NCBI RefSeq assembly: GCF_000439085.1
Contig: NZ_AUUA01000001.1
Span: forward strand, 62,001 to 126,000
Direction of reading: 5' to 3'
From: Leminorella grimontii ATCC 33999 = DSM 5078
GTDB taxonomy: Bacteria > Pseudomonadota > Gammaproteobacteria > Enterobacterales > Enterobacteriaceae
DNA: 64,000 nt
Shown here: positions 1 through 64,000 of the stretch, piece by piece
Position numbering within the stretch: the first letter of the stretch is position 1
Layout: each line of letters starts with the position of its first letter
Notes under the pieces: model-generated
What the model was told of the DNA's origin: nothing
What the model saw: the letters and a program-made list of their open reading frames with translations, nothing else
Database searches by the model: none
Made by a program: the position numbers and the translations under genes

Positions 1-2
1 TC

Positions 3-215
3 GCGATGGGATTAGGCTATGCAGCCTGGAATATTGGGATGCTTCATGGCAATGCGACCCTTCTGGCAACCGCTTCGTATTTTACCCCCGTTATATCGGC
101 GCTTTTTGCTGCGATGCTGCTGGGGGAATCTTTAAGTTTATACTTTTGGACCGGCGCTTTGATGGTCTGCACTGGGTCGTTAATTTGCTGGTATTCAACC
201 AAAGGCGCGACCTAG
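3..215 (+). CDS. yddG: YddG-like DMT-family aromatic amino acid exporter (3' fragment)
   Basis: Only the last ~70 codons lie in the window; the reading frame is open to the left edge, so the start is outside. The fragment shows two hydrophobic segments, with motifs such as GLGYAAWN, LATASYFTPV and a final MVCTGSLICWY helix, which match my recollection of the C-terminus of the enterobacterial inner-membrane exporter YddG (EamA/DMT superfamily, efflux of aromatic amino acids and methyl viologen). The gene ends with TAG just after a short charged tail, as in the family. It is the only transporter here and no partner gene is visible. A different EamA paralog cannot be excluded from 70 residues. 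Confidence 0.75.
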   Translation, partial: AMGLGYAAWNIGMLHGNATLLATASYFTPVISALFAAMLLGESLSLYFWTGALMVCTGSLICWYSTKGAT

Positions 216-491
216 TGGTGTGAAGGGTATGGCCAATAGTGCTATTCCCCCGGAAGGGAGAACCCGATATCTACAGGGGGCTCTTAAACAGAGCGCTCGG
301 GAATTCATTGTCATTCTTTTTCAGCGTTAGACCTCATCGCCTTTCAGTTCAACCGGAACTGGCCTGGACTGACAGTTTCACATTCGTCTATTGAACTCTC
401 TGGAGACGGTTCGAAAAAAATTGGATAAAGCGTTTAGAGTTCGAGATGGTTAAGCGAGAAAACGATGAATGTTTGCTGGGCGTTTTTTCCA
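216..491. other. Intergenic stretch with no recognised gene
   Basis: These 276 bases between the exporter and the first toxin gene contain no ORF with a ribosome binding site that I can defend and no clear terminator. The base composition resembles the flanks. It marks the junction between the exporter and the toxin-antitoxin patch; I see no IS ends or direct repeats. Confidence 0.4.
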
Positions 492-827
492 TTACGCCGT
501 GATTAACATTTGGTAAAGCAGCTGTTCCAAATTTTGTTTCGTACTGCAATAGAGGTGAATATAAATAGTATTGTTCTCGGCGAGCTCAAACAGAACGCGA
601 TGTTTCTGCTTTTCATCAAACCATTGACGTAGGCGAAGGCCGTTTTCCGCAGCCGTTTGATTAAAACCATAGCGGGATGGATCCGTGGCAATGGCATTTG
701 TAGACTCCGTTAACAGGCTATCCGTCATTATCGCTGCGGTTTCGACATCGTGATGAAGCGCCTGATAGTATTCAATAACGTCTAAAGAACGATATGCGAC
801 TTCAGTGATGATGATGCGTTTTTTCAT
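492..827 (-). CDS. RelE/ParE-family type II toxin
   Basis: A 111-residue basic protein. The N-terminal KKRIIITEVAYRSLDVIEYY, a central RLRQWFDEKQKHRVLFEL and the final IYIHLYCSTKQNLEQLL follow the beta-alpha-alpha-beta-beta pattern of RelE/ParE toxins (mRNA interferase or gyrase poison). It directly follows the antitoxin gene: the antitoxin TGA shares one base with this ATG at 827. A TTG one codon upstream (830) could also start it. The coupling fits translational control of toxin by antitoxin. Catalytic residues of RelE vary so much that I cannot tell cleavage from gyrase poisoning. The reading frame is complete, so this pair looks functional. Confidence 0.75.
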   Translation of the reverse strand: MKKRIIITEVAYRSLDVIEYYQALHHDVETAAIMTDSLLTESTNAIATDPSRYGFNQTAAENGLRLRQWFDEKQKHRVLFELAENNTIYIHLYCSTKQNLEQLLYQMLITA

Positions 828-1096
828 CAATATCCCCGAGCTTGACGACGTCGTTTCAATGCTTCTTCCGGGGTCATGGTTTTTTGTTCAGCGATATCTT
901 GTCGAGAAAGCATGACCAATTTGAGCAGTGCGTTAGATTGCCGTTCAGACGCTTGAGCGGCCAGTTCTGCCTCTCTTTCCGCAGCGGTTTGAATGAACAA
1001 TTCAGATACGCCGTTCTTAGTGACATAAACGCCCCCGCTGAAGTTTTCTGGCATACCTAACATTTCTCTGGCTGCTTTTTGTGAAATAGTGGTCAT
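827..1096 (-). CDS. Phd/YefM-like type II antitoxin
   Basis: An 89-residue acidic protein. The first half (ISQKAAREMLG ... GGVYVTKNGVSELFIQ) resembles the Phd/YefM DNA-binding fold, in which a short strand reads 'v-v-TKNG-p'. The second half is a charged helix (AEREAELAAQASERQSNALL) ending in MTPEEALKRRRQ, suited to wrapping the toxin. Its stop overlaps the toxin start by one base. A small inverted repeat, TACTT-ATCG-AAGTA at 1126-1139, lies 30 bases upstream and could be an autoregulatory operator. Family assignment rests on motif resemblance only. Confidence 0.7.
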   Translation of the reverse strand: MTTISQKAAREMLGMPENFSGGVYVTKNGVSELFIQTAAEREAELAAQASERQSNALLKLVMLSRQDIAEQKTMTPEEALKRRRQARGY

Positions 1097-1125
1097 AGAA
1101 TACCCATTGTGTTGTATGAATAATG

Positions 1126-1139
1126 TACTTATCGAAGTA
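1126..1139. promoter_or_regulatory. Short inverted repeat upstream of the Phd-like antitoxin
   Basis: TACTT (1126-1130), four-base spacer, AAGTA (1135-1139). It lies 30 bp upstream of the antitoxin ATG, where autoregulatory operators of type II systems usually sit. The arms are only 5 bp, so chance is possible. Confidence 0.35.
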
Positions 1140-1174
1140 TAAAAGGCGAGGCTAAATTTGTCATTAATTTTACC

Positions 1175-1417
1175 TCACACGCCGTATTTCTGCTTTATTC
1201 TTGCCGCAATTTCGCGCAGCGTCAGTTCGCTCTCTCCGCTCTGTTCCCCTGCGAGAACGGCTTTTCTTAACGCATCCATCTGAGACTCTTTTTGTTCCAG
1301 TAGGCGAAGCGCCGAGCGTACGACTTCACTGGTTGAGCCGTAGCGGCCGGATGCGATCATGCGACTGACAAATTCGTCGAGCTGTTCACCGATAGTGATG
1401 CTGGTCGTTCTTGGCAT
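1175..1417 (-). CDS. ParD-family antitoxin, apparently orphan
   Basis: An 80-residue protein starting at ATG 1417 behind an AGGAGGATC ribosome binding site. The sequence PRTTSITIGEQLDEFV, then GRYGSTSEVVRSALRLLE, is the ribbon-helix-helix core of ParD/CopG antitoxins, followed by an acidic toxin-binding tail (LAGEQSGESELTLREIA). A longer reading from 1444 would include an unsupported extension. ParD genes are normally followed at once by parE. Here the next gene in this direction is an unrelated Phd-like antitoxin, 78 bases away, so the partner is missing. It may act on the RelE/ParE toxin further along, or be a leftover. Confidence 0.8.
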   Translation of the reverse strand: MPRTTSITIGEQLDEFVSRMIASGRYGSTSEVVRSALRLLEQKESQMDALRKAVLAGEQSGESELTLREIAARIKQKYGV

Positions 1418-1427
1418 AGATCCTCCT

Positions 1428-1444
1428 GTGTTAATAAATAACAC
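1428..1444. promoter_or_regulatory. Inverted-repeat operator candidate for the ParD gene
   Basis: GTGTTA (1428-1433), spacer ATAAA, TAACAC (1439-1444): a perfect 6-bp inverted repeat 10 bp upstream of the parD-like start. Ribbon-helix-helix antitoxins bind short palindromes at their own promoters, so this is a good operator candidate. Confidence 0.5.
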
Positions 1445-1501
1445 AACTATGGCATGAGGTTTTAGCCCCAGACATTTTGAAAAGGCGGGATTTTGACAAG
1501 A

Positions 1502-1773
1502 CTACATCTTAAATAACTTCGCATGGTTGCCGATTCGATACAAAAGAACCTCGTTTTCCGTTCGTTGATAAATCAGCAGAAGGTCAGGCTTGCCGTGGCA
1601 TTCCAAATACCCCGCGTAGCATTCTTTTAGCCTGTGTTCTTTATACAATACGGTAGCGGCATTCCTGTTGCCAGCAGTCTTAATACGGCGTCAATCGCTG
1701 CGATAGCCGCATGGTCATGCTGATAGCACTTCATATCCCGTTTGAACGCTGAGGAATACCGAATTTTCAGCAT
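1502..1773 (-). pseudogene. YafQ/RelE-like toxin broken by a frameshift
   Basis: Starting at ATG 1773, the reading MLKIRYSSAFKRDMKCYQHD ... LLATGMPLPY resembles the N-terminal half of YafQ-type mRNA interferases, then stops early. In the adjacent frame the C-terminal half continues without interruption as YKEHRLKECYAGYLECHGKP, then DLLLIYQRTENEVLLYRIGN and HAKLFKM, ending at TAG 1502-1504. Both halves match the family (K-H-L...G-Y-R-H...PDWILIY...R-GTHA-LF), including the conserved histidines, so a small indel near 1650 separates them. Loss of the toxin is the likely reading; a sequencing error or programmed frameshifting are alternatives. It starts 2 bases after the stop of the RelB-like antitoxin. 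Confidence 0.75.
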
Positions 1774-1775
1774 GG

Positions 1776-1904
1776 TTACTTAAAAATGCCTTTCCAAAAG
1801 TCGTCAATGTTGTCAGCGCGTTCGCCATTGTTGTCGCTCAGTTCGCGAATCGCCGCCTTGAGTTCTTCAGATACCCGAACTTTTAACATTGCGTTGTTCA
1901 TCAT
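1776..1904 (-). CDS. Short RelB/DinJ-like antitoxin
   Basis: Only 41-42 residues: MNNAMLKVRVSEELKAAIRE (ribbon-helix-helix N-terminus of the RelB/DinJ kind), then ELSDNNGERADNIDDFWKGI. Two ATGs (1904, 1901) follow a GGAGGAATT site; spacing favours 1901. Usual RelB/DinJ proteins are 80-90 residues, so the middle appears to be deleted and the family's C-terminal tail brought up against the N-terminal strand. With the frameshifted toxin next to it, this looks like a decaying toxin-antitoxin locus. Confidence 0.6.
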   Translation of the reverse strand: MMNNAMLKVRVSEELKAAIRELSDNNGERADNIDDFWKGIFK

Positions 1905-1912
1905 AATTCCTC

Positions 1913-1933
1913 CAATAGACTGCGTGTCTATTG
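1913..1933. promoter_or_regulatory. Perfect 8-bp inverted repeat upstream of the RelB-like gene
   Basis: CAATAGAC (1913-1920), spacer TGCGT, GTCTATTG (1926-1933). It directly abuts the antitoxin ribosome binding site. The position and symmetry suit an autoregulatory operator for a ribbon-helix-helix antitoxin. Confidence 0.55.
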
Positions 1934-2256
1934 TGGCCCCTGTGGGGGGGGCGCAATGCAAACTTGCTAACTGAGCGCTATGGGGCGATGTTGCAACAAT
2001 CATTTTGAAGTAATCCTAATATTGTTAATGATATAGTGACGCTCTGGCGTTCGGTATCTCGTCAATGAAACGGACGGTACTTCATGTATTATTGTTGAGC
2101 AACGAGAGCATTGGTTTATCTGGATACGTCTCGCAAAAAATCGGAAGATGCCTCCAAGGCGCTTGTTGGTATAGAATGGATACCCTGCCAAAATGGTTTT
2201 TGGTGTTATTAGTTCAGAAGCAGCCGCCTTGGGCGGCAAATAAACAAGGAGCGTTT

Positions 2257-3153
2257 ATGAGCATTTTGTCCCGTTTTTTCGGCCGTCGCGATGAAAAAGA
2301 AAGCCAGTCACTGGCGGAGCTGGTCGCCAATCCCAATCAAGAAAATAGCCTAAGCCTACAGGTCGTGTTCAGCGGTTCGCTTTCTATTGATGAAAGCAAG
2401 CTTGAGCAGACGCTGCGCGGCTTTGACTCGTCAATGAAGCAGGCGCGCTGCCAGCGCGATCCCGAGCTTGGCGATTTCTTTGCGCTGGTCGGCTGGGGGA
2501 AGCACGTGGTTCGCATGGTAGGTTTTAATGCGCCTTTCCCTGCGGAGCATCTGGAAAAGTGCGTTGGACCTTCTCACTATGGCGCCGAGATGAAAGAGCA
2601 GGTTCGCGCCAATGAAAGCCATGTTCTTTTATGGTACGCCGGTTACGACGATAACGTGCTGGAACAATATATCGCGCTTGCGCTGGTGGCAGGCGCGTTA
2701 GAGCGCTTTGGCGCGCTGGCGGTGCTCAATGAAAGTGCCTACACCTCGCTGCCGGCGGGCGTGCTTGGCGAAATGGCCGCCGCAAAGGACGGTGCTGATA
2801 TTCTGCGCTATGGCCTGCCTTTGACGATGCTGTTCTGCGGCTTTGTGAAGTACGAGGTCGAGGGCGTCGACGGCGTTTGGATGCGCACCTATGGCGCAAA
2901 CGGCTTCGGACTGCCGGACTTTGCGGTGCTGGCTTCAGGGCATGAAGAGGGGCAAAAATACAGCGACATCTTCAGTAATATTCTGCGCTATCTGCTGGAC
3001 AGCGGCGCGGAAATGGTCGCCGGCCATACGATGGAAGTGGCGCAGGGGCAGGTCATGAAGCTCCGCGAGCCGGCGGAGAGCGAGTACTTTCTGGATGGGC
3101 CCGGTACGGTGCTGGTTGCAGAGATTATCGATGCTCTTAAGATTGCGCAGTGA
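2257..3153 (+). CDS. DUF4261 domain protein
   Basis: A 298-residue protein from ATG 2257, behind AAGGAGCGTTT. An upstream in-frame extension to about 2065 has no ribosome binding site and unlike composition, so it is left out. It begins with a basic MSILSRFFGRRDEK and continues as a soluble alpha/beta protein (LSLQVVFSGSLSIDESKLEQ; HVLLWYAGYDD; VWMRTYGANGFGLPDFAVLA). The late YGANGFGLPDFAVLA block and final LVAEIIDAL resemble DUF4261 proteins. The family's role is unknown to me; members often sit in accessory regions. No signal peptide or membrane segment is visible. Confidence 0.65.
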   Translation: MSILSRFFGRRDEKESQSLAELVANPNQENSLSLQVVFSGSLSIDESKLEQTLRGFDSSMKQARCQRDPELGDFFALVGWGKHVVRMVGFNAPFPAEHLEKCVGPSHYGAEMKEQVRANESHVLLWYAGYDDNVLEQYIALALVAGALERFGALAVLNESAYTSLPAGVLGEMAAAKDGADILRYGLPLTMLFCGFVKYEVEGVDGVWMRTYGANGFGLPDFAVLASGHEEGQKYSDIFSNILRYLLDSGAEMVAGHTMEVAQGQVMKLREPAESEYFLDGPGTVLVAEIIDALKIAQ

Positions 3154-3204
3154 ACCTGTTCTATCGCGTTCAATAGAAGCCGCGTGAGGTTAAGATAGAG
3201 AACT

Positions 3205-3795
3205 ATGCCCGACTGGAGCTTTCACCCAACGCTCATTGAGCCGTTTTACTCCGTATTTATGAATGGCAATATCCTTCGCAGTTCACATGAAGAGCAAAGG
3301 AGAATACTGGCCGATTTTCATCGGCGCTTGCCTGAATATTCAGACGCGATGCTGCGAGAAATGCTGTATCAAAGTTGGCGCTCGCAGAAGGTCGCTGCGT
3401 GGGTGATTGCACAGCGTAGGCAACATACTTTCTTATCTGTTGTTATTCAACTTTTGCTCCGGTTTACGCCTCATCCAGAACACCTGTGCATTTGCCTTGC
3501 CCGTCTGGCAGGTAATGAAGCCAGCGAGGCTCTGGAGCAGTATCTTGAGCGCTGCTTCGAAACGTCTCCTATGCAACTTGAATGGGAAGCGCTGCGGGTG
3601 GATGTTGCGTTTGCCACGTTGTGTTGGCTTAAACCGGAAGACGAGGAGGCGTATAGAGATGCTTTGGATCGTTACTGCGAAAACATAGACTCTCTACATC
3701 CTCACTGGCAAATAGGAAGCCGTCTAAGACACTCATTACCTGATGTACGGAAACGGTTTTTGACCGTGATGGCGCTGCTTGATAGTCATTTATGA
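3205..3795 (+). CDS. Helical-repeat protein resembling DUF6000
   Basis: A 196-residue cytoplasmic protein. The pattern LREMLYQSWRSQKVAAWVIA, then HLCICLARLAGNEASEALEQ YLER, followed by an E-W/A-L-R-DVAFATLCWLK block, is that of short HEAT-like helical pairs and recalls the DUF6000 family. No catalytic motif is seen. It starts 51 bases after the DUF4261 gene with no terminator between, so the two could be cotranscribed. Function unknown. Confidence 0.5.
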   Translation: MPDWSFHPTLIEPFYSVFMNGNILRSSHEEQRRILADFHRRLPEYSDAMLREMLYQSWRSQKVAAWVIAQRRQHTFLSVVIQLLLRFTPHPEHLCICLARLAGNEASEALEQYLERCFETSPMQLEWEALRVDVAFATLCWLKPEDEEAYRDALDRYCENIDSLHPHWQIGSRLRHSLPDVRKRFLTVMALLDSHL

Positions 3796-3844
3796 CTAGA
3801 GACTACCTAGTCGGGTTTGTTATAAAACGTTAAGGTTTTTTATC

Positions 3845-4579
3845 GTGAAAAAACGGATTTTTCTTGCTCTATCGTTATTACCTTTCCACATCTTTGCTGC
3901 CGACAACTGCACCCTCTCCGATCCCTCCCTTAAGCTACAAACTTATACTCTCAATCCTCAAACCGAACGGGTAAGAACGTACTGGCAAAAGGGGAATGGA
4001 GAAGCCTACGGTTCGCTGCGCACCCTGCTATCTGGTATCAATGGCGACGGGCGAGTGCAGATGGCGATGAACGGCGGCATATATGATAAAGAATATGCGC
4101 CGCTCGGCCTGTATATAGAGAACGGCGAACAGAAGGTGGCGTTGAACCTTGCCTCCGGCGGCGGCAACTTTTTTATTCGACCCGGCGGAGTGTTTTACGT
4201 CAAGGATGAGCGCTACGGTATCGTCAGCCTGGACGAGTTTAAATCGGTAACGGGCGCGGATTTCGCCGTTCAGTCCGGGCCAATGATGATTGAAAACGGC
4301 GCGATCAACTCCCGCCTGAAGCCCGGCGTGGAGTCGCGTAAGGTTCGCAACGGCGTAGGCATTACGCAAAAGGGCGAGGTAGTGTTTATGATGAGCCAGC
4401 GCGAAGCTAACTTTTACGACTTCGCCTGCTATGCGAAGTCCCAGTTAAACGTTCGTCAAATGCTTTATCTGGACGGCACCATCTCAAAAATGTACCAAAA
4501 GGGGAAGGGCGTACCCTGGCAGTATTATCCGTTTGTGACCATGATAACCGTGGAGAAGAAAGAGGCGCCAAAGCAATAG
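3845..4579 (+). CDS. yigE: YigE-like exported phosphodiester glycosidase (DUF2233/NAGPA)
   Basis: A 244-residue protein starting with GTG at 3845, preceded by TTAAGG. Residues 1-18 (KKRIFLALSLLPFHIFAA) are a signal peptide, so it should be periplasmic. The core shows MAMNGGIYDKEYAPLGLYIE, NFFIRPGGVF, VQSGPMMIENG, VRNGVGIT and a late YLDGTISKMY, the arrangement of NAGPA/DUF2233 phosphodiester glycosidases, to which E. coli YigE belongs. The substrate of YigE is unknown to me. It stands alone, followed by the convergent purEK operon. Confidence 0.75.
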   Translation: MKKRIFLALSLLPFHIFAADNCTLSDPSLKLQTYTLNPQTERVRTYWQKGNGEAYGSLRTLLSGINGDGRVQMAMNGGIYDKEYAPLGLYIENGEQKVALNLASGGGNFFIRPGGVFYVKDERYGIVSLDEFKSVTGADFAVQSGPMMIENGAINSRLKPGVESRKVRNGVGITQKGEVVFMMSQREANFYDFACYAKSQLNVRQMLYLDGTISKMYQKGKGVPWQYYPFVTMITVEKKEAPKQ

Positions 4580-4608
4580 CCCCGCGGTCAAGCGAGGCTA
4601 TTGGAGAG

Positions 4609-5685
4609 CTATTCGTTTTCTTTCAGCGTCTCTATCGCCCAGTCAATGCTGGCGTGATAGTCGCCGTCGAGCATCGGCTTCAGGTGGGCAAGGGTATCGC
4701 AAAGCGTTTCAACGCTGGCGTGGTTCAAGTTTAAATGCCCCACCTTGCGGCCGGGGCGAACCTCTTTATCGTACCAGTGCAGATGGACCAGCGGCAGAGA
4801 CAGCCAGCGCGGATTAACGTCGGTGCCGATCAGGTTTACCATGACCGACGGGCTAAAAACGCTTGGCTTCGGCATCGGCAGGTCAAGCACCGCCCGCAGG
4901 TGAAGCTCGAACTGGCTGATAGATGCGCCGTTTTGCGTCCAGTGTCCGCTGTTGTGTACGCGGGGCGCAAGCTCGTTGATTAGCAGACTGTCGCCGACGA
5001 TAAAGCACTCCATCGCCATCACGCCGACGTAGTCCAGCGCGTTAAGTATGGCCGACAGCATAGTTTCCGCCTGACGCTGAAGGCGAGCGTCAGGCTTGGG
5101 CAGCGCAACGCTGGCGCGCAGGATGCCCTCTTGATGCAGGTTGTGGGTCAGCGGATAGAACACGCAGCGGCCGTGGCGGTCGCGCGCGCCAATCAGCGAG
5201 GCTTCGCCGCAAAACGCAATCGCCTGTTCGACAATGGCGGCGCCGTAGGCATCCTGGGGCAGCGTGTTGACATCACTCTCTCTAAGCCGCCACTGCCCGC
5301 GGCCGTCGTAGCCGCCGACGCGGCGTTTGATGATGGCAAGCTCCCCCAAAGAACGAAAGACTTCCGGCCACTGTTCGGCGCTTTCCAGCGATTGCCAGGG
5401 GGCGGTCGCCAGCTTCAGGGTGTCCAGCAGGCGCTTTTGCGTCAAGCGATCGGCCAGGCGTGGAAAAACGTCGCGGTTAACGAATCCGGGGTGGCGGGCC
5501 AGGATTTCCGTCAGGGGCGTATCGGGCCAGCGCTCAATTTCTGCGGTGATGACCGCCTGCTGATAAGGAACCGCTTCAGGCTCTGCATCCAACCCGACGG
5601 GATAGACGGCAATGCCCAGAGGTTCACCCGCCTGGCGCAGCATGCGGCCAAGCTGGCCGTTTCCTAAAACGCAAACCGGCTTCAT
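4609..5685 (-). CDS. purK: N5-carboxyaminoimidazole ribonucleotide synthase PurK
   Basis: A 358-residue cytoplasmic ATP-grasp enzyme that carboxylates aminoimidazole ribonucleotide with bicarbonate and ATP in purine synthesis, supplying Pur[21 protein letters not shown] at the N-terminus is the PurK dinucleotide-like loop; [15 protein letters not shown] is the ATP-grasp flap and [16 protein letters not shown] the metal-binding segment. Length matches the E. coli protein (355). The start overlaps the purE stop by 4 bases, so both are translated from one mRNA under the PurR box upstream of purE. Confidence 0.97.
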
Positions 5686-6191
5686 GGGTTCTCCCTGGGA
5701 TCGGGGTTGTTGAGGACGTCATCCGTCTGCGCCTGACGCCAGGCGGTGAGGCGAGAACCTATTTTCTCGTCGTGTAACGCAAGGATCTGCGCCGCCAGCA
5801 GGGCGGCATTGGCCGCGCCAGCTTTGCCGATAGCCAGCGTTCCGACGGGAATACCGCGCGGCATCTGGACAATAGAGTATAGGCTATCGACGCCGCTGAG
5901 CGCAGCGCTTTGAACCGGCACGCCGAGCACCGGGACGAGCGTCTTGGCAGCCAGCATACCCGGCAGGTGGGCCGCGCCTCCGGCGCCAGCGATGATCACG
6001 TCAAGGCCGTTCTCTTTTGCGCTTTCGGCGAAGCTAAACAGTTTATCCGGGGTGCGGTGGGCAGAAACGACTTCGGTGTGGAACGGAATGTCTAATGCGG
6101 TAAGGATTTCTGCGGCGAACTGCATGGTCGCCCAATCGCTTTTGGAACCCATCACAATGGCGATTTTGGCCTTGTCGGCGCTGGCTGGCAT
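5682..6191 (-). CDS. purE: N5-CAIR mutase PurE (class I)
   Basis: Moves the carboxylate of N5-CAIR to carbon 4 to give [27 protein letters not shown] and [14 protein letters not shown] are the class I PurE substrate loops. I place the start at ATG 6191: it gives 169 residues, the E. coli length, and a GGAG site 10 bases upstream. An ATG three codons earlier (6200) has the site only one base away. It is the first gene of purEK, with a PurR box at 6274-6289. Confidence 0.97.
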
Positions 6192-6273
6192 AGGGGGCAT
6201 GCTCCTGTAAGGTCGTGCGGGGTAAATATAATAACCTCTTTCAGGGCCGCAAGCATAACACGCCGCCGTGGGA

Positions 6274-6289
6274 AGGAAAACGTTTGCGT
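6274..6289 (-). promoter_or_regulatory. PurR operator upstream of purE
   Basis: On the minus strand it reads ACGCAAACGTTTTCCT, matching the PUR-box consensus ACGCAAACGTTTGCGT closely and essentially the sequence I recall for the E. coli purEK operator. It lies 83-98 bases upstream of the purE start. The hypoxanthine/guanine-PurR complex would repress purEK here. Confidence 0.85.
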
Positions 6290-6364
6290 TCGCTTAACTA
6301 AAAGAAAATGAGGAAAATTGAAGAGGGGAATCAGGCTGTGCCCCATAGCTGTATGCGGCGCAGT

Positions 6365-7090
6365 CTAGAGTGGAAAGCTGGCCAGATCGATGCTGCCGTC
6401 AGGGAATGCGCGCAGGACTGAGCCCTGAGTATGCCAGGCGCCGAGTACGACGCGTTGAGACTGCTCGCCCTTAATCGTCATATCGTGTACGGCCGGCCGG
6501 TGAGTGTGTCCGTGAACCATGTGCAGTACGCCATGCTTTTTCATGTCGCTTATCACCGCGAGCTGGTTGACGTCCATCATGAGTTGGGATTTAACCCGGT
6601 TGCTAAGCGTACTTTGGCGGCGTAGCCGACTGGCTATCTTAAGGCGCAGGCAGAGCGGCAGACATAAAAAGGCGCGCTGAATAAGCCGATTGTGCATATA
6701 ACGGCGAAAGCGCAGATAGCCCGGGTCATCGGTGCAGAGCGTGTCGCCGTGCAGGATAAGAACCGGCGTGCCGTAAACGTCAACGATCTGTTTTTCCGGC
6801 AGCAGTGTCATTTTACAGCGCTTGGCGTAGCGCTGGCCGATGAGAAAATCTCGGTTGCCGTGGATAAAGTAGCAGGGGACGCCCCTGTCGTGCAGCGCCG
6901 CTAGCGCTTTTGCGACGGTATCGTGCAGTTCGCTTGACTCGTCATCGCCGATCCAGAATTCAAACAGGTCGCCCAGAATGTAGAGCGCAGAAGCGTTGAC
7001 GGCTTCTCTCTGTAAGAAAGCGAGAAAACCGGCAGTAATTGCCGGTTCGGATTCGCTTAAATGGAGGTCGGCGATAAACAGAATGGTCAT
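6365..7090 (-). CDS. lpxH: UDP-2,3-diacylglucosamine diphosphatase LpxH
   Basis: A 241-residue peripheral inner-membrane metallophosphoesterase that hydrolyses UDP-2,3-diacylglucosamine to lipid X in lipid A synthesis. Metal ligand motifs are all present: FIADLHLSE (DxH), ILGDLFEFWIGDD (GDxxE/D), HGNRDFL (GNHD-type), LHGDTLC and VHGHTHRPA. Length equals the E. coli enzyme (240). It lies 17 bases after ppiB in the same direction and upstream of purE, as in E. coli. Confidence 0.96.
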   Translation of the reverse strand: MTILFIADLHLSESEPAITAGFLAFLQREAVNASALYILGDLFEFWIGDDESSELHDTVAKALAALHDRGVPCYFIHGNRDFLIGQRYAKRCKMTLLPEKQIVDVYGTPVLILHGDTLCTDDPGYLRFRRYMHNRLIQRAFLCLPLCLRLKIASRLRRQSTLSNRVKSQLMMDVNQLAVISDMKKHGVLHMVHGHTHRPAVHDMTIKGEQSQRVVLGAWHTQGSVLRAFPDGSIDLASFPL

Positions 7091-7107
7091 CGATCTCGGG
7101 CAGAACC

Positions 7108-7602
7108 TTATTCGCTAACGGTAACGCTGTTGATGACGACGTCTTCGACCGGGACGTCCTGATGCATACCGCTGCGGCCGGTTTTAACCTGCTTGATGCT
7201 GTCTACAACGTCCATGCCTTCGACGACTTCTGCAAATACGCAGTAGCCCCAACCGTCTGGGCTTTCAGAACGGAAGTTCAGGAAGTCGTTGTCGACGACG
7301 TTGATAAAGAACTGCGCCGTAGCTGAGTGAGGGGACGGCGTGCGGGCCATCGCCAGCGTTCCACGGGTGTTTTTCAGGCCGTTGTTGGCTTCGTTTTTAA
7401 TCTCTGCCTTGGTCTCTTTTTGGCTCATGCCGGGTTCAAAACCGCCGCCCTGAATCATAAAGCCGTTAATGACGCGGTGGAAAATCGTGTTGTTATAAAA
7501 CCCGCTGCGGCAGTAGTCCAGGAAGTTGGCCGCGGTGATAGGCGCCTCATTGCTAAACAGTTTGATAACGATATCGCCGTGGTTGGTATGAAGAGTAATC
7601 AT
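7108..7602 (-). CDS. ppiB: Cytoplasmic peptidyl-prolyl isomerase B (cyclophilin)
   Basis: A 164-residue cyclophilin without a signal peptide, catalysing cis-trans isomerisation of prolyl bonds. [40 protein letters not shown] and [10 protein letters not shown] are the cyclophilin active-site segments (the catalytic R in FHRV and the QGG loop). Same length and near identity with E. coli PpiB. Start at ATG 7602 with AGGAAATTCA upstream. In E. coli ppiB neighbours cysS; here a respiratory insert of about 5.5 kb separates them. Confidence 0.97.
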
Positions 7603-7713
7603 TGAATTTCCTAAGCCTGGTTAGAGTACGTCAAATAGGTATTGTATATGATGGCGTTAGAGGCTGCACTATCGTATTTCCTTTTAGCCTCGGCGGCGCC
7701 GGGATGAGTGCGC

Positions 7714-8421
7714 CTATCCTATGTGAATTTCTTTTATAACGTTAAGCAGTACGTCGGCAAGCTGGCGCAGTTCGCCGTCGTCGTCGGGCAGAAGTCCCAT
7801 AATGACGGCAGCGCCAATGAGGCTACGGTTGGTGTTAAAAACAGGGCAGGCGATGGCTCTGGCGCCGGGAATGCCCTCCGTTTCCGTCAGGCGAATGGCG
7901 TAGCCGTCGTGCAGGATCTGTTTCTCTTCTTCTTTAGTCAGCAGGTTTTGATCGCGAAAACGCGCTGAGAAGGTCAAAAAGATTTTCCCTGCCGCGCTGG
8001 TGAGCAAGGGAATTTGCGTATTGTCTTTATAGTCCAGCTCAATGTTCTTATTGCTGCGGTTGTAGTTGATAAGCGTCGGCGTATCGCCCGTGATTACCGC
8101 GAGCCCGGTAGAGATATTGAGCCTGTCCCTCAGCTGGCAAAGGGCGTTGTTGATAACGACCAGGGCGGCGTTTTGCATTTTGGCGGCGTCGCCCAGCGTT
8201 GAAAGCTTACTGCCCAGCGAATAAAGGCTGGTTTCCGGATCTTGATAGATAAGCTGGCTGCGGCACAGTGAAACCAGATATTTATGCAAACGGCTCTTGG
8301 ACAGGCCTGACAGCCGGGCGATGTCGATGGCCCTGGCGGAGGCGCCAAGTTCAGCAATGGCTTCCAGCACCGTAACGGCGATTTCGACTGAGTTTACGCC
8401 CTGCGTCTGCGTTTCTGACAT
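7714..8421 (-). CDS. IclR-family transcriptional regulator
   Basis: A 235-residue regulator from ATG 8421 (an extension to 8469 lacks a ribosome binding site). Residues 10-70 form the IclR winged helix (VEIAVTVLEAIAELGASARA, then LSGLSKSRLHKYLVSL). The C-terminal effector domain shows IPLLTSAAGKIFLTF and PGARAIACPVFNTNRSLIGA, the small-molecule pocket of the family. It is divergent from the molybdoenzyme operon, and the shared spacer holds a 34-bp palindrome, the type of site such dimers bind. It therefore probably controls that operon, with the ligand likely related to the enzyme's substrate. Ligand unknown. Confidence 0.88.
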   Translation of the reverse strand: MSETQTQGVNSVEIAVTVLEAIAELGASARAIDIARLSGLSKSRLHKYLVSLCRSQLIYQDPETSLYSLGSKLSTLGDAAKMQNAALVVINNALCQLRDRLNISTGLAVITGDTPTLINYNRSNKNIELDYKDNTQIPLLTSAAGKIFLTFSARFRDQNLLTKEEEKQILHDGYAIRLTETEGIPGARAIACPVFNTNRSLIGAAVIMGLLPDDDGELRQLADVLLNVIKEIHIG

Positions 8422-8576
8422 GCATTCCGGCCTTTCTGAGGTAGTGATTAACGGGGCATAGCCTATCATTTCTTGTTATTTATGACTACGGTGCATTCAA
8501 TTATTTGATTGTTATTGTTTTTATTTTCTCTCACTCTTTTTTAAAACCACGCGTTGAATACTTATTTAGGGGTAAT

Positions 8577-8590
8577 TTGATTTCGATCAG
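8577..8590. promoter_or_regulatory. FNR box upstream of the molybdoenzyme operon
   Basis: TTGATTTCGATCAG matches the FNR consensus TTGAT-N4-ATCAA at 9 of 10 defined positions. The site ends one base before the 34-bp palindrome. If it activates as a class II site (centre near -41.5), transcription would start about 8625 and the -10 element would lie inside the palindrome. Anaerobic induction is the expected outcome. Confidence 0.75.
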
Positions 8591-8591
8591 T

Positions 8592-8625
8592 ACACCATAA
8601 GTTAACCATGGTTTACTTATGGTGT
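8592..8625. promoter_or_regulatory. 34-bp palindrome, probable IclR-type operator
   Basis: The left half is ACACCATAAGTTAACCA (8592-8608) and the right half TGGTTTACTTATGGTGT (8609-8625); they are inverted copies with one mismatch in 17. It sits between the divergent regulator and the oxidoreductase operon, immediately after the FNR box. It has no T-run and is not between convergent genes, so it is an operator rather than a terminator. The length and symmetry fit binding by IclR dimers. Confidence 0.75.
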
Positions 8626-8700
8626 CTCATTTTCTCAGAATGACGAAATAAGCATCAATGTGAGCAAGATGAAAAAAATAAGAACGTGGTGAGGAACTGT

Positions 8701-11034
8701 ATGAAAAATCTATCGGAGATCAGAATGAAGCGCCGAACCCTGCTTAAGGGGCTTGGCGTGATTGGTCTGGCGTCCTTATCGCCCTGTGCATTTTCGCAGG
8801 CAAGCGCGGATAAAAAGCCGTTGCCGACCGTGCGTCTAAAGCTTGGCGACTATCAGACCTTTCGTTCAACCTGTGCAATGGAGTGCTTGCACTGCAATTT
8901 GACGGCCTACGTCTATCAGGGGGAGCTGAAAAAGATTGAAGCAAGTCCGGACTTCAACGTGAAGTGCTGCCTGCGTGGCATGAGCCGTACGAAGTGGGTT
9001 TATCACCCGCTTAGAGTGAAAACGCCGCTGCTCAGAATTGGTGAGAAAGGCGAAGGAAAATTTAAGCCGATTAGTTGGGATGAAGCGCTGGATTTGATTG
9101 AGAAAAATATCCGCGACACCATCGCCAGATTCGGCAATAAGGGCATGCTGTTTTCGGCCGCGTCGGGCAACATGGACTCCATCAAAAACGACATGGGCAA
9201 AGCTTTCTTCGACTATCTGGGCGGTTCGACCAAGCAGGCGGGATCGCTATGTTGCGCCGCAGTTACGGCGGCGATGATGCCAATGCTGGGCCTACGCTAT
9301 GCCGATACGCGCGACACGATTGCCGACAGCCGCTATATCCTGTGCTGGGGCAACAACCCCGCCGTCACCATGCAGGCCTACTTTAAAGAATACCTGAAGG
9401 CACAGGCCAACGGCGCGCGTCTGATAGTGATAGACCCCCGCTACAGCGAAACCGCCGCCAAGGCCGACGAGTGGATCCCCATCGTGCCCGGTACCGACAC
9501 GGCGCTGGCGCTGGGGATGATTAAAATCATCATGGACGAGCAGCTTTACGACGCCGACTATTTGCGTCAGCACACCGGTGCGCCCTACCTGGTGGACGCC
9601 GATAAAAAGCAAAAGCGAGAAAGCGCTGAAGATAAAGAAAGCTATCTGGTCTATGACACGATAAGCCAGCGCGCGGTTCGTCACGACACACCGGGCATCG
9701 TGCCTGCGTTAACTCGGGCCGAGCTGCCTGCAAACGCCGATTACACCACCGTATTTGAGCTGATCCGCGCCGAAGCCCAGCCTTGGGATTTGGCTAAAGT
9801 CGAAGCTGAGACGGACGTGCCCGCTGCGACGGTGCAGCGTTTGGCAAGCGAATACGCCCGCAGCAAGCCGGCGATGATTATACAGAACATGTCCGGCGCT
9901 CAGCGCACCGAGTTTGGCACCTACGTGGCCGCCAGCCAGTTTTATTTGGCGCTGTTGACCGGTAACGTGGGTAAGGCCGGCGGCGGCGTGTGCGACGCAG
10001 GCGGCGTTCGTCAGATGGCGAAAATCAATGCGCCGGTGCCGCCCGCGCCGAACGTAGAGAAGATCCCGCCTATCCCGGTCGCCAAGCTTGGAGACTGGAT
10101 TGTTAACGATCGCCCGCATCCCATCAACTTCTGGTGGCTCATGACCCTAAGCGCAGTGACTCAACTGCCGAACACCAATATGGTGAAAAAGGCGTTGAAG
10201 AAGGTGCCCTTTGTGGTGGTGGCGGACAACCTGATGACATCTACCGCGATGTACGCCGATCTGGTGCTGCCGGTAACGACCATCTTTGAAGACGTCAGCC
10301 TGATGGCCGGCGTGCGCAGCCACTACGTTCAACTGATGCAAAAGGCCGTTGAGCCGGTGGGTGAAGCCAAGCCGGATTATTGGATCTTCGCCCGTCTGGC
10401 GGAGCGCTTTGGCTTTGGTGAAGTGTTTAATCAGCCGATCGAGCACTATATCGAAAACTGCCTGAAGGATACCGGCATCACCATCGAGCAGTTGAAAAAG
10501 GGGCCGGTGAAGCCAGCCGCAGTGCCGTGGATCCCTTTCAAAGATGGGGTATTCCGTACGCCAACCAAGAAGGCGCACTTCTTTATTGAAGAGTGGCAGA
10601 AGAAGGACTTCTCGCCGGTCGTGACCTACATGCAGGTAAAAGAGTCGCCCAAGGGCTCGCCGGATCTGGCGAAAAAGTATCCGCTGATGGCGGTTCAGCG
10701 CAAGCTGGCGCGCAGCATTCACTCCAGCCACGGCATGAACGAGTGGATCCTGGAGGTTCAGCGCAATCAGCCTAACCTGCTTATTCACCCGGACGATGCG
10801 GCAAAGCGCAACATTCGCAACGGCGAGTGGGCGATTGCGTTTAACGATCGTGGGGAACACCGCGCTATCGCCATTGTCACGCGCCAGATTAAGCGCGGGG
10901 TAGTGAGCCTGGACAACGGCTGGTGGGAACAGCAGGGAGGAAGCAGCAGTCACGTCACCAATGACTACTCCGAAATTCTGAGCACGGGGCACTGCTGCAA
11001 CAGCACCCTGGTTGACGTTAAGGCGGAGGCATAA
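8701..11034 (+). CDS. Tat-exported molybdopterin oxidoreductase, DmsA-like catalytic subunit
   Basis: 777 residues. A twin-arginine signal (MKRRTLLKGLGVIGLASLSP, RR at 11-12) sends the folded enzyme to the periplasm. An N-terminal [4Fe-4S] motif follows: C58-x3-C62-x2-C65 and C89/C90, with the CLRG segment and WVYHPLRVKTPL as in DmsA/YnfE, then ISWDEALDLIEKNI and bis-MGD domains. The segment GSLCCAAVTAAM (181-192) sits where the family places the Mo ligand; Ser182 or Cys184/185 could serve. The C-terminal pterin-binding domain is complete. ATG 8701 has GAGGA five bases upstream; an ATG at 8725 is also well placed. It heads a three-subunit operon. The substrate (sulfoxide, N-oxide or another acceptor or donor) cannot be read from sequence. 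Confidence 0.88.
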   Translation: MKNLSEIRMKRRTLLKGLGVIGLASLSPCAFSQASADKKPLPTVRLKLGDYQTFRSTCAMECLHCNLTAYVYQGELKKIEASPDFNVKCCLRGMSRTKWVYHPLRVKTPLLRIGEKGEGKFKPISWDEALDLIEKNIRDTIARFGNKGMLFSAASGNMDSIKNDMGKAFFDYLGGSTKQAGSLCCAAVTAAMMPMLGLRYADTRDTIADSRYILCWGNNPAVTMQAYFKEYLKAQANGARLIVIDPRYSETAAKADEWIPIVPGTDTALALGMIKIIMDEQLYDADYLRQHTGAPYLVDADKKQKRESAEDKESYLVYDTISQRAVRHDTPGIVPALTRAELPANADYTTVFELIRAEAQPWDLAKVEAETDVPAATVQRLASEYARSKPAMIIQNMSGAQRTEFGTYVAASQFYLALLTGNVGKAGGGVCDAGGVRQMAKINAPVPPAPNVEKIPPIPVAKLGDWIVNDRPHPINFWWLMTLSAVTQLPNTNMVKKALKKVPFVVVADNLMTSTAMYADLVLPVTTIFEDVSLMAGVRSHYVQLMQKAVEPVGEAKPDYWIFARLAERFGFGEVFNQPIEHYIENCLKDTGITIEQLKKGPVKPAAVPWIPFKDGVFRTPTKKAHFFIEEWQKKDFSPVVTYMQVKESPKGSPDLAKKYPLMAVQRKLARSIHSSHGMNEWILEVQRNQPNLLIHPDDAAKRNIRNGEWAIAFNDRGEHRAIAIVTRQIKRGVVSLDNGWWEQQGGSSSHVTNDYSEILSTGHCCNSTLVDVKAEA

Positions 11035-11036
11035 TC

Positions 11037-11591
11037 ATGGTCAGACAGTATGGATTTTTAGTTGATATGCGCGGCTGCTACGGCTGCAAAACCTGTTCCA
11101 TGGCCTGTAAATCGGAAAACGCGACGCCGCCCGGCGTGCTGTGGCGCAAAGTCAGAGAGTTCAGCTTTGACGATCCGAACGGCATGGCGTTTATCTCGAT
11201 GTCCTGTAACCACTGCGACGATCCTCAATGCATGAAGGTATGCCCAGCGGGGACTTACACCAAGCGCCCGGACGGTATCGTAGTACAGGATCACGACAAG
11301 TGCATCGGCTGCCGGATGTGCATCATGGCCTGCCCGTACAATGCGCCGGTGTTTGACCCGGCGGAAGGGAAGACCAGCAAGTGCAACCTGTGTGCGGAAC
11401 GTCTGGATGAAGGGCTGAAGCCGCGCTGCGTGGAGTCGTGCCCGGCGGGCGTCTTACAGTTTGGCGATATCGACGAGCTTCGTCGTCGCTACAGCGCCGA
11501 CCTGTCGCGCATTGAAACCCGATATAAGCTGCCTGACCATCGCATCAGCGGCCCGAATATCGTCATCATCCCCGCAGGCGATAAGGAATAA
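11037..11591 (+). CDS. Four-cluster Fe-S subunit (DmsB-like)
   Basis: 184 residues, with cysteines in four ferredoxin-like groups: C14-x2-C17-x2-C20-x3-C24, C57-x2-C60-x4-C65-x3-C69, C89-x2-C92-x2-C95-x3-C99, and C116-x2-C119...C131-x3-C135. This is the electron-wire subunit that links the quinol site of the anchor to the molybdenum subunit. No signal peptide, so it would be carried out with the Tat-tagged catalytic subunit. It starts 2 bases after the catalytic gene stops, behind AGGCGGAGGC. All ligands are present. Confidence 0.93.
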   Translation: MVRQYGFLVDMRGCYGCKTCSMACKSENATPPGVLWRKVREFSFDDPNGMAFISMSCNHCDDPQCMKVCPAGTYTKRPDGIVVQDHDKCIGCRMCIMACPYNAPVFDPAEGKTSKCNLCAERLDEGLKPRCVESCPAGVLQFGDIDELRRRYSADLSRIETRYKLPDHRISGPNIVIIPAGDKE

Positions 11592-11602
11592 GGAGAAGCG
11601 CT

Positions 11603-12469
11603 ATGTCTGAATATGAGTTTCCTCTGGTTTTTTTCACCGTGCTTTGCCAGTGGGCTATTGGGGCGATTGTCGCCGTCACGGCGCTTATCTATGCCCGGCC
11701 CGCTTGGCTGACGGATGAAAAGCGCTTTGCCTGCCTGCGTAAGGTTGCCGTCGGCGTTTTTATCGTTAACGTCATCGGCTCGCTGCTGTCCCTTCTGCAC
11801 CTGGGAACGCCGACGGGCGCCTATCGAGCGATTCTCGGCATTGGGCATTCGTGGCTAAGCCGTGAAGTCGTGGCCTTTTTCCTGCTGAACGTCGTGGCGT
11901 TTTTCTGGACCGTCGCCTTCGTCTTTGGCGGCCGTCGCCATGCGCTGGTGAAGGGGATTAGCCTGCTGACTTCGATTGTGGGAGTTGCAGCCATTTTGGT
12001 ATCGGCTCAGGTCTACTATCAGATGGGCAGCCACCCGATGTGGCATTCGGCCATGACCCACCTAAGCTTCATCGCTACCGCGCTGCTGCTAGGCTTTGCC
12101 AGCCTAAGCATCGTGGTCGGCGCTTATAACGTCGAAGGTGAAGATAAGGGCGCAATGCCGAGCCTACTGCCTATGGGCATCTTGCTGGGGGCAATAGCCC
12201 TGCTGGTGGTTATCCTGTGGTACGGCCAAGGGCTGGTGCGTCAGGATCAGCTGATGCAAAGCGCCATCGTACTGTTCAGCTCCGGCCTGATGGGATGGCT
12301 TATTTTCGGCGGCGTAGTGACGGGAACGGGGACGGCGGTATATCTGCTGCGTAAGCCCTCTATATCGGTAGCCACCGGCGGCGTGCTGATGCTGGTGGTG
12401 CTGTCCGCGGCGGTATGCGGCCGCATGCTGTTTTACTACGGCGTAATGAGCCAGTCTCCCTGGTTCTAA
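11603..12469 (+). CDS. DmsC-like membrane anchor subunit
   Basis: A 288-residue polytopic inner-membrane protein with about eight hydrophobic segments (for example residues 5-28, 45-65, 85-106, 115-135 and the final VLMLVVLSAAVCGRMLFYYG). Layout and motifs such as LHLGTP and WLSREVVAFF match DmsC-type anchors, which oxidise menaquinol and hold the AB dimer on the periplasmic face. It starts 11 bases after the Fe-S gene behind AAGGAG. A strong terminator follows the gene. Confidence 0.88.
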   Translation: MSEYEFPLVFFTVLCQWAIGAIVAVTALIYARPAWLTDEKRFACLRKVAVGVFIVNVIGSLLSLLHLGTPTGAYRAILGIGHSWLSREVVAFFLLNVVAFFWTVAFVFGGRRHALVKGISLLTSIVGVAAILVSAQVYYQMGSHPMWHSAMTHLSFIATALLLGFASLSIVVGAYNVEGEDKGAMPSLLPMGILLGAIALLVVILWYGQGLVRQDQLMQSAIVLFSSGLMGWLIFGGVVTGTGTAVYLLRKPSISVATGGVLMLVVLSAAVCGRMLFYYGVMSQSPWF

Positions 12470-12477
12470 ACGGTATA

Positions 12478-12520
12478 CGTCAGGCCAAGTGCGGAGCGCT
12501 TGGCCTGACGCTTTCTTTTT
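12478..12520 (+). terminator. Strong intrinsic terminator after the anchor gene
   Basis: A perfect 12-bp stem, CGTCAGGCCAAG (12478-12489) with CTTGGCCTGACG (12499-12510), a 9-base loop, and the tail CTTTCTTTTT. It ends only 22 bases before the RidA-like start codon, so either the downstream gene depends on read-through or its promoter overlaps this structure. Confidence 0.88.
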
Positions 12521-12542
12521 AATGACCTTAAGGATGATAAGC

Positions 12543-12992
12543 ATGTCTAAATTTCATAAGCCTCTTTTAATCATGACGCTAGGTGCGATTTTGTTTTCCG
12601 CCAGCGCGGCGCAGGCCGGCGACAGGAAAGCGATCGTACCGGAAGGCGCTAAGCCGTCGGCGCTTTATTCACCCGCTATCGAGGCTAACGGATTTATTTT
12701 CACGTCGGGGCAAATAGGCATCGATCCGGTAAGCCGCAAGCTGCCGGACGGTATCGAAGCGCAAACCCGTCAGGCTATCGCCAACCTGCGTAACGTGTTG
12801 GAAGCCAGCGGTTCATCGATGGATAAGCTGGTGAAAGTGAACGTTTACCTTAGCAACATGGATGACTACGGCACGATGAATAAGATTTATGCCGAAGCCT
12901 TTAACGGCGCGCCTCCTGCCAGAACGGCCTTACAGGTAGGGAAAATTCCTATGGGAGCGATGATTGAAATTGAAGGTATTGCCGTAAAGTGA
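12543..12992 (+). CDS. Exported RidA/YjgF-family protein
   Basis: 149 residues from ATG 12543 (AAGGATGATAAGC upstream). Residues 1-24 (LLIMTLGAILFSASAAQAG) are a signal peptide with an AQA cleavage site, so it is periplasmic, unlike classic cytosolic RidA. The mature part keeps the fold and signature: YSPAIEANGFIFTSGQIGID, QTRQAIANLRNVLEASG, KVNVYLSNMDDYGTMN and PPARTALQVGKIPMGAMIEI, with the conserved Arg of the PAR(S/T) motif of enamine/imine deaminases. It lies right behind the molybdoenzyme operon, beyond a terminator. A link to that enzyme's product is possible but unproven. Confidence 0.85.
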   Translation: MSKFHKPLLIMTLGAILFSASAAQAGDRKAIVPEGAKPSALYSPAIEANGFIFTSGQIGIDPVSRKLPDGIEAQTRQAIANLRNVLEASGSSMDKLVKVNVYLSNMDDYGTMNKIYAEAFNGAPPARTALQVGKIPMGAMIEIEGIAVK

Positions 12993-13061
12993 GTCGGGTA
13001 GACGACAACTTTCTGTAACCGCCTTATTTTTCACTTTTCTCGTCTCCACAATCTCTATTTA

Positions 13062-13087
13062 CCCCCGAAGGTTTCGGGGGGTTTCTC
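13062..13087 (+). terminator. Intrinsic terminator after the RidA-like gene
   Basis: CCCCCGAA (13062-13069), loop GGT, TTCGGGGG (13073-13080), then GTTTCTC. A GC-rich stem with a modest T-rich tail, 70 bases after the stop codon. Confidence 0.75.
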
Positions 13088-13249
13088 TTGCAAAGCCTGT
13101 TTAATCAGGTTTCAATATGACGCTTATGCATTATCGCCTTATATCAGCGTGCGGCGGCTTTTTTGTTCGTTCTGAGCGGCCGTTTTCACGCTTTATCTAC
13201 GTTTGATTAATAGGGCTTGTTTTAACAACACATAATAACGGTCATCCCC

Positions 13250-14638
13250 ATGCTAAAGATTTTTAATACCCTGAGCAGACAGAAAGAGGAATTCAAGCCT
13301 ATTCATCCCGGTAAAGTGGGTATGTACGTGTGTGGGGTAACGATTTATGACCTGTGCCATATCGGGCATGGAAGAACCTTTGTCGCCTTTGACGTTGTTG
13401 CCCGCTATCTGCGCTTTGCCGGTTACGACCTGACCTATGTGCGCAACGTCACCGACGTTGACGACAAGATTATTCGCCGCGCGGCGGAAAATAACGAGAG
13501 CTGCGATCAATTGACGACGCGCATGCTGGCGGAAATGCATGCGGACTTTGACGCGCTGAACATCCTGCGCCCGGATCTGGAGCCGCGGGCAACGCATCAT
13601 ATTAAAGAGATTATCGAGCTGGTAGAGCTTCTGCTGGCGCGCGGCCACGCCTACGTGGCGAGCAACGGCGACGTGATGTTTGCCGTAGATACCGATTCAG
13701 ACTACGGCCTGCTGTCACGTCAGGATCTGGAGCAGCTTCAGGCCGGCGCTAGGGTTGAAGTGGCTGACGTTAAGCGCAATCCGATGGACTTCGTGCTGTG
13801 GAAGATGTCCAAGCCGGGCGAGCCGAGCTGGGAATCTCCGTGGGGGCCGGGGCGTCCGGGGTGGCACATTGAATGCTCGGCGATGAACAGCAAGCAGCTG
13901 GGCGAGCATTTTGATATTCACGGCGGGGGCTCTGACCTGATGTTCCCCCATCATGAAAACGAAATCGCGCAGTCTACCTGCGCTCACGACGGGCCTTACG
14001 TCAACTACTGGATGCACTCCGGCATGGTGATGATCGATAAAGAGAAGATGTCCAAATCGCTGGGCAACTTCTTCACCATCCGCGACGTGCTTAAGCATTA
14101 CGACGCCGAAACCGTGCGCTATTTTCTGATGTCCGGCCATTATCGCAGCCAGCTTAACTACAGCGAAGAAAACTTAAAGCAGGCGAGAGCGGCGCTGGAG
14201 CGTTTTTATACCGCGCTGCGCGGCACCGACGCCAGCGTTAAGGCGCTCGGCGGCACCGAATACGAAGCGCGTTTCTGCGAAGCGATGGACGACGATTTCA
14301 ATACGCCTGAAGCCTATTCCGTACTGTTTGACATGGCGCGCGAAGTTAACCGCCTGAAGGCCGAAGACGTAGTGGCGGCTAACCAATTGGCGGCGGAGCT
14401 GCGTCGAGTGGCCCACGTTTTGGGGCTGTTGGAACAGGAGCCGGAAGCGTTTTTACAGGGCGCAACCAATAGCGACGATGACGATGAAGTTGCCGAAATC
14501 GAAGCGTTAATCAAGCAGCGCAACGACGCCCGTCAGTCTAAAGACTGGGCCGCGGCTGACGCAGCGCGCAATCGCCTGACGGAGATGGGGATCGTGCTGG
14601 AAGACGGCGCGGGCGGGACGACCTGGCGACGCAAGTAG
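13250..14638 (+). CDS. cysS: Cysteinyl-tRNA synthetase
   Basis: A 462-residue class I synthetase charging tRNA-Cys. It shows [20 protein letters not shown] (HIGH motif and zinc Cys), GWHIECSAM and HHENEIAQS zinc ligands, and [12 protein letters not shown] (KMSKS). Length matches E. coli CysS (461) and the C-terminal [11 protein letters not shown]...TTWRRK is conserved. No strong ribosome binding site is visible before ATG 13250; the start is fixed by conservation (MLKIFNTL). A terminator follows 24 bases after the stop. Confidence 0.98.
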
Positions 14639-14662
14639 GTTAAGCGCAGCGAATTATTGATA

Positions 14663-14696
14663 GCCTCTGACGCCCGTGCGTTCAGAGGCTTTTTTT
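14663..14696 (+). terminator. Intrinsic terminator of cysS
   Basis: GCCTCTGA (14663-14670), loop, TCAGAGGC (14682-14689), then seven T. A textbook rho-independent terminator. Confidence 0.9.
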
Positions 14697-14715
14697 AGGC
14701 ATTAGGGACGACGCG

Positions 14716-17013
14716 ATGAAGAAATACGTTAGCGCAGCGGCAATAGCGCTGCTGCTGTCGGGATGCGATGGAGAAAGCAAGCCCAAAGACGGCTACTACC
14801 TGGTTGACGATATCCGGGTGGAGTTTGACAACGGTAAAGAGCAGGACGGCGCCGAAGGGCGAGCGTCTCTTCAGGAAGGCATTGCCGAGAGCATAGGGAA
14901 GGTCAAAAACGACATCTATTTCAACATCACTCCGGCGGAGGTTTCTTACTACACCGTTGACGGGAAGCGTAGCGAGCGCGTTAAGGACGGGCGATTTCAA
15001 GTAAACAATACTTGGAATACGATAAAGGCGGATAAAAAAGGCGTTATCAGGCTTATATCGGATAAGGACATGACCTGCGGTTTCTATGACTGCGTTATCA
15101 CCATGACGTTGAAAAGCGCTGACGAAACGGCCCCTGAGCTGGTGGCGATGAAACAGCGCTTTGAGCAGCAGGAAAAGGCGTATCAGGCGACGCTTCTACA
15201 GGAGAAAGAGGCGTTTAGCCGTACACCTATGGAGGACTTTCCCGGCGTCCCGTTTTCTCCCCTTGGCCATTTTACCGTCAAGCTACCCGTTGACGCATAC
15301 GATACGCTAGAGCGCAGAAACTCAGGGATCTACCTGCGCAGGATGGAAGGGCTGCTGGTCGACATGGAAAATGAAGACACGGCAATCTACACCTTCAACG
15401 ATAAGCAAAGCGGCATCAGCGCCGAGCTTTTTGTCGTCAGCGCTAAAAAAAGCGACTTTGGCCTCGCCTCGTGGCTGGTAAGCCAAGGCGACGTTCTGTT
15501 TCAGTCGGAAAACGGCGCGGTTTATTACAACCAGTATGGTGTAATGGAAGTGCTGTACTTTCAGTATGACGATTCAATCGGCCGCTACTTCGTCGGGCTG
15601 GCGGACGTACAAACGGCAGAGGCGGCGGCGAAAGCCTTTTCCATACTGCGTACGATGGATGAACGCTACCGCGGTAAGAACGTCATTACGATTGGCGATC
15701 TGGCGCTTTCGCAACCCGCATTGGAAGAAAAATATCAGGCCAAGGTGAGCGACTATTTTAACGCTGCGGAGGTTCATCAGGCGATTTGGCGTAGGATTGA
15801 CAACATTCTGGAAAAGCCTGGTCGTTTTGTAGAGCGCGGAAAGTCGATGAACCCTGTTCGGGTGAAGTTTCCGTCAGAAACGTTTGAGCGCGAAGTTTAT
15901 ATCGAGCTCTACTCCCGGCCTGTTTCTGAGCTGCTAGCGCAGGCTCAAAAAGAGGCTCCGAAGGGGAAGCGGGTTGGAGATGTCTTCACCTACGGCGATG
16001 AGAGCGAAACGAACTATGACTATTACGTGAGCGTGGGCGATGGGTTAACGCTAAAGCTTACGGTGCCTTACGAGTCGGGAAACTTGCTGGAAAGAATGAT
16101 GTTTTTGCACGTTTTCAAGCAGCTTGACTTGACGCAGTTCCCCCAGATTCCTCCCGGAGAGCGGAAAAACTTGTTTAAGTACAACCAAAAGCGCTATGCC
16201 GGCAGTGAACCCGACGACCGTTATTTTTCGCTTTATGAAGGGCTGATTGACCGTCAGGGCAACCTGATCGTCCCAACCCCTGAAGACGGCTATTATGAAT
16301 TTAGCGAAAGCCAGCCTTTCATTGTGGGCACCAAGTGGAAAAGGGAAGGAGGGACCGAGAGGGAGATTTATCGCAGAACGCCGGAAGGATTTATTTTTGA
16401 TGAAAAAGGAAAGCTGCTTCTCCATACGAATGAGTTTAAAGAGATAGTAGAACAGCATTTAGCTATCGCCGGTGATAACGACAGGCTGGGCCTCTACGAC
16501 CTGAAAAGTCAGAAATGGCTGGTGGAGCCTGCGCATAGCCGATTGTTCTGGAAAAACGGGATGTTTATCGCTTCTGACGATAGCGGAGGAGAGCATCTGC
16601 GTGATTACCTGTTTGACAGAACGGGGCAGCTGTTGGTAAAGGGAAAAAGCATTGAGGAGGTTGACGGTAAGGATCGCATTATTGCTACGGATGAAGGCGG
16701 AAGCGTTAGCCTGATGGACAAGCAGGGCCACGTGCTGTTTAGCCACAAAGGCCGTGAGCTTCAATATATCCCTGAGATTGACGCCTATGCGCTGACCACG
16801 GGCGTTGACGGCAGTAAAGATTGGCGCCTTGGAATTGTCAGCGAACGGGGCGAAACGATTATTCCGACGGAATATAAATATTATCGCGTAGTGCAAGAAG
16901 GGTATTTACAGATGTGGCTGACGAACTTTAAACAGTCGACGCTGTTTGAGGTGGACAAAGTACGCCATTGGCGTGAAAACCAACCGTTAAAAGGCGAACC
17001 GATGATGCAATAA
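14716..17013 (+). CDS. Large WG-repeat lipoprotein
   Basis: 765 residues. Residues 1-17 form a lipoprotein signal with lipobox LLSGC (Cys17), followed by DGESK, so it is likely membrane-anchored in the periplasm or on the outer membrane. The N-terminal two-thirds is unassigned, with a long charged helix around residues 145-170 (MKQRFEQQEKAYQATLLQEK). The C-terminal third holds WG-like repeats of the kind G-L-x-D...-G-x-x-(I/V)-x-P: RQGNLIVPTPEDGYYEFSES, DRLGLYDLKSQKWLVEP, RLGIVSERGETIIPTEYKYY. These build beta-propeller or solenoid surfaces. Function unknown. It lies between two terminators, so it is monocistronic. Confidence 0.75.
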   Translation: MKKYVSAAAIALLLSGCDGESKPKDGYYLVDDIRVEFDNGKEQDGAEGRASLQEGIAESIGKVKNDIYFNITPAEVSYYTVDGKRSERVKDGRFQVNNTWNTIKADKKGVIRLISDKDMTCGFYDCVITMTLKSADETAPELVAMKQRFEQQEKAYQATLLQEKEAFSRTPMEDFPGVPFSPLGHFTVKLPVDAYDTLERRNSGIYLRRMEGLLVDMENEDTAIYTFNDKQSGISAELFVVSAKKSDFGLASWLVSQGDVLFQSENGAVYYNQYGVMEVLYFQYDDSIGRYFVGLADVQTAEAAAKAFSILRTMDERYRGKNVITIGDLALSQPALEEKYQAKVSDYFNAAEVHQAIWRRIDNILEKPGRFVERGKSMNPVRVKFPSETFEREVYIELYSRPVSELLAQAQKEAPKGKRVGDVFTYGDESETNYDYYVSVGDGLTLKLTVPYESGNLLERMMFLHVFKQLDLTQFPQIPPGERKNLFKYNQKRYAGSEPDDRYFSLYEGLIDRQGNLIVPTPEDGYYEFSESQPFIVGTKWKREGGTEREIYRRTPEGFIFDEKGKLLLHTNEFKEIVEQHLAIAGDNDRLGLYDLKSQKWLVEPAHSRLFWKNGMFIASDDSGGEHLRDYLFDRTGQLLVKGKSIEEVDGKDRIIATDEGGSVSLMDKQGHVLFSHKGRELQYIPEIDAYALTTGVDGSKDWRLGIVSERGETIIPTEYKYYRVVQEGYLQMWLTNFKQSTLFEVDKVRHWRENQPLKGEPMMQ

Positions 17014-17038
17014 GCGCCTGTTCGAGGCGCTTATTTGG
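17012..17038 (+). terminator. Terminator of the WG-repeat gene
   Basis: AAGCGCCT (17012-17019), loop GTTCG, AGGCGCTT (17025-17032), then ATTTGG. The stem begins inside the stop codon. Short tail, so moderate strength. Confidence 0.65.
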
Positions 17039-17131
17039 TGAATGGACGGCCTTAGTCCTCCACGCCGTCGGCGGAGAGTATTAAGGCTGCCGCTTGCCCG
17101 CTTGGCGGTTAGCGTTGACCTTGATCGTGGC

Positions 17132-17500
17132 CTATTCGGCCTGCTGCGGCGCCTTTAACAGCGCCTGCGTTTTCTTGGGTAAGCCTTGGACGATCAGGTT
17201 ATACGAATGATCGATGCTTTCCTGTATGAAGTCTATGGTTAAGGCGCCGTCAAAAAACATCGAATTCCAGTGGTTCTTGTTTAAATAGTATCCCGGAATG
17301 ACGTCCGGATAGGTTTGCCGCAGAATGTCGGAACGGTCAGGATTGCTTTTGAGGGAAATAATAGGCCGCCCGTTAAGCTCGCCCAGCAGGGCAAACATTT
17401 TTCCGAAAACGCAGACGCGATCGGCTTCCCACTCGGCCTTATAGTCGTGCACCGCTCCTGGCTTGGTTAAGCAGTAGGCGATGAGTTCTTCATTGTTCAT
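17132..17500 (-). CDS. MmcQ/YjbR-family protein
   Basis: 122 residues. GAVHDYKAEWEADRVCVFGK, IISLKSNPDRSDILRQTYPD and GYYLNKNHWNSMFFDG are the conserved blocks of MmcQ/YjbR (CyaY-like fold, sometimes called DNA-binding). The family's biochemical role is unknown to me. Single gene with no linked partner. Confidence 0.85.
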   Translation of the reverse strand: MNNEELIAYCLTKPGAVHDYKAEWEADRVCVFGKMFALLGELNGRPIISLKSNPDRSDILRQTYPDVIPGYYLNKNHWNSMFFDGALTIDFIQESIDHSYNLIVQGLPKKTQALLKAPQQAE

Positions 17501-17632
17501 TGTCGACTTCCTATTCAGTAGAGGGATGGCTACATACTACACGATGCGGTGGAGTAAGGAAGGGACGAGCTGAAAGGGCCGGCCGCGGGGCGACGACGGA
17601 ACCCCGCGCACGGAAAGAACGGACCGAACTCT

Positions 17633-17863
17633 TTAAATAAAAACAAATTCCCTGTAAAGATTCTTCTCTTTTATCTGCAGATCGAGCGCCATTAACATCC
17701 AGTCTGAAATAAGCTCTATGCCTTTATCAACAATAATATCTGCGCTATCAAGAATTTCTAACGCCTTATGTTTATTAATGTTTAACGCGTCGTATACGTC
17801 GTCGGCATAAACATAACCGGTTTTATTAATAACAACTGAACGTAATTTGAAATACTGTACCAT
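17633..17863 (-). CDS. Small protein of unknown function
   Basis: 76 residues from ATG 17863, with GAGGTTGTT directly upstream, a good ribosome binding site. The pattern (YFKLRSVVINKTGYVYADDV, YDALNINKHKALEILDSADI) suggests a mixed alpha/beta soluble protein, possibly a small DNA-binding module of the antirepressor kind, but I recognise no family. The local AT content is higher than in neighbouring genes, consistent with acquired DNA. Confidence 0.5.
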   Translation of the reverse strand: MVQYFKLRSVVINKTGYVYADDVYDALNINKHKALEILDSADIIVDKGIELISDWMLMALDLQIKEKNLYREFVFI

Positions 17864-18481
17864 AACAACCTCTTACTATATTAAACATAATTGTATTAGC
17901 TATAAACTCTTGTCTTTTTCTCGTATCTGAATTTTTAAATTTTTGTTATATGACGGCGAATGCCCGCTTTAACCGTCAATGCCATTACTATCGGCGAGCA
18001 TGAAGCTGTGCGAGGAATGGGTTTATATACAACAGATTTAAATATAACCAATTGTTATTTATTGATTTTATTTTTTGAGAGACGTCGCCTACGGTTCTTT
18101 CAATATATTAATAATTAAATATATGGCCGAATTATGTGACAAAAATCTCTCTTTTATGTGAAATAATGAAATCATCACGCCAAGTTTACGGACGCGAATA
18201 TATCCTTTTTTGATAAAAGTAAAAAGAGATGTTTAATATACTTTTGATGAAATTTTTATTTATTTAATTAATTTAATGAACGGTAATATTGAGCGTTGAA
18301 TGTACTTATCTGAGATAAGCTACAGTTTTATTTCTAATATTATTAATTATCCAAAACGGAACAATTATTTATGTGGAAACAAAACGGAGTAGGGAAATTC
18401 TTACCAAACTATAGACTAGTTATCTGGTTAGTTGCTTGCTCTAAAGCGGAAGAGCGTCTTTTGATGCTATCGTTGATTTAA
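17864..18481. other. AT-rich gap before tRNA-Arg
   Basis: About 620 bases of strongly AT-rich DNA. It holds one unproven 36-codon ORF (18371-18481, + strand; MWKQNGVGKFLPNY..., with GGAACAATTATTT upstream) that ends at the base before the tRNA. Nothing else gene-like is seen. The composition and position next to a tRNA suggest remnants of acquired DNA, but I find no integrase or duplicated tRNA end. Confidence 0.4.
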
Positions 18482-18558
18482 TGGCGCCCCCAGAAGGATT
18501 CGAACCTTCGACCTACGGCTTAGAAGGCCGTTGCTCTATCCAGCTGAGCTATGGGAGC
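18482..18558 (-). tRNA. argU: tRNA-Arg (anticodon UCU)
   Basis: A 77-base cloverleaf on the minus strand: acceptor GCTCCCA pairs with TGGGGGC, followed by G and an encoded CCA. The D arm is GCTC...GAGC; the anticodon stem ACGGC/GCCGT encloses CTTCTAA, so the anticodon is TCT; the T arm is GAAGG-TTCGAAT-CCTTC. It reads AGA (and AGG) codons, rare in enterobacteria. The position near folD resembles argU in E. coli. Promoter at 18599-18626. Confidence 0.96.
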
Positions 18559-18598
18559 GTTGGGATGAGCGACGCGAGAAAGGCGTCAGTGGGCTCGA

Positions 18599-18626
18599 AT
18601 TATACGGCTCTTCCTCGGAAGGTCAA
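18599..18626 (-). promoter_or_regulatory. Sigma-70 promoter of tRNA-Arg
   Basis: On the minus strand: TTGACC (18626-18621), 16-base spacer, TATAAT (18604-18599), followed by a GC-containing discriminator (TTCGAGCCC). A near-consensus promoter 40 bases before the tRNA 5' end; the GC-rich discriminator fits stringent control of stable RNA. Confidence 0.8.
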
Positions 18627-18787
18627 TGATTTTAGGCGCTAACTGGCCGATAATGCGCCGCTTCTTTCGTAACTGAACATAACGTGACCGTTTCGCCTGA
18701 GGCAATTAATCTTAACTTACCCCTGACAGAACGTTCTTCATCTGACAGAATAGGTCCCCCGTGATTAAACAGTGGATCGATTCTCAG

Positions 18788-19648
18788 ATGTCAGCAAAGA
18801 TTATTGATGGTAAGGCAATTGCTCAGCAGCTAAGAGCGGAGATTGCCGCTAGCGTACAAAAGCGAATTCAGGCGGGCAGAAGGGCGCCCGGTTTGGCCGT
18901 TGTTCTGGTTGGGGAAAATCCCGCATCGCAGATTTATGTCAACAGTAAACGACGCGCCTGTGAAGAGGTTGGCTTCCTTTCCCGCTCGTTTAATCTGGAC
19001 CACACCTGTTCTGAGAATGAACTGCTCACTTTGATCGATTCCCTAAACAATGACCCGCTGATTGACGGCATTTTGGTTCAGCTTCCGCTGCCGGAGGGGT
19101 TTGATAACACTAAGATCCTTGAGCGCATCTCTCCGGAGAAGGACGTCGACGGCTTCCATCCTTATAACATCGGCCGCCTGTGTCAACGTACTCCGAAGCT
19201 CCGTCCCTGCACGCCGCGCGGCATAATTACCATGCTGCAGCGTTGTGAAATTAACACGTACGGTCTGGATGCGTTAGTTATCGGCGCTTCCAATATCGTC
19301 GGTCGCCCCATGGGGCTGGAGCTGCTGCTGGCCGGCTGTACGACAACAGTGACTCATCGCTTCACGCAGAATATGGAGAAAAAGGTGAGAGAGGCCGATC
19401 TGATCGTCGCGGCCGTTGGTCGCCCCGGGTTCGTGCGCGGCGAGTGGATTAAACCGGGCGCTATCGTTATCGACGTCGGCATTAACCGGCTGGAAAGCGG
19501 TAAAGTGGTCGGTGACGTAGAGTATGAAACGGCGGCAGAGCGCGCGGCTTGGATTACGCCGGTTCCCGGAGGTGTGGGGCCGATGACGGTGGCGACGCTG
19601 ATGCAAAATACGCTACAGGCCTGCGAGATGTATCACGACCCGATGTAA
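18788..19648 (+). CDS. folD: Bifunctional methylene-THF dehydrogenase/cyclohydrolase FolD
   Basis: 286 residues, starting at ATG 18788 (MSAKIIDGK) by comparison with E. coli FolD; an extension to 18761 is not conserved. It interconverts 5,10-methylene- and 10-formyl-tetrahydrofolate with NADP. Seen: [33 protein letters not shown], the NADP loop [15 protein letters not shown] and [17 protein letters not shown]. The substrate-site Lys is in [13 protein letters not shown]. Monocistronic, with a terminator just after. Confidence 0.97.
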
Positions 19649-19657
19649 TCATCATTG

Positions 19658-19686
19658 AAAGCCGCTCTTTCTGGGCGGCTTTGTTG
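19658..19686 (+). terminator. Terminator of folD
   Basis: AAAGCCGC (19658-19665), loop, GCGGCTTT (19675-19682), then GTTG. Ten bases after the folD stop. Confidence 0.8.
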
Positions 19687-19855
19687 CATTGATGGCCTCT
19701 ATTTTCCCTCGATTTAAATGCCCCTGCGGCGCTTCAGTTCCCCCTTTTGTCGAATGAGCGTTTCGATACTATTCTGATTTCATATGCGTTCTTAATAATG
19801 TGTAATAGGTGCTATTACCTACTACTGCATCTCTCATAAGCACTTAAAGGGACTC

Positions 19856-21043
19856 ATGATGTCTTCGCGTTTTGCGACGCTAAAACAGATACCCGGCGGC
19901 GTCTGGACTATCGGCTTTGTCAGCCTGCTGATGGACATTTCTTCTGAGATGATCCACAGCCTGCTGCCGCTTTTTATGGTCACGACGCTTGGCGCTCCTG
20001 TGGTATTGATAGGGCTCATCGAGGGGCTGGCGGAAGCGACCGCGCTTGCCGTGAAGGTATTTTCCGGTGCGATAAGCGATTACATTGGTAAACGAAAAGG
20101 GCTGGCGGTGCTGGGATATGGCCTCGGGGCGTTGAGCAAGCCGCTTTTCGCTTTGGCCTCAACGTCTGGAATGATTCTCAGCGCCCGTTTGATAGACCGT
20201 TTGGGCAAGGGGATCCGCGGCGCCCCGCGCGATGCACTGGTTGCCGACATTACGCCAGCGGAAATCAGAGGGGCCGCATACGGCTTAAGGCAGTCGCTGG
20301 ATACGACAGGCGCATTTCTGGGGCCTTTACTGGCCGTAGGGTTAATGCTGTTATGGAGCAACGACTTCCGCACTATTTTCTGGGTCGCCGCCATTCCCGC
20401 ATTTTTGGCCGTGGCGTTGCTGTTTTGGGGGCTTCATGAGCCTCGTACTCCTGTTGAACACCGCCGCACAAACCCTATCAAGAAAGAGAGCCTGAAACGC
20501 CTTGGCGGCAGCTGCTGGTGGATTATTTTCTTGGGCGGCATATTTACGCTTGCTCGCTTTAGCGAAGCATTTTTAGTTTTACGCGCACAGGAAGTGGGGA
20601 TCTCCCTGGCATTGATCCCGATGGTGATGGTAGCGATGAACGTAGTGTTTTCAGTCACCGCCTATCCTTTTGGCCGCTTGTCCGACACGATGAGCCATCG
20701 TCGCATATTGCAGCTTGGGCTGTTCGTTCTCGTGGCTGCTGACGTCGTGCTCGCGATGAGCCATAGCTGGCAGGGCATTATCTTGGGCGTTGCGCTGTGG
20801 GGCATTCACCTGGGGATGACTCAGGGCCTGTTTAACGCCATGATAGCCCACGCAGCGCCGGCCGATTTACGGGGCACGGCGTTTGGCATTTTTAGCCTGA
20901 TAAGCGGCGGCGCGATGCTGCTGGCGAGCCTTGGCGCAGGCCTTCTGTGGGACGTTTGGGGCTCTGCGTCAACGTTTTTTGCGGGAGCCGCTATTTGTTT
21001 AGTCACGTTAATCGTTACTCAATATACGCCCCGAAACGCCTGA
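19856..21043 (+). CDS. Major facilitator superfamily transporter
   Basis: 395 residues with about 12 hydrophobic helices. The MFS loop 2-3 motif appears as GAISDYIGKRKGLAVLGYGL and the loop 8-9 equivalent as GRLSDTMSHRRILQLGL; RLIDRLGKGIRGAPRDALVA is typical of a drug/efflux-like MFS subgroup. Substrate unknown. Starts at ATG 19856 or 19859 behind AAAGGGACTC. Single gene; no regulator next to it. Confidence 0.85.
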   Translation: MMSSRFATLKQIPGGVWTIGFVSLLMDISSEMIHSLLPLFMVTTLGAPVVLIGLIEGLAEATALAVKVFSGAISDYIGKRKGLAVLGYGLGALSKPLFALASTSGMILSARLIDRLGKGIRGAPRDALVADITPAEIRGAAYGLRQSLDTTGAFLGPLLAVGLMLLWSNDFRTIFWVAAIPAFLAVALLFWGLHEPRTPVEHRRTNPIKKESLKRLGGSCWWIIFLGGIFTLARFSEAFLVLRAQEVGISLALIPMVMVAMNVVFSVTAYPFGRLSDTMSHRRILQLGLFVLVAADVVLAMSHSWQGIILGVALWGIHLGMTQGLFNAMIAHAAPADLRGTAFGIFSLISGGAMLLASLGAGLLWDVWGSASTFFAGAAICLVTLIVTQYTPRNA

Positions 21044-21294
21044 CGTTTATTCTTACCGAGCCTGAGTTATTGAGGCCCTGTATTGATTATTCATTTGAAA
21101 GATAAAGTGAAAGCTAATATAGGATCTGTTGCCCAGCGTGCCCTTCAATCGTATATTTGTTGTTCTCTCTTTTCGCATCGTATTACTACCAGGGAACAGA
21201 GGGAGCTTTAGTTGTAGTAAAAGCATCAGGGGCGATTTTCCTACGTTCGGGGTTTCGCCGTCGATAAAACGCAGCATATACAATAAGGAATAGC

Positions 21295-21822
21295 ATGAAA
21301 CTGAATCACTTGATGATTGCTGGCGCACTGTCGCTTTTCAGCATGATAGCTTCGGCCGCAGAGCCGCTGGTGACCTTCGTTTGTACCGGAAATACCGGTC
21401 GAAGCCCGATGGCGGAGGCGCTGGCCTCAGACCTGATTAAAAAGGACGGTTTGAACGTTCTTGTTCAGTCGCGGGGCGTAAACGTCGACCCAAAAGAAAC
21501 TACGCCGGAAAAGGGAACGGTAACCGTGCTTAAAGAGCGCGGCATCGATATTTCCCATCATCAGGCGACTCAGCTTACGCAGGCCGACGTCGACACGTCG
21601 ACGCTTTTGCTGACGATGACGCAAGGGCATAAGGACAAGATTTTAGCCAACTTCCCGGCGGCGAAGGGCAAAGTCTATACGCTCGCCGAGTTTGCCGCTA
21701 ACCGGCAAGAGGATCTTTCTGACCCATACGGTAAGCCGCTGGAAGCCTATAGAACGGTAGAAAAGCAGCTGGACGAACTGCTGCCTTTGGCGCTTAAGAA
21801 GATTGCTCAGGATAAAAAATAG
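21295..21822 (+). CDS. Exported low-molecular-weight phosphatase-like protein
   Basis: 175 residues. Residues 1-22 are a signal peptide (MIAGALSLFSMIASAA), so the protein should be periplasmic. The mature part begins with the phosphatase P-loop FVCTGNTGRSPMAE (C30-x5-R36-S37) and later has DPYGKP with the acid Asp143, so both catalytic elements of LMW tyrosine phosphatases or arsenate reductases are kept. LMW-PTPs are normally cytoplasmic (Wzb, Etp), and no wza/wzc genes are near. It may act on exported phosphoproteins or small phosphate esters. A bidirectional terminator separates it from the convergent porin gene. Confidence 0.85.
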   Translation: MKLNHLMIAGALSLFSMIASAAEPLVTFVCTGNTGRSPMAEALASDLIKKDGLNVLVQSRGVNVDPKETTPEKGTVTVLKERGIDISHHQATQLTQADVDTSTLLLTMTQGHKDKILANFPAAKGKVYTLAEFAANRQEDLSDPYGKPLEAYRTVEKQLDELLPLALKKIAQDKK

Positions 21823-21847
21823 CGTGATGAGCGCGGGTGACCAACAG

Positions 21848-21869
21848 AAAAGGCGCATATGCGCCTTTT
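21848..21869. terminator. Bidirectional terminator between phosphatase and porin genes
   Basis: A perfect 22-base palindrome with arms AAAAGGCGCAT and ATGCGCCTTTT. T-runs on both strands; it lies between convergent stop codons. Confidence 0.85.
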
Positions 21870-21896
21870 CTCGTTTATACCGTCGTTAATCGAGTA

Positions 21897-22988
21897 TTAG
21901 AACTGATAAACGAACGCGACGGAGACAATGTTGTCAGTGGAAATGCCAGCGTCTTTGGTAAAGGCGTTGTCGTCTAACATGTTAATCTTGTAGTCAACCT
22001 TGGCCGCCATGTTTTTGTTGAAGTAGTAGTTTGCGCCTACATCAATATAGTTAGTCAGCTCTTCGCTGTTATACGTTTTGCCGCCTACGTCGTGCTGAAG
22101 ATCTTTACCCTTAGAGTAAACCCAGGCCAGTGAAGGTTGCAGGCCGGAATCGAACTGGTACTGTGCGACGATTTCGATATTTTGCGTCTTGTTGGCGACG
22201 GTATCATCTTCACCGTAAATATTCATGTTATACGTTTGGGCATAGAGGGCGGCCAGATAAACGTTGTTTTCGTCGTACTTGAAGCCGGCGCTTACTGCGT
22301 CAGCGCGATCGCCTTTCCCGTCTTCCGTTTGCGCATCCGTTCTGTCGGATGACGCATAGGCTACGCCGAAAGAAAGACCCATACCCAGATCGTACGTCGT
22401 CGACATGCCCCATCCATCGCCGTTGCGGTCGGTGCCGTTGCGATCGTTTTTGTCATTGCGCCCCTGATATTGGACGGCAAAATCCAGGCCTTCAACCAGG
22501 CCGAAGAGGCTCTTATTACGATAGGTGGCCAAATTACCGGCTCGCTGAGTCATGAAGACGTCGGTTTGCTGGTAGGAGTCGCCGCCGAATTCAGGTAGAA
22601 CGTCCGTCCAGCCGCCAATGTCGTAGAGAATACCGTTGTTACGGCCGTAGTCGAAGGAACCCGCGTCGCCCACTTTAATGCCCGCATAGGCGTAGCGAGT
22701 GGTCGAACCGTTGTCGCCGCTTTCTTCCGACGAGCTGGCGGTCAGTTCCGCCTGATAGTATCCATAGCCAGTGATTTGGTCGTTTACCTGCGTTTCGCCC
22801 ATGATGCCGAAGCGAACGTAGCTGTTGTCGCCGTCTTCACCGTCGCCGTTAGAGAAATAGTGGTTTCCTTCAATTTGACCAGAGATGTCCAATTTGTTGC
22901 CGTCTTTATTGTACATTTCGGCGGCGTTTGCCGCTCCCGCCACCATCATTACGGGCAGCAGCCCTGCCAATAGTCTGTAGTTTTTCAT
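21897..22988 (-). CDS. OmpC/OmpF-type trimeric porin
   Basis: 363 residues: signal peptide 1-22 (LLPVMMVAGAANA), then the first strand AEMYNKDGNKLDISGQIEGN, loop 3 constriction motif around LPEFGGDSYQQTDVFMTQRA, GDGWGMSTTYDLG and terminal VSVAFVYQF with C-terminal Phe for BAM recognition. A 16-strand outer-membrane channel for small hydrophilic solutes. I cannot tell OmpC, OmpF or PhoE orthology from this. A Fur box lies 131-149 bases upstream. Confidence 0.92.
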   Translation of the reverse strand: MKNYRLLAGLLPVMMVAGAANAAEMYNKDGNKLDISGQIEGNHYFSNGDGEDGDNSYVRFGIMGETQVNDQITGYGYYQAELTASSSEESGDNGSTTRYAYAGIKVGDAGSFDYGRNNGILYDIGGWTDVLPEFGGDSYQQTDVFMTQRAGNLATYRNKSLFGLVEGLDFAVQYQGRNDKNDRNGTDRNGDGWGMSTTYDLGMGLSFGVAYASSDRTDAQTEDGKGDRADAVSAGFKYDENNVYLAALYAQTYNMNIYGEDDTVANKTQNIEIVAQYQFDSGLQPSLAWVYSKGKDLQHDVGGKTYNSEELTNYIDVGANYYFNKNMAAKVDYKINMLDDNAFTKDAGISTDNIVSVAFVYQF

Positions 22989-23118
22989 TATTTTTTCCTT
23001 GAGTTGTAAGCTGATTGAATCAACCGCAATGCGTTAGAGGAAAGGTTTAACGAGGCGATTTTTCCACTTTGCATCGTTTTTTATTGAACCAGACAATAGG
23101 TCGATAGACAATATTAAT

Positions 23119-23137
23119 GATAATTATTTTCATTATC
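23119..23137. promoter_or_regulatory. Fur box upstream of the porin gene
   Basis: GATAATTATTTTCATTATC agrees with the 19-bp Fur consensus at 16 positions. It lies between the porin gene and the ydcH-like gene, both on the minus strand, so it most likely serves the porin promoter. Confidence 0.75.
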
Positions 23138-23250
23138 ATTTGCTCTGAGTCAAAAGTGTAAAAGGTTGACGGGGATCGGGCGGCGAGTGTGGGCGAAATG
23201 GTGAATATAAAGATCGTGATTACAGGAAATGAGCGAAGGTGTGGAACATA

Positions 23251-23272
23251 ACAGCCCCGCGATCAGGGCTGT
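23251..23272 (-). terminator. Hairpin downstream of the ydcH-like gene
   Basis: ACAGCCC and AGGGCTGT arms, followed on the minus strand by TATG TTCC. A weak T tract, so a possible rather than a certain terminator for the YdcH-like gene. Confidence 0.45.
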
Positions 23273-23336
23273 GTTCAAGGTAAATATCAATTACTCTCGT
23301 CAGAAGAGCAAAATAGCGCTCTGAATGGAAGAGAGT

Positions 23337-23564
23337 TTACGCCTCAGCGCTTCTATCCTGCTCGCGCAGAATGCGATAGAGCTCATCTTTAATGCGTAGT
23401 TTTTCTTTTTTTAGTTGGGATATTTTTTCGTTTAGAGCATTGCCTCCCTGGGCTTCTAGTCTAAGTATTTCATGGTCTAACACATTGTGCTTTTCAAACA
23501 GAGAATGAAAGCGAGGATGGACAGTTTTGAGACGGGAGATCAGCGCTCTATATTCTGGAAACAT
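23337..23564 (-). CDS. ydcH: YdcH-family small coiled-coil protein (DUF465)
   Basis: 75 residues from ATG 23564, with a perfect GGAGGTACT upstream (an extension to 23600 is not needed). MFPEYRALISRLKTVHPRFH and LFEKHNVLDHEI match the YdcH/DUF465 signature, followed by a lysine-rich helix (KISQLKKEKLRIKDELYRIL), probably a coiled coil. Function unknown. Confidence 0.9.
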   Translation of the reverse strand: MFPEYRALISRLKTVHPRFHSLFEKHNVLDHEILRLEAQGGNALNEKISQLKKEKLRIKDELYRILREQDRSAEA

Positions 23565-23808
23565 AGTACCTCCTTGATGGTTGTTTAACCGCTTTACCAC
23601 TATAACAAGCCTCTAGCCCTTTAGATTAGAGCCCAGTCACAAAGTCAATCACCTATAGAATCAGCCATAGAAGGCCGATTGGCGCGAGAGAGGGAAGATA
23701 TTTAGCATTAGTTGTTTATCAGAGTGAAGAGATTCGGACTATGTTAATAGTAACCGGTATCGTTTTTGCATCACCTACCGGGCGTTAACCGAACAGTATG
23801 AGGACTGA

Positions 23809-24033
23809 ATGATGGTGAAGAAATTTATGATTATGGCGGCCGGTGTTGCGCTGCTCTTTGGCCTTTCGGGCTGTGCAAGCCAGTACGTTATGACCACGAA
23901 AACCGGCCAGACTATCGTAACGCACGGCAAACCCGAGTTGGATAAAGAAACCGGCATGACGCGTTATACGGATCAGGACGGTAACGAACACCAAATCAAT
24001 TCAGCGGACGTCGCTGAGCTGGTGGAAAAGTAA
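23809..24033 (+). CDS. YgdI/YgdR-family lipoprotein
   Basis: 74 residues with lipobox LSGC (Cys22), then a short SH3-like domain YVMTTKTGQTIVTHGKPELD and TRYTDQDGNEHQINSADV, the DUF903 pattern of YgdI/YgdR. Outer-membrane location is expected. Start ATG 23809 behind GAGGACTGA. Paralogs of this family are common in enterobacteria and their role is unknown. Confidence 0.88.
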   Translation: MMVKKFMIMAAGVALLFGLSGCASQYVMTTKTGQTIVTHGKPELDKETGMTRYTDQDGNEHQINSADVAELVEK

Positions 24034-24049
24034 TTTAAGATCGTTTTTG

Positions 24050-24095
24050 CATACCGTGTCTCTGCACATGCGTCGGGGGCATCGGTATGTTTTAA
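24050..24095 (+). terminator. Terminator of the YgdI-like gene
   Basis: CATACCG and CGGTATG arms around a long, partly paired loop, followed by TTTTAAG. About 20 bases after the stop codon. Confidence 0.55.
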
Positions 24096-24241
24096 GATAA
24101 TTTGATTTTTACTTAGTCACCTGTGTTATCGTCTATGATTGAAAGTAACGTAACGGTTGTTCCGGCGAGCCAGCACTGAAAGCGCGGCCTGCGTGACGTT
24201 CATATATGTATCGATGTCTTTCAATAGATGGAGATTAAAGC

Positions 24242-24502
24242 ATGGGGAATAAGGTAAAAGCGTTTTACGTTGCCGCCAGCCTGCTGGCCATATCGGCTAT
24301 TCAGGGCTGCTCATCTGAAGCGGAACGGTCAAACTCGCCGCGCATTGGCGGGCAGGGAAATCCAGCCGATGTTTATTGTGTAGAGTCTGGAGGGAAGGTT
24401 ATTCCCAAGCAGAATGCGCAAGGCGCCTACTCCCTTTGTTCTTTCCCTGACGGCGTCCAGGTTGATACCTGGGAACTCTATCGGGCGAATCACAAGGGAT
24501 AA
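24242..24502 (+). CDS. DUF333 lipoprotein (YoaF/HslJ-type)
   Basis: 86 residues with a lipobox ending IQGC (Cys23), then a single DUF333 domain: NPADVYCVESGGKVIPKQNA ... LCSFPDGVQVDTWELYR. The two cysteines of the domain (YCVESG, SLCSF) probably form a disulfide. Probable envelope lipoprotein of unknown role. Start behind GGAGATTAAAGC. Confidence 0.85.
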   Translation: MGNKVKAFYVAASLLAISAIQGCSSEAERSNSPRIGGQGNPADVYCVESGGKVIPKQNAQGAYSLCSFPDGVQVDTWELYRANHKG

Positions 24503-24587
24503 TCCTACTTTTTGACTGTACTTAGAAAAGTGAATTCGCCGGAGTGCGATTCACGTATTGACTTACCTATCGTTGTATAATATTTTA

Positions 24588-24682
24588 TATATCGATTAAG
24601 CACATCCTCACCGAATGGCTTGATTAGATATACTGTTAAATTGCTCGCTTTGCCCCGATCGCCATCGGGGCTTTTCTTTTTT
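24588..24682 (+). ncRNA. Candidate ~90-nt small RNA
   Basis: A promoter-like pair TTGACT (24558-24563), 17-base spacer, TATTTT (24581-24586), overlapped by a perfect TATAAT (24576-24581), lies upstream of a strong terminator: GCCCCGAT (24652-24659) with ATCGGGGC (24664-24671), then TTTTCTTTTTTT. The ~90 bases between carry no ORF but contain an unpaired CACATCCTCACC, able to pair with Shine-Dalgarno sequences. This is the usual layout of Hfq-dependent sRNAs. The alternative is that it is only the long 3' UTR and terminator of the DUF333 gene. I recognise no known sRNA family. Confidence 0.4.
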
Positions 24683-24683
24683 T
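24652..24683 (+). terminator. Strong intrinsic terminator
   Basis: Stem GCCCCGAT/ATCGGGGC with a 4-base loop and a tail TTTTCTTTTTTT. Ends the candidate sRNA or the DUF333 transcript, 150 bases downstream of the DUF333 stop. Confidence 0.88.
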
Positions 24684-24815
24684 ATTGTTCTCAACGTTCA
24701 AAAAGAAAAGACGTTGATCTAAAAATCATCTTTTTAGCTACGCCGCAGCCGTTCTATTTTCTGGTGCTTTGTCATATGATGTCGCATTGAAATTCAGTCA
24801 TATAGGGATAGAGCA

Positions 24816-25238
24816 ATGGCAGGAGAGCACCGCTGGCTTCGTTCTGGAAAAACGTTAGGAAAGGTTGTTATATTAGCCTCGGTAGCGTTGGCGGGTGAGG
24901 TATTAGCAAAACCGGAGATGAACGAGAAGCAAAAGTGTAAGGCTGCCATCGCCAGCTACTTTGAACTCGACGGTCGTGAAATTAATAGCCGTATTTCCAT
25001 TGTCGAGCAGCGCAAAAGCGGCGGTTACATCCTCGCGTTCAAAAAATCCCAGCAGAGGACGTTTAAATACCTTTGTCGTACTGATGGTAATCGAATCGTC
25101 TGGGGAGATGCGCAAGAGATGTTTGGAACGATGGAAATGACCTACCGAATGACAGCAAACAGCAACGTTGAGGTTAGCTATGTGGATGACACTACGCTGA
25201 AAAAGAACACGCTGAAGTATCGTCTCAGCGATCTGTGA
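24816..25238 (+). CDS. Secreted protein of unknown function
   Basis: 140 residues. A signal peptide is likely (LGKVVILASVALAGEVLA, cleaved before KPEM). The mature ~108 residues contain CKAAIASYFELDGREINSRI, GGYILAFKKSQQRTFKYLCR and a beta-rich end (EMTYRMTANSNVEVSYVDD), with one pair of cysteines that could form a disulfide. No family recognised. A terminator follows 22 bases later. Confidence 0.6.
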   Translation: MAGEHRWLRSGKTLGKVVILASVALAGEVLAKPEMNEKQKCKAAIASYFELDGREINSRISIVEQRKSGGYILAFKKSQQRTFKYLCRTDGNRIVWGDAQEMFGTMEMTYRMTANSNVEVSYVDDTTLKKNTLKYRLSDL

Positions 25239-25260
25239 AATCATTGCTCTGAACTATACT

Positions 25261-25283
25261 AAAAGCAGCGTCAGGCTGCTTTT
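25261..25283 (+). terminator. Terminator after the secreted protein
   Basis: AAAAGCAGC (25261-25269), short loop, GCTGCTTTT (25275-25283). Symmetrical with an A-run and T-run. It ends just before the ribosome binding site of the next small gene. Confidence 0.7.
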
Positions 25284-25306
25284 AGCCTATGACAGGAGCA
25301 CAATAG

Positions 25307-25486
25307 ATGGCCGGTTTACCTCTTTTCATGTTTGTTATTTTTCCTGCGGCGCTGGCTATGTCTATCAGATATGTGGCCAGACTGTGGGGAAAGACGCTCT
25401 CCTTTCTTCCCCTTTTCCTTTCTCTGGCGGCAATCAGCTTTGTGCTGTCAGTAGGTTACGTTGTCTATCATTATGGGCTGTCTTAG
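25307..25486 (+). CDS. 59-residue two-helix membrane protein
   Basis: MAGLPLFMFVIFPAALAMSI is the first membrane segment, then a basic linker RYVARLWGKT, and a second segment of ~25 hydrophobic residues ending VGYVVYHYGLS. ATG 25307 has AGGAG eight bases upstream. Coding potential is supported by the ribosome binding site and the clear helix-loop-helix plan with a positive linker; no family is recognised. It would be a small inner-membrane protein. Confidence 0.55.
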   Translation: MAGLPLFMFVIFPAALAMSIRYVARLWGKTLSFLPLFLSLAAISFVLSVGYVVYHYGLS

Positions 25487-25795
25487 TCAAAAAATAGGTA
25501 TACATCAGCGTGAATTTAGCTTTACGCTTCGGCAAACGATACCTGCTAAATTTCTTTTGCAGCCTCTAAATATCATACCTTTATCTGATTAAAAATTATT
25601 ATTGGAATTTAATTTCAATCTAATGCCTTATTTTTAGTTCATGTAGCCATGATTATCGAATTTATTGGTTTTAAATTGTTTTTAGTTGCGTTGATTTTGG
25701 TTTATTAGTCTGTATATTTCTGTCGTGTGAACCTATGAGCGGAGCGAGGCGCGAACGACCTCGTTCTCAACGGCGAACGGTGGAGAAGAGAGACT
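25487..25795. other. AT-rich intergenic region before leuE
   Basis: About 310 bases with no supported gene. A 19-codon hydrophobic ORF (25649-25708) lacks a ribosome binding site. The region presumably carries the leuE promoter; I see no defined operator. Confidence 0.4.
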
Positions 25796-26443
25796 ATGTT
25801 TGAAAGCATGGGAGTTATTAACCTGTGGACTTATATTATTGGCGTGATCTTCATTACGCTGGTGCCGGGGCCAAATTCGCTGTTTGTGCTAACCAGTAGC
25901 GCCAAGCACGGCGTTAAAGAAGGCTATAAGTCTGCCTTTGGCGTTTTCTTGGGGGACGCGACGCTAATATTTTTGGCATTTCTCGGCGTGGCGTCACTGG
26001 TTCGCACATCACCTCTCTTCTTCAGCGTCGTTAAGTATGCGGGAGCCGCTTATTTACTCTATCTGGGGGGCTCGATTCTTTATTCTACGCTTATCGGACG
26101 TAACAATAGAGAAGAGCGGGCTGCATCTGTAGGCCTGTCGAAAGCTAACTGCTTTAGAAAGGCGCTGCTGCTGAGCGTCACAAATCCCAAAATGATCATA
26201 TTTTACGTTTCTTTTTTCGTTCAGTTCGTCGATCCAGCCTATCCAGGAACGGCAATGCCGTTTTTTATTCTGGGCGCTATTTTAGAAACGTTCAGTATGA
26301 TATACCTGTCGGTGCTCATTTTTAGCGGCGCAACGCTGGCCGCTATGCTAAAACAGCGCTATAGTCTTGCTCGTTTATCGCATGGTTGTATAGGAACGCT
26401 TTTTCTGGCCTTTGGCCTGAAGCTTGCGTTGACGACATCGTAA
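25796..26443 (+). CDS. leuE: LeuE-like amino acid exporter (LysE/RhtB family)
   Basis: 215 residues with about six membrane helices. IGVIFITLVPGPNSLFVLTS is the RhtB family N-terminal signature, GVFLGDATLIFLAF and KYAGAAYLLYLGG follow, and LSVTNPKMIIFYVSFFVQFV matches the E. coli leucine exporter LeuE (YeaS) best among the RhtB proteins I remember (MFxxxGVxNxWTY start). It exports leucine and related residues. Regulation in E. coli is by Lrp; no site is assigned here. Confidence 0.85.
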   Translation: MFESMGVINLWTYIIGVIFITLVPGPNSLFVLTSSAKHGVKEGYKSAFGVFLGDATLIFLAFLGVASLVRTSPLFFSVVKYAGAAYLLYLGGSILYSTLIGRNNREERAASVGLSKANCFRKALLLSVTNPKMIIFYVSFFVQFVDPAYPGTAMPFFILGAILETFSMIYLSVLIFSGATLAAMLKQRYSLARLSHGCIGTLFLAFGLKLALTTS

Positions 26444-26503
26444 GCTCGCTGAGTTTATATCGGCGTCAGTTTTCAATTAGGGAAGTCACAAAGAAGGGAT
26501 GCA

Positions 26504-26863
26504 ATGATGAAAAAACGCCTGTTTTTTATGCTTATCGGCGCCGCAGGGTTAGCGGCTTCAATGAGCGCGCCGGCCGTTCAGGCCGAAAGCTATCAGGTCT
26601 GTGTTGAAAAGTATACTGATGCGGCTGGCCAACGCGCCGTATCTTTTAACGACTGCCGTGGCAATGACTACTATTTTAATTCGCGGCCCGCTCGTTCTGG
26701 CGCTGTTACTTCAGGTTCCGATCGTCGCTCGCGGGTTCGAGTCGTTGATGAATCAACGTATGCGGTAGACCGCTGGTGTGATGATTCCGGCTGCTACCGG
26801 ATCCGGAACAGGCAGGATATGTGCGTCCTTGAGGTTACCGGAGAAGTCATTCCCTGTCAGTAA
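26504..26863 (+). CDS. Secreted cysteine-containing protein, unknown
   Basis: 119 residues; signal peptide 1-27 (MLIGAAGLAASMSAPAVQA). The mature protein has six cysteines (VCVEKY, NDCRG, WCDDSGCYR, MCVLEV, IPCQ), enough for three disulfides, and an Arg/Ser-rich middle. Periplasmic or secreted. No family recognised. The YceK-like lipoprotein gene follows 23 bases later, so they may form an operon. Confidence 0.6.
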   Translation: MMKKRLFFMLIGAAGLAASMSAPAVQAESYQVCVEKYTDAAGQRAVSFNDCRGNDYYFNSRPARSGAVTSGSDRRSRVRVVDESTYAVDRWCDDSGCYRIRNRQDMCVLEVTGEVIPCQ

Positions 26864-26886
26864 ATGCGAAAAGAGAAGGAAGGCGC

Positions 26887-27117
26887 ATGCGAATCAGAGC
26901 AGGGCTTTTAGCGCTCGCGTTGGTCTGTTTGGCCGGATGTGGCAGCTTTGCCAGCCGATTTAACGGACACGGAGACGAATACTATTCTGGGGTACAGTAC
27001 TCGCTTGATAGAGCCAGAGAAGGTTATCCCGCATATTATGTTGACGTACCGTTCTCTTTTTTATTTGATACGGTAATGCTTCCGGCAGATGCCATTCGTA
27101 TAGAATCTTCTCGGTAG
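26887..27117 (+). CDS. YceK/YidQ-family lipoprotein
   Basis: 76 residues; lipobox LAGC (Cys18). YYSGVQYSLDRARE and YYVDVPFSFLFDTVMLPADA, the D-x-P-FS-x-x-x-DT-x-LP signature of YceK/YidQ, are clear. Small envelope lipoprotein of unknown role. ATG 26887 follows GAAGGAAGGCGC. Terminator at 27131-27163. Confidence 0.9.
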   Translation: MRIRAGLLALALVCLAGCGSFASRFNGHGDEYYSGVQYSLDRAREGYPAYYVDVPFSFLFDTVMLPADAIRIESSR

Positions 27118-27130
27118 CTGGATTTATAGA

Positions 27131-27163
27131 AAAACACCCTGTTAATTATTACAGGGTGTTTAT
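27131..27163 (+). terminator. Terminator of the YceK-like gene
   Basis: ACACCCTGT (27134-27142), loop TAATTATT, ACAGGGTGT (27151-27159), then TTAT; an A-run precedes the stem. Confidence 0.8.
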
Positions 27164-27336
27164 CTGTTGGGATCTAGATAACTCTTTAAATACGCTAATT
27201 ATTAGCCGGTACACATTGCTTAATTTTTTTATAAAACTAGTATTTGTTATTTTTAATTTACAACTCTTCTGCATTTGTTAATTAATGTATTAGTTTGTCT
27301 TGTAGGCCAGTTTGCTATGTAATGGCCTGAAGCTAT

Positions 27337-27546
27337 TTAAATAGCAGGAGCGCCTTCCGTAATTTTCCTTTGTATTATCAGCTGCATTCTCCTGATTTTA
27401 TGCTCAGTAATATCGCGAAGCGCAACAGTTTTGTAACATCTTGAACATATTGCCCCATGTATATCATCCAGGGTTTTTACCGGATGATTTGAGCGGAATG
27501 AGTCGCAACCACACTTTGAGCATTGAAACGTAAAGTCAGGACACAT
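27337..27546 (-). CDS. Small zinc-ribbon protein
   Basis: 69 residues from ATG 27546 with GAGAGGTTTCT upstream. FQCSKCGCDSF and AICSRCYKTV supply two CxxC pairs that probably hold one zinc ion; the end is a charged helix. It resembles the small putative zinc-binding proteins (ECs_2282-like) found in enterobacterial accessory regions and prophages. No nearby phage genes. Confidence 0.65.
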   Translation of the reverse strand: MCPDFTFQCSKCGCDSFRSNHPVKTLDDIHGAICSRCYKTVALRDITEHKIRRMQLIIQRKITEGAPAI

Positions 27547-27830
27547 AGAAACCTCTCTATATGAAGGGTTACTTTGTTAGCGCTAGTTATACCATATACC
27601 CCCACTAAATACAGGTGTTCTTTAGTACACTTAAGGAGTTTTTTCATTTCCAATAAAATAGTATTTATTTCTATATTATATATAAACTGGGAAACTCTTT
27701 AGGCGTTTCTATTTAAATTAATTTTGTCCATATAACGTGTTTTTCTTTTTTTAATCTTTCCTGACGGTTGTTCGATACGGCTAAATCCGCTACTCTTCCG
27801 GCTTTGCCGCTGTTTCTGAGCTTTCATGTT

Positions 27831-28532
27831 ATGCGTTGTCCTGCCGTATTATTGCTTTTTATCATCCTGTCACCGGCGTCTGGTTATGGAAAGGACGCAT
27901 CGCCAAACATCAGCTTTAGCCAGGCGAAACGTCTGGCCGTTGAGATTCATAAAGAGAAGGCGCTGACGTTTTACTGTGGATGTAAAATTCGATGGCAGGG
28001 AAAGAAGGGCATTCCGGATTTAAAATCTTGCGGATATAAAATCCGCCATAACGCGGAGCGTGCTCGACGCATTGAGTGGGAGCACGTAGTGCCTGCTTGG
28101 CAGTTTGGCCACCAGCGACAGTGCTGGCAAAACGGCGGAAGGAAAAACTGTACTAAAGACCCGGTTTATAACGTCATGGAGACGGATTTACACAACCTGC
28201 AGCCCTCTATCGGCGAAGTAAACGACGATCGCTCCAACTTTCGATTTGAGCAGTGGAACGGCCTTGGCGAGCAGTATGGGCAATGCCAAATGAAAATCGA
28301 TTTCAAAGATCGCGCAGTTGAGCCACCGGAACGAGCTCGGGGGGCGATTGCGAGAACCTATTTTTATATGAGAGATAGATACCGGCTAACCCTGTCCAAG
28401 CAACAGGCGGAACTGTTTCGCGTATGGGATATGTTATACCCGGCAACGTCTTGGGAGTGTGAACGCAACAGGCGCATTTTACAGGTGCAGGGCAACGACA
28501 ATCCCTATGTGACCAAACGCTGTAAAAGATAG
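27831..28532 (+). CDS. endA: Endonuclease I, periplasmic nuclease
   Basis: 233 residues from ATG 27831; a longer reading from a TTG at 27768 is unlikely. Signal peptide 1-22 ([15 protein letters not shown]). [58 protein letters not shown] and [16 protein letters not shown] reproduce E. coli EndA nearly residue for residue, with the beta-beta-alpha metal His and Asn. It cuts DNA in the periplasm. The context differs from E. coli, where I recall endA next to sprT and gshB. Confidence 0.95.
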
Positions 28533-28770
28533 CGTTTATCAAAGCATTTCATCGGGCCTAGTGAGGGTAAAGGCGTTCACTGATAGCATAAAATTTTTTA
28601 TACCCGGTAATAGGATAAACAACTTACCTATTAATTAAATAAAGGGGTATTGGAAACGCTTTCACTGATACTACTCATATTAGTTATTTGATGATATAAT
28701 TTTTAAAGAACAAGCATGATGTTGTTCTAACTGGTTATTTTAAATAAACATATTTCAAGGAAATGAATAC

Positions 28771-29088
28771 ATGAAACCTTCTCGCATTCTTCTTTCTTCT
28801 GTTGTTGCTTTTTCTCTGTTGGCTTTAAGCGGCTGTGGTGAAAAGGACAAGCCGGCTGCACAAGCTGATAATGGTTTACCTGCCGAGTGCAATGAGTATG
28901 TAAATACCATCACCGCCTGTGTAAACAAGCTGGGCAAAGACAACAAAGCAATGGCCGATCAGTTCAAGACTCAAATGGATCAAGCTACCGAGTCCTGGAA
29001 GCAAATGGCTGATAAAGAAGCGCTGAAGAATAGCTGCAAAGCCGCGATGGATGCGTTCAAGCCGACCCTGTCTCAGCTGGGCTGCTAA
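28771..29088 (+). CDS. DUF5339-type lipoprotein
   Basis: 105 residues with lipobox LSGC (Cys22). The mature part, LPAECNEYVNTITACVNKLG then helices ending CKAAMDAFKPTLSQLGC, has four cysteines in a helical bundle and fits DUF5339. Envelope lipoprotein of unknown role. AAGGAAATGAATAC precedes the ATG. Confidence 0.75.
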   Translation: MKPSRILLSSVVAFSLLALSGCGEKDKPAAQADNGLPAECNEYVNTITACVNKLGKDNKAMADQFKTQMDQATESWKQMADKEALKNSCKAAMDAFKPTLSQLGC

Positions 29089-29100
29089 TTTTGCTCATTA

Positions 29101-29135
29101 TCACACCGCGAGAAATTGCGGTGTGATGTGTTTCC
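29101..29135 (+). terminator. Terminator of the DUF5339 gene
   Basis: TCACACCGC (29101-29109), loop, GCGGTGTGA (29118-29126), then TGTGTTTCC. Thirteen bases after the stop. Confidence 0.75.
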
Positions 29136-29332
29136 TCCCCTCATTCTATCTTTATCAAAGTTCGCTACTTATTCTCAAAATGAATAAGCCTTTTCCCCGC
29201 GTTTTCTTATTTCTGATAACTTATTAAGTGCACGCTTTCCGTTTTTATTTATTTTTCATAAGTAAATATAGCCATAATGTTGCCAATTAGTATATATAAC
29301 GTAACGTGATATTATCTATTTATATCTAATTT

Positions 29333-29363
29333 AAAATAAAACCGCTTTCCTTGAGGAAAGCGG
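29333..29363 (-). terminator. Terminator of the rtcB-prfH operon
   Basis: On the minus strand: CCGCTTTCC, loop TCAA, GGAAAGCGG, then TTTTATTTT. Twenty bases after the prfH stop. Confidence 0.88.
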
Positions 29364-29383
29364 CCTTATTTCTTTACAGTCGG

Positions 29384-29998
29384 TTATGCCGGTTTAAATG
29401 CTTCACCTTTAAACACTAAAGACGGATTTCCTCGTTCAATATGATGATGGAAAAGACGGCGCTCCGCCTTTTGCGTCGAGATGGCCTGCTGTTCCAACTG
29501 GCTCAACCGGTGGGATATCAACAAAACGGCGAGCTTTTTGTTGGCGTGCTGGCTCCGCTCGGACTGCACCTTCACGCTGATACCGCTGGTTGAATGCGTT
29601 GCTCTGATCGCTGAGTCCGTCTTATTAACGTGCTGCCCGCCTGGGCCAGACGCCCTAAGCGTTTCAAAGCGGATTTCGCCTTCCAGAGCGGAGCTAGGCC
29701 GTTCGAAGCGAGCGATGCCGATATACCAGTTTTTACGCCCGTAGTGGGGGCGATAGGGGCTTTGACATGTCCACAGCAGGGCGCCGCACCAGCGTTTTGC
29801 CAGCTTTTCGGCACTTTCGCCATAAAGGGCTACCAGCGCCGAGCGCAGAGTGCCCCGATGTCGTCCCGGTTCTAGTTCCAGACGTTCCAGCTTCACATTT
29901 GACGCATCGGCTTCTTTATGCAGTCTGTCCAGCGCCTTACTAACGGCCAGGCAGCACTCTTCCGGTCCTTGGGCAGAGGAGAGTTGTAGCAATATCAT
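29384..29998 (-). CDS. prfH: Peptide chain release factor homolog PrfH
   Basis: 204 residues. It keeps the catalytic RF domain: [20 protein letters not shown] with GGQ at 120-122, then [15 protein letters not shown]. It lacks the stop-codon-reading domain of RF1/RF2. PrfH is encoded with RtcB-type ligases; as I recall the literature, PrfH releases the peptide from ribosomes whose 16S decoding centre has been cut (colicin E3-like damage) and the ligase reseals the rRNA. Its ATG overlaps the rtcB stop by 4 bases, so the pair is translationally coupled. Confidence 0.93.
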
Positions 29999-31134
29999 TC
30001 GCTTTTTCCTCCGCTCGTCTTGTAGGTCAACATCGGCTTAAGGCGGGCGATTGGAACGACTAAACCTGCGCCAGTCAGGGTATCTACTACGCTGTCTATT
30101 GACTTATAGGCCTGTGGCGCTTCTTCATAAATAAGCTGCCTGTCCTGACAGATGACTCTGCTTCCCATTGCCGTTCGGCTCAGCTGTTCTGGCGTAAAGC
30201 GTGCCGACAGCCGGTTTTTACAGTCAGAACGCATCCATTTACGGCCTGCGCCGTGGGCGAGTGAATGGAGGCTGCTTTCTGATAACCGTGGCTTAACCAG
30301 ATAGCTATAGTCGCCTCGTGAACCGGGTATAATAACGGCACCCCGGTCGGACGGCGTCGCACCCTTACGGTGTAGCCAGCCATCGCTGCCGCCTATTTTG
30401 CTCGGCTCAACCAAATTATGATGAACGTCGACTATCCGTTGACCTTCAGTTCTGATTTGTTCCAGCATGCGCAACGCGATCAGGCGCCGATTTTCTTCAG
30501 CAAAGCCTAACGCCTGCCGGTGAGCGTCAAGATACTGCTTTGCATCTTCGCCGTTTTCGAGCAGGCCGCGGTGGCCAAAACGTTCAACGTGATCGCGCAA
30601 GATAGCCTGTCCTAATCCGCGTGAGCCGCTGTGTACTAACAGCAGTAGGGCGCTTGCATCAATTGAAAGCGCCTCTGCTTCATCGCTGTTGTAAACGGTA
30701 TCAACCGCTTGCAGTTCGGCAAAGTGGTTGCCGCCGCCGATAGAGCCCAGCGAGTTATAAAAGGGATGTTGCTGCATCGACGACAGGGCGTACGTTTCCA
30801 GCCATTCCGTCGCAGCAAAATCACCAAGGCCGGACAGCCTCTTTTCAAGCTTATCCAGGCGGGCCTGCTTTAACGTCATAGACGTTTGCCAAAGCCCCAT
30901 GCCGCAACCAATGTCATTGCCTACAAGTGCAGGGTAGAAGCAGCCCGTGGAGAAAAATGCGGCGCCGACGGGGTATCCTCTGCCGGGATGCAAATCCGGC
31001 ATGCCGACGACGCTGACCATTCCCGGCATTGCGGCGGTAGTTTGTAATTGTTGGATCGCTAAACCTTCGATCCAGAGGTCATCCGACGCGATATAGGATG
31101 CGCGCTCGGATAGGGGACGAATAAAATTGCCCAT
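29995..31134 (-). CDS. RtcB-family RNA ligase (PrfH-linked RtcB2 type)
   Basis: 379 residues from ATG 31134 ([20 protein letters not shown]). It joins 2',3'-cyclic phosphate to 5'-OH RNA ends using GTP and Mn2+. Motifs: [29 protein letters not shown] (metal Cys), [31 protein letters not shown] and LAHGAGRKW (His guanylylated). All active-site elements are present. The shorter length suits the PrfH-linked group rather than the 408-residue housekeeping RtcB. An in-frame ATG at 31263 has its Shine-Dalgarno only one base away and adds 43 non-conserved residues. I prefer 31134, although no good ribosome binding site precedes it; translation may depend on the leader ORF at 31211-31258. Confidence 0.9.
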
Positions 31135-31210
31135 ATACCAATCCATAGAAAGGTGAATAAAAATAAATGGAGTTGGCAGGCCGAAGCCAGGGGGAGTAAC
31201 TGAAAGGTAA

Positions 31211-31258
31211 TTAGCCCTGAATACGCCTGCAAAGGGTAATGTGTTGAACTTGCTGCAT
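31211..31258 (-). CDS. 15-codon leader ORF upstream of rtcB
   Basis: ATG 31258 follows AGGAGGT with a 5-base spacer, the best ribosome binding site of this operon, yet the frame codes only MQQVQHITLCRRIQG and stops with TAA at 31211-31213. It ends 76 bases before the rtcB start, which itself lacks a good site. This arrangement suggests a leader peptide that couples or senses translation for the repair operon. No family; coding status unproven. Confidence 0.4.
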   Translation of the reverse strand: MQQVQHITLCRRIQG

Positions 31259-31304
31259 GACATACCTCCTTTGCGGGTAAATGAATATTAAGATACAAAA
31301 TGAT

Positions 31305-31332
31305 GAAAAATCGCGCGCATCGTAGTGCGCGC
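31305..31332 (-). terminator. Terminator of the YiiX-like gene
   Basis: On the minus strand: GCGCGCA, loop CTACGA, TGCGCGC, then GATTTTTC. It lies between the YiiX-like gene and the rtcB operon, 17 bases after the stop. Confidence 0.85.
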
Positions 31333-31348
31333 CGACGTAAATAGCAAG

Positions 31349-31966
31349 CTATTTTTCTGCAACCGTATACAGCTGCCCGGCGTCGAACATCGCCTGAGGG
31401 GATATTACCGTTTCGTTTAGCGGTATGCGGTCGCCGTAGCGTTCTTTCAGCTTGGCCTTGACGGCTGGGGAATTGAGATTAAAGTCGCCCAGTTTTTGCA
31501 GTTGGCCGATGTTCATGCCTAGCGCGTTAGAGTAGATTTTCCACACGACTTCCGAGCAGTACTGACGTTCGTCAGACCAGGAAAAGGTTAAGTCATAGGG
31601 CTTACCCACATAGCGTTCTGCCGTCTGCTGTAACCGTTTTTGCTGGTCGGAGGAAAGCCCCGCTTTAACCCTCTTGGCGACGAATTTTCCATCCACGCCT
31701 CGGGCAATCCAAACGTCCAGCGGCGTATAGGTGACGCGTCTGGACGCTTCAAAAACGTAGGGCTTCTTATCGCGAATGACGACCATACCCATGTGGCTAT
31801 AGGGGGAACCGGTTGCCTGTTGGATCGCCAGGCTTTGTGAAGAACGGGAGGTGTGAAAAATGATATCTCCCGTCTGGGGCTCGTAGCCATGGCCCGTCGG
31901 AATGACGAAAGCGAGTAGCGCAACAAAAAGAAAAGCGTAAAGATAAATGTGGCGATGAGAGGCCAT
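31349..31966 (-). CDS. yiiX: YiiX-like permuted papain-fold enzyme, exported
   Basis: 205 residues from ATG 31966; residues 1-25 form a signal peptide or anchor (YLYAFLFVALLAFVIPTGHG). YEPQTGDIIFHTSRSSQSLA, YSHMGMVVIRDKKPYVFEA and SDERQYCSEVVWKIYSNALG correspond to the His (SHMGMV) and Cys (YCSEVVW) of the YiiX/YebB NlpC/P60-related hydrolases. Length and sequence agree with E. coli YiiX. Its substrate is unknown; lipid-linked or amide bonds are the family's usual targets. Confidence 0.88.
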   Translation of the reverse strand: MASHRHIYLYAFLFVALLAFVIPTGHGYEPQTGDIIFHTSRSSQSLAIQQATGSPYSHMGMVVIRDKKPYVFEASRRVTYTPLDVWIARGVDGKFVAKRVKAGLSSDQQKRLQQTAERYVGKPYDLTFSWSDERQYCSEVVWKIYSNALGMNIGQLQKLGDFNLNSPAVKAKLKERYGDRIPLNETVISPQAMFDAGQLYTVAEK

Positions 31967-32178
31967 ATCGTCAACGTCCTGTGTTGATGGTTTGGGCGGC
32001 AGAGTAGCGGGCGATAGTGAAGCCACTGTGAAGTTTTGTCAGGCATTTAAAGCGAATGGCAGTGAAATGTTACAATTTATGCCGTTAGTTCCCTAAAAAA
32101 TGTATGCATTCTTATTGATTGAGGAGAGTGGCTATTGTAGCGTGGTGGCATTAAGGTTCGGCATAGATAAAGGGAATT

Positions 32179-32778
32179 ATGACGGTATACGATCTTAAGC
32201 CTAAGTTTCAGGCTCTGCTGCGGCCTCTGCTCCACAGGCTGTATCGCGCCGGTGCGACGGCAAATCAGGTTACGCTAGCGGCGCTGGCGGCATCAGTCAT
32301 CGTTGGCGCGCTGTTGGCGTCTTTCCCCTATTCTTCGCTGTATTTCATCCTGCCCGTTTTTCTTTTTATTCGCATGGCGCTTAACGCAATAGACGGCCTG
32401 CTGGCGCGAGAGTTTAATCAAAAGTCAAAGTTGGGCGCGCTGTTAAACGAAACGGGCGACGTTTTGTCTGATGCGGCGCTTTACCTTCCCTTTGCGCTGC
32501 TGCCCGGCGCCTCGCTCTGGCTGGTGGTGCTGGCGGTATTTTTAGCTGCGATGACCGAGTTTTGCGGCGTGTTGGCGCAGACGATAGGCGCTTCCCGACG
32601 CTACGACGGTCCCATGGGGAAAAGCGATCGGGCTTTGGTCTTTGGCGCTTACGGGCTGGCGATTGCCCTGTGGCCGCAGCTAATGGCATGGAGCTGGCTG
32701 GTGTTCGCCGCAGTCAGCGTTTTGTTGGTATGGACCTGCTTAAACCGCTGTCGCAGGGCTCTGGCGGAAGTTCGCTAA
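32179..32778 (+). CDS. ynbA: CDP-alcohol phosphatidyltransferase YnbA
   Basis: 199 residues, about six membrane helices. It should transfer a phosphatidyl group from CDP-diacylglycerol to an alcohol. The motif reads NAIDGLLAR...G-x3-N-x3-D-x3-D: compared with the canonical D-x2-DG-x2-AR-x8-G-x3-D-x3-D, the first and third Asp are Asn. As I recall, E. coli YnbA has the same Asn residues (ALNALDGMLAR ... LNETGDV), so this is a subfamily feature and may mean altered metal binding or chemistry. First gene of a six-gene lipid operon; 18 bases before ynbB. Confidence 0.9.
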   Translation: MTVYDLKPKFQALLRPLLHRLYRAGATANQVTLAALAASVIVGALLASFPYSSLYFILPVFLFIRMALNAIDGLLAREFNQKSKLGALLNETGDVLSDAALYLPFALLPGASLWLVVLAVFLAAMTEFCGVLAQTIGASRRYDGPMGKSDRALVFGAYGLAIALWPQLMAWSWLVFAAVSVLLVWTCLNRCRRALAEVR

Positions 32779-32796
32779 TTTTCAGGGAGTAGTAAG

Positions 32797-33717
32797 ATGA
32801 GTCCAATACTCATTCGTGCGCTGCTGATCCTGTTTGCGCTGCTGGTTGTGGCCAGCATAACGATTAGGATTTTGGCCCGCCGTTCGCCGGAAAAGGACTG
32901 GAGCGAACTCAAAAAGCGTATTGCCACCTGGTGGTGGATTGTTATCGTTTTTTCTCTGGCCGTGGCGACGCCGCGCGGGGTGTCTCTTACCGTTTTTGCG
33001 ATAATCAGCTTCCTGGCGCTAAAAGAATTTTTGACGCTTATTCCTACTCGCCGATCTGACAGCATGCCGCTCCTTTGGGCCTATATCGCGATCCCGATCC
33101 AGTACTATTGGATTGGTATCGAGTGGTACAGCATGTTTCTAGTGTTTATTCCGGTTTACGTATTTCTGTTTTTACCGATGCGCATGGTGCTTATCGGCAA
33201 CAATAAGGACTTTCTCCGCTCCGCGTCGATGCTGCATTGGGGCGTAATGACAACGGTATTCGCCATTAGCCACGTTGCCTATTTGACCGTGTTGCCGAGC
33301 AAGACGCCGGAAACCGGTCCGCTTTTGGTTATTTACCTGGTGGCGCTGACCGAGTGTAACGACATCGCTCAGTACCTGTGGGGAAAAAGCCTGGGGCGCA
33401 TAAAGGTCATTCCTAAAGTCAGTCCGAATAAGACGCTGGAAGGGCTGCTTGGCGGGATAGCCACCACGATGGTTATTGCCTGGCTGCTAGGGGGCGTATT
33501 GACGCCGCTGTCGGGCTGGGAGTCCGTCGGTATGGGCTTCCTTATCGGCATTACCGGCTTTATCGGCGACGTTGTCATGTCGGCCGTGAAACGGGATATC
33601 GGCGTTAAGGACTCCGGCAGCATACTGCCGGGGCACGGCGGCATTCTCGACCGGCTGGACTCTCTAATTTATACCGCGCCGCTGTTTTTCCACGTGCTGT
33701 ACTACCTGCATTTCTGA
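32797..33717 (+). CDS. ynbB: Phosphatidate cytidylyltransferase-like YnbB
   Basis: 306 residues, seven or more membrane helices. The CdsA signature is complete: SAVKRDIGVKDSGSILPGHG then GILDRLDSL, with PNKTLEGLLGG ahead. It should make CDP-diacylglycerol (or a related CDP-lipid) from phosphatidate and CTP, supplying the YnbA reaction next door. The cell will have a housekeeping cdsA elsewhere, so this copy is dedicated to the operon's product. AGGGAGTAGTAAG precedes the ATG. Confidence 0.92.
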   Translation: MSPILIRALLILFALLVVASITIRILARRSPEKDWSELKKRIATWWWIVIVFSLAVATPRGVSLTVFAIISFLALKEFLTLIPTRRSDSMPLLWAYIAIPIQYYWIGIEWYSMFLVFIPVYVFLFLPMRMVLIGNNKDFLRSASMLHWGVMTTVFAISHVAYLTVLPSKTPETGPLLVIYLVALTECNDIAQYLWGKSLGRIKVIPKVSPNKTLEGLLGGIATTMVIAWLLGGVLTPLSGWESVGMGFLIGITGFIGDVVMSAVKRDIGVKDSGSILPGHGGILDRLDSLIYTAPLFFHVLYYLHF

Positions 33718-33728
33718 GAGGAGGTCGC

Positions 33729-34367
33729 GTGAACCCATGGCTGCGTCGCCTGTTTGTGATTCTGGTGGCTTATCCCGTCGTGTTGGCCTGGCTTGGCGTT
33801 TCGGTGATTAATCGTCGACGCCTTCCTTTGCAGGGGCCGGCGATTGTTATCGCCAACCACAACAGCCATCTGGATTTACTCACGCTGCTTACTTTGTTTC
33901 CGCTGTCTAAGGTGCATTTGGTACAGCCCGCGGCGGCGGCGGACTACTTCTTAAAAAATCGCCTGATGGCTTGGTTCGCTACCCGCGTGGTGGGCATTAT
34001 TCCCGTTGTCAGAGGGGGAAACCCGCGTGAGAACGATCCGCTGGCCGGCTGCGCGCAGGCGTTGCGGAATGGAAGTATTCTGGTCCTTTTCCCCGAAGGG
34101 ACGCGCGGCGAACCAGAAACGCTGTCGGCGTTTAAATCGGGGCTGTGGTATCTGTGCCGCCAGTTTCCCGAGGTGCCGATAACGCCGATATTTATGTATG
34201 GCCTTGGAAGAGCGATGGGAAAGGGGCAGAGGATCCCGGTTCCCTTTTTTATCGACGTATTTATTGATGAGCCCGTCTATTGTCATGAAGAAAAGGACGC
34301 GTTTATTCAGGCATTACAGGAACGTTTTTTGACATTACAGAACAGAGCACAAGGGAGTAAGCAATGA
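33729..34367 (+). CDS. PlsC-like lysophospholipid acyltransferase
   Basis: 212 residues, GTG start at 33729 behind AGGAGGTCGC. One N-terminal helix (LFVILVAYPVVLAWLGVSVI) and the acyltransferase motifs: ANHNSHLDLL (H-x4-D), FPEGTRGEPE (motif III) and VPITPIFMYGLG (motif IV). It should acylate a lysophosphatidate or similar acceptor. I do not recall a counterpart in the E. coli ynb cluster, where ynbB is followed by ynbC. Its 3' end overlaps the next start by 4 bases (ATGA), so it belongs to the operon. Confidence 0.88.
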   Translation: MNPWLRRLFVILVAYPVVLAWLGVSVINRRRLPLQGPAIVIANHNSHLDLLTLLTLFPLSKVHLVQPAAAADYFLKNRLMAWFATRVVGIIPVVRGGNPRENDPLAGCAQALRNGSILVLFPEGTRGEPETLSAFKSGLWYLCRQFPEVPITPIFMYGLGRAMGKGQRIPVPFFIDVFIDEPVYCHEEKDAFIQALQERFLTLQNRAQGSKQ

Positions 34368-36121
34368 GTCTATCTCAACCAAGAACGGCGCAAGAGCGCT
34401 GGTTTAAGACCTCTGATGGAACAGAGCTGTTTTTTCGCCACTGGCAGGCCGAAAGCGCGCCGTCAGATCGCGTAGTCGTACTTTTTCACCGGGGCCATGA
34501 GCATTCGGGCCGCCTACAGCACATTGTTGACGAACTGGAGATGGGCGACGTCCCTATGTACGCATGGGATGCCCGCGGGCACGGCAAGTCGCCCGGCCCT
34601 CGTGGGCATAGCCCAAGCCTGGGGCGCTCGGTGCAGGACGTTGACGAATTTATTCGCTACGTGGTGCAGGATAGCGGAGTGCCGATGGAAAACGTGGTCG
34701 TCATTGCGCAGAGCGTTGGCGCCGTGCTGGCCGCCACATGGGCTCACGACTTTGCGCCTAAAATTCGCGCGCTGATCCTGGCGTCGCCAGCGTTTAAAGT
34801 GAAGCTTTACGTGCCGTTCGCCCGCCCGGGTCTGGGATTGATGCAAAACTTCCGCGGGCTGTTTTATGTTAATTCCTACGTGAAGGGAAAATATTTGACC
34901 CACGACGAAGCGCGTATCGAATCGTTTAATCAGGATCCTCTGATAACTCGCGCCATCGCCGTAAACATTCTGCTAGAGCTATATAAAACTTCTGAACGTA
35001 TCGTAGCCGACGCCTCGGCTATTACCGTTCCAACTCAGCTTTTGATATCGGGTGACGACTATGTGGTTCACCATAAGCCCCAGCACCAGTTTTATGAGCG
35101 CATCAACGCGCGAATTAAGGAGAAGCACGTTTTGGGCGGCTTCTACCACGATACGCTGGGAGAGAAGGAGAGGCGACTGGCGTTCGATAAAATCCGCGCG
35201 TTTATTGACCGCGTTTTTGCTCAGAAGCCGGAATATCACGACTATTCAGACGAAGACCGTTGGAGCCATACGGCGGACGAATATCGCGAGCTGCAGGCGC
35301 CTCTGCCGCACTGCTCGCTCAGGCGCTATGCCTATGTGGGCATGCGCAAGGCGATGGCGTCTCTCGGCACCTCGTCTAAGGGCGTTCGCCTGGGCTTTGA
35401 GACCGGTTTTGATTCCGGCAGTACGTTGGACTACGTTTACCGCAATCAGCCCGAGGGCGACAACGCCTTTGGCCGCTTTATCGATAAGATTTACCTCAAC
35501 AGCATCGGCTGGCGCGGCATTCGCCAAAGAAAAGTCAATATCGAGTCGTTAATAGGCCAAGCGATTGCCGAACTGCAGGCCAAAGGAATGCCGGTGCGCA
35601 TCGTTGACGTCGCCGCCGGCCACGGCCGCTATATTCTTGATGCGATCGGCGATGCGCAGGGCGTGGAGTCTATTTTGCTTAGAGATTACAGCGAGCTGAA
35701 CGTCGCCAAAGGCAATGAGATGATTGTCGAACGCGGTTTGGAAGATAAGGTCCGATTCGTCGTTGGCGACGCTTTTAACCGCCAAAGCCTGGCGGAGCTT
35801 ACGCCCGAGCCGACGCTGGGAATTGTCTCCGGCCTTTATGAGCTCTTTCCCGACAACGGGCCGGTTCAGGCTTCCCTGATGGGGCTGGGGGATGCGATCC
35901 CATCAGGCGGCCTACTGGTTTATACCGGTCAGCCGTGGCATCCGCAGTTGGAAACGATAGCGCGCCTGTTGACCAGCCACCAAAGCGGCAAGCCGTGGGT
36001 GATGCGACGCCGCACGCAGGGCGAAATGGACTTTCTGGTTGAAAAAGCCGGCTTTACGAAACGCCTGGAGCTGATTGACGACTGGGGTATTTTTAGCGTC
36101 TCAATTGCGGAAAAACGCTGA
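34364..36121 (+). CDS. ynbC: YnbC: alpha/beta hydrolase fused to a methyltransferase
   Basis: 585 residues in two enzymes. Residues ~10-300: alpha/beta hydrolase (monoacylglycerol lipase-like) with VVLFHRGHEHSGR (oxyanion), WDARGHGKSPGPRG, nucleophile in VIAQSVGAV and late GFYHDTLGE with the His. Residues ~330-585: class I SAM methyltransferase, with VRIVDVAAGHGRYILDAIGD (motif I) and later VYTGQPWHPQLE. A soluble fusion that could deacylate and then methylate a lipid headgroup or acyl chain made by the operon; that order of reactions is inference. Confidence 0.88.
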   Translation: MSLSQPRTAQERWFKTSDGTELFFRHWQAESAPSDRVVVLFHRGHEHSGRLQHIVDELEMGDVPMYAWDARGHGKSPGPRGHSPSLGRSVQDVDEFIRYVVQDSGVPMENVVVIAQSVGAVLAATWAHDFAPKIRALILASPAFKVKLYVPFARPGLGLMQNFRGLFYVNSYVKGKYLTHDEARIESFNQDPLITRAIAVNILLELYKTSERIVADASAITVPTQLLISGDDYVVHHKPQHQFYERINARIKEKHVLGGFYHDTLGEKERRLAFDKIRAFIDRVFAQKPEYHDYSDEDRWSHTADEYRELQAPLPHCSLRRYAYVGMRKAMASLGTSSKGVRLGFETGFDSGSTLDYVYRNQPEGDNAFGRFIDKIYLNSIGWRGIRQRKVNIESLIGQAIAELQAKGMPVRIVDVAAGHGRYILDAIGDAQGVESILLRDYSELNVAKGNEMIVERGLEDKVRFVVGDAFNRQSLAELTPEPTLGIVSGLYELFPDNGPVQASLMGLGDAIPSGGLLVYTGQPWHPQLETIARLLTSHQSGKPWVMRRRTQGEMDFLVEKAGFTKRLELIDDWGIFSVSIAEKR

Positions 36122-36125
36122 GAGA

Positions 36126-36157
36126 GAGGCAATGGCGGCGGGCGCCGCCATTGCCTC
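36126..36157 (+). other. Perfect 14-bp hairpin between ynbC and ynbD
   Basis: GAGGCAATGGCGGC (36126-36139), loop GGGC, GCCGCCATTGCCTC (36144-36157). No T-run follows, so it is not a standard terminator. It sits 20 bases before ynbD and may stabilise the upstream mRNA or lower expression of the last two genes. Confidence 0.7.
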
Positions 36158-36176
36158 CCGGAGCAAATAACGTTTT

Positions 36177-37508
36177 ATGAAAGAGTGCGCATTAACCCCA
36201 AACTTTAGGCGAGAGCTGTGGCCAAAGGCGCTGCTTTGGCTTCTGTTTCTGGGACCCTACTTCTTTTTAACCTACGGCCAGGTGAATCAGTTTACGGCCA
36301 CTCGAAGCGACGTGGCTACGCTGGTCTTCGGCTGGGAATCCGCTATTCCGTTTTGGCCCTGGACTATCGTACCGTACTGGAGCATCGATCTTCTGTACGG
36401 CATTTCCCTGTTCGTTTGTACTTCACGTCGCGAGCTGTGGATTCACGGCTGCCGCCTGGCGCTGGCGTCAACGGTCGCCTGCCTTGGCTTTTTACTGTTT
36501 CCTCTGCGCTTTAGCTTTGTTCGACCAGCGAGCGACGGAGCATTCGGCTGGCTGTTTGCGCAGCTGGAGCTGTTCGATTTACCGTACAATCAGGCGCCGT
36601 CCCTGCACATTATTTTGCTTTGGCTGCTGTGGCTGCGTTTTTACCCGCACGTTGCGCCGCGCTGGCGTTGGCTGCTGCACGGCTGGTTCGGCCTGATTGG
36701 CGTTTCCGTATTGACTACCTGGCAGCATCACGCGATCGACGTTGTGACCGGGCTTTTTGTCGGTATGATAATCAGCTATGCGTTGCCGATGGCAAAAACC
36801 TGGCGCTGGCGGCCGAGTCGAGATCCGTTTGCTCGCCGCCTGGCAGGCTATTACGCTATCGGCTCCGCCGCGTGCGCGCTGTTTGCCGTTTTCCTGAGCG
36901 GCGCAGGCTGGCTACTCCTTTGGCCCGCTTTCGCACTGCTGATGGTGGCGTTGGGATACTGCGGTTTGGGGGACGCCGTGTTCCAGAAAAACAGGCAAGG
37001 TCGGGCTTCGCCCTCTGCCCGCATTTTGCTGGCACCCTATTGGGCAGGCGCGTGGATTTCGTTTCGCTACTTTAGCGCAAAGTATTCCGTAAGCAGCGAC
37101 GTGACGCAGGTCGTCGCGTTGGGGAGCTATCCCAGAGGGCGCGTAGGGGCCAGCGCCGTATTGGATATGACTTCTGAATGGCCCCGTAGTCGTCACGTTG
37201 CCCACTTACCCTATATCGCCTGTCCACAGATGGACCTGCTGGCGCCAAGCGTCGAAGAGCTTCAGCGAGCGGTGCTGGCGCTTAATCAGCTTCAGGATAG
37301 AGGAAAAGTATTGGTTCACTGCGCGTTGGGCCTTTCGCGCAGTGCGACGGTGGTTGCGGCATGGCTTGTTCAACAGGGGAATGCTGAGTCCATTACGCAG
37401 GCCGTCGCGCAGGTTCAAAGGGCGCGCCCTGGCGTGATACTCAGGGAGTCTCACGTTGAGGCGTTAACCCAGTGGTCGCTTAAGTATATTAATAAGGAGC
37501 CGACGTGA
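36177..37508 (+). CDS. ynbD: YnbD: PAP2-type membrane phosphatase fused to a dual-specificity phosphatase
   Basis: 443 residues. The first ~290 residues carry about eight membrane helices with PAP2-like elements: NQAPSLHIILLWLLW (PSxH) and WQHHAIDVVTGLF (H-x3-D). The C-terminal ~140 residues are a cytoplasmic dual-specificity phosphatase with VHCALGLSRSATVVAAWL, i.e. Cys-x5-Arg. Such a fusion can dephosphorylate phosphatidate, phosphatidylglycerophosphate or inositol-phosphate lipids, fitting a last step after YnbA. The Cys and Arg are both present. Confidence 0.9.
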   Translation: MKECALTPNFRRELWPKALLWLLFLGPYFFLTYGQVNQFTATRSDVATLVFGWESAIPFWPWTIVPYWSIDLLYGISLFVCTSRRELWIHGCRLALASTVACLGFLLFPLRFSFVRPASDGAFGWLFAQLELFDLPYNQAPSLHIILLWLLWLRFYPHVAPRWRWLLHGWFGLIGVSVLTTWQHHAIDVVTGLFVGMIISYALPMAKTWRWRPSRDPFARRLAGYYAIGSAACALFAVFLSGAGWLLLWPAFALLMVALGYCGLGDAVFQKNRQGRASPSARILLAPYWAGAWISFRYFSAKYSVSSDVTQVVALGSYPRGRVGASAVLDMTSEWPRSRHVAHLPYIACPQMDLLAPSVEELQRAVLALNQLQDRGKVLVHCALGLSRSATVVAAWLVQQGNAESITQAVAQVQRARPGVILRESHVEALTQWSLKYINKEPT

Positions 37509-37915
37509 TAAAACATCCTATGGCAGGCGAAGTGCTGCTTGCGGCGCTGGGCGGTTGGCGCTATTTGGCCGCCCTCTCCGGAGGCGGAGGCGTCTTTATT
37601 TTGGGCCTGCTTCACGGCGGCGACTACGCTCCGATGTTGCTCGCACTGGCTTTAGCCTGCGGGCTGTGCGCGCAGTATTACTGCTGGCGAGTATGGATGG
37701 ACTGCCGCCTGTTTAGGCTATTGTATAGCTACCCTGAACAAGAAGAAGAGTTTGACGCCGCGCTGGGGCAGTTTTGGGGAAGGGGCGTTAAGCCCCGTTC
37801 GGATATGGCCGCACGCTGGCAGGGCGCGCGGCGCCTGTTTATTCTGGCTGCCGCAGGCGTTGTAGGGCAGTGGATATTCATTCTTATCGCGATCCTTTGG
37901 CCTGCCGTCGGCTAA
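37505..37915 (+). CDS. Small membrane protein at the end of the ynb operon
   Basis: 136 residues; GTG start at 37505 overlaps the ynbD stop by 4 bases (GTGA) behind AAGGAGCCGAC. Three hydrophobic segments: residues ~18-34, 40-57 and 109-130, with an acidic middle (YPEQEEEFDAALGQFWG). No enzymatic motif. Strict coupling to ynbD suggests it is part of the same membrane machinery. Its stop overlaps that of the convergent regulator gene by 3 bases. Not recognised. Confidence 0.7.
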   Translation: MIKHPMAGEVLLAALGGWRYLAALSGGGGVFILGLLHGGDYAPMLLALALACGLCAQYYCWRVWMDCRLFRLLYSYPEQEEEFDAALGQFWGRGVKPRSDMAARWQGARRLFILAAAGVVGQWIFILIAILWPAVG

Positions 37916-38382
37916 GTCGACGTTTTTCTTTTTGCTAAGACGTGTTTTCCGGATTTGCCGCCGACTAACGCTATATTCTTAATATGCTTTTGGTCTATTA
38001 GCGCAGAAAAAACGCGTCTCACTGTGCCTTCACTTAGTCGACTCTCTAACGCAATTTCCTTATAGGAAGGCATAACTTTATATTGGGAAATAATGTGATA
38101 AATATAGGCCTGTATGGCCGAAGGAAATACGTCAAGATAGTTGAGATCAAAATCAAGAGTACTCTGTTTGTTAATCTTATAGATTCGCGTCCTTTGGCTA
38201 TCAAATCCTTCTTTTCCTATGGTTCCTTCCTGTTCCAGCGATTTTAGCGCTCTTAAAATTACGCCCTTATCCGTTCTCATTTCTTCCGCCATTCGGCTCA
38301 AAGATACGGCAACTTGCGCATTGGGAGACGACTGAGACCGTGATGAGAGGTAGTCATGTAAGAGAATAGAATATATTTTCAA
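37912..38382 (-). CDS. Two-domain helix-turn-helix protein with TTG start
   Basis: 156 residues. Residues ~25-65 (VSLSRMAEEMRTDKGVILRA LKSLEQEG) form one winged helix and residues ~105-145 (PSYKEIALESRLSEGTVRRV FSALIDQKHI) a second. The layout resembles plasmid or phage replication-control proteins and some MarR/GntR-like regulators, without a ligand domain. The only start in frame after a stop is TTG 38382, with GGATAATATAAG before it. The stop overlaps the convergent ynb-operon gene, with no terminator between. It might regulate that operon, but the ynb promoter is 6 kb away. Confidence 0.6.
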   Translation of the reverse strand: MKIYSILLHDYLSSRSQSSPNAQVAVSLSRMAEEMRTDKGVILRALKSLEQEGTIGKEGFDSQRTRIYKINKQSTLDFDLNYLDVFPSAIQAYIYHIISQYKVMPSYKEIALESRLSEGTVRRVFSALIDQKHIKNIALVGGKSGKHVLAKRKTST

Positions 38383-39115
38383 CTTATATTATCCATGCTT
38401 TTGAGGTGAGTTTATTAAATAGGAATAGTGGGCTATTTCTTTCCCGATATATTAACGAAATAAGTAACTTGCCTTTTATATTTCCGCTAAGAGGGATTGT
38501 AATGGCTAAATATAGAGAGTCAATTTATCCATGTTTAATTTTTATTTGTGCATGAAGATTGAAGCGGGCGTTATTGTATTACGTTTTTTTGTACAATACT
38601 TTTATTTTAAGGATAGGTGAGTGATAGCATAAAGGCAGCATTTATTTATGCTGAGAAGTAAAAACATACGGGATTCTTACGCTATATAATTTCGAAATAA
38701 TAGAGTCAACTTATAGATTAATGTAAATGTTAATCATTTTCATTTTTGTTTATTCGAGTAATTTGTTCTATTAAGAAATTATCACATATTATTATAAAAT
38801 ATGGATTGGATATTACCTTTGGCCAGTTTTTTAGGTGCTTAACGTATGAAATAATAGATTCGCCTTTTTATAAAACCGATATGAAGTCGACATTTTTTGT
38901 TGGAAATGCGTTTTATGGCGCTCTTTTGTCAAACGGGATATTTCTTGTCTTTTGATAATAAGCGTTTTTTTTAATCTGTTACATTTCAATATTGTGATTA
39001 ATCGCTATTTGGCGTAAAACAGAGGTAGGCTTAGGCTGTGTCTTGTTGCTGCGTAATGGCGAGGCATAGTCTGATGACGTTGAACTCATCCAAGAAATAA
39101 AGTAAGAAGGTTAAT
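38383..39115. other. AT-rich 730-base gap
   Basis: Strongly AT-rich compared with both flanks, with runs of A and T and no supported gene. A 69-codon reading at 38746-38955 begins with TTG and has no ribosome binding site. It holds the upstream regions of the HTH gene and of tatE. The composition suggests acquired, possibly H-NS-bound DNA. Confidence 0.45.
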
Positions 39116-39319
39116 ATGGCCGGTATAAGCATTACTAAGCTGTTAATCATTGGGGCGCTGATTGTCCTGCTGTTTGGTACTAACAAACTGCGTACGCTCG
39201 GTAGCGACCTTGGTGCGGCAATCAAGGGCTTTAAAAAAGCTATGGATAACGATACGCCATCCAGCGACGCTGCCAGTGAAACTCACGCTCCTCAGGTAGA
39301 AAACAAGAAAGTTTCTTAA
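39116..39319 (+). CDS. tatE: TatE, twin-arginine translocase component
   Basis: 67 residues: one N-terminal membrane helix [20 protein letters not shown], hinge, then the amphipathic helix [19 protein letters not shown] and a polar tail, as in TatA/TatE. It forms part of the pore that exports folded Tat substrates such as the molybdoenzyme at 8.7 kb. The place next to convergent lipA identifies it as tatE rather than tatA. AAGAAGGTTAAT precedes the ATG. Confidence 0.95.
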
Positions 39320-39341
39320 GAAGCGAGTTTCATCTTCGCAG

Positions 39342-39375
39342 AGAAAAGCGTGCCGTGAAGGCGCGCTTTTCTTGT
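39342..39375. terminator. Bidirectional terminator between tatE and lipA
   Basis: AAAAGCGTGCC, loop GTGAA, GGCGCGCTTTT: an imperfect 11-bp stem with T-runs on both strands, between convergent genes. Confidence 0.8.
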
Positions 39376-39385
39376 TTATGCGACG

Positions 39386-40351
39386 CTACTTAACCTCTAC
39401 GCCCTGCGCCTGCAGGTCTGCGTGGTAGGATGAACGGACGAACGGGCCGCAGGCCGCGTGGGTGAAGCCCATCTCCAGCGCTTCAGCCTTTATTTCATCA
39501 AACTCTGCGGGGCTAACGTAGCGCTGAACGGGAAGGTGATGTCGGCTGGGCTGTAAGTACTGCCCTAACGTCAGCATTGTCACGCCGTGAGCGCGTAAAT
39601 CGCGCATGACGTCCAGAATTTCTTCATTGGTTTCCCCCAAACCGACCATCAGGCCCGATTTAGTCGGAATGTCCGGATGCGCTTCTTTAAAGCGCTCAAG
39701 CAGCTTTAACGACCAATGGTAGTCTGCGCCGGGGCGAACCTGCCTGTACAGACGAGGCACATTTTCCAGGTTATGGTTAAATACGTCGGGCGGAGATGTA
39801 TTCAAAATCTCCAGCGCGCGTTCCATTCTGCCGCGAAAGTCGGGGACCAGCGTCTCTATTCTGATATTAGGGCTGTGAGCGCGAATGGCGCTGATGCAGT
39901 CGACAAAGTGCTGAGCGCCGCCGTCGCGCAGATCGTCACGGTCAACGGAGGTGATAACCACATAGCGCAATGCCATGTCTTTAATCGTTTGCCCCAGCTT
40001 TTGCGGCTCTCCCGAATCCGGCGGCATCGGCCTGCCGTGGGCGACGTCACAGAACGGGCAGCGTCGGGTGCAGATTGCGCCAAGGATCATGAACGTTGCC
40101 GTGCCGTGGTTAAAACATTCCGCCAGGTTAGGGCATGAGGCTTCCTCGCAGACGGAGTGGAGGCCGTTTTTTCTCATTGCGGACTTGATGCCCTGAATGC
40201 GGGTTGAATCCGCAGGCAGTCTGATTTTCATCCATTCAGGCTTACGTAGAATCTCCTGCGATTCGCTCTCGACGGCTTTTACCGGGATTAGGGCCATTTT
40301 GTCGGCGTCGCGATACTTTACGCCGCGCTCTATCTGAATGGGTTTACTCAT
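39386..40351 (-). CDS. lipA: Lipoyl synthase
   Basis: 321 residues from ATG 40351, the E. coli length. A radical SAM enzyme that inserts two sulfurs into octanoyl groups on lipoyl domains. Two cluster motifs: [12 protein letters not shown] (auxiliary cluster, C-x4-C-x5-C) and CTRRCPFC (SAM cluster, C-x3-C-x2-C), plus C-terminal RSSYHA with the serine ligand. The start lies inside the end of lipB (8-base overlap), so the two are coupled. E. coli has ybeF between them; it is absent here. Confidence 0.97.
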
Positions 40352-41015
40352 AGTCTTTAAGATTCCAATTGCCGGACTCGGTTTGTGCATAACCAAGTCG
40401 TTGAGTGAATGCCTGTACTAAAATTGGGGATACTTCATTGAAGCTTACCGAAGGGTTCAGCTGTTTTATCTGGGTCATCCGCATGCCGGCATAGCCGCAG
40501 GGATTAATGCGCGTGAAGGGCTCAAGATCCATATCTACGTTGAGCGCCAGCCCGTGAAAAGAGCAGCCGCGACGAATGCGAAGCCCCAACGAGCAAATTT
40601 TGCTGCCGTCAACGTAAACGCCGGGGGCATCTGGGCTCGCCGCGGAAGCGATATTGAAGCAGTTGAGCGTTTTGATGACCGTCTCTTCCAGCGCCGTAAC
40701 CAGCTCGCGAACGCCGACCTTTTTTCTTTTCAGGTCAACAAGCACGTACATCACCTGTTGGCCGGGGCCGTGATAGGTTATCTGGCCGCCGCGATCGCTT
40801 TGAACGACGGGAATGTCTCCGGCGGCCAGCACGTGCTCCGGTTTACCCGCCTGCCCTTGGGTGAAAACGCGCGGATGCTGAACGAGCCAGAGTTCGTCAG
40901 GCGTCTGGGCGTCGCGCCGGTCGGTAAAGCGGTGCATGGCGTCGGAAACGGCCTGATAGGGTTGGATCCCTAGTTGCCGCAATATAAGCACGTTTTGTTG
41001 CAAGGAAGTCATCAT
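40344..41015 (-). CDS. lipB: Octanoyltransferase LipB
   Basis: 223 residues. It moves octanoate from acyl carrier protein to lipoyl domains. Conserved blocks: [40 protein letters not shown] and [26 protein letters not shown], with catalytic Lys (SKICSLG) and Cys (NPCGYAG). Two ATGs (41015, 41012) are possible, neither with a strong ribosome binding site. Its gene overlaps lipA by 8 bases. Confidence 0.96.
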
Positions 41016-41142
41016 AACGTTAAAAAATGATGACGTTATTATACCCGCCGTTTATTCATAGCTCCAGACGAAATCGGGACATCGGGCTTTTATTGTGCGA
41101 TTGAGGGAAAATTTCGGTAAATTTTCTCAACGGCCATAAAAT

Positions 41143-41562
41143 TCAGCCGTCTATATCGCTCATAATCATCCAGCTGACGCCAAAGCGGTCGAGCACCATA
41201 CCGAATCCGCTGGACCAAAAGGTCGCCTGAAACGGCTGTGTTACTCTACCGCCGGACGCAAGCGATTTGAATAGCCTTTCAGCGTCTTTACGGCTGTCGG
41301 CGTGCAGGGTGAGGCTAAATCCGTTGAAGTCGGGATAGTTGTCGTCGCACTTGCCGTCAGAGGCCATAAACTGGCTTTCGCCGATCCGTACGTTGGCGTG
41401 CATCACTTTATTTTGCCACTCTTCGGGAATGGGGTCCGAATGCGGCTCGGGGGAGTCTTTATAACGCAGCAGGTAGGTCACTTCGGCGCCGATGCTTCTC
41501 TGGTAGAACTGTAGCGCTTCTTCACAGTTACCGGCAAAGAACAGATAGGGTTGCAGCTCCAT
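41143..41562 (-). CDS. VOC-family protein, PhnB-like
   Basis: 139 residues from ATG 41562 with GAGGAACTATT upstream. ELQPYLFFAGNCEEALQFYQ and the late FGMVLDRFGVSWMIM are the two beta-alpha-beta-beta-beta halves of PhnB-like VOC proteins (glyoxalase/3-demethylubiquinone fold). The specific reaction is unknown. It is inserted between ybeD and lipB, which I recall as neighbours in E. coli. Confidence 0.85.
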   Translation of the reverse strand: MELQPYLFFAGNCEEALQFYQRSIGAEVTYLLRYKDSPEPHSDPIPEEWQNKVMHANVRIGESQFMASDGKCDDNYPDFNGFSLTLHADSRKDAERLFKSLASGGRVTQPFQATFWSSGFGMVLDRFGVSWMIMSDIDG

Positions 41563-41650
41563 AATAGTTCCTCTCGAATACGTACTGCGGGGGCTATGCT
41601 TCAAGCATAGTGCGGGTAAGGTGGTGTCGCCAGTTGGGGGGAGGGCATGC

Positions 41651-41683
41651 TAAAAAAGAAAGAGCCAGGCCTTGGCCTGACTC
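41651..41683 (-). terminator. Terminator of ybeD
   Basis: On the minus strand: GAGTCAGGCC, 2-base loop, GGCCTGGCTC, then TTTCTTTTTT. One mismatch in a 10-bp stem; 32 bases after the ybeD stop. Confidence 0.88.
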
Positions 41684-41714
41684 CTCTTATCGCATTGACG
41701 GCTTTGCTAAACGC

Positions 41715-41978
41715 CTACAGCACCATGCGGACGATCTCAATTTTACCCAGCTCTTCGTACAGCGTTTCCACCTGCTCAATGTGGGTAGCGGTGATCGTAA
41801 TGGAAACAGAGTGGTAGTTTCCTTTGCTGCTGGGCTTTATCTGCGGATTGTAGTCGCCGGGCGCGTGACGCTGCACGACCTCTACCACCTGGTCGACCAG
41901 CTCCGGCTTGGCCAGCCCCATGACTTTATAGGTAAAAGAGCAGGGGAACTCGAGCAGTTCATTCAGTTTTGTTTTCAT
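41715..41978 (-). CDS. ybeD: YbeD (DUF493)
   Basis: 87 residues, the same length as E. coli Ybe[21 protein letters not shown] and [20 protein letters not shown] are the DUF493 signature, an ACT-like alpha/beta fold often thought regulatory. Its function is unresolved. Lies downstream of dacA, as in E. coli, with a hairpin between. Confidence 0.93.
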
Positions 41979-42019
41979 GGCGACTCCACGGTGTTAATAA
42001 GAGAAAGCCGTAAAATAAC

Positions 42020-42048
42020 GACTCCCGCAAAGCGGGAGTCAACGTCAT
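42020..42048 (-). terminator. Probable dacA terminator
   Basis: In the plus strand GACTCCCGC (42020-42028) and GCGGGAGTC (42032-42040): a 9-bp GC-rich stem with AAA loop. On the minus strand GTTATTTTAC follows, a moderate T tract. Confidence 0.6.
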
Positions 42049-42096
42049 TCGGCCATGTAAGCTATATGGTGGCGATGGCGGTTTTTTCAAGTGCCA

Positions 42097-43323
42097 TTAG
42101 CCAAACCAGCGGTGGAACATCAGCTTCACGTGATCGACCATGCGGCTAAAGAATCCGCCTTCCTGAACGTCGTTCAGAACGACAAGCGGGCGCTGTTCAA
42201 TCGTTTTGCCGTCCAGCTGGAAGTTGATGGTGCCTACGACCTGGCCTTTGGTTAACGGCGCGTTGATTTCGGGGTCGGTCAGCGTATAGCTGGCCTTAAG
42301 ATCGTTCAAGCGACCGCGAGGAATAGTCAGCGCCGCGTTCTTATCGATACCCAGTTGAACGCGATCGGCGTCGCCAAACCAGACCGGCTCGGAGGCGAAC
42401 TCTTTACCCGCCTGCAGAGGGGTAACGGTTTCAAAGAAGCGGAAGCCCCAGGTCAGCAGCTTTTTGCTTTCCGCTTCGCGCCCTTTAAACGTACGTCCGC
42501 CCATGACGACGGAAATCAGGCGCGTGTTGCCTTCCGTAGCGGAGGCAACCAGGTTGTACCCTGCCGCTGAAGTGTGGCCGGTTTTGATACCGTCGACGTT
42601 GAGGCCGGTGTCCCACAGCAGGCCGTTACGGTTCTGCTGCTTGATATTATTGAAATAGAACTCTTTCTCTTTATATACGGAATATTCGTCCGGTACGTCG
42701 CGAATAAGCGCTTGGCCCAGCAGGGCCATGTCGCGGGCCGAGCTGTATTGGCCCGGCGCATCAAGTCCGTGAACGGTTTCAAAATGGGTGTTCTTTAACC
42801 CCAGCGCCTGAACGTAGTTGTTCATGATGTTGACGAAGGCGTCCTGACTGCCGGCTACGTGCTCAGCCATTGCAACGCAGGCGTCATTGCCTGATTGAAT
42901 GATAATGCCGCGGTTGAGGTCGGAGACTTTAACCTGCGTTCCCGCCTGTAGGAACATCAAAGAAGAGCCTTTAAAGACCGGATTGCCCGTTGCCCACGCC
43001 TCTTTACTGATCGTCACGTTGTCATCCAGGCTGATTTTCCCGGCCTTAATGCTTTGACCAATAACGTAGCTGGTCATCATTTTGGTCAGGCTGGCGGGGT
43101 CTCTGCGGGTGTCAGCGTTCATTTCGGCCAACACTTTGCCCGAGTTGTAGTCCATCAGAATGTAGGACTCCGCGTCTATCTGCGGCACTGCAGGGATAAC
43201 GGTGGTGAGATTAACGTCGTTAGGATCCGCTGCGACTGCGCCGCTGAGGGTAATCAGCGCGCCTAACGTCAGGCTTTTAATTAACGGATGGCTAAATTTT
43301 TTGTACATAAAGGTCTGTTTCAT
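42097..43323 (-). CDS. dacA: D-Ala-D-Ala carboxypeptidase PBP5
   Basis: 408 residues. Signal peptide 1-31 ([11 protein letters not shown]). Active-site motifs: ASLTKMM (Ser78-x2-Lys81), [11 protein letters not shown] (SGN) and [13 protein letters not shown] (KTG). The C-terminal amphipathic helix [17 protein letters not shown] anchors it to the inner-membrane periplasmic face. It trims the terminal D-Ala from peptidoglycan. A second in-frame ATG at 43308 is possible. Follows rlpA in the cell-elongation cluster. Confidence 0.97.
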
Positions 43324-43474
43324 AAGCGGGACAACACTATCCGTAAAGGGTTAAAAACGGCCACAGTATAACAAGTGGCAATCGAGAGAGCATCCTGATA
43401 GGGCCAAAAAGACCGTCCTGATGCGGTTAAGCGGTTGCGATAAGCAACGAACGTTGGCCTGAATGCGCTATAAC

Positions 43475-44557
43475 TCAGAGCGCGCCGGCCGTAGTAATAA
43501 AGCTGTTTGCATGTCCGCTATCGGACAGGCGTTGCAGCAGTGACTGGGCCTGTGCTTTGCTGGCGAAAGGGCCCATCTGAACGCGATAAAACGCGCCGCT
43601 CTCCGTCACTCGCCCAGGAACGCTAAGCTGGCTGCTGAGGTTTTGCTGTAGCGTTTGGGCTCTGGTGCGGTCATTGGTCGCCATCACCTGTACTACATAG
43701 CCTGAAGTTGAGCTCGAGGCGCTCACCGGGCGCGCATTGTCGGCATTTACCGGCGCTGGCACCACAGCGACCGTATCGGGTGCAGCGGGTATCGACAGCT
43801 GGCTGCCCGACGCGGCCGGCAGCGTAACGTTCTCTCCCTGAACGGGGGCGCTCAACTGGGTTGTGGGCGTATCGGCCGGTGGCGGCGTTGGGATCGACAG
43901 CTTATTGTCGGGCCGTGTCGGTAAGTTAACGGGTTCGCTCTGCTGTGCGCTAAGTCCGTTCGTGCCGCCAAAGTCCGGTCGGGCAGGCAGTGCGTAGCTT
44001 TGTTTCACGACGGTGGAACCGACAGTGCCGGGGCCGGACAGGCTGCCGTCCGGTGAAACGATAATGACGTCAAGGCGAACCTTGGTTTGGCTGGTGACGT
44101 TGAGGCGGTCCGCGGCGGCTTTAGATAAATCGATGATGCGGCCTTTGGTGAAAGGGCCTCTGTCGTTGACGCGCACCACTATCTGGCGCCCGTTGCTTAA
44201 ATTGGTTACGCGAACGTAGCTAGGAAGCGGCAGGGTAGGATGCGCGGCGGTGAGCTCCGTTGCGTCAAAGACTTCGCCAAGGGCCGTTTTGTTGCCGTGC
44301 AGCTCGTTGCCGTACCAGCTTGCAAGCCCAACCTGGCTGAAGTTTTCAGGATTCGTGATGATACGGTAGGTGGTGCCGTTTATCTTATAGTCTTTAAGCG
44401 TGCCCGGGTTGTAAGGCTCGTAGCGCGGTTCGGCGCCGCCTATCTCTTTTGCCGGTCCGGTTTGGGGCAGCGGCGGCAGGGTGTTGGTGGGCGTCGTCGT
44501 CTGACAGGCCGCCAGAAAAAGGCTCATTGTTCCAATCCATAGCCATGATTTGCGCAT
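43475..44557 (-). CDS. rlpA: Septal-ring lipoprotein RlpA
   Basis: 360 residues from ATG 44557, 7 bases after GAGGG (a TTG just before is less well placed). Lipobox LAAC near residue 18. Residues ~75-165 form the double-psi beta-barrel (GLASWYGNELHGNKTALGEV FDATELTAAHPTLP; VVRVNDRGPF with the catalytic Asp). Residues ~170-280 are Pro/Thr-rich, low complexity. Residues ~285-360 are a SPOR domain (GYVVQVMATNDRTRAQTLQQ) that binds denuded glycan. In some species RlpA is a lytic transglycosylase for naked glycan strands. Confidence 0.95.
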   Translation of the reverse strand: MRKSWLWIGTMSLFLAACQTTTPTNTLPPLPQTGPAKEIGGAEPRYEPYNPGTLKDYKINGTTYRIITNPENFSQVGLASWYGNELHGNKTALGEVFDATELTAAHPTLPLPSYVRVTNLSNGRQIVVRVNDRGPFTKGRIIDLSKAAADRLNVTSQTKVRLDVIIVSPDGSLSGPGTVGSTVVKQSYALPARPDFGGTNGLSAQQSEPVNLPTRPDNKLSIPTPPPADTPTTQLSAPVQGENVTLPAASGSQLSIPAAPDTVAVVPAPVNADNARPVSASSSTSGYVVQVMATNDRTRAQTLQQNLSSQLSVPGRVTESGAFYRVQMGPFASKAQAQSLLQRLSDSGHANSFITTAGAL

Positions 44558-44567
44558 CAAACAACCC

Positions 44568-45677
44568 TCATACGTTTTTAGAAAGCAGCTTTCTGTGAGT
44601 GTGTATCGACATCACCAAGCCTAATCCCGCCATAAGCACAATCAGCGCGGAGCCGCCGTAGCTGATGAAGGGTAACGGTACGCCAACGACGGGCAAAATT
44701 CCACTAACCATACCTATATTGACAAAAACATACACACACAAAATCATTACGATGCCGCCTATCAGCACCCTGCCGAAGCTGGTTTGTGCGTTGGCCGCCA
44801 GCATGAAGCCCCTGACGATGACGCAAAGATAAAGCGCCAGCAGTACCAGTACGCCTACCAATCCCAGCTCTTCCGCCAGTACGGCGAAAATAAAGTCGGT
44901 ATGTCGCTCGGGAAGAAACTCAAGCTGGGACTGGGTGCCGTGCAGCCAGCCTTTCCCCCACAGTCCGCCTGAGCCTATCGCAATTTTGGATTGTATGATG
45001 TGGTAGCCTGCGCCCAGCGGATCGCTTTCAGGATCGAGCAGCATCATGACCCGCCCCCGCTGATAGTCATGCATAAGGAAGAACCAAAGTATCGGTATAA
45101 AGGCGGCGAGCGCCAGAGCGGCGATAAGAATGAGCCGCCAGCTCATGCCGGCTAAAAACAGAATGAATAAGCCTGAAGCCGCGACCAGAATGGCTGTCCC
45201 CAAATCGGGCTGAGCGGCGACCAAAAGCGTAGGGAAAAAGATCAACACCAGAGCGATGCCGGTATTTTTTAGCGAAGGGGGACACGAGTCTCGGTTAATA
45301 TAGCGCGCCACCATAAGCGGGACGGCTATCTTTGCGATTTCCGACGGTTGGAATCGTACAAAGCCCAGATCGAGCCAGCGCTGGGCGCCTTTACTGATTT
45401 GGCCGAAGACGTCAACCAGAATGAGTAAGATAACGCAAAAAATATAAAGATAGGGCGCCCAGTTTTCATAGATCCGGGGCGGGACCTGCGCCATTACCAG
45501 CATAACGCCAAGCCCAAGCACCGTTTGGCTTACCTTGCGCTGCATCATGTCCGGGTCCTGGCCGCTGGCGCTCCACAGAACGAAAAAACTGTAGGCCAAG
45601 AGGGTCAGCACGAAGAAGGTCAGAATCGGGTCGATGTGGATTTTAGTCCAAAACGACGGCTTTTTGTTATCACTCAT
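44568..45677 (-). CDS. mrdB: RodA, SEDS peptidoglycan polymerase
   Basis: 369 residues, about ten membrane helices. Family marks: [28 protein letters not shown] (with the functional Asp), [14 protein letters not shown]-like [16 protein letters not shown] and [20 protein letters not shown]. It polymerises glycan strands during elongation together with PBP2, whose gene lies just upstream. Confidence 0.97.
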
Positions 45678-45698
45678 GGATTACCTGCATTACTGTTC

Positions 45699-47600
45699 TC
45701 AGTCGCCTTCGTGCGGCAGGGTGGTTAACTCGGGCAACGCGGTATTCTGGTCGTCCAGCAGGATGTGGTCAAGAATGCGGCGCACGATGGGCCCCGCGTT
45801 GCCGCCACCGCCGCCGCCATTTTCCAGAATCATCGATACGGCCACCTTAGGGTTATCGTAAGGGGCAAAGCCAATGAAAAGGGCGTGGTCGCGCAGGTGT
45901 TCAGCAACTCTTTTTGCATTATAGACTTCGTTCTTCTTCAGGCCGAAAACCTGCGCCGTACCGGATTTTCCCGCCGCCTTGTAGGGCGTGCCGGCAAATA
46001 CGCGCCGTGCGGTACCGTTCGGGCGGCTGACGACGCCGTACATCCCGTCTTTAGCAATTTCCCAGTAGCCGGAATGAATATCTCCGATGTGAGTATTCTC
46101 TTTTTGCCGGTAGGGCTCAAGCTTGCCGTTCACTTTGGTGCTAAGCAGCAGGTGCGGCGTTTTTACCAACCCGTCGTTAATCAGCGTAACCAGCGCCTTG
46201 GACATCTGAATCGGCGTCGCGGTCCAGTAGCCCTGGCCGATGCCGACCGGAATGGTATCACCCTGATACCACTGCTTCTTATGGCGCTTCATTTTCCATT
46301 CGCGGGTCGGCATGACGCCTGGATACTCTTCCGCAATATCGATGCCGCTGTATTCGCCATAGCCGAACTTTTTCATCCAGGCCGACAGGCGGTCGATGCC
46401 CATGTCGTAGGCGACCTGATAAAAGAAGGTGTCGGCTGATTCTTCCAGCGATCGGGTGACGTCTAGCTGACCGTGGCCTGAGCGCTTCCAGTCGCGGTAG
46501 CGCTTGTCGGTATTCGGTAACTGCCACCAGCCCGGATCGAAAAGGGTGGTTTTTTTGGTAATTACGCCGGAAGAGAGCGCGGCGACGGCAATGTAAGGCT
46601 TCACGGTAGACGCGGGCGGATAGGTGCCCTGCGTTGTTCGGTTAATCAGTGGGCGGTTGGGATCGTTAAGCAGGCTCTGATAGTCCGCGTAGCTTATTCC
46701 ATCAACGAACATATTGGGGTCGTAGCTAGGGCTGGAAACCATAGCGAGGACGCCGCCGTCTCTCGGATCGCTGACCACGACCGCCGCGCGGCGGTTCCCC
46801 AGCAGCGTTTCTATGTACTGCTGGAGGCTAAGGTCGATAGTCAGATAAATGTCTTTCCCCGCCTGCGGCGGCTGCTCGCTAAGCTGGCGGATCACGCGCC
46901 CGCGGCTGTTGACCTCGACCTCTTCATAGCCCGGCTTGCCGTGCAGCACGTCTTCATAATATTTCTCAATGCCCTGTTTGCCGATGTCGTGCGTGGCAGA
47001 GTAGTCCTGCAGCTTATCACTGGCCGCCAGCCGTTCCAGATCCTGAGTGTTGATTTTGGATACGTAGCCGACGACGTGAGTCAGCGCTGAGCCATAGGGA
47101 TAGTAACGCCGCTGATAGCCTTTGACCTCGATACCGGGAAAGCGGTATTGGTTAACGGCAAAGCGGGCGATCTGTAGGTCAGTCAGCTTGGTTTTTAGCG
47201 CGATGGGCGTAAAGCGGCGCGAGTTTTTGCGCTCTTTTTCAAAATTGGCGATGTCGTCGTCGTTAAGATCGACGATGGAGCGCAACTGCTCTATGACTTC
47301 TTTAAGATTACTTATTTTTTCCGGCACCAGTTCCAGTTGATAGATGGTGCGGTTTTCCGCTAACAGAGTGCCGTTACGGTCATAAATCAGCCCGCGCGAG
47401 GGCGCAATGGGCACCAGCTTAATGCGGTTGTCGTTGGAACGGGTGCGGTAGTCTTCAAAACGCTCGATTTGAAGGTTATACAGGTTGGCTATCAGAATAG
47501 TGATAAGGATGAAAACGATGACGACAGCGATCAGGGCTCGACGTAGAAACAGTGCTGATTCAGCCGTGTGGTCACGGAAAGCGTTAGGTTCTTTTTTCAT
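45699..47600 (-). CDS. mrdA: PBP2, elongation transpeptidase
   Basis: 633 residues. One N-terminal membrane helix (ALIAVVIVFILITILIANLY), a pedestal domain with APSRGLIYDRNGTLLAENR, then the transpeptidase: YPPASTVKPY (Ser331-x2-Lys), EESADTFFYQ (SxD) and AAGKSGTAQVF (KSGT). It crosslinks peptidoglycan in the rod complex; target of mecillinam. Length matches E. coli PBP2 (633). Confidence 0.98.
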   Translation of the reverse strand: MKKEPNAFRDHTAESALFLRRALIAVVIVFILITILIANLYNLQIERFEDYRTRSNDNRIKLVPIAPSRGLIYDRNGTLLAENRTIYQLELVPEKISNLKEVIEQLRSIVDLNDDDIANFEKERKNSRRFTPIALKTKLTDLQIARFAVNQYRFPGIEVKGYQRRYYPYGSALTHVVGYVSKINTQDLERLAASDKLQDYSATHDIGKQGIEKYYEDVLHGKPGYEEVEVNSRGRVIRQLSEQPPQAGKDIYLTIDLSLQQYIETLLGNRRAAVVVSDPRDGGVLAMVSSPSYDPNMFVDGISYADYQSLLNDPNRPLINRTTQGTYPPASTVKPYIAVAALSSGVITKKTTLFDPGWWQLPNTDKRYRDWKRSGHGQLDVTRSLEESADTFFYQVAYDMGIDRLSAWMKKFGYGEYSGIDIAEEYPGVMPTREWKMKRHKKQWYQGDTIPVGIGQGYWTATPIQMSKALVTLINDGLVKTPHLLLSTKVNGKLEPYRQKENTHIGDIHSGYWEIAKDGMYGVVSRPNGTARRVFAGTPYKAAGKSGTAQVFGLKKNEVYNAKRVAEHLRDHALFIGFAPYDNPKVAVSMILENGGGGGGNAGPIVRRILDHILLDDQNTALPELTTLPHEGD

Positions 47601-47624
47601 CCCAAAACTACGTTAGTTAAATGG

Positions 47625-48095
47625 CTATTCACGGTGGTACGGGTGGTTCGTCGTGATGCTCAATGCGCGATAAAGGCTTTCTGCGACCAACACTCTGACC
47701 AGCGGGTGCGGCAGCGTAAGCGGCGACAGCGACCAGCTTTGCTCAGCAGCCTGTTTACAGGCCGGCGCCAGACCCTCCGGGCCGCCGATAAGCAGGCTGA
47801 CGTCGCGGCCGTCCTGCTTCCACTGCGTCAACTGCTGGGCCAGCTGCGGCGTATCCCAAGGCTTTCCCGGGATGTCCAGCGTCACGATGCGGTTGCCTTT
47901 ACCGACAGCGGCCAGCATCAGCTCGCCTTCTTTTTCCAGAATGCGCTTAATGTCTGCATTCTTGCCCCGCTTTCCGGCTGGAATCTCCGTCAGTTCAAAC
48001 GGCATATCCTTAGGAAAGCGGCGCTGATAGTCGTTAAATCCGGTCTGCACCCAGTCCGGCATTTTCGTGCCAACGGCGATAAGCTGTAGCCTCAC
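47625..48095 (-). CDS. rlmH: 23S rRNA pseudouridine-1915 N3-methyltransferase
   Basis: 156 residues, SPOUT family. [16 protein letters not shown] is the SAM loop and [28 protein letters not shown] (in part) the trefoil-knot end, finishing in the conserved YHRE. It methylates Psi1915 in helix 69 on assembled ribosomes. 3 bases after rsfS, so coupled. Confidence 0.97.
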
Positions 48096-48098
48096 CCG

Positions 48099-48416
48099 TT
48101 AGCTCCAAAGCTTTTCCAGTTCATATCGCCTGCGGCTTTCATCTTGCAGCACGTGCACCATGATGTCGTCGAGATCGACAACGATCCATTCGCCGTCTGC
48201 GTCGCTTTCAACGCCCAGCGGATCCATCCCGGCCTGACGGGCGGCCTGAAAAACGTGCTCGGCAATGGACTGTACGTGTTTGCTGGACGTACCCGTACAG
48301 ATAATCATGCAGTCGGTGATGCTGGACGTCTTACTGACGTCGATGCTGACGATGTCCTGACCTTTTACGTCTTCGATTTTATCGATAACAAATGATTGGA
48401 GCTCGCGGCCTTGCAA
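48099..48416 (-). CDS. rsfS: Ribosomal silencing factor RsfS
   Basis: 105 residues. [38 protein letters not shown], and [29 protein letters not shown] are the conserved DUF143 blocks. It binds uL14 on the large subunit and blocks subunit joining under starvation. Upstream of rlmH. In E. coli cobC lies between nadD and rsfS; here only 127 bases without a gene separate them. Confidence 0.97.
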
Positions 48417-48543
48417 AGGTTCCCCCAGAATACAATAGGTATTTATTAAAAAGCGTTTACGTGACGCGTTAAGACGGTTCCCGCCCGGAGAGAGTATCTT
48501 CGCCCGGCGCGGCGCAATTTAAGATAGTAACATGATTCCCGTT

Positions 48544-49206
48544 TCAGATGTACAAACCCTGTTGGTCAATGTACGTTTGTACGGACGTTGGAAGCAGATC
48601 GTCGAGGCTTAAGCCTTTGCGCTTTCTCTGGCGGATGTCGGTCGCCGATATGTCAAGCAGGGGCGTGTGCGCCAGGTAAATAAGGCCGTGCGGCCGCTGT
48701 TTAAGGCTTTCGACGTTGGTCGTTTGGTGGCTTTCCAACCAGCGCTCAAGCTCCGGCGTATCGAGCCGGCTGGCGTAACCCGGGCGGGCGCAGACCAGTA
48801 GGTGACAGACGTCGAGCAGGGACTGCCATCGGTGCCAGTAATGTAGCGTAAGAAGCGAATCCTGACCGATAATAAACGCCAGCGGCTGGCCGTCGCCTTT
48901 TTCCCTGCGGATCTCTTCGAGCGTATCGATAGTGTAAGAGGGCGCGGTTCGATGTAGCTCCCTTTCGTCAACCGAGAATAGCGGATTGCCTTCAATCGCC
49001 AGCTCCACCATTTTCAATCTCTGCTGCGCGTTAGCCTCCGGCTGAGGGCGATGGGGCGGAACGTGGTTGGGCAACAGCGTAATATGCTGAAGGCCGACCT
49101 CCTTGGACAGCGCCTCAACCGGCTTAAGGTGGCCGTAGTGGATCGGGTCAAACGTTCCCCCGAACAGAGCATGGACCGGCTCGTGGCGGCTTAGCCTGTC
49201 AGACAT
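48544..49206 (-). CDS. nadD: Nicotinate-nucleotide adenylyltransferase
   Basis: 220 residues. [20 protein letters not shown] carries the nucleotidyl-transfer GTFDPxHxGH motif; [15 protein letters not shown] and [16 protein letters not shown] (ISxTxxR) complete the site. It adenylates nicotinate mononucleotide in NAD synthesis. Starts 1 base after the holA stop. Confidence 0.97.
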
Positions 49207-49207
49207 G

Positions 49208-50230
49208 TTAATACGCCTCGGATAAGGGTTTGCCGCAAAGCAGCATCATCAGGCTTTCAAGGTCATCCCAGACTGATTGACCAAAATCCTGCTTTATAGT
49301 GAGTTCTATTTTCGTTAGCAGGGAAACGGACTGCGCCAGCCGGGCCGCATCCAAACGCTGTAACGCCTCAGTCACCAAAGGGCGACGATTTTGCCATATC
49401 TTTTGCTTATCGAACAGGGCTCTCAAGGGCGTATCCTGCATTTTTCTCTGCAGATGAAGCAGTTGAAGCAGCTCTCGCTGTAGCGTTCGAATCAGGATCA
49501 GCGCCTCGGATTCTTCCAGCCTTAGCTGATGCAAAATGTGGTAGGCCCGCTTGATTTTTCCCGCCAGTATCGCATCCACCCAGTGATAAGGGGTAAAGTG
49601 CGCCGCGTCGTTAACCGCTTGCTCTACGCGCGGCAGCGTCAGCTTTCCGTCAGGGAACAGCAGCGAGAGCCTTTCAAGGGCCTGAGACAGCGCCAGCAGG
49701 TTTCCTTCATAGCAGTAGCAAAGCAGCTGAATGGCCGCGTCATCGATGGATAGTTGACGCATTTTGGCTCGTTGCGCCACCCAGCGCGGCAGGTGAGCCT
49801 GCTCCGGCGTCTGGCAGCTTACGACAACGCCGTGTTCGCCAAGCGCTTTAAACCAGACGCCGTTTTCCTGCGATTTCGTCGGCCTTGGGCCGCGAAGGAT
49901 AACCAGTATATCGGAGTGGAGCAGGGCGCTGAGCTCGGTCAGGCGTTCGCCTAAGGCCGCGTTAACGCCCGCGTCGGGAAACTGTAGAATAAAAATCTTT
50001 CGAGTGGAGAACAGGTTAAGCGACTGGCATTCGGTAAAAATGTCGTCCCAGTCCGCCTGTGCGTTGAGGTCATAGGTAAAGGTTTCGCTGAACCCCTGAG
50101 CCGTCGCGGCGCGGCGTACCGCATCCTGACTTTCTTCCAGCAAAAGAGGCTCATTGCCATAGAGCTGATAGCAAGGGCGCAGCCCCTCCTGGAGCTGCGC
50201 CGCTAGCTGTTCAGGGTAGATTCTGATCAT
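49208..50230 (-). CDS. holA: DNA polymerase III delta subunit
   Basis: 340 residues (E. coli 343). [39 protein letters not shown] and [20 protein letters not shown] define the delta AAA+-like clamp-loader subunit, which lacks Walker ATP-binding residues and pries open the beta clamp. Overlaps the lptE stop by 4 bases. Confidence 0.97.
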
Positions 50231-50778
50231 TGAGCCGGTACGGCGCCTTCAAGCTGCGCTTCGTCATCGCTCTGATCTTTCCCCGTGGTCTGAACGGTCG
50301 CCAGCTTGCGCACCAGCTGTTGGGCCAGCTGTTCACGCATTTCCTGATAGAGCATATCTTGCTCATTATCTTTGGCTAGAGCAGTCAGTGGGTTATCGAA
50401 GAAGGAACGGAACGTCTTGGCGCTGATGCGGTAGACACCTTCATTTGGAATAACAATTTGTGCGCTAATGGTCATAGCTATTTGGTATTCAGCCGTAGTA
50501 CCGGTCTGAAATATAGATACGGTCTCTTGGCTAGCTCCTTCGGTACCTAAGCGGAGAATTGGCAAATCTTTCCGCGTGTTGTCATTTACAATAGTTACGC
50601 CGCTCTGACGAAGCTGGCCGCGCACCGCGCGGGACATCGGACCGTAAGGGTCTCCGCCTTCCATAATCAGCGTTTGCAGGCTTTGCGGCACGCTGGTAGT
50701 GCCGCGCAGGCTAAATCCGCATCCGGCCGTGACCAGCACGGCGACGGACAGCAGGGCTGCAAGAATAGGATGTCGCAT
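50227..50778 (-). CDS. lptE: LPS-assembly lipoprotein LptE
   Basis: 183 residues. Lipobox VTAGC (Cys19), then [19 protein letters not shown]. It plugs the LptD barrel in the outer membrane and is needed for LPS insertion. 14 bases after leuS and overlapping holA, as in E. coli. The C-terminal [15 protein letters not shown] is a disordered acidic tail. Confidence 0.95.
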
Positions 50779-50792
50779 AGTAGCTCCTCGGG

Positions 50793-53375
50793 TTAACCCA
50801 CAACCAGGTTTAACAGTTTTCCGGGCACGTAGATAGCCTTGCGGATCGTGACGCCATTCAGGTGCTTCGCCACCAGCGGATCGGCGATAGCCGCAGCCTT
50901 GACGTCCTCTTCGCTGATGTCCGCCGCAACGGTGATGCGGGCGCGCACTTTGCCGTTAACCTGAACGACGACCAGCTTGGCGTCTTCAACCATTGCATCT
51001 TGGTCGGCAACCGGCCACGGCGCCATGTCGATATCGCCTTCGCCGCCCAGCTCGCGCCACAGAGCGAAGCTGACGTGAGGCGTAAACGGATAAAGCAGAC
51101 GCACTACGGCCAGCAGGGCTTCCTGCATCAGCGCGCGATCCTGCTCGCTTTCCTGCGGCGCGCGGGTCAGCTTGTTCATCAGCTCCATCACGGCCGCGAT
51201 AGCGGTGTTGAAGATTTGGCGACGGCCGATATCGTCAGTCACTTTGGCGATAGTCTTGTGAAGTTCACGGCGCAGCACCTTTTGTTCTTCGTTCAGGCTG
51301 CTGACGTCCAGATTGCCGGTTGGGCCCTTGGCTAAGTGGTCGTACGCCAAGCGCCAGACGCGCTTGATAAAGCGGTTAGCTCCCTCTACGCCGGACTCCT
51401 GCCATTCCAGCGTCATTTCTGCCGGAGAGGCGAACATCATGAACAGGCGAACCGTATCGGCACCGTATTTTTCAACGATGTCCTGCGGGTCGATGCCGTT
51501 GTTTTTGGACTTCGACATCTTGGTCATACCGGTATAGACCAGCTCACGGCCTTCTTTATCGAATGCCTTAACGATGCGCTGTTTGTCGTCGCGCTCAACG
51601 GTGACGTCTTTAGGCGAAACCCAAATGCGTTCGTTAGTAGGCGAGGTGTAGTAGAACGCATCCGCCAGCACCATACCCTGACATAGCAAACGCTTGGCGG
51701 GCTCGTCGGAATTGACCAGACCGGCGTCGCGCATCAGCTTGTGGAAGAAGCGGAAGTACATCAGGTGCATGATGGCGTGCTCAATGCCGCCGACGTACTG
51801 ATCGACCGGCAGCCAGTAGTTTGCCGCGGCCGGATCCAGCATGCCTTTGTCATACTGCGGGCAGGTGTAGCGCGCGTAGTACCAGGAAGACTCCATGAAG
51901 GTGTCAAAGGTATCGGTTTCGCGCAGGGCCGGTTGCCCCTGATAGGTGGTTTTTGCCCAGTTGGGATCGGCCTTGATCGGGCTTGTGATCCCATCCATCG
52001 TTACATCTTCCGGCAGGATAACCGGCAGCTCTCCTTCCGGCGTAGGCACTACGGTGCCGTCCGGCAGCGTCACCATCGGGATCGGCGCGCCCCAGTAGCG
52101 CTGACGGGAGACGCCCCAGTCGCGCAGGCGATAGTTTATCTTGCGCTCACCGATACCTAATGAAACCAGCTTGTCGGCAATGGCGTTGAACGCTGCGTCA
52201 AAGTCCAGTCCGTCGAATTCGCCGGAGTTGAACAGCACGCCTTTTTCCGTATTGGCGCTTTCTGACAGATCCGGCGGAGTACCGTCGGCGGCCAGAATAA
52301 CCGGCTTGATGGGCAAACTATATTTAGTGGCAAATTCCCAGTCGCGCTGGTCGTGGCCGGGGACTGCCATCACCGCGCCGGTGCCGTAGTCCATCAAGAC
52401 AAAGTTGGCGACCCAAACAGGCAGCTTTTCGCCATTGAGCGGGTGGATCGCGTACAGGCCGGTCGCGACGCCTTTTTTCTCCATGGTCGCCATGTCGGCT
52501 TCGGCAACTTTAGTGTTGCGGCATTCGTCGATAAAGCGGCTCAGCTCGGGGCTGTTTTTGGCCGCCTGAGCGGCCAGCGGGTGGCCGGCGGCGATAGCGA
52601 CGTAGGAGACGCCCATAAAGGTATCGGGGCGCGTGGTGTAAACGGACAGCGCATCATCGCTGCCGTCAACGGCAAAGGTAATTTCAACCCCTTCAGAGCG
52701 GCCAATCCAGTTGCGCTGCATGGTCTTAACCTGCTCTGGCCAGCTTTCAAGCGTGTCCAGATCGTTAAGCAGCTGTTCGGCGTAGGCGGTGATTTTGATA
52801 AACCACTGCGGGATCTCTTTACGCTCGATAGGGGTGTCGCAGCGCCAGCAGCAGCCGTCGATAACCTGCTCGTTAGCCAGCACGGTCAGATCGTTCGGGC
52901 ACCAGTTCACGGCGGAGGTTTTCTTGTAAACCAGGCCTTTTTCGTACAGCTTGGTGAAGAACCATTGCTCCCAACGATAGTAGTCGGGGTCGCAGGTGGC
53001 GAATTCGCGGCTCCAATCGTAGCCGAAGCCTAAAAGCTTCAGCTGGTTCTTCATGTAGTCAATATTTTCATAGGTCCAGGGGGCGGGGGCGGTGTTGTTT
53101 TTTACCGCTGCGCCCTCGGCCGGCAGGCCGAAAGCATCCCAGCCGATGGGTTGAAGCACGTTTTTGCCCAGCATGCGCTGGTAGCGGGAGATAACGTCGC
53201 CAATCGTATAGTTACGTACGTGACCCATGTGAAGTCGCCCAGAAGGGTAGGGCAGCATGGAAAGGCAATAGTATTTTTCTTTGGTCGGGTCTTCAGTGAC
53301 CTGGAAGGTTTTCTTTTCTTGCCAATGATTTTGTACGTGAGATTCAATATCTTCCGGGCGGTAATGCTCTTGCAT
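50793..53375 (-). CDS. leuS: Leucyl-tRNA synthetase
   Basis: 860 residues, same as E. coli. [20 protein letters not shown] (HIGH region), a zinc site ([18 protein letters not shown]), the CP1 editing domain ([20 protein letters not shown]), and [15 protein letters not shown] (KMSKS). It charges tRNA-Leu and edits mischarged norvaline and isoleucine. First gene of the leuS-lptE-holA-nadD-rsfS-rlmH-mrdAB-rlpA-dacA run. Confidence 0.98.
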
Positions 53376-53576
53376 GGCGACGCGTCGTCCTTATATTTTA
53401 TCAAAACCGCCGTCCGGCTATCGGCTGACCCATAGCGACGGCGTTCGTTTACGATATACAGATCGGTATAGGATAGCGGTAAGCATCGGACTCAACAATA
53501 CTCTAAAGCGACGTAAATGCGCTTTGATGCGATTATTTGTTGGAAAAAGCGCCGGGAAGGTTCTGACGTGTGGGTC

Positions 53577-53602
53577 ATAAAAAAGGCGCCGCTAAGGGCG
53601 CC
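53577..53602 (-). terminator. Terminator of gltIJKL
   Basis: On the minus strand: GGCGCC, loop, GGCGCC, then TTTTTTATG. Lies 8-33 bases after the gltL stop. Confidence 0.8.
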
Positions 53603-53609
53603 CGTAGGA

Positions 53610-54335
53610 TTAGTGCAGGATTTTTGCGAGGAAGTCTTTCGCACGGTCCGACTGAGGGTTATTGAAGAACTCTTCTTTTCTCGTATCTTCAATGATTTTC
53701 CCTTCATCCATAAACAGAATGCGGTGGGCCACCTTTTTGGCGAAACCCATTTCGTGCGTAACGACCATCATAGTCATGCCTTCATAGGCCAGCTCAACCA
53801 TAACGTCCAGCACTTCGTTGATCATTTCCGGGTCGAGCGCCGAAGTAGGTTCATCAAACAGCATGGCGATAGGGTCCATGCACAGCGCGCGCGCAATGGC
53901 GACGCGCTGCTGCTGGCCGCCGGAAAGCTGGCTAGGGAACTTGCTTGCGTGGGCCGCAAGCCCAACGCGCTCAAGCAGCGCCATGGCTTTATGTTCCGCC
54001 TCGGCCTTGTTGCGGTTAAGCACCTTAACCTGCGCCAGCGTCAGGTTTTCAATAATGGACAGGTGGGGGAAAAGCTCAAAGTGCTGGAACACCATGCCGA
54101 CGCGGGCGCGAAGCCGGGCCAGATCGGTTTTCGGGTCGTTAACGACGATGCCGTCAACCGTAATGGTTCCCTGCTGAATAGGCTCAAGTCCGTTTACGGT
54201 TTTGATAAGCGTTGACTTGCCTGAACCGGAAGGCCCGCAGACCACCACAACTTCACCTTTTTTTACTTCGGTGGTGCAGTCTGACAGTACTTGAAAACGG
54301 TCGTACCATTTGGAAACGTTCTTTAAGGAAATCAT
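53610..54335 (-). CDS. gltL: Glutamate/aspartate ABC transporter ATPase
   Basis: 241 residues. Walker [10 protein letters not shown], signature [15 protein letters not shown], Walker [14 protein letters not shown] and switch THEMG. It powers GltJK. ATG shares a base with the gltK TAA. Closely matches polar amino acid importers of the GlnQ/GltL group. Confidence 0.97.
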
Positions 54336-55018
54336 TAAACGGTTGTCCTTTTCTTCAAATAAGTAACAAGCATAGAAGCAGATAGGCAGATGACAAAGTA
54401 AACGAAACCGGCGAATAACACCATTTCGATTTCGGTTCCCGAGTTTTTACCAATGTTGCTTGCGCTGCGGAAGAAGTCCGCCACCCCGATGATATACACC
54501 AGCGAGGTGTCCTGAAACAGAATGATCCCCTGCGTCAGCAGCAGGGGCGTCATGGCTCTGAAGGCCTGCGGCAGAATAACCAGGCGCATGGACTGCCAGG
54601 GCGTCATGCCCAACGCCAGCGCGGCCGAGTTTTGGCCACGTGCGACGCTTTGCAGGCCCGCGCGGATAATCTCCGAGTAGTAAGCGGCTTCAAACAGCGA
54701 GAAGGCGACCACGGCGGAAATAAAGCGAATATCGGTCTGCGGCGACAGATTGAGATAGGTTTTCAGCACCTGTGGCACGATCAGGTAGAACCACAGCAGC
54801 ACCATAAACAGCGGCACCGAACGAAAGGTGTTGACGTAGGCGGCGGCGATGTAGCTTATCCAGCGGAACTTGGGCGGCGCCAGGCGGAAAATGGCTAATG
54901 CCGTACCCCAGGCTATGCCCACCAAAATCGCGCTGCCGGCGATTTTAAACGTGACCCACATGCCTTCCAAAAGGTAAGGCAGGTTGGGAATTATCGTACT
55001 CCAGTCAAATTCGTACAT
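54335..55018 (-). CDS. gltK: Glutamate/aspartate permease GltK
   Basis: 227 residues, about five membrane helices. The EAA loop [37 protein letters not shown] contacts the ATPase. It pairs with GltJ to form the channel. Starts 3 bases after the gltJ stop. Confidence 0.96.
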
Positions 55019-55021
55019 GGC

Positions 55022-55759
55022 TTATCCTCCGAAAGTGCCCGGTAGACGAAGTTTCTTCTCGACGATTTTCATCACCCTGATAAGCACGGCGTTTATCAGC
55101 ACGTAGGCAATGGTAACGGCCAGGAATGACTCATAGGCGTAGCCGGAGTAGTCCAGCAGCTTGCTGGCCTGAGCTGACAGCTCAATCAGGCCGATGGTCG
55201 AGGCGACGGCGGAGTTTTTTACCATGTTGAGCATTTCAGACGTCAACGGCGGTATCACAATGCGGTAAGCATTGGGCAACAGAACGTAGCGGTAAGCCTG
55301 CGGTAGCGTAAGCCCCATCGCCAGCGCCGCGCTTTTCTGGCCGCGCGGCAGCGCCTGAATGGCGGTTCTGACCTGCTCACAGACGCGAGCGCCGGTAAAT
55401 ACGCCCAGACAGCAGATGGAAAGAATAAAGAACTGGATATCGGGATCCAGTTCACCCTTAAACCAGCTGCCGATAGATTCGGGTAACAGTTCAGGAACCA
55501 GTAGGTACCAAATAAAAAACTGAACGATAAGGGGAACGTTGCGAAACAGCGCTACGTAAATGGTGCCAAGCGTGGACAAAAAGCGATTGGGCACCGTACG
55601 CAAAATGCCAAATAGCGATCCCAGAATGAACGCAATAATCCAGGCGCAAAAAGACAGCGCGATAGTGACCTGAAAGCCGACCCACAACCATCCCAGATAG
55701 GTTGTATCCCCGAACGGGGCCTGTTCCAGAAATATTCCCCAATGCCAATTACCAAACAT
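55022..55759 (-). CDS. gltJ: Glutamate/aspartate permease GltJ
   Basis: 245 residues, about five membrane helices, EAA loop EQVRTAIQALPRGQKSAALA MGLTLPQAYR. Partner of GltK. Separated from gltI by 89 bases with a strong hairpin; in E. coli the SroC RNA is derived from this interval. Confidence 0.96.
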   Translation of the reverse strand: MFGNWHWGIFLEQAPFGDTTYLGWLWVGFQVTIALSFCAWIIAFILGSLFGILRTVPNRFLSTLGTIYVALFRNVPLIVQFFIWYLLVPELLPESIGSWFKGELDPDIQFFILSICCLGVFTGARVCEQVRTAIQALPRGQKSAALAMGLTLPQAYRYVLLPNAYRIVIPPLTSEMLNMVKNSAVASTIGLIELSAQASKLLDYSGYAYESFLAVTIAYVLINAVLIRVMKIVEKKLRLPGTFGG

Positions 55760-55788
55760 ATCTAAGCCCTTCTTTTTTCTTCTTATCA

Positions 55789-55816
55789 GCGCCCCTCGCC
55801 TTATGACGAGGGGCGC
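55789..55816 (-). repeat. Palindromic hairpin between gltI and gltJ
   Basis: GCGCCCCTCG (55789-55798), 8-base loop CCTTATGA, CGAGGGGCGC (55807-55816): a perfect 10-bp stem without a T-run. It probably sets the excess of gltI over gltJKL by blocking 3' decay or partial termination. The inner 24 bases are 21/24 identical to the hairpin at 57114-57137. It occupies the interval that yields the SroC sponge RNA in E. coli. Confidence 0.75.
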
Positions 55817-55848
55817 TAACCCAGAGACGGTAAGCGGTACGCCTGCCG

Positions 55849-56745
55849 TTAGTTCAGGGCTTTGTCGTTAGGTGCGCTAAACAGTTTTTTCATGTCGTCA
55901 GACAGGTCAAAGTTCAGGTTCAGGCCCTTGGGAGGGATAGGATTTTTGAACCACTTGTCGTAAGACTTTTCCGCCGCGCCGGACTTTTGCGCCTGAGCGA
56001 TAGTGTCGTCCATCAGCTTTTTAAACTGCGCGTCATCTTTACGCAACATGCAGCCGTAGGCTTCAAAAGACTGAGGCTTGCCGACGATTTCCCACTGATC
56101 CGGTTTCTTCGACTTGGCTCTTTCACCGGCCAGCAGGGCGTCGTCGATCATAAAGGCAACGGCGCGGCCGCTTTCAACGGTGCGGAAGGAGTCGCCGTGG
56201 TCTTTGGCGCTGATAATGCGCAGATCGAGCTTCTCGGCGTCGTTCATTTTGTTCAGCAGCGCTTCAGAGGTGGTGCCGGAAGTGACAACGACGTTTTTGC
56301 CCTTAAGGTCGGCGAAGTCTTTAATTCCGCTGTCCTTGTTAACCAGCAGACGGGTACCGACGATGAACAGGGTATTGGAGAAATCGACCTGCTTTTGACG
56401 CTCTGCGTTGTTAGTCGTTGAGCCGCACTCAAAGTCGTAGGTGCCGTTTTGCAGCAGCGGGATACGGTTTTGAGACGTCACCGGAATAAGCTTGACCTGA
56501 AGGTTAGGCATATTCAGCTTTTTCTTCACCGCGTCAACGATGAGATTAGAATAGTCCTGTGAATAGCCTACGACGTTTTGCTGATTGTCATAATAAGAGA
56601 AAGGTACGGAAGATTCGCGGTGACCTACGGTAATCACGCCGCTGTCTTTGATTTTCTTTAGCGTGCCGTTGAGTTCTTCAGCATGGAGCGAAGTGCTTGT
56701 CAGGCCCATTAAAACCAGCGGCAGTACTAACTTGCGTAATTGCAT
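55849..56745 (-). CDS. gltI: Periplasmic glutamate/aspartate-binding protein
   Basis: 298 residues. Signal peptide 1-22 (LVLMGLTSTSLHA), then ELNGTLKKIKDSGVITVGHR ESSVPFSYYD, the SBP family 3 start, and FMIDDALLAGERAKS. It delivers glutamate and aspartate to GltJKL. First gene of gltIJKL, with a sigma-54 promoter about 270 bases upstream. Confidence 0.96.
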   Translation of the reverse strand: MQLRKLVLPLVLMGLTSTSLHAEELNGTLKKIKDSGVITVGHRESSVPFSYYDNQQNVVGYSQDYSNLIVDAVKKKLNMPNLQVKLIPVTSQNRIPLLQNGTYDFECGSTTNNAERQKQVDFSNTLFIVGTRLLVNKDSGIKDFADLKGKNVVVTSGTTSEALLNKMNDAEKLDLRIISAKDHGDSFRTVESGRAVAFMIDDALLAGERAKSKKPDQWEIVGKPQSFEAYGCMLRKDDAQFKKLMDDTIAQAQKSGAAEKSYDKWFKNPIPPKGLNLNFDLSDDMKKLFSAPNDKALN

Positions 56746-56883
56746 GACTTACTCCTTCATTTTATCAGTGTGGTGTTTTTGCTGTGTTTCACAAGTCGAC
56801 GAATTTGCCGCAAGTGATGTAATTAAAATGTAGTTTAATGATGCATTTGTGTAAAACGCATAACACTTCATTTACCTACGAAA

Positions 56884-56929
56884 TGCACCAACAGTGAACG
56901 ATTTCACAACTCTGCTCTTTATTGGTGCA
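56884..56929. promoter_or_regulatory. Inverted TGCACCAA pair in the gltI leader
   Basis: TGCACCAA (56884-56891) and TTGGTGCA (56922-56929), 30 bases apart. Each resembles an NtrC half-site (TGCACCA). They lie downstream of the predicted sigma-54 start, an unusual place for an enhancer, and could instead pair in the mRNA. Confidence 0.4.
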
Positions 56930-57016
56930 ATTCTGCACTTATAGAGTGCGACCCCGCTCAAGAACCATATCCGTTAAGGTTATTTTGGCCTTTTTGTTCA
57001 GGTTCATAGAGTATGT

Positions 57017-57033
57017 AGCAAGGCGTGTGCCAA
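57017..57033 (-). promoter_or_regulatory. Sigma-54 promoter for gltIJKL
   Basis: On the minus strand TTGGCACACGCCTTGCT matches the -24/-12 consensus TGGCAC-N5-TTGCW completely. Transcription would start near 57005 and give a leader of about 260 bases. I recall gltIJKL as a nitrogen-regulated operon in E. coli, which this supports. Confidence 0.8.
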
Positions 57034-57108
57034 CTCTTATTGGTGTTATTTTCTTGTTAAATTAAGAAGTAAAGGAGCGTGATGGCATAGGGGCGTTAAG
57101 CATATAAA

Positions 57109-57142
57109 CCAAAGCCCCTCGCCGAATGACGAAGGGCTTTGG
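57109..57142 (-). terminator. Terminator/hairpin after lnt
   Basis: CCAAAGCCCCTCG (57109-57121) and CGAAGGGCTTTGG (57130-57142), one mismatch in 13 pairs; on the minus strand TTTATATG follows. It ends the miaB-lnt transcript and shares its core with the hairpin at 55791-55814. Confidence 0.75.
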
Positions 57143-57166
57143 TAGAACGCGCGATATAGGAATAGC

Positions 57167-58699
57167 TTAGCGGCGGCGAGAAAGCAGGAAAGAACCGCCG
57201 ATGAATACCGCCGTCAGAAGCCAGACGGGAAGGCTGCCCCAGCGGGCATAAGGCGTAATGCCGGTTGTGGGCGCAACGTTAACTTCCAGCACTTGGCGCT
57301 TGAACTGCGGGATCTGCGCGATGACGTCGCCGCTGGCGGAGATCGCTGCCGTCACGCCGTTGTTGGTGCCGCGAAGCATTGGACGGCCAAGTTCCAACGC
57401 GCGCATGCGAGCCATCTCTAAATGCTGCCAGGGGCCGATGGAGTCGCCAAACCAGGCGTCGTTTGAAATGGTCAACAGGAAGTCGGTATCGGGCGTCCAG
57501 TTGTCTCTGACCTGCTCGCCGAGAATAACCTCATAACAAATGGCGCTGGTGATTTTATACCCGTTAGCCTCAATAGGGGACTGGCGATAGTCGCCGGAGC
57601 TGATAGAGGACATGGGCAGATCGAAAAACGCCGCCAGAGGCCGGAGAATGGACTCAAAAGGAACGTACTCGCCGAAGATGACCAAGTGGTGCTTGTTGTA
57701 TCGATTATCGCCTTCATACCGATAAGGCTGTCGGTTGCCAAGCACGATAAGAGTGTTGTAATAGTTGCCGCCATCGCCGTTTTGGGCAATGCGGTAGTCA
57801 ATAATGCCGGTTATCAGCGAGGTGTGCCTCTGGCGATAGCCTTCATCCAGCGACTTCAGGAAAGAAGCCTGCCGCATTTCTACATCGGGGATGGCCGCTT
57901 CCGGCCAGATAACGATTTTGGCTTTGCCGACGTAGGGTTCAGACGCGTTGACGTAGGCCTCAAGCGTAGGCAGCAGCTGGTTTGGCTTCCATTTTAGCGA
58001 CTGTTCGATGTTGCCCTGCACCAGCGCCACGTCGGCTGCTCTTTCCGGCTGCTCGGTAAACCACTGAAGCTTTTGCAGCGGCCAGGGCAGGAGCATCAAG
58101 GCTACGGCAATAGCCGCCGGAACGATGCGGCGGCGAGAGGCCGCCAGCACCAGCAGACCGCTGACGGCCATCAAAAGGAAGGTTATCGCGTTGACGCCAA
58201 ACAGCGGAGCTATGCCTTTGAGCGGGCCGTCGATTTGCGCATAGCCAAATTGAAGCCACGGAAAGCCGGTAAACACCCAGCCGCGCAGAAATTCGGTCAC
58301 CTGCCATAGCGCGGGCGCGGCAAAAACCAGCCGCCATGCGCCGGCCTGCGGCCAAAACTTTGCAAGCAGCCAGGTAAACAGCATTGGGTAGAGCGACAGG
58401 TAGGCGGCTAACAGCAGCACCAGCCCTACGCTTGCGGGAAGAGGAAGTTCGCCGAATTGATTGATGCTGACGTAGACCCAGCTGACGCCGCTGCAAAAAA
58501 GCCCTAATCCCCAAAAAAAGCCGACGCCCATGGCGGATTTGGGCGAGCGGTTAAGCGTCAGGGCCAGCAGGGCGCAAAGCGCGACCAGAGAGGCTGGCCA
58601 GAGGCTAAAGGGGGAGAAGGCTAGCGTTCCGCTGGCGCCAAAAATAAACGCCAGCCCGAGGCGAATCGGGCGGCGGTCAAGAAAAGAGGCGTGAGTCAT
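57167..58699 (-). CDS. lnt: Apolipoprotein N-acyltransferase
   Basis: 510 residues. About six N-terminal membrane helices, then a periplasmic nitrilase domain with the catalytic triad: [10 protein letters not shown] (Glu), [13 protein letters not shown] (Lys region in NRYNKHHLV) and [12 protein letters not shown] (Cys). It adds the third acyl chain to the N-terminal Cys of lipoproteins, needed for the many lipoproteins in this window. 7 bases after corC. Confidence 0.97.
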
Positions 58700-58706
58700 T
58701 TATAGA

Positions 58707-59585
58707 TTAGTCTTCTAAATAGGGCTGCGGCGCTTCGTTGGGGATAGTGACGTGCACCTGAATAATGCGCCGGCTGTCGGCCATGGCGACTTTAAACTGA
58801 TATCCGTCAACCGTGACGATTTCTCCCCGCGAGGGCAGGTGGCCCAGCGCCTGCATTACCAGACCGCCGATGGTGTCCACCTCTTCATCGCTAAAGCTGG
58901 TGGAAAATATGTCGTTGAAGTCTTCAATCGGCGTCAGCGCACGCACGGTAAACGTGTGGCGGCTCAGCTGGCGCACGTCGCGGTCTTCCACGTCGTCGTA
59001 TTCATCTTCGATTTCGCCGACGATGAGTTCCAGAATGTCCTCAATGGTTACCAGACCGGAAACGCCGCCAAATTCGTCAATAACGATCGCCATGTGGTAG
59101 CGCTGTGAGCGAAACTCTTTAAGCATGCGGTCTACCCGCTTGCTTTCAGGGACAACGACGGCAGGACGGAGAACCTTATCAATGCTGAAAGTATCCGCAT
59201 CCTTATTCATAAACGGCAGAAGGTCCTTGGCCATCAGGATGCCTTCTATATGGTCTTTATCTTCACTGATGACAGGGAAGCGGGAGTGGGCGGAATCAAT
59301 AATGACCTCCAGACACTCCTCCAGAGACTGATTTTTCTTCAGCGTGATCATCTGGGAACGAGGGATCATGATGTCGCGCACGCGCTGCTCGGCGATGTCC
59401 ATGACGCCTTCGAGCATATCGCGCGTGTCGGGATCTATCAGATCGTTCTGTTCTGAATCGCGAATCAGCTCGACCAAATCACCGCGGTTTTTAGGCTCGC
59501 CGTGAAACAATTGGCCGAGAAGAAGAGAGAAGAAGCCCTTTTTGGGGGCAGGACCTTCATTATTTTGAGAGTGATCGTCGCTCAT
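58707..59585 (-). CDS. corC: CorC/YbeX, CBS-domain protein
   Basis: 292 residues. Two CBS domains (around 70-190: [20 protein letters not shown], ... [20 protein letters not shown]) and a C-terminal CorC/HlyC domain ([20 protein letters not shown]). It has no membrane helix. Linked to magnesium/cobalt efflux in older work and to ribosome homeostasis with YbeY/YbeZ more recently. Between ybeY and lnt. Confidence 0.95.
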
Positions 59586-59603
59586 GCAATATCAATTAGT
59601 TGG

Positions 59604-60077
59604 TTAAAATTCATCTTTTTCTGAGGCATAGGGGTCGGGATAACCCAGGCTCTGCATAATCTCAGTTTCTAAAGATTCCATTTCCTGCGCATCGTCATCG
59701 TCGATGTGATCATACCCTAACAGATGGAGGCTACCGTGGACAACCATGTGAGCCCAATGTGCAGTTAAAATTTTGTTTTGCTCTTGTGCTTCTTTTTCAA
59801 CTACCTGGCGGCATATCACCAGATCGCCGAGCAGAGGCATCTCCATGCCCGGAGGCGCTTCAAAAGGAAAGGACAGCACGTTGGTCGGCTTATCCATTCC
59901 TCGGTAGGTATGGTTAAGCTCATGGCTTTCTTCGCTGTCCACCAAGCGTACCGTAACTTCCGCTTCGGCCTGAAAGGGCAGGACGGCGGCGTCCAGCCAG
60001 CGCTGAACGTCCGCTTCGTTCGGCAGGCCGTCCTGGCTTTCACAGGCGAGCTGCAGGTCTAAAATGACGTGTTCCAT
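59604..60077 (-). CDS. ybeY: YbeY endoribonuclease
   Basis: 157 residues from ATG 60077 with AGGTGAAAG upstream; a GTG at 60089 has no site. Zinc motif [20 protein letters not shown] (H-x3-H-x5-H), and [16 protein letters not shown]. It takes part in 16S rRNA 3' maturation and ribosome quality control. 17 bases after ybeZ. Confidence 0.97.
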
Positions 60078-60094
60078 TAAATCTTTCACCTAAT

Positions 60095-61150
60095 TTATTC
60101 TGAACCGGCGTTTGAAATGTACTGCTGCTCGCGCTTGCGCTGTTCCGCCAGCGCCTCTTTGCGCTTTTGCTCTTCGCTTTCCCACGCCTCATAGGCGTTA
60201 ACGATGCGCGCGACGACCGGGTGCCTGACCACGTCTTCGCTGTGGAAGAAGTTAAAGCTTATCTCTTCCACGTTGGAAAGCACCTCAACGGCGTGGCGGA
60301 GGCCTGACTTCTGGCTGCGAGGCAGGTCTATCTGCGTGACGTCCCCGGTAATCACCGCTTTGGAGTTAAAGCCGATGCGGGTGAGGAACATTTTCATTTG
60401 TTCGATAGTGGTGTTCTGGCTTTCATCAAGAATAATGAAGGCGTCGTTCAGCGTGCGGCCGCGCATATAGGCCAGCGGCGCGACCTCAATCACGTTGCGC
60501 TCTATCAGCTTTTCCACTTTCTCAAAGCCGAGCATCTCAAACAGCGCGTCGTACAGCGGGCGCAGGTAGGGGTCAACCTTCTGGCTCAGATCGCCCGGCA
60601 GAAAGCCCAATTTTTCTCCCGCTTCGACCGCTGGGCGGGTCAGCAGAATGCGGCGGATGTCCTGACGCTCCAGCGCGTCGACCGCAGCGGCGACCGCCAG
60701 ATAGGTTTTCCCCGTGCCGGCAGGGCCAATGCCGAAGGTGATGTCGTGGTCGAGAATGTTGGCGATGTACTGCGCCTGATTCGGCGTGCGCGGCTTTATC
60801 ATTCCACGCTTGGTTTTGATGATCACCGCTTTACCATAGTCGGGAACCGACTCGGCGACCTGCTCCAACACGCCGGACTCTTTGATAGCCAGATGAATTT
60901 GGTCAGGTTCGATATCGGTAATGATGCCGCGTACCGGCGCGGTATCCACATAGAGGTTAAGCAGGATCTCTTTGGCGACGTTGACGCAGGAAGCCTTGCC
61001 GACCAGCTTGAAGTGATTGTTGCGATGGTTGATTTCGATACCAAGGCGACGCTCAAGCTGCTTGATGTTATCGTCAAACGGGCCGCACAGGCTCTGCAAG
61101 CGTTCGTTATCAGAGGGCTCCAGTACAACTTCCAAAGTATCAATCTTCAA
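60095..61150 (-). CDS. ybeZ: YbeZ, PhoH-like ATPase
   Basis: 351 residues. The frame begins MKIDTLEVVLEPSDNERLQS, matching E. coli YbeZ, with TTG 61150 as start codon behind GAGG. Walker A GPAGTGKTYLAVA, Walker B AFIILDESQNTT, and GDVTQIDLP follow. It works with YbeY in RNA handling. The C-terminus is a charged coil (EEQKRKEALAEQRKREQQ). Confidence 0.96.
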   Translation of the reverse strand: MKIDTLEVVLEPSDNERLQSLCGPFDDNIKQLERRLGIEINHRNNHFKLVGKASCVNVAKEILLNLYVDTAPVRGIITDIEPDQIHLAIKESGVLEQVAESVPDYGKAVIIKTKRGMIKPRTPNQAQYIANILDHDITFGIGPAGTGKTYLAVAAAVDALERQDIRRILLTRPAVEAGEKLGFLPGDLSQKVDPYLRPLYDALFEMLGFEKVEKLIERNVIEVAPLAYMRGRTLNDAFIILDESQNTTIEQMKMFLTRIGFNSKAVITGDVTQIDLPRSQKSGLRHAVEVLSNVEEISFNFFHSEDVVRHPVVARIVNAYEAWESEEQKRKEALAEQRKREQQYISNAGSE

Positions 61151-61302
61151 ATTGAACCTCGTTATGATTAAGAGTGTGAGGCATATCTGCCCTGATTATA
61201 GGTAAATAGCCGTCATTATTCATCGGGATTCGTCGAGCGCGCGCGTGGCGCGTTGTGGAAACGAGAGGAGAAGGCCGCATCAGCGGCCTTCCAAGAGGAG
61301 AG

Positions 61303-62727
61303 TTACGGCTGATAGTGGCCAACGCCCAGCTCGTCTTCTTTACGGGTTCTGGCGATCACCGCTTGCGGTGAATCTTGAACGCGCAGCCCCATTTCCGCTT
61401 CCGTTCTGACGACCTTGCCTCGTAGAGAGTTGGGGTAAACGTCGACGATTTCAACGTCAACAAACTTGCCCACCATGTCGGGCGTTCCTTCAAAGTTGAC
61501 GACCCGGTTGTTTTCGGTGCGGCCGGAAAGCTCCATGACGCTCTTGCGGGAAGTGCCTTCCACCAGAATACGCTGAATGGAACCCTGCATGCGGCGGCTG
61601 TACTGCATCGCCTGCTGGTTGATGCGCTCTTGCAGAATATACAGGCGCTGCTTCTTCTCCTCTTCACTGACGTCGTCAGCCATATCGGCGGCCGGCGTAC
61701 CGGGACGAGCGGAGAAGATGAAGCTGTAGCTCATATCAAAGTCGACGTCGGCGATAAGCTTCATGGTCTGTTCGAAATCCTGCTGGGTTTCGCCGGGGAA
61801 GCCTACGATAAAGTCGGAGCTGATGTGAATATCCGGACGCGCGGCGCGCAGCTTGCGGATAATTGACTTATATTCCAGCGCGGTGTGGGTACGGCCCATC
61901 AGGTTGAGAATTCTGTCCGAGCCGCTTTGTACCGGCAGGTGCAGGAAGCTGACCAGCTCGGGCGTATCTTTATAGACTTCGATAATGTCGTCGGTGAACT
62001 CAATCGGATGGCTGGTGGTAAAGCGCACGCGATCAATGCCGTCGATGCTCGCCACCAGGCGAAGCAGTTCGGCAAAAGAGCAAATGCCGCCGTCGAACGA
62101 CGGGCCGCGGTAGGCGTTGACGTTTTGCCCCAGCAGGTTAACTTCCCTTACGCCCTGAGCGGCAAGCTGGGCTATTTCAAACAGCACGTCGTCGCAGGGC
62201 CGGCTGACTTCTTCGCCGCGCGTGTAGGGCACGACGCAGTAAGTGCAGTATTTATTACAGCCTTCCATAATGGAAACAAACGCCGTTGGGCCTTCCGCCT
62301 TCGGTTCGGGCAGGCGGTCGAACTTTTCGATCTCCGGGAAGCTGACGTCAACTACCGGGCTGCGGGTGCCGCGGGCGCGGTTTATCATTTCGGGCAGTCG
62401 GTGGAGCGTCTGGGGGCCAAAGATCACGTCGACAAAGGGCGCGCGCTGGCGAATGTGGTCGCCTTCCTGGGAGGCGACGCAGCCGCCAACGCCGATAATC
62501 AGGTCCGGCTTTCCTTCCTTGAACGTTTTCCAACGACCCAACTGATGAAAAACCTTTTCCTGCGCTTTTTCGCGAATCGAACAGGTATTCAGCAGCAGGA
62601 CGTCCGCGTCTTCTGCGATTTCCGTCAGCTGATAGCCGTGAGTGCTTGCCAGCAGGTCCGCCATTTTCGATGAATCGTATTCATTCATCTGACAGCCCCA
62701 GGTTTTTATGTACAGTTTTTTCGTCAT
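61303..62727 (-). CDS. miaB: tRNA 2-methylthio-adenine synthase MiaB
   Basis: 474 residues from ATG 62727, the E. coli length. UPF0004 domain with three Cys ([29 protein letters not shown]), a radical SAM domain ([21 protein letters not shown]-x3-C-x2-C), and a TRAM domain near the C-terminus ([19 protein letters not shown]). It adds a methylthio group to i6A37 of tRNAs reading UNN codons. First gene of miaB-ybeZ-ybeY-corC-lnt. Confidence 0.98.
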
Positions 62728-62924
62728 CGGTTTGTTACTCAGTGAAAGGCTTGGCATTAGACTCCTGCGAGCGAGCCGACCAATACGGCGCTAATTTCCG
62801 CGCAGGGCGCGTATTGTAATGGTTTGTTGTTCGCCTGACCAGAGATTGACTACATCCGTCACTGAAGCAAGCGTAAAAATCCGGTACACTTCGCAACATG
62901 ATAGTTCAATGATGGCGTAATGAC

Positions 62925-64000
62925 ATGATTAACGATACGGCTAAAACTCATGATGCGATCGTCGTCGGCGGAGGTATGGTTGGCGCCGCGGCGGCCGTAG
63001 GGCTTGCGATGAGAGGGCGTTCGGTTGCGGTAATAGAGCATGAGACGCCGAAACCCTTTGTCCCCGACAGCGCGCCGGATATTCGCATATCGGCAATTGG
63101 CTGTAGGTCGGTGAATTTGCTCAAGCGGCTGGGCGCATGGGACGGCATTGCGGCGATGCGCACAGCGCCTTACCGCAGGTTAGAAACCTGGGAGTGGGAT
63201 AACAGCAACGTCGTCTTTGACGCTCAGGCGTTGGCCCTGCCTGAACTGGGCTTTATGGTAGAAAACCGCGTATTGCAGCTGGGGTTATGGCAACAGTTCG
63301 AGCGCTATCCAAGCCTGCAGCTATATTGTCCCTCCCGCCTGGCTGACATGGTTCGGCCCGACGCTCAAAAAAGCGGCTGGGAACTTACTCTGGACAGCGG
63401 CGAGCGGCTTCGAGCGCCCCTAGTGATTGGCGCCGACGGCGCAAACTCCGCGGTGCGGGAACTGGCGGGGATTGGCGTTACCGGCTGGCAGTATCGTCAA
63501 TGGTGCATGCTGATTCTGATAAAAACCGATTTGCCCCAGCAGGACGTGACCTGGCAGCGCTTTTACCCTAGCGGCCCGCGCGCATTTTTACCGCTTTCTG
63601 GCGGCTACGCGACGCTGGTGTGGTATGACGCGCCGGCGCGAATTCGCCAGCTGCAGGCAATGTCCCATGAGGCGCTGGCCAGAGAGATCCTTGTGGCGTT
63701 TCCCGAACGTTTGGGCAACGTTGAGGTACAGGGCGCCGGTTCATTCCCTCTGGTGCGCAGGCACGCCCAGCGTTACGTGAAGCGCGGCGTCGTTCTCATC
63801 GGAGACGCCGCGCACACCATTAACCCTCTGGCGGGGCAGGGGGTTAACCTCGGCTATCGCGACGTTGAAACGCTGCTTGACGTCTTGGCGGAAGAGGAAA
63901 AGCGTGAGGCAAAGGGTGATTGTGATGAGGCGCTGCGGCGCTACGAGCGTCGGCGCTACCCGGACAACCTGCTGATGCAGACCGGCATGGACGTTTTCTA
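62925..64000 (+). CDS. ubiF: UbiF, 3-demethoxyubiquinol hydroxylase (cut by window end)
   Basis: 358 codons from ATG 62925, still open at the right edge (E. coli UbiF is 391). FAD-binding AIVVGGGMVGAAAAVGLAMR (GxGxxG), VIGADGANSAVREL (DG motif) and VLIGDAAHTINPLAGQGVNL (GD motif) show a flavin monooxygenase of the UbiH/UbiF group. The position, divergent from miaB, identifies UbiF, which hydroxylates C6 of the ubiquinone ring under aerobic conditions. Confidence 0.96.
   Translation, partial: MINDTAKTHDAIVVGGGMVGAAAAVGLAMRGRSVAVIEHETPKPFVPDSAPDIRISAIGCRSVNLLKRLGAWDGIAAMRTAPYRRLETWEWDNSNVVFDAQALALPELGFMVENRVLQLGLWQQFERYPSLQLYCPSRLADMVRPDAQKSGWELTLDSGERLRAPLVIGADGANSAVRELAGIGVTGWQYRQWCMLILIKTDLPQQDVTWQRFYPSGPRAFLPLSGGYATLVWYDAPARIRQLQAMSHEALAREILVAFPERLGNVEVQGAGSFPLVRRHAQRYVKRGVVLIGDAAHTINPLAGQGVNLGYRDVETLLDVLAEEEKREAKGDCDEALRRYERRRYPDNLLMQTGMDVF

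Follow-up and report, generated by a model that had tools for sequence, protein, structure and literature searches.

PA5471 (armZ) of Pseudomonas aeruginosa encodes an RtcB-like protein and shares a transcript with the release-factor gene PA5470; reviews report its induction by ribosome-targeting drugs via a 13-residue leader, PA5471.1 (PMC3516279, PMC12057347). According to one of these reviews, transcriptional attenuation has been proposed and needs confirming, and a 7-nt deletion in the leader makes armZ constitutive (PMC3516279/PMC12057347); the wording used for the armZ leader in PMC3884212 is 'translational attenuation'. ArmZ was also raised by an amber codon at leader position 3 and by removal of positions 1 to 226, comprising the leader plus the spacer, in a study whose model contains a 3:4 terminator (PMC13041342).

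In E. coli, rtcB2-prfH is reported to repair cleaved 16S rRNA and to protect against colicin E3 (PMC9223846). That study tests repair, and the words 'leader' and 'upstream' are absent from its main text. E. coli K-12 ykfJ is induced by 4-azaleucine (PMC3516279), and the segment 253317-253416 before prfH/ykfJ has been tabulated among riboswitch-like windows (PMC4448311). The toiL uORF of the E. coli topAI-yjhQP operon is described as sensing several ribosome-targeting drugs and relieving translational repression, with Rho termination as a second layer (PMC12121999). We found no other description of the rtcB2 leader outside Pseudomonas in the accessible open-licence literature. In P. aeruginosa, leader control of the operon (PA5471.1/armZ-PA5470) was already known, and most accounts treat it as transcriptional attenuation. 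The breadth of the leader and its pairing with the rtcB2 start are new with respect to the papers searched.

An rtcB2-prfH operon behind a short leader ORF

The window, the whole 64,000-nucleotide stretch of Leminorella grimontii DNA analysed here, carries a gene for an RtcB of the PrfH-linked subfamily with prfH directly after it, as in rtcB2-prfH repair operons. The operon and its upstream signals are as follows.

29342..29363, minus strand: terminator-like hairpin 3' of prfH, CCGCTTTCC..GGAAAGCGG, then TTTTATTTTA
29384..29998, minus strand: prfH, peptide chain release factor H with a GGQ motif (TIGR03072)
29995..31134, minus strand: rtcB2, RNA ligase of the PrfH-linked RtcB subfamily, 379 codons (TIGR03073)
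31211..31258, minus strand: leader ORF of 15 codons, MQQVQHITLCRRIQG, conserved in relatives, with length changes mostly of whole codons
31264..31270, minus strand: leader Shine-Dalgarno (SD) sequence AGGAGGT, 5-nt spacing, anti-SD duplex -12.9 kcal/mol
31312..31324, minus strand: promoter-like -10 TACGAT (31324..31319) and discriminator GCGCGCG (31318..31312)
31342..31347, minus strand: promoter-like -35 TTGCTA, immediately behind the end of yiiX; with the -10 it forms the best-scoring pair, spaced by 17 nt

In profile searches, rtcB2 (queried without its first codon) scored 576 bits against TIGR03073, for which the curated cut-off is 271.8, and prfH scored 316 bits against TIGR03072 (curated cut-off 166.65). 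The nearest named RtcB2 relatives among the matches listed were those of Pragia fontium (71%) and Limnobaculum (69%). By analogy with the E. coli orthologues, the enzymes of the window would be putative repair enzymes for cleaved 16S rRNA. A YiiX-family gene (yiiX) on the minus strand upstream of the leader ends at 31349, and a small CxxC protein of the ECs_2282 family is encoded near the operon at 27337..27546 on the minus strand (NF047912, 44.5 bits, cut-off 37).

An earlier sequence-only reading of this DNA had described a 4-nt overlap of the two genes, which we located at ATGA (29998..29995), and a 15-codon ORF with AGGAGGT at 5-nt spacing, which is found at 31258..31211 and 31270..31264. 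Its 76-nt gap between the leader stop codon (31213..31211) and the rtcB2 ATG at 31134 is also correct, but its statement that rtcB2 has no SD is not, as a weak GGATTGG lies at 31144..31138. The anti-SD duplex of this element is only -3.3 kcal/mol versus -12.9 for the leader, and by duplex energy the leader SD is the stronger one in 132 of 132 loci. The alternative rtcB2 start at 31263, an in-frame ATG giving a 422-aa ORF, was rejected: it looks accidental because several relatives have in-frame stops just 5' of the conserved start.

Promoter-like signals recur upstream of the leaders. Of 104 loci, 76% have a -35/-10 pair scoring at least 8 of 12 (shuffles, 31%), and 87 have at least five G/C in the 7 nt after the -10 (shuffles, 21%). 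The discriminator is strikingly GC-rich over these 104 loci, with a mean of 79% G+C over 7 nt versus 43% in the region. GC-rich discriminators are a feature of stringently controlled rRNA promoters; by this analogy, production of the sensor RNA may rise and fall with that of ribosomes.

Conservation of the leader across rtcB2 loci

Sampling the family, order, class and phylum yielded TIGR03073 members above the cut-off in 39 of 295, 36 of 394, 6 of 369 and 10 of 398 genomes, respectively (overlapping samples; the order, class and phylum searches were run at E 1e-100). We read 70 loci upstream as a first set; L071 had been excluded beforehand for a match at the contig edge, and the upstream regions of six order-level loci and two partial family loci (G148, G029) were left out. 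The second set, partly overlapping the first, consists of the best 80 of 509 confirmed relatives from named beta- and gammaproteobacteria. Together they give 132 unique regions, three of them from plasmid-collection records.

A leader ORF with an SD precedes rtcB2 in 64 of the 70 loci of the first set and in all of the best 80 of 509 relatives, 78 by rule and two (L136 and L138, with an SD spacing of 12 nt) by eye; the latter count scores ORF plus SD, the arms described below being less clear in some betaproteobacteria. The six loci of the first set without a leader with arms (L070, L072-L076) belong to distant lineages, and ORFs seen at L070, L072 and L076 were set aside as chance. The pattern of an ATG with 12-19 codons and GGAG was present in 142 of 150 rtcB2 loci (the 70 and the best 80 of 509), versus 1.1% of 3000 dinucleotide shuffles, so that the comparison of leaders across rtcB-prfH loci that the sequence-only reading had suggested as a check came out in favour of conservation. 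Leaders occur in Pragia, Limnobaculum, Providencia, Citrobacter, Klebsiella, Escherichia, Serratia, Pectobacterium, Xenorhabdus, Pseudomonas, Chromobacterium, Ralstonia, Achromobacter, Massilia and Neisseria. In having a leader ORF of 13-15 codons before rtcB2-prfH, the window resembles PA5471.1, whose leader of 13 codons likewise precedes an RtcB-family gene followed by prfH. Given the 142 of 150 loci and the covariation of the arms, we give practically no weight to the view that the ORF is a non-regulatory relic or arose by chance.

E. coli has the orthologous enzymes and the same leader before rtcB2. A 301-nt stretch containing it is found at a cover of at least 80% in 5328 of 5426 E. coli genomes, a count of coverage and not of leader integrity, and in K-12 the leader MTNPLSMTLCRPFQD, at NC_000913.3 253239-253286, is retained intact before the ykfJ/prfH pseudogenes. 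The rtcB2 gene is in pieces through a frameshift, contig break or deletion in G029, G148, G259, G279 and E. coli K-12, and the leader is nevertheless present in G029, G148, G259 and K-12; because it persists in genomes with fragmented rtcB2, the leader may survive the decay of the genes for some while. A search of Rfam with 31000-31400 of the window returned only OmrA-B (E 0.53, below the gathering score), and eight loci gave no match at the gathering score.

An RNA word is kept in different reading frames

The RNA elements in and around the leader are the following.

31268..31274, minus strand: arm A, GCAAAGG, 5' side of helix P1, overlapping the leader SD
31229..31235, minus strand: 3' arm of P1, CCTTTGC, inside the leader ORF
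31225..31230, minus strand: core of arm B, GCAGGC, 5' arm of P2, sharing GC with P1
31176..31181, minus strand: core of arm C, GCCTGC, 3' arm of P2
31169..31176, minus strand: continuation of arm C, CCAACTCC, 5' arm of P3 (sequestor)
31138..31144, minus strand: arm D, GGATTGG, the weak rtcB2 SD, 3' arm of P3

We located the word TT(T/G)GC[AG]G or TTGC[AG]G in 110 loci. ATG-GC[AG]G distances are 22, 25 or 28 nt at 96 of these loci and 37 nt at one, all in one frame, and leader length in this large group therefore varies by codons. The distance is 24 nt in 12 loci, which is another frame, and 23 nt in one, the third frame, giving 97, 12 and 1 loci by reading frame. In 92 of the 110, the stop codon comes 17 nt behind the G of GC[AG]G. 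Translation of the word gives Leu-Cys-Arg/Gly in one group and Phe-Ala-Gly in another; because one word is decoded as different residues, we regard it as an RNA arm inside a real ORF.

TnaC and Erm leader peptides are known to arrest the ribosome, and the end of the rtcB2 leader peptide (TLCR-x-x-Q-x-stop) could do likewise. The peptide end is indeed similar within Enterobacteriaceae and within Pseudomonas, and in a cca mutant of P. aeruginosa Q3 and F4 are reported to be important (PMC13041342). In wild-type P. aeruginosa, however, Q3K and F4L did not raise ArmZ (PMC13041342), the conserved residues lie in paired arms, and the word is retained while its frame differs. Arrest by the peptide is hence very improbable, and a conserved peptide was rejected as the sensor on the grounds of the differing frames. 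What is kept appears from these alignments to be the RNA word and not the peptide, which is new with respect to the literature searched.

Pairing of the leader arms with the rtcB2 start

In most loci the arms follow the scheme A:B (P1), B:C (P2) and C:D (P3), in which the helices overlap. The B word is missing in 9 of 132 unique loci, even with a loosened pattern, and the full six-base complement C was not found in 9 of the 123 loci with the B word. Most loci have arm C about 32-60 nt 5' of the rtcB2 ATG (90-240 nt in the exceptions), despite a gap between leader and gene that ranges from 60 to about 290 nt.

Covariation is clear for B:C and C:D and weak for A:B. We aligned 57 of 68 chosen loci (gap at most 105 nt and motif present, out of 132 unique), omitting 11 that were mostly near-duplicates (L012, L031, L035, L039, L057, L103, L109, L110, L120, L122 and L144). 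In these 57 sequences, 99.1% of the P2 cells are paired, with the arm variants GCAGAC/GTCTGC, GCAGGC/GCCTGC, GCGGGC/GCCCGC, GCGGAC/GTCCGC and others. Double-changed cells number 28 versus 7.3 in shuffles, and the covariation score is 0.328 versus 0.188 (0 of 500 shuffles as good for either). Two of five P2 measures did not exceed the shuffles, namely pairs with a double change (3 versus 2.5; 280 of 500 shuffles) and further pair types (7 versus 5.6; 56 of 500). Shifting the partner by one column lowers P2 pairing to 29-45%.

We also swapped partners between loci, using 27 (P1), 13 (P2) and 50 (P3) distinct arm pairs, in permutations that ignore relatedness. The real pairing was matched in 47, 1 and 0 of 5000 permutations for P1, P2 and P3, respectively. 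For P1, 204 of 243 cells are paired (best of 2000 permutations, 203), and the Watson-Crick count of 187 was reached by some permutations (best 189). For P2, 76 of 78 cells are paired (best permutation 76), with 72 Watson-Crick pairs (best 70).

In the plain fold of the window, P1, P2 shortened by two pairs, and P3 all coexist, P1 and P2 sharing only GC; because the fold holds the three together, competition of the arms is only partial there. The window leader fold is not unusually stable, with a z of -1.13 and an equal or better stability in 26 of 200 shuffles.

Some E. coli and relatives (L011, L078, L096 and L310) carry an insert in the C-D loop with arms C and D intact, which lengthens the gap from 64 nt (L077) to 120 nt (L011 and L078) or 192 nt (L096, K-12). 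A degenerate A..B pattern scanned over 285 whole genomes of the family matched 41 places, 20 of which are leaders at rtcB2 loci; the other 21 compare with 19 for a reversed-pattern control, and the only match in the source genome is the leader. In viral contigs scanned with the pattern, among the 80 loci listed, no rtcB2 or prfH match was found at E 1e-5, and one (L239) has a leader-like ORF by pattern.

The predicted opening of the rtcB2 start depends on ribosome position

We placed a ribosome footprint on the leader in constrained folding and computed the energy needed to expose the rtcB2 start. Medians over 64 loci are 11.0 kcal/mol for the free RNA, 9.1, 9.6, 10.3 and 9.0 with the ribosome at codons 1, 2, 3 and 4, and 12.0 with the ribosome at the stop codon. 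The difference between codon 1 and stop is below -1 kcal/mol in 47 of the 64 and above +1 in one. It averages -2.99 in 44 real loci versus +0.25 to +1.05 per replicate when leader body and spacer are shuffled. A second set of 67 regions, non-identical to the first but including some close relatives, gave a mean of -3.23 (54 below -1, 2 above +1) versus -0.12 to +0.62 in shuffles. Over 83 loci the mean cost is 11.8 kcal/mol free, 9.7 at codon 1 (the cheapest position) and 13.3 at the stop (the dearest), and the effect holds with three footprint sizes. When B is masked and the ribosome sits at codon 1, the start becomes more than 1 kcal/mol dearer to open in 79 of these 83 loci (mean +3.98), versus 21 of 83 for a six-base control mask (mean +0.81). 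In the window itself the costs are 13.3 (free), 9.8 (codon 1) and 12.6 kcal/mol (stop). The folding thus predicts that an early stall opens the ribosome-binding site and a finished leader closes it, with a cost that stays at about 9-10 kcal/mol even in the open state.

The effect is only -0.9 for codon 1 minus stop in P. aeruginosa PA7, is reversed in L090 (+1.7) and L151 (+1.1), and is small for most of the 11 loci whose gap measures 267-295 nt (L056, L058-L067). These 11 loci (genus g194 of family f27, which we guess to be perhaps Orbaceae) keep the leader and arms A, B and C, with arm C 213-239 nt from rtcB2; the mechanism may differ there.

The sequence-only reading had proposed that ribosomes with damaged 16S rRNA fail to start the leader through its SD, and that the untranslated leader switches the operon on. 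The stronger SD of the leader in every locus speaks for such a switch, but the folding predicts no opening of the rtcB2 start without a leader ribosome, the mean cost remaining at 11.8 kcal/mol versus 9.7 at codon 1 in the 83 loci, and we consider failed initiation quite improbable. Because the start is costly without a ribosome and cheapest with one at codon 1, the predicted signal is a stalled or slow ribosome rather than an absent one. The increase of ArmZ by an early amber codon in P. aeruginosa is the outcome that stall sensing predicts. Translation of the leader and control of the operon by it, also part of the sequence-only reading, are supported by the conservation and by the Pseudomonas experiments on PA5471.1, but the folding speaks against the proposed sensing step.

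Intrinsic terminators are not enriched in the leaders

In transcriptional attenuation, as proposed for armZ, leader translation would choose between an antiterminator and an intrinsic terminator before rtcB2. Beyond the published PA5471.1 model, this finds backing in five betaproteobacterial loci (L117, L121, L127, L133 and L149) where terminator-like hairpins of between -13 and -16.5 kcal/mol are followed by U-rich tracts. Terminators are, however, not enriched overall: 25 of 106 loci (24%) have one at -8 kcal/mol or better versus 26.4% of shuffles, and 8 (7.5%) at -12 or better versus 6.6%. The best hairpin with a U-tract in the window leader reaches only -4.5 kcal/mol, and what follows the C:D hairpin is the rtcB2 start codon, not a U-tract. 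An intrinsic terminator in the window leader was therefore rejected, and control of translation initiation is favoured; for the window, transcriptional attenuation appears unlikely.

The five loci belong to a group of six with a 19-codon leader, MQxNxTSxWAGxxV.. (also L150; Rhodoferax, Hydrogenophaga, Ideonella, Curvibacter and a Burkholderiales bin), in which L150 has a hairpin of -11.9 kcal/mol and the other five reach -13 or better ahead of a U-rich tract. Since these hairpins precede U-rich tracts, they suggest transcriptional attenuation in this betaproteobacterial branch.

Comparison with PA5471.1, ermC-type and toiL leaders

The leader of P. aeruginosa PA7 (L128), MIQFSTLCRLRLA, carries the Q3 and F4 described for PA5471.1 together with arm words A-D (GCAAAGGAGG, CCTTTGCAGGC, GTCTGCC and GGATTGG), an arm similarity that points to common descent of the window and PA7 leaders. 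The two systems differ in that PA5471.1 is mostly described as a transcriptional attenuator with segments 3:4 as terminator, whereas no such terminator was found in the window, nor by the same scan in PA7. The gap is 212 nt in PA7 and about 250 bp in a review, as opposed to 76 nt in the window, and ArmZ in P. aeruginosa is known as a MexZ antirepressor. In the window, arm C covers the rtcB2 SD.

Attenuators of the ermC type have a leader ORF with a strong SD and arms pairing 1:2, 2:3 and 3:4, with the ribosome-binding site on arm 4. The window has the same layout of competing helices with its last arm on the ribosome-binding site, P2 and P3 being strong and P1 modest; the likeness is to the general scheme, with no individual member compared. 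Erm leaders rely on drug- and peptide-specific arrest, unlike rtcB2 leaders, whose peptide is not kept across frames. Compared by description, toiL is alike in being a short ORF that senses drugs, and differs in serving a toxin-antitoxin operon and not ribosome repair (PMC12121999).

Proposed mechanism and implications

Because the leader is conserved, the arms covary and the folding depends on ribosome position, a stall-sensing attenuator acting mainly on translation is the most likely reading, and on the basis of the alignments and folding models we think that leader and RNA probably work in this way for rtcB2-prfH. A ribosome finishing the leader would have its trailing edge over B, leaving C free to pair with D and closing rtcB2. 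A ribosome held at the first codons would cover A and leave B free to take C from D, thereby opening the rtcB2 start, and prfH expression would follow by translational coupling. The peptide sequence itself would not be read. In the window, the block would fall mainly on translation initiation; Rho could perhaps add to it once rtcB2 is untranslated, as reported for topAI (PMC12121999).

The ribosomes that stall early would be those with a cut or drugged decoding centre. We infer that the leader is translated in L. grimontii, that stalling at early codons is the signal and that 16S cleavage causes the stall, and damage sensing by the leader would follow the same reasoning. A broader and more tentative idea, which we hold to be possible yet rather doubtful, is that the leader is a widespread sensor of ribosome integrity whose native signal is decoding-centre damage, such as 16S cleavage of the colicin E3/CdiA type, and that the antibiotic induction of MexXY is a later co-option. 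If true, a broken ribosome, by stalling at the first leader codons, would switch on its own repair enzymes.

The attenuator proposed here would account for the way in which bacteria limit their supply of enzymes that re-ligate ribosomal RNA. It also makes the definite, testable claim that the response is set by the distance of the stop codon and by arm B and not by the peptide. One kind of leader switch would serve both the repair of colicin damage in enterobacteria and, in Pseudomonas, the drug-induced efflux by MexXY.
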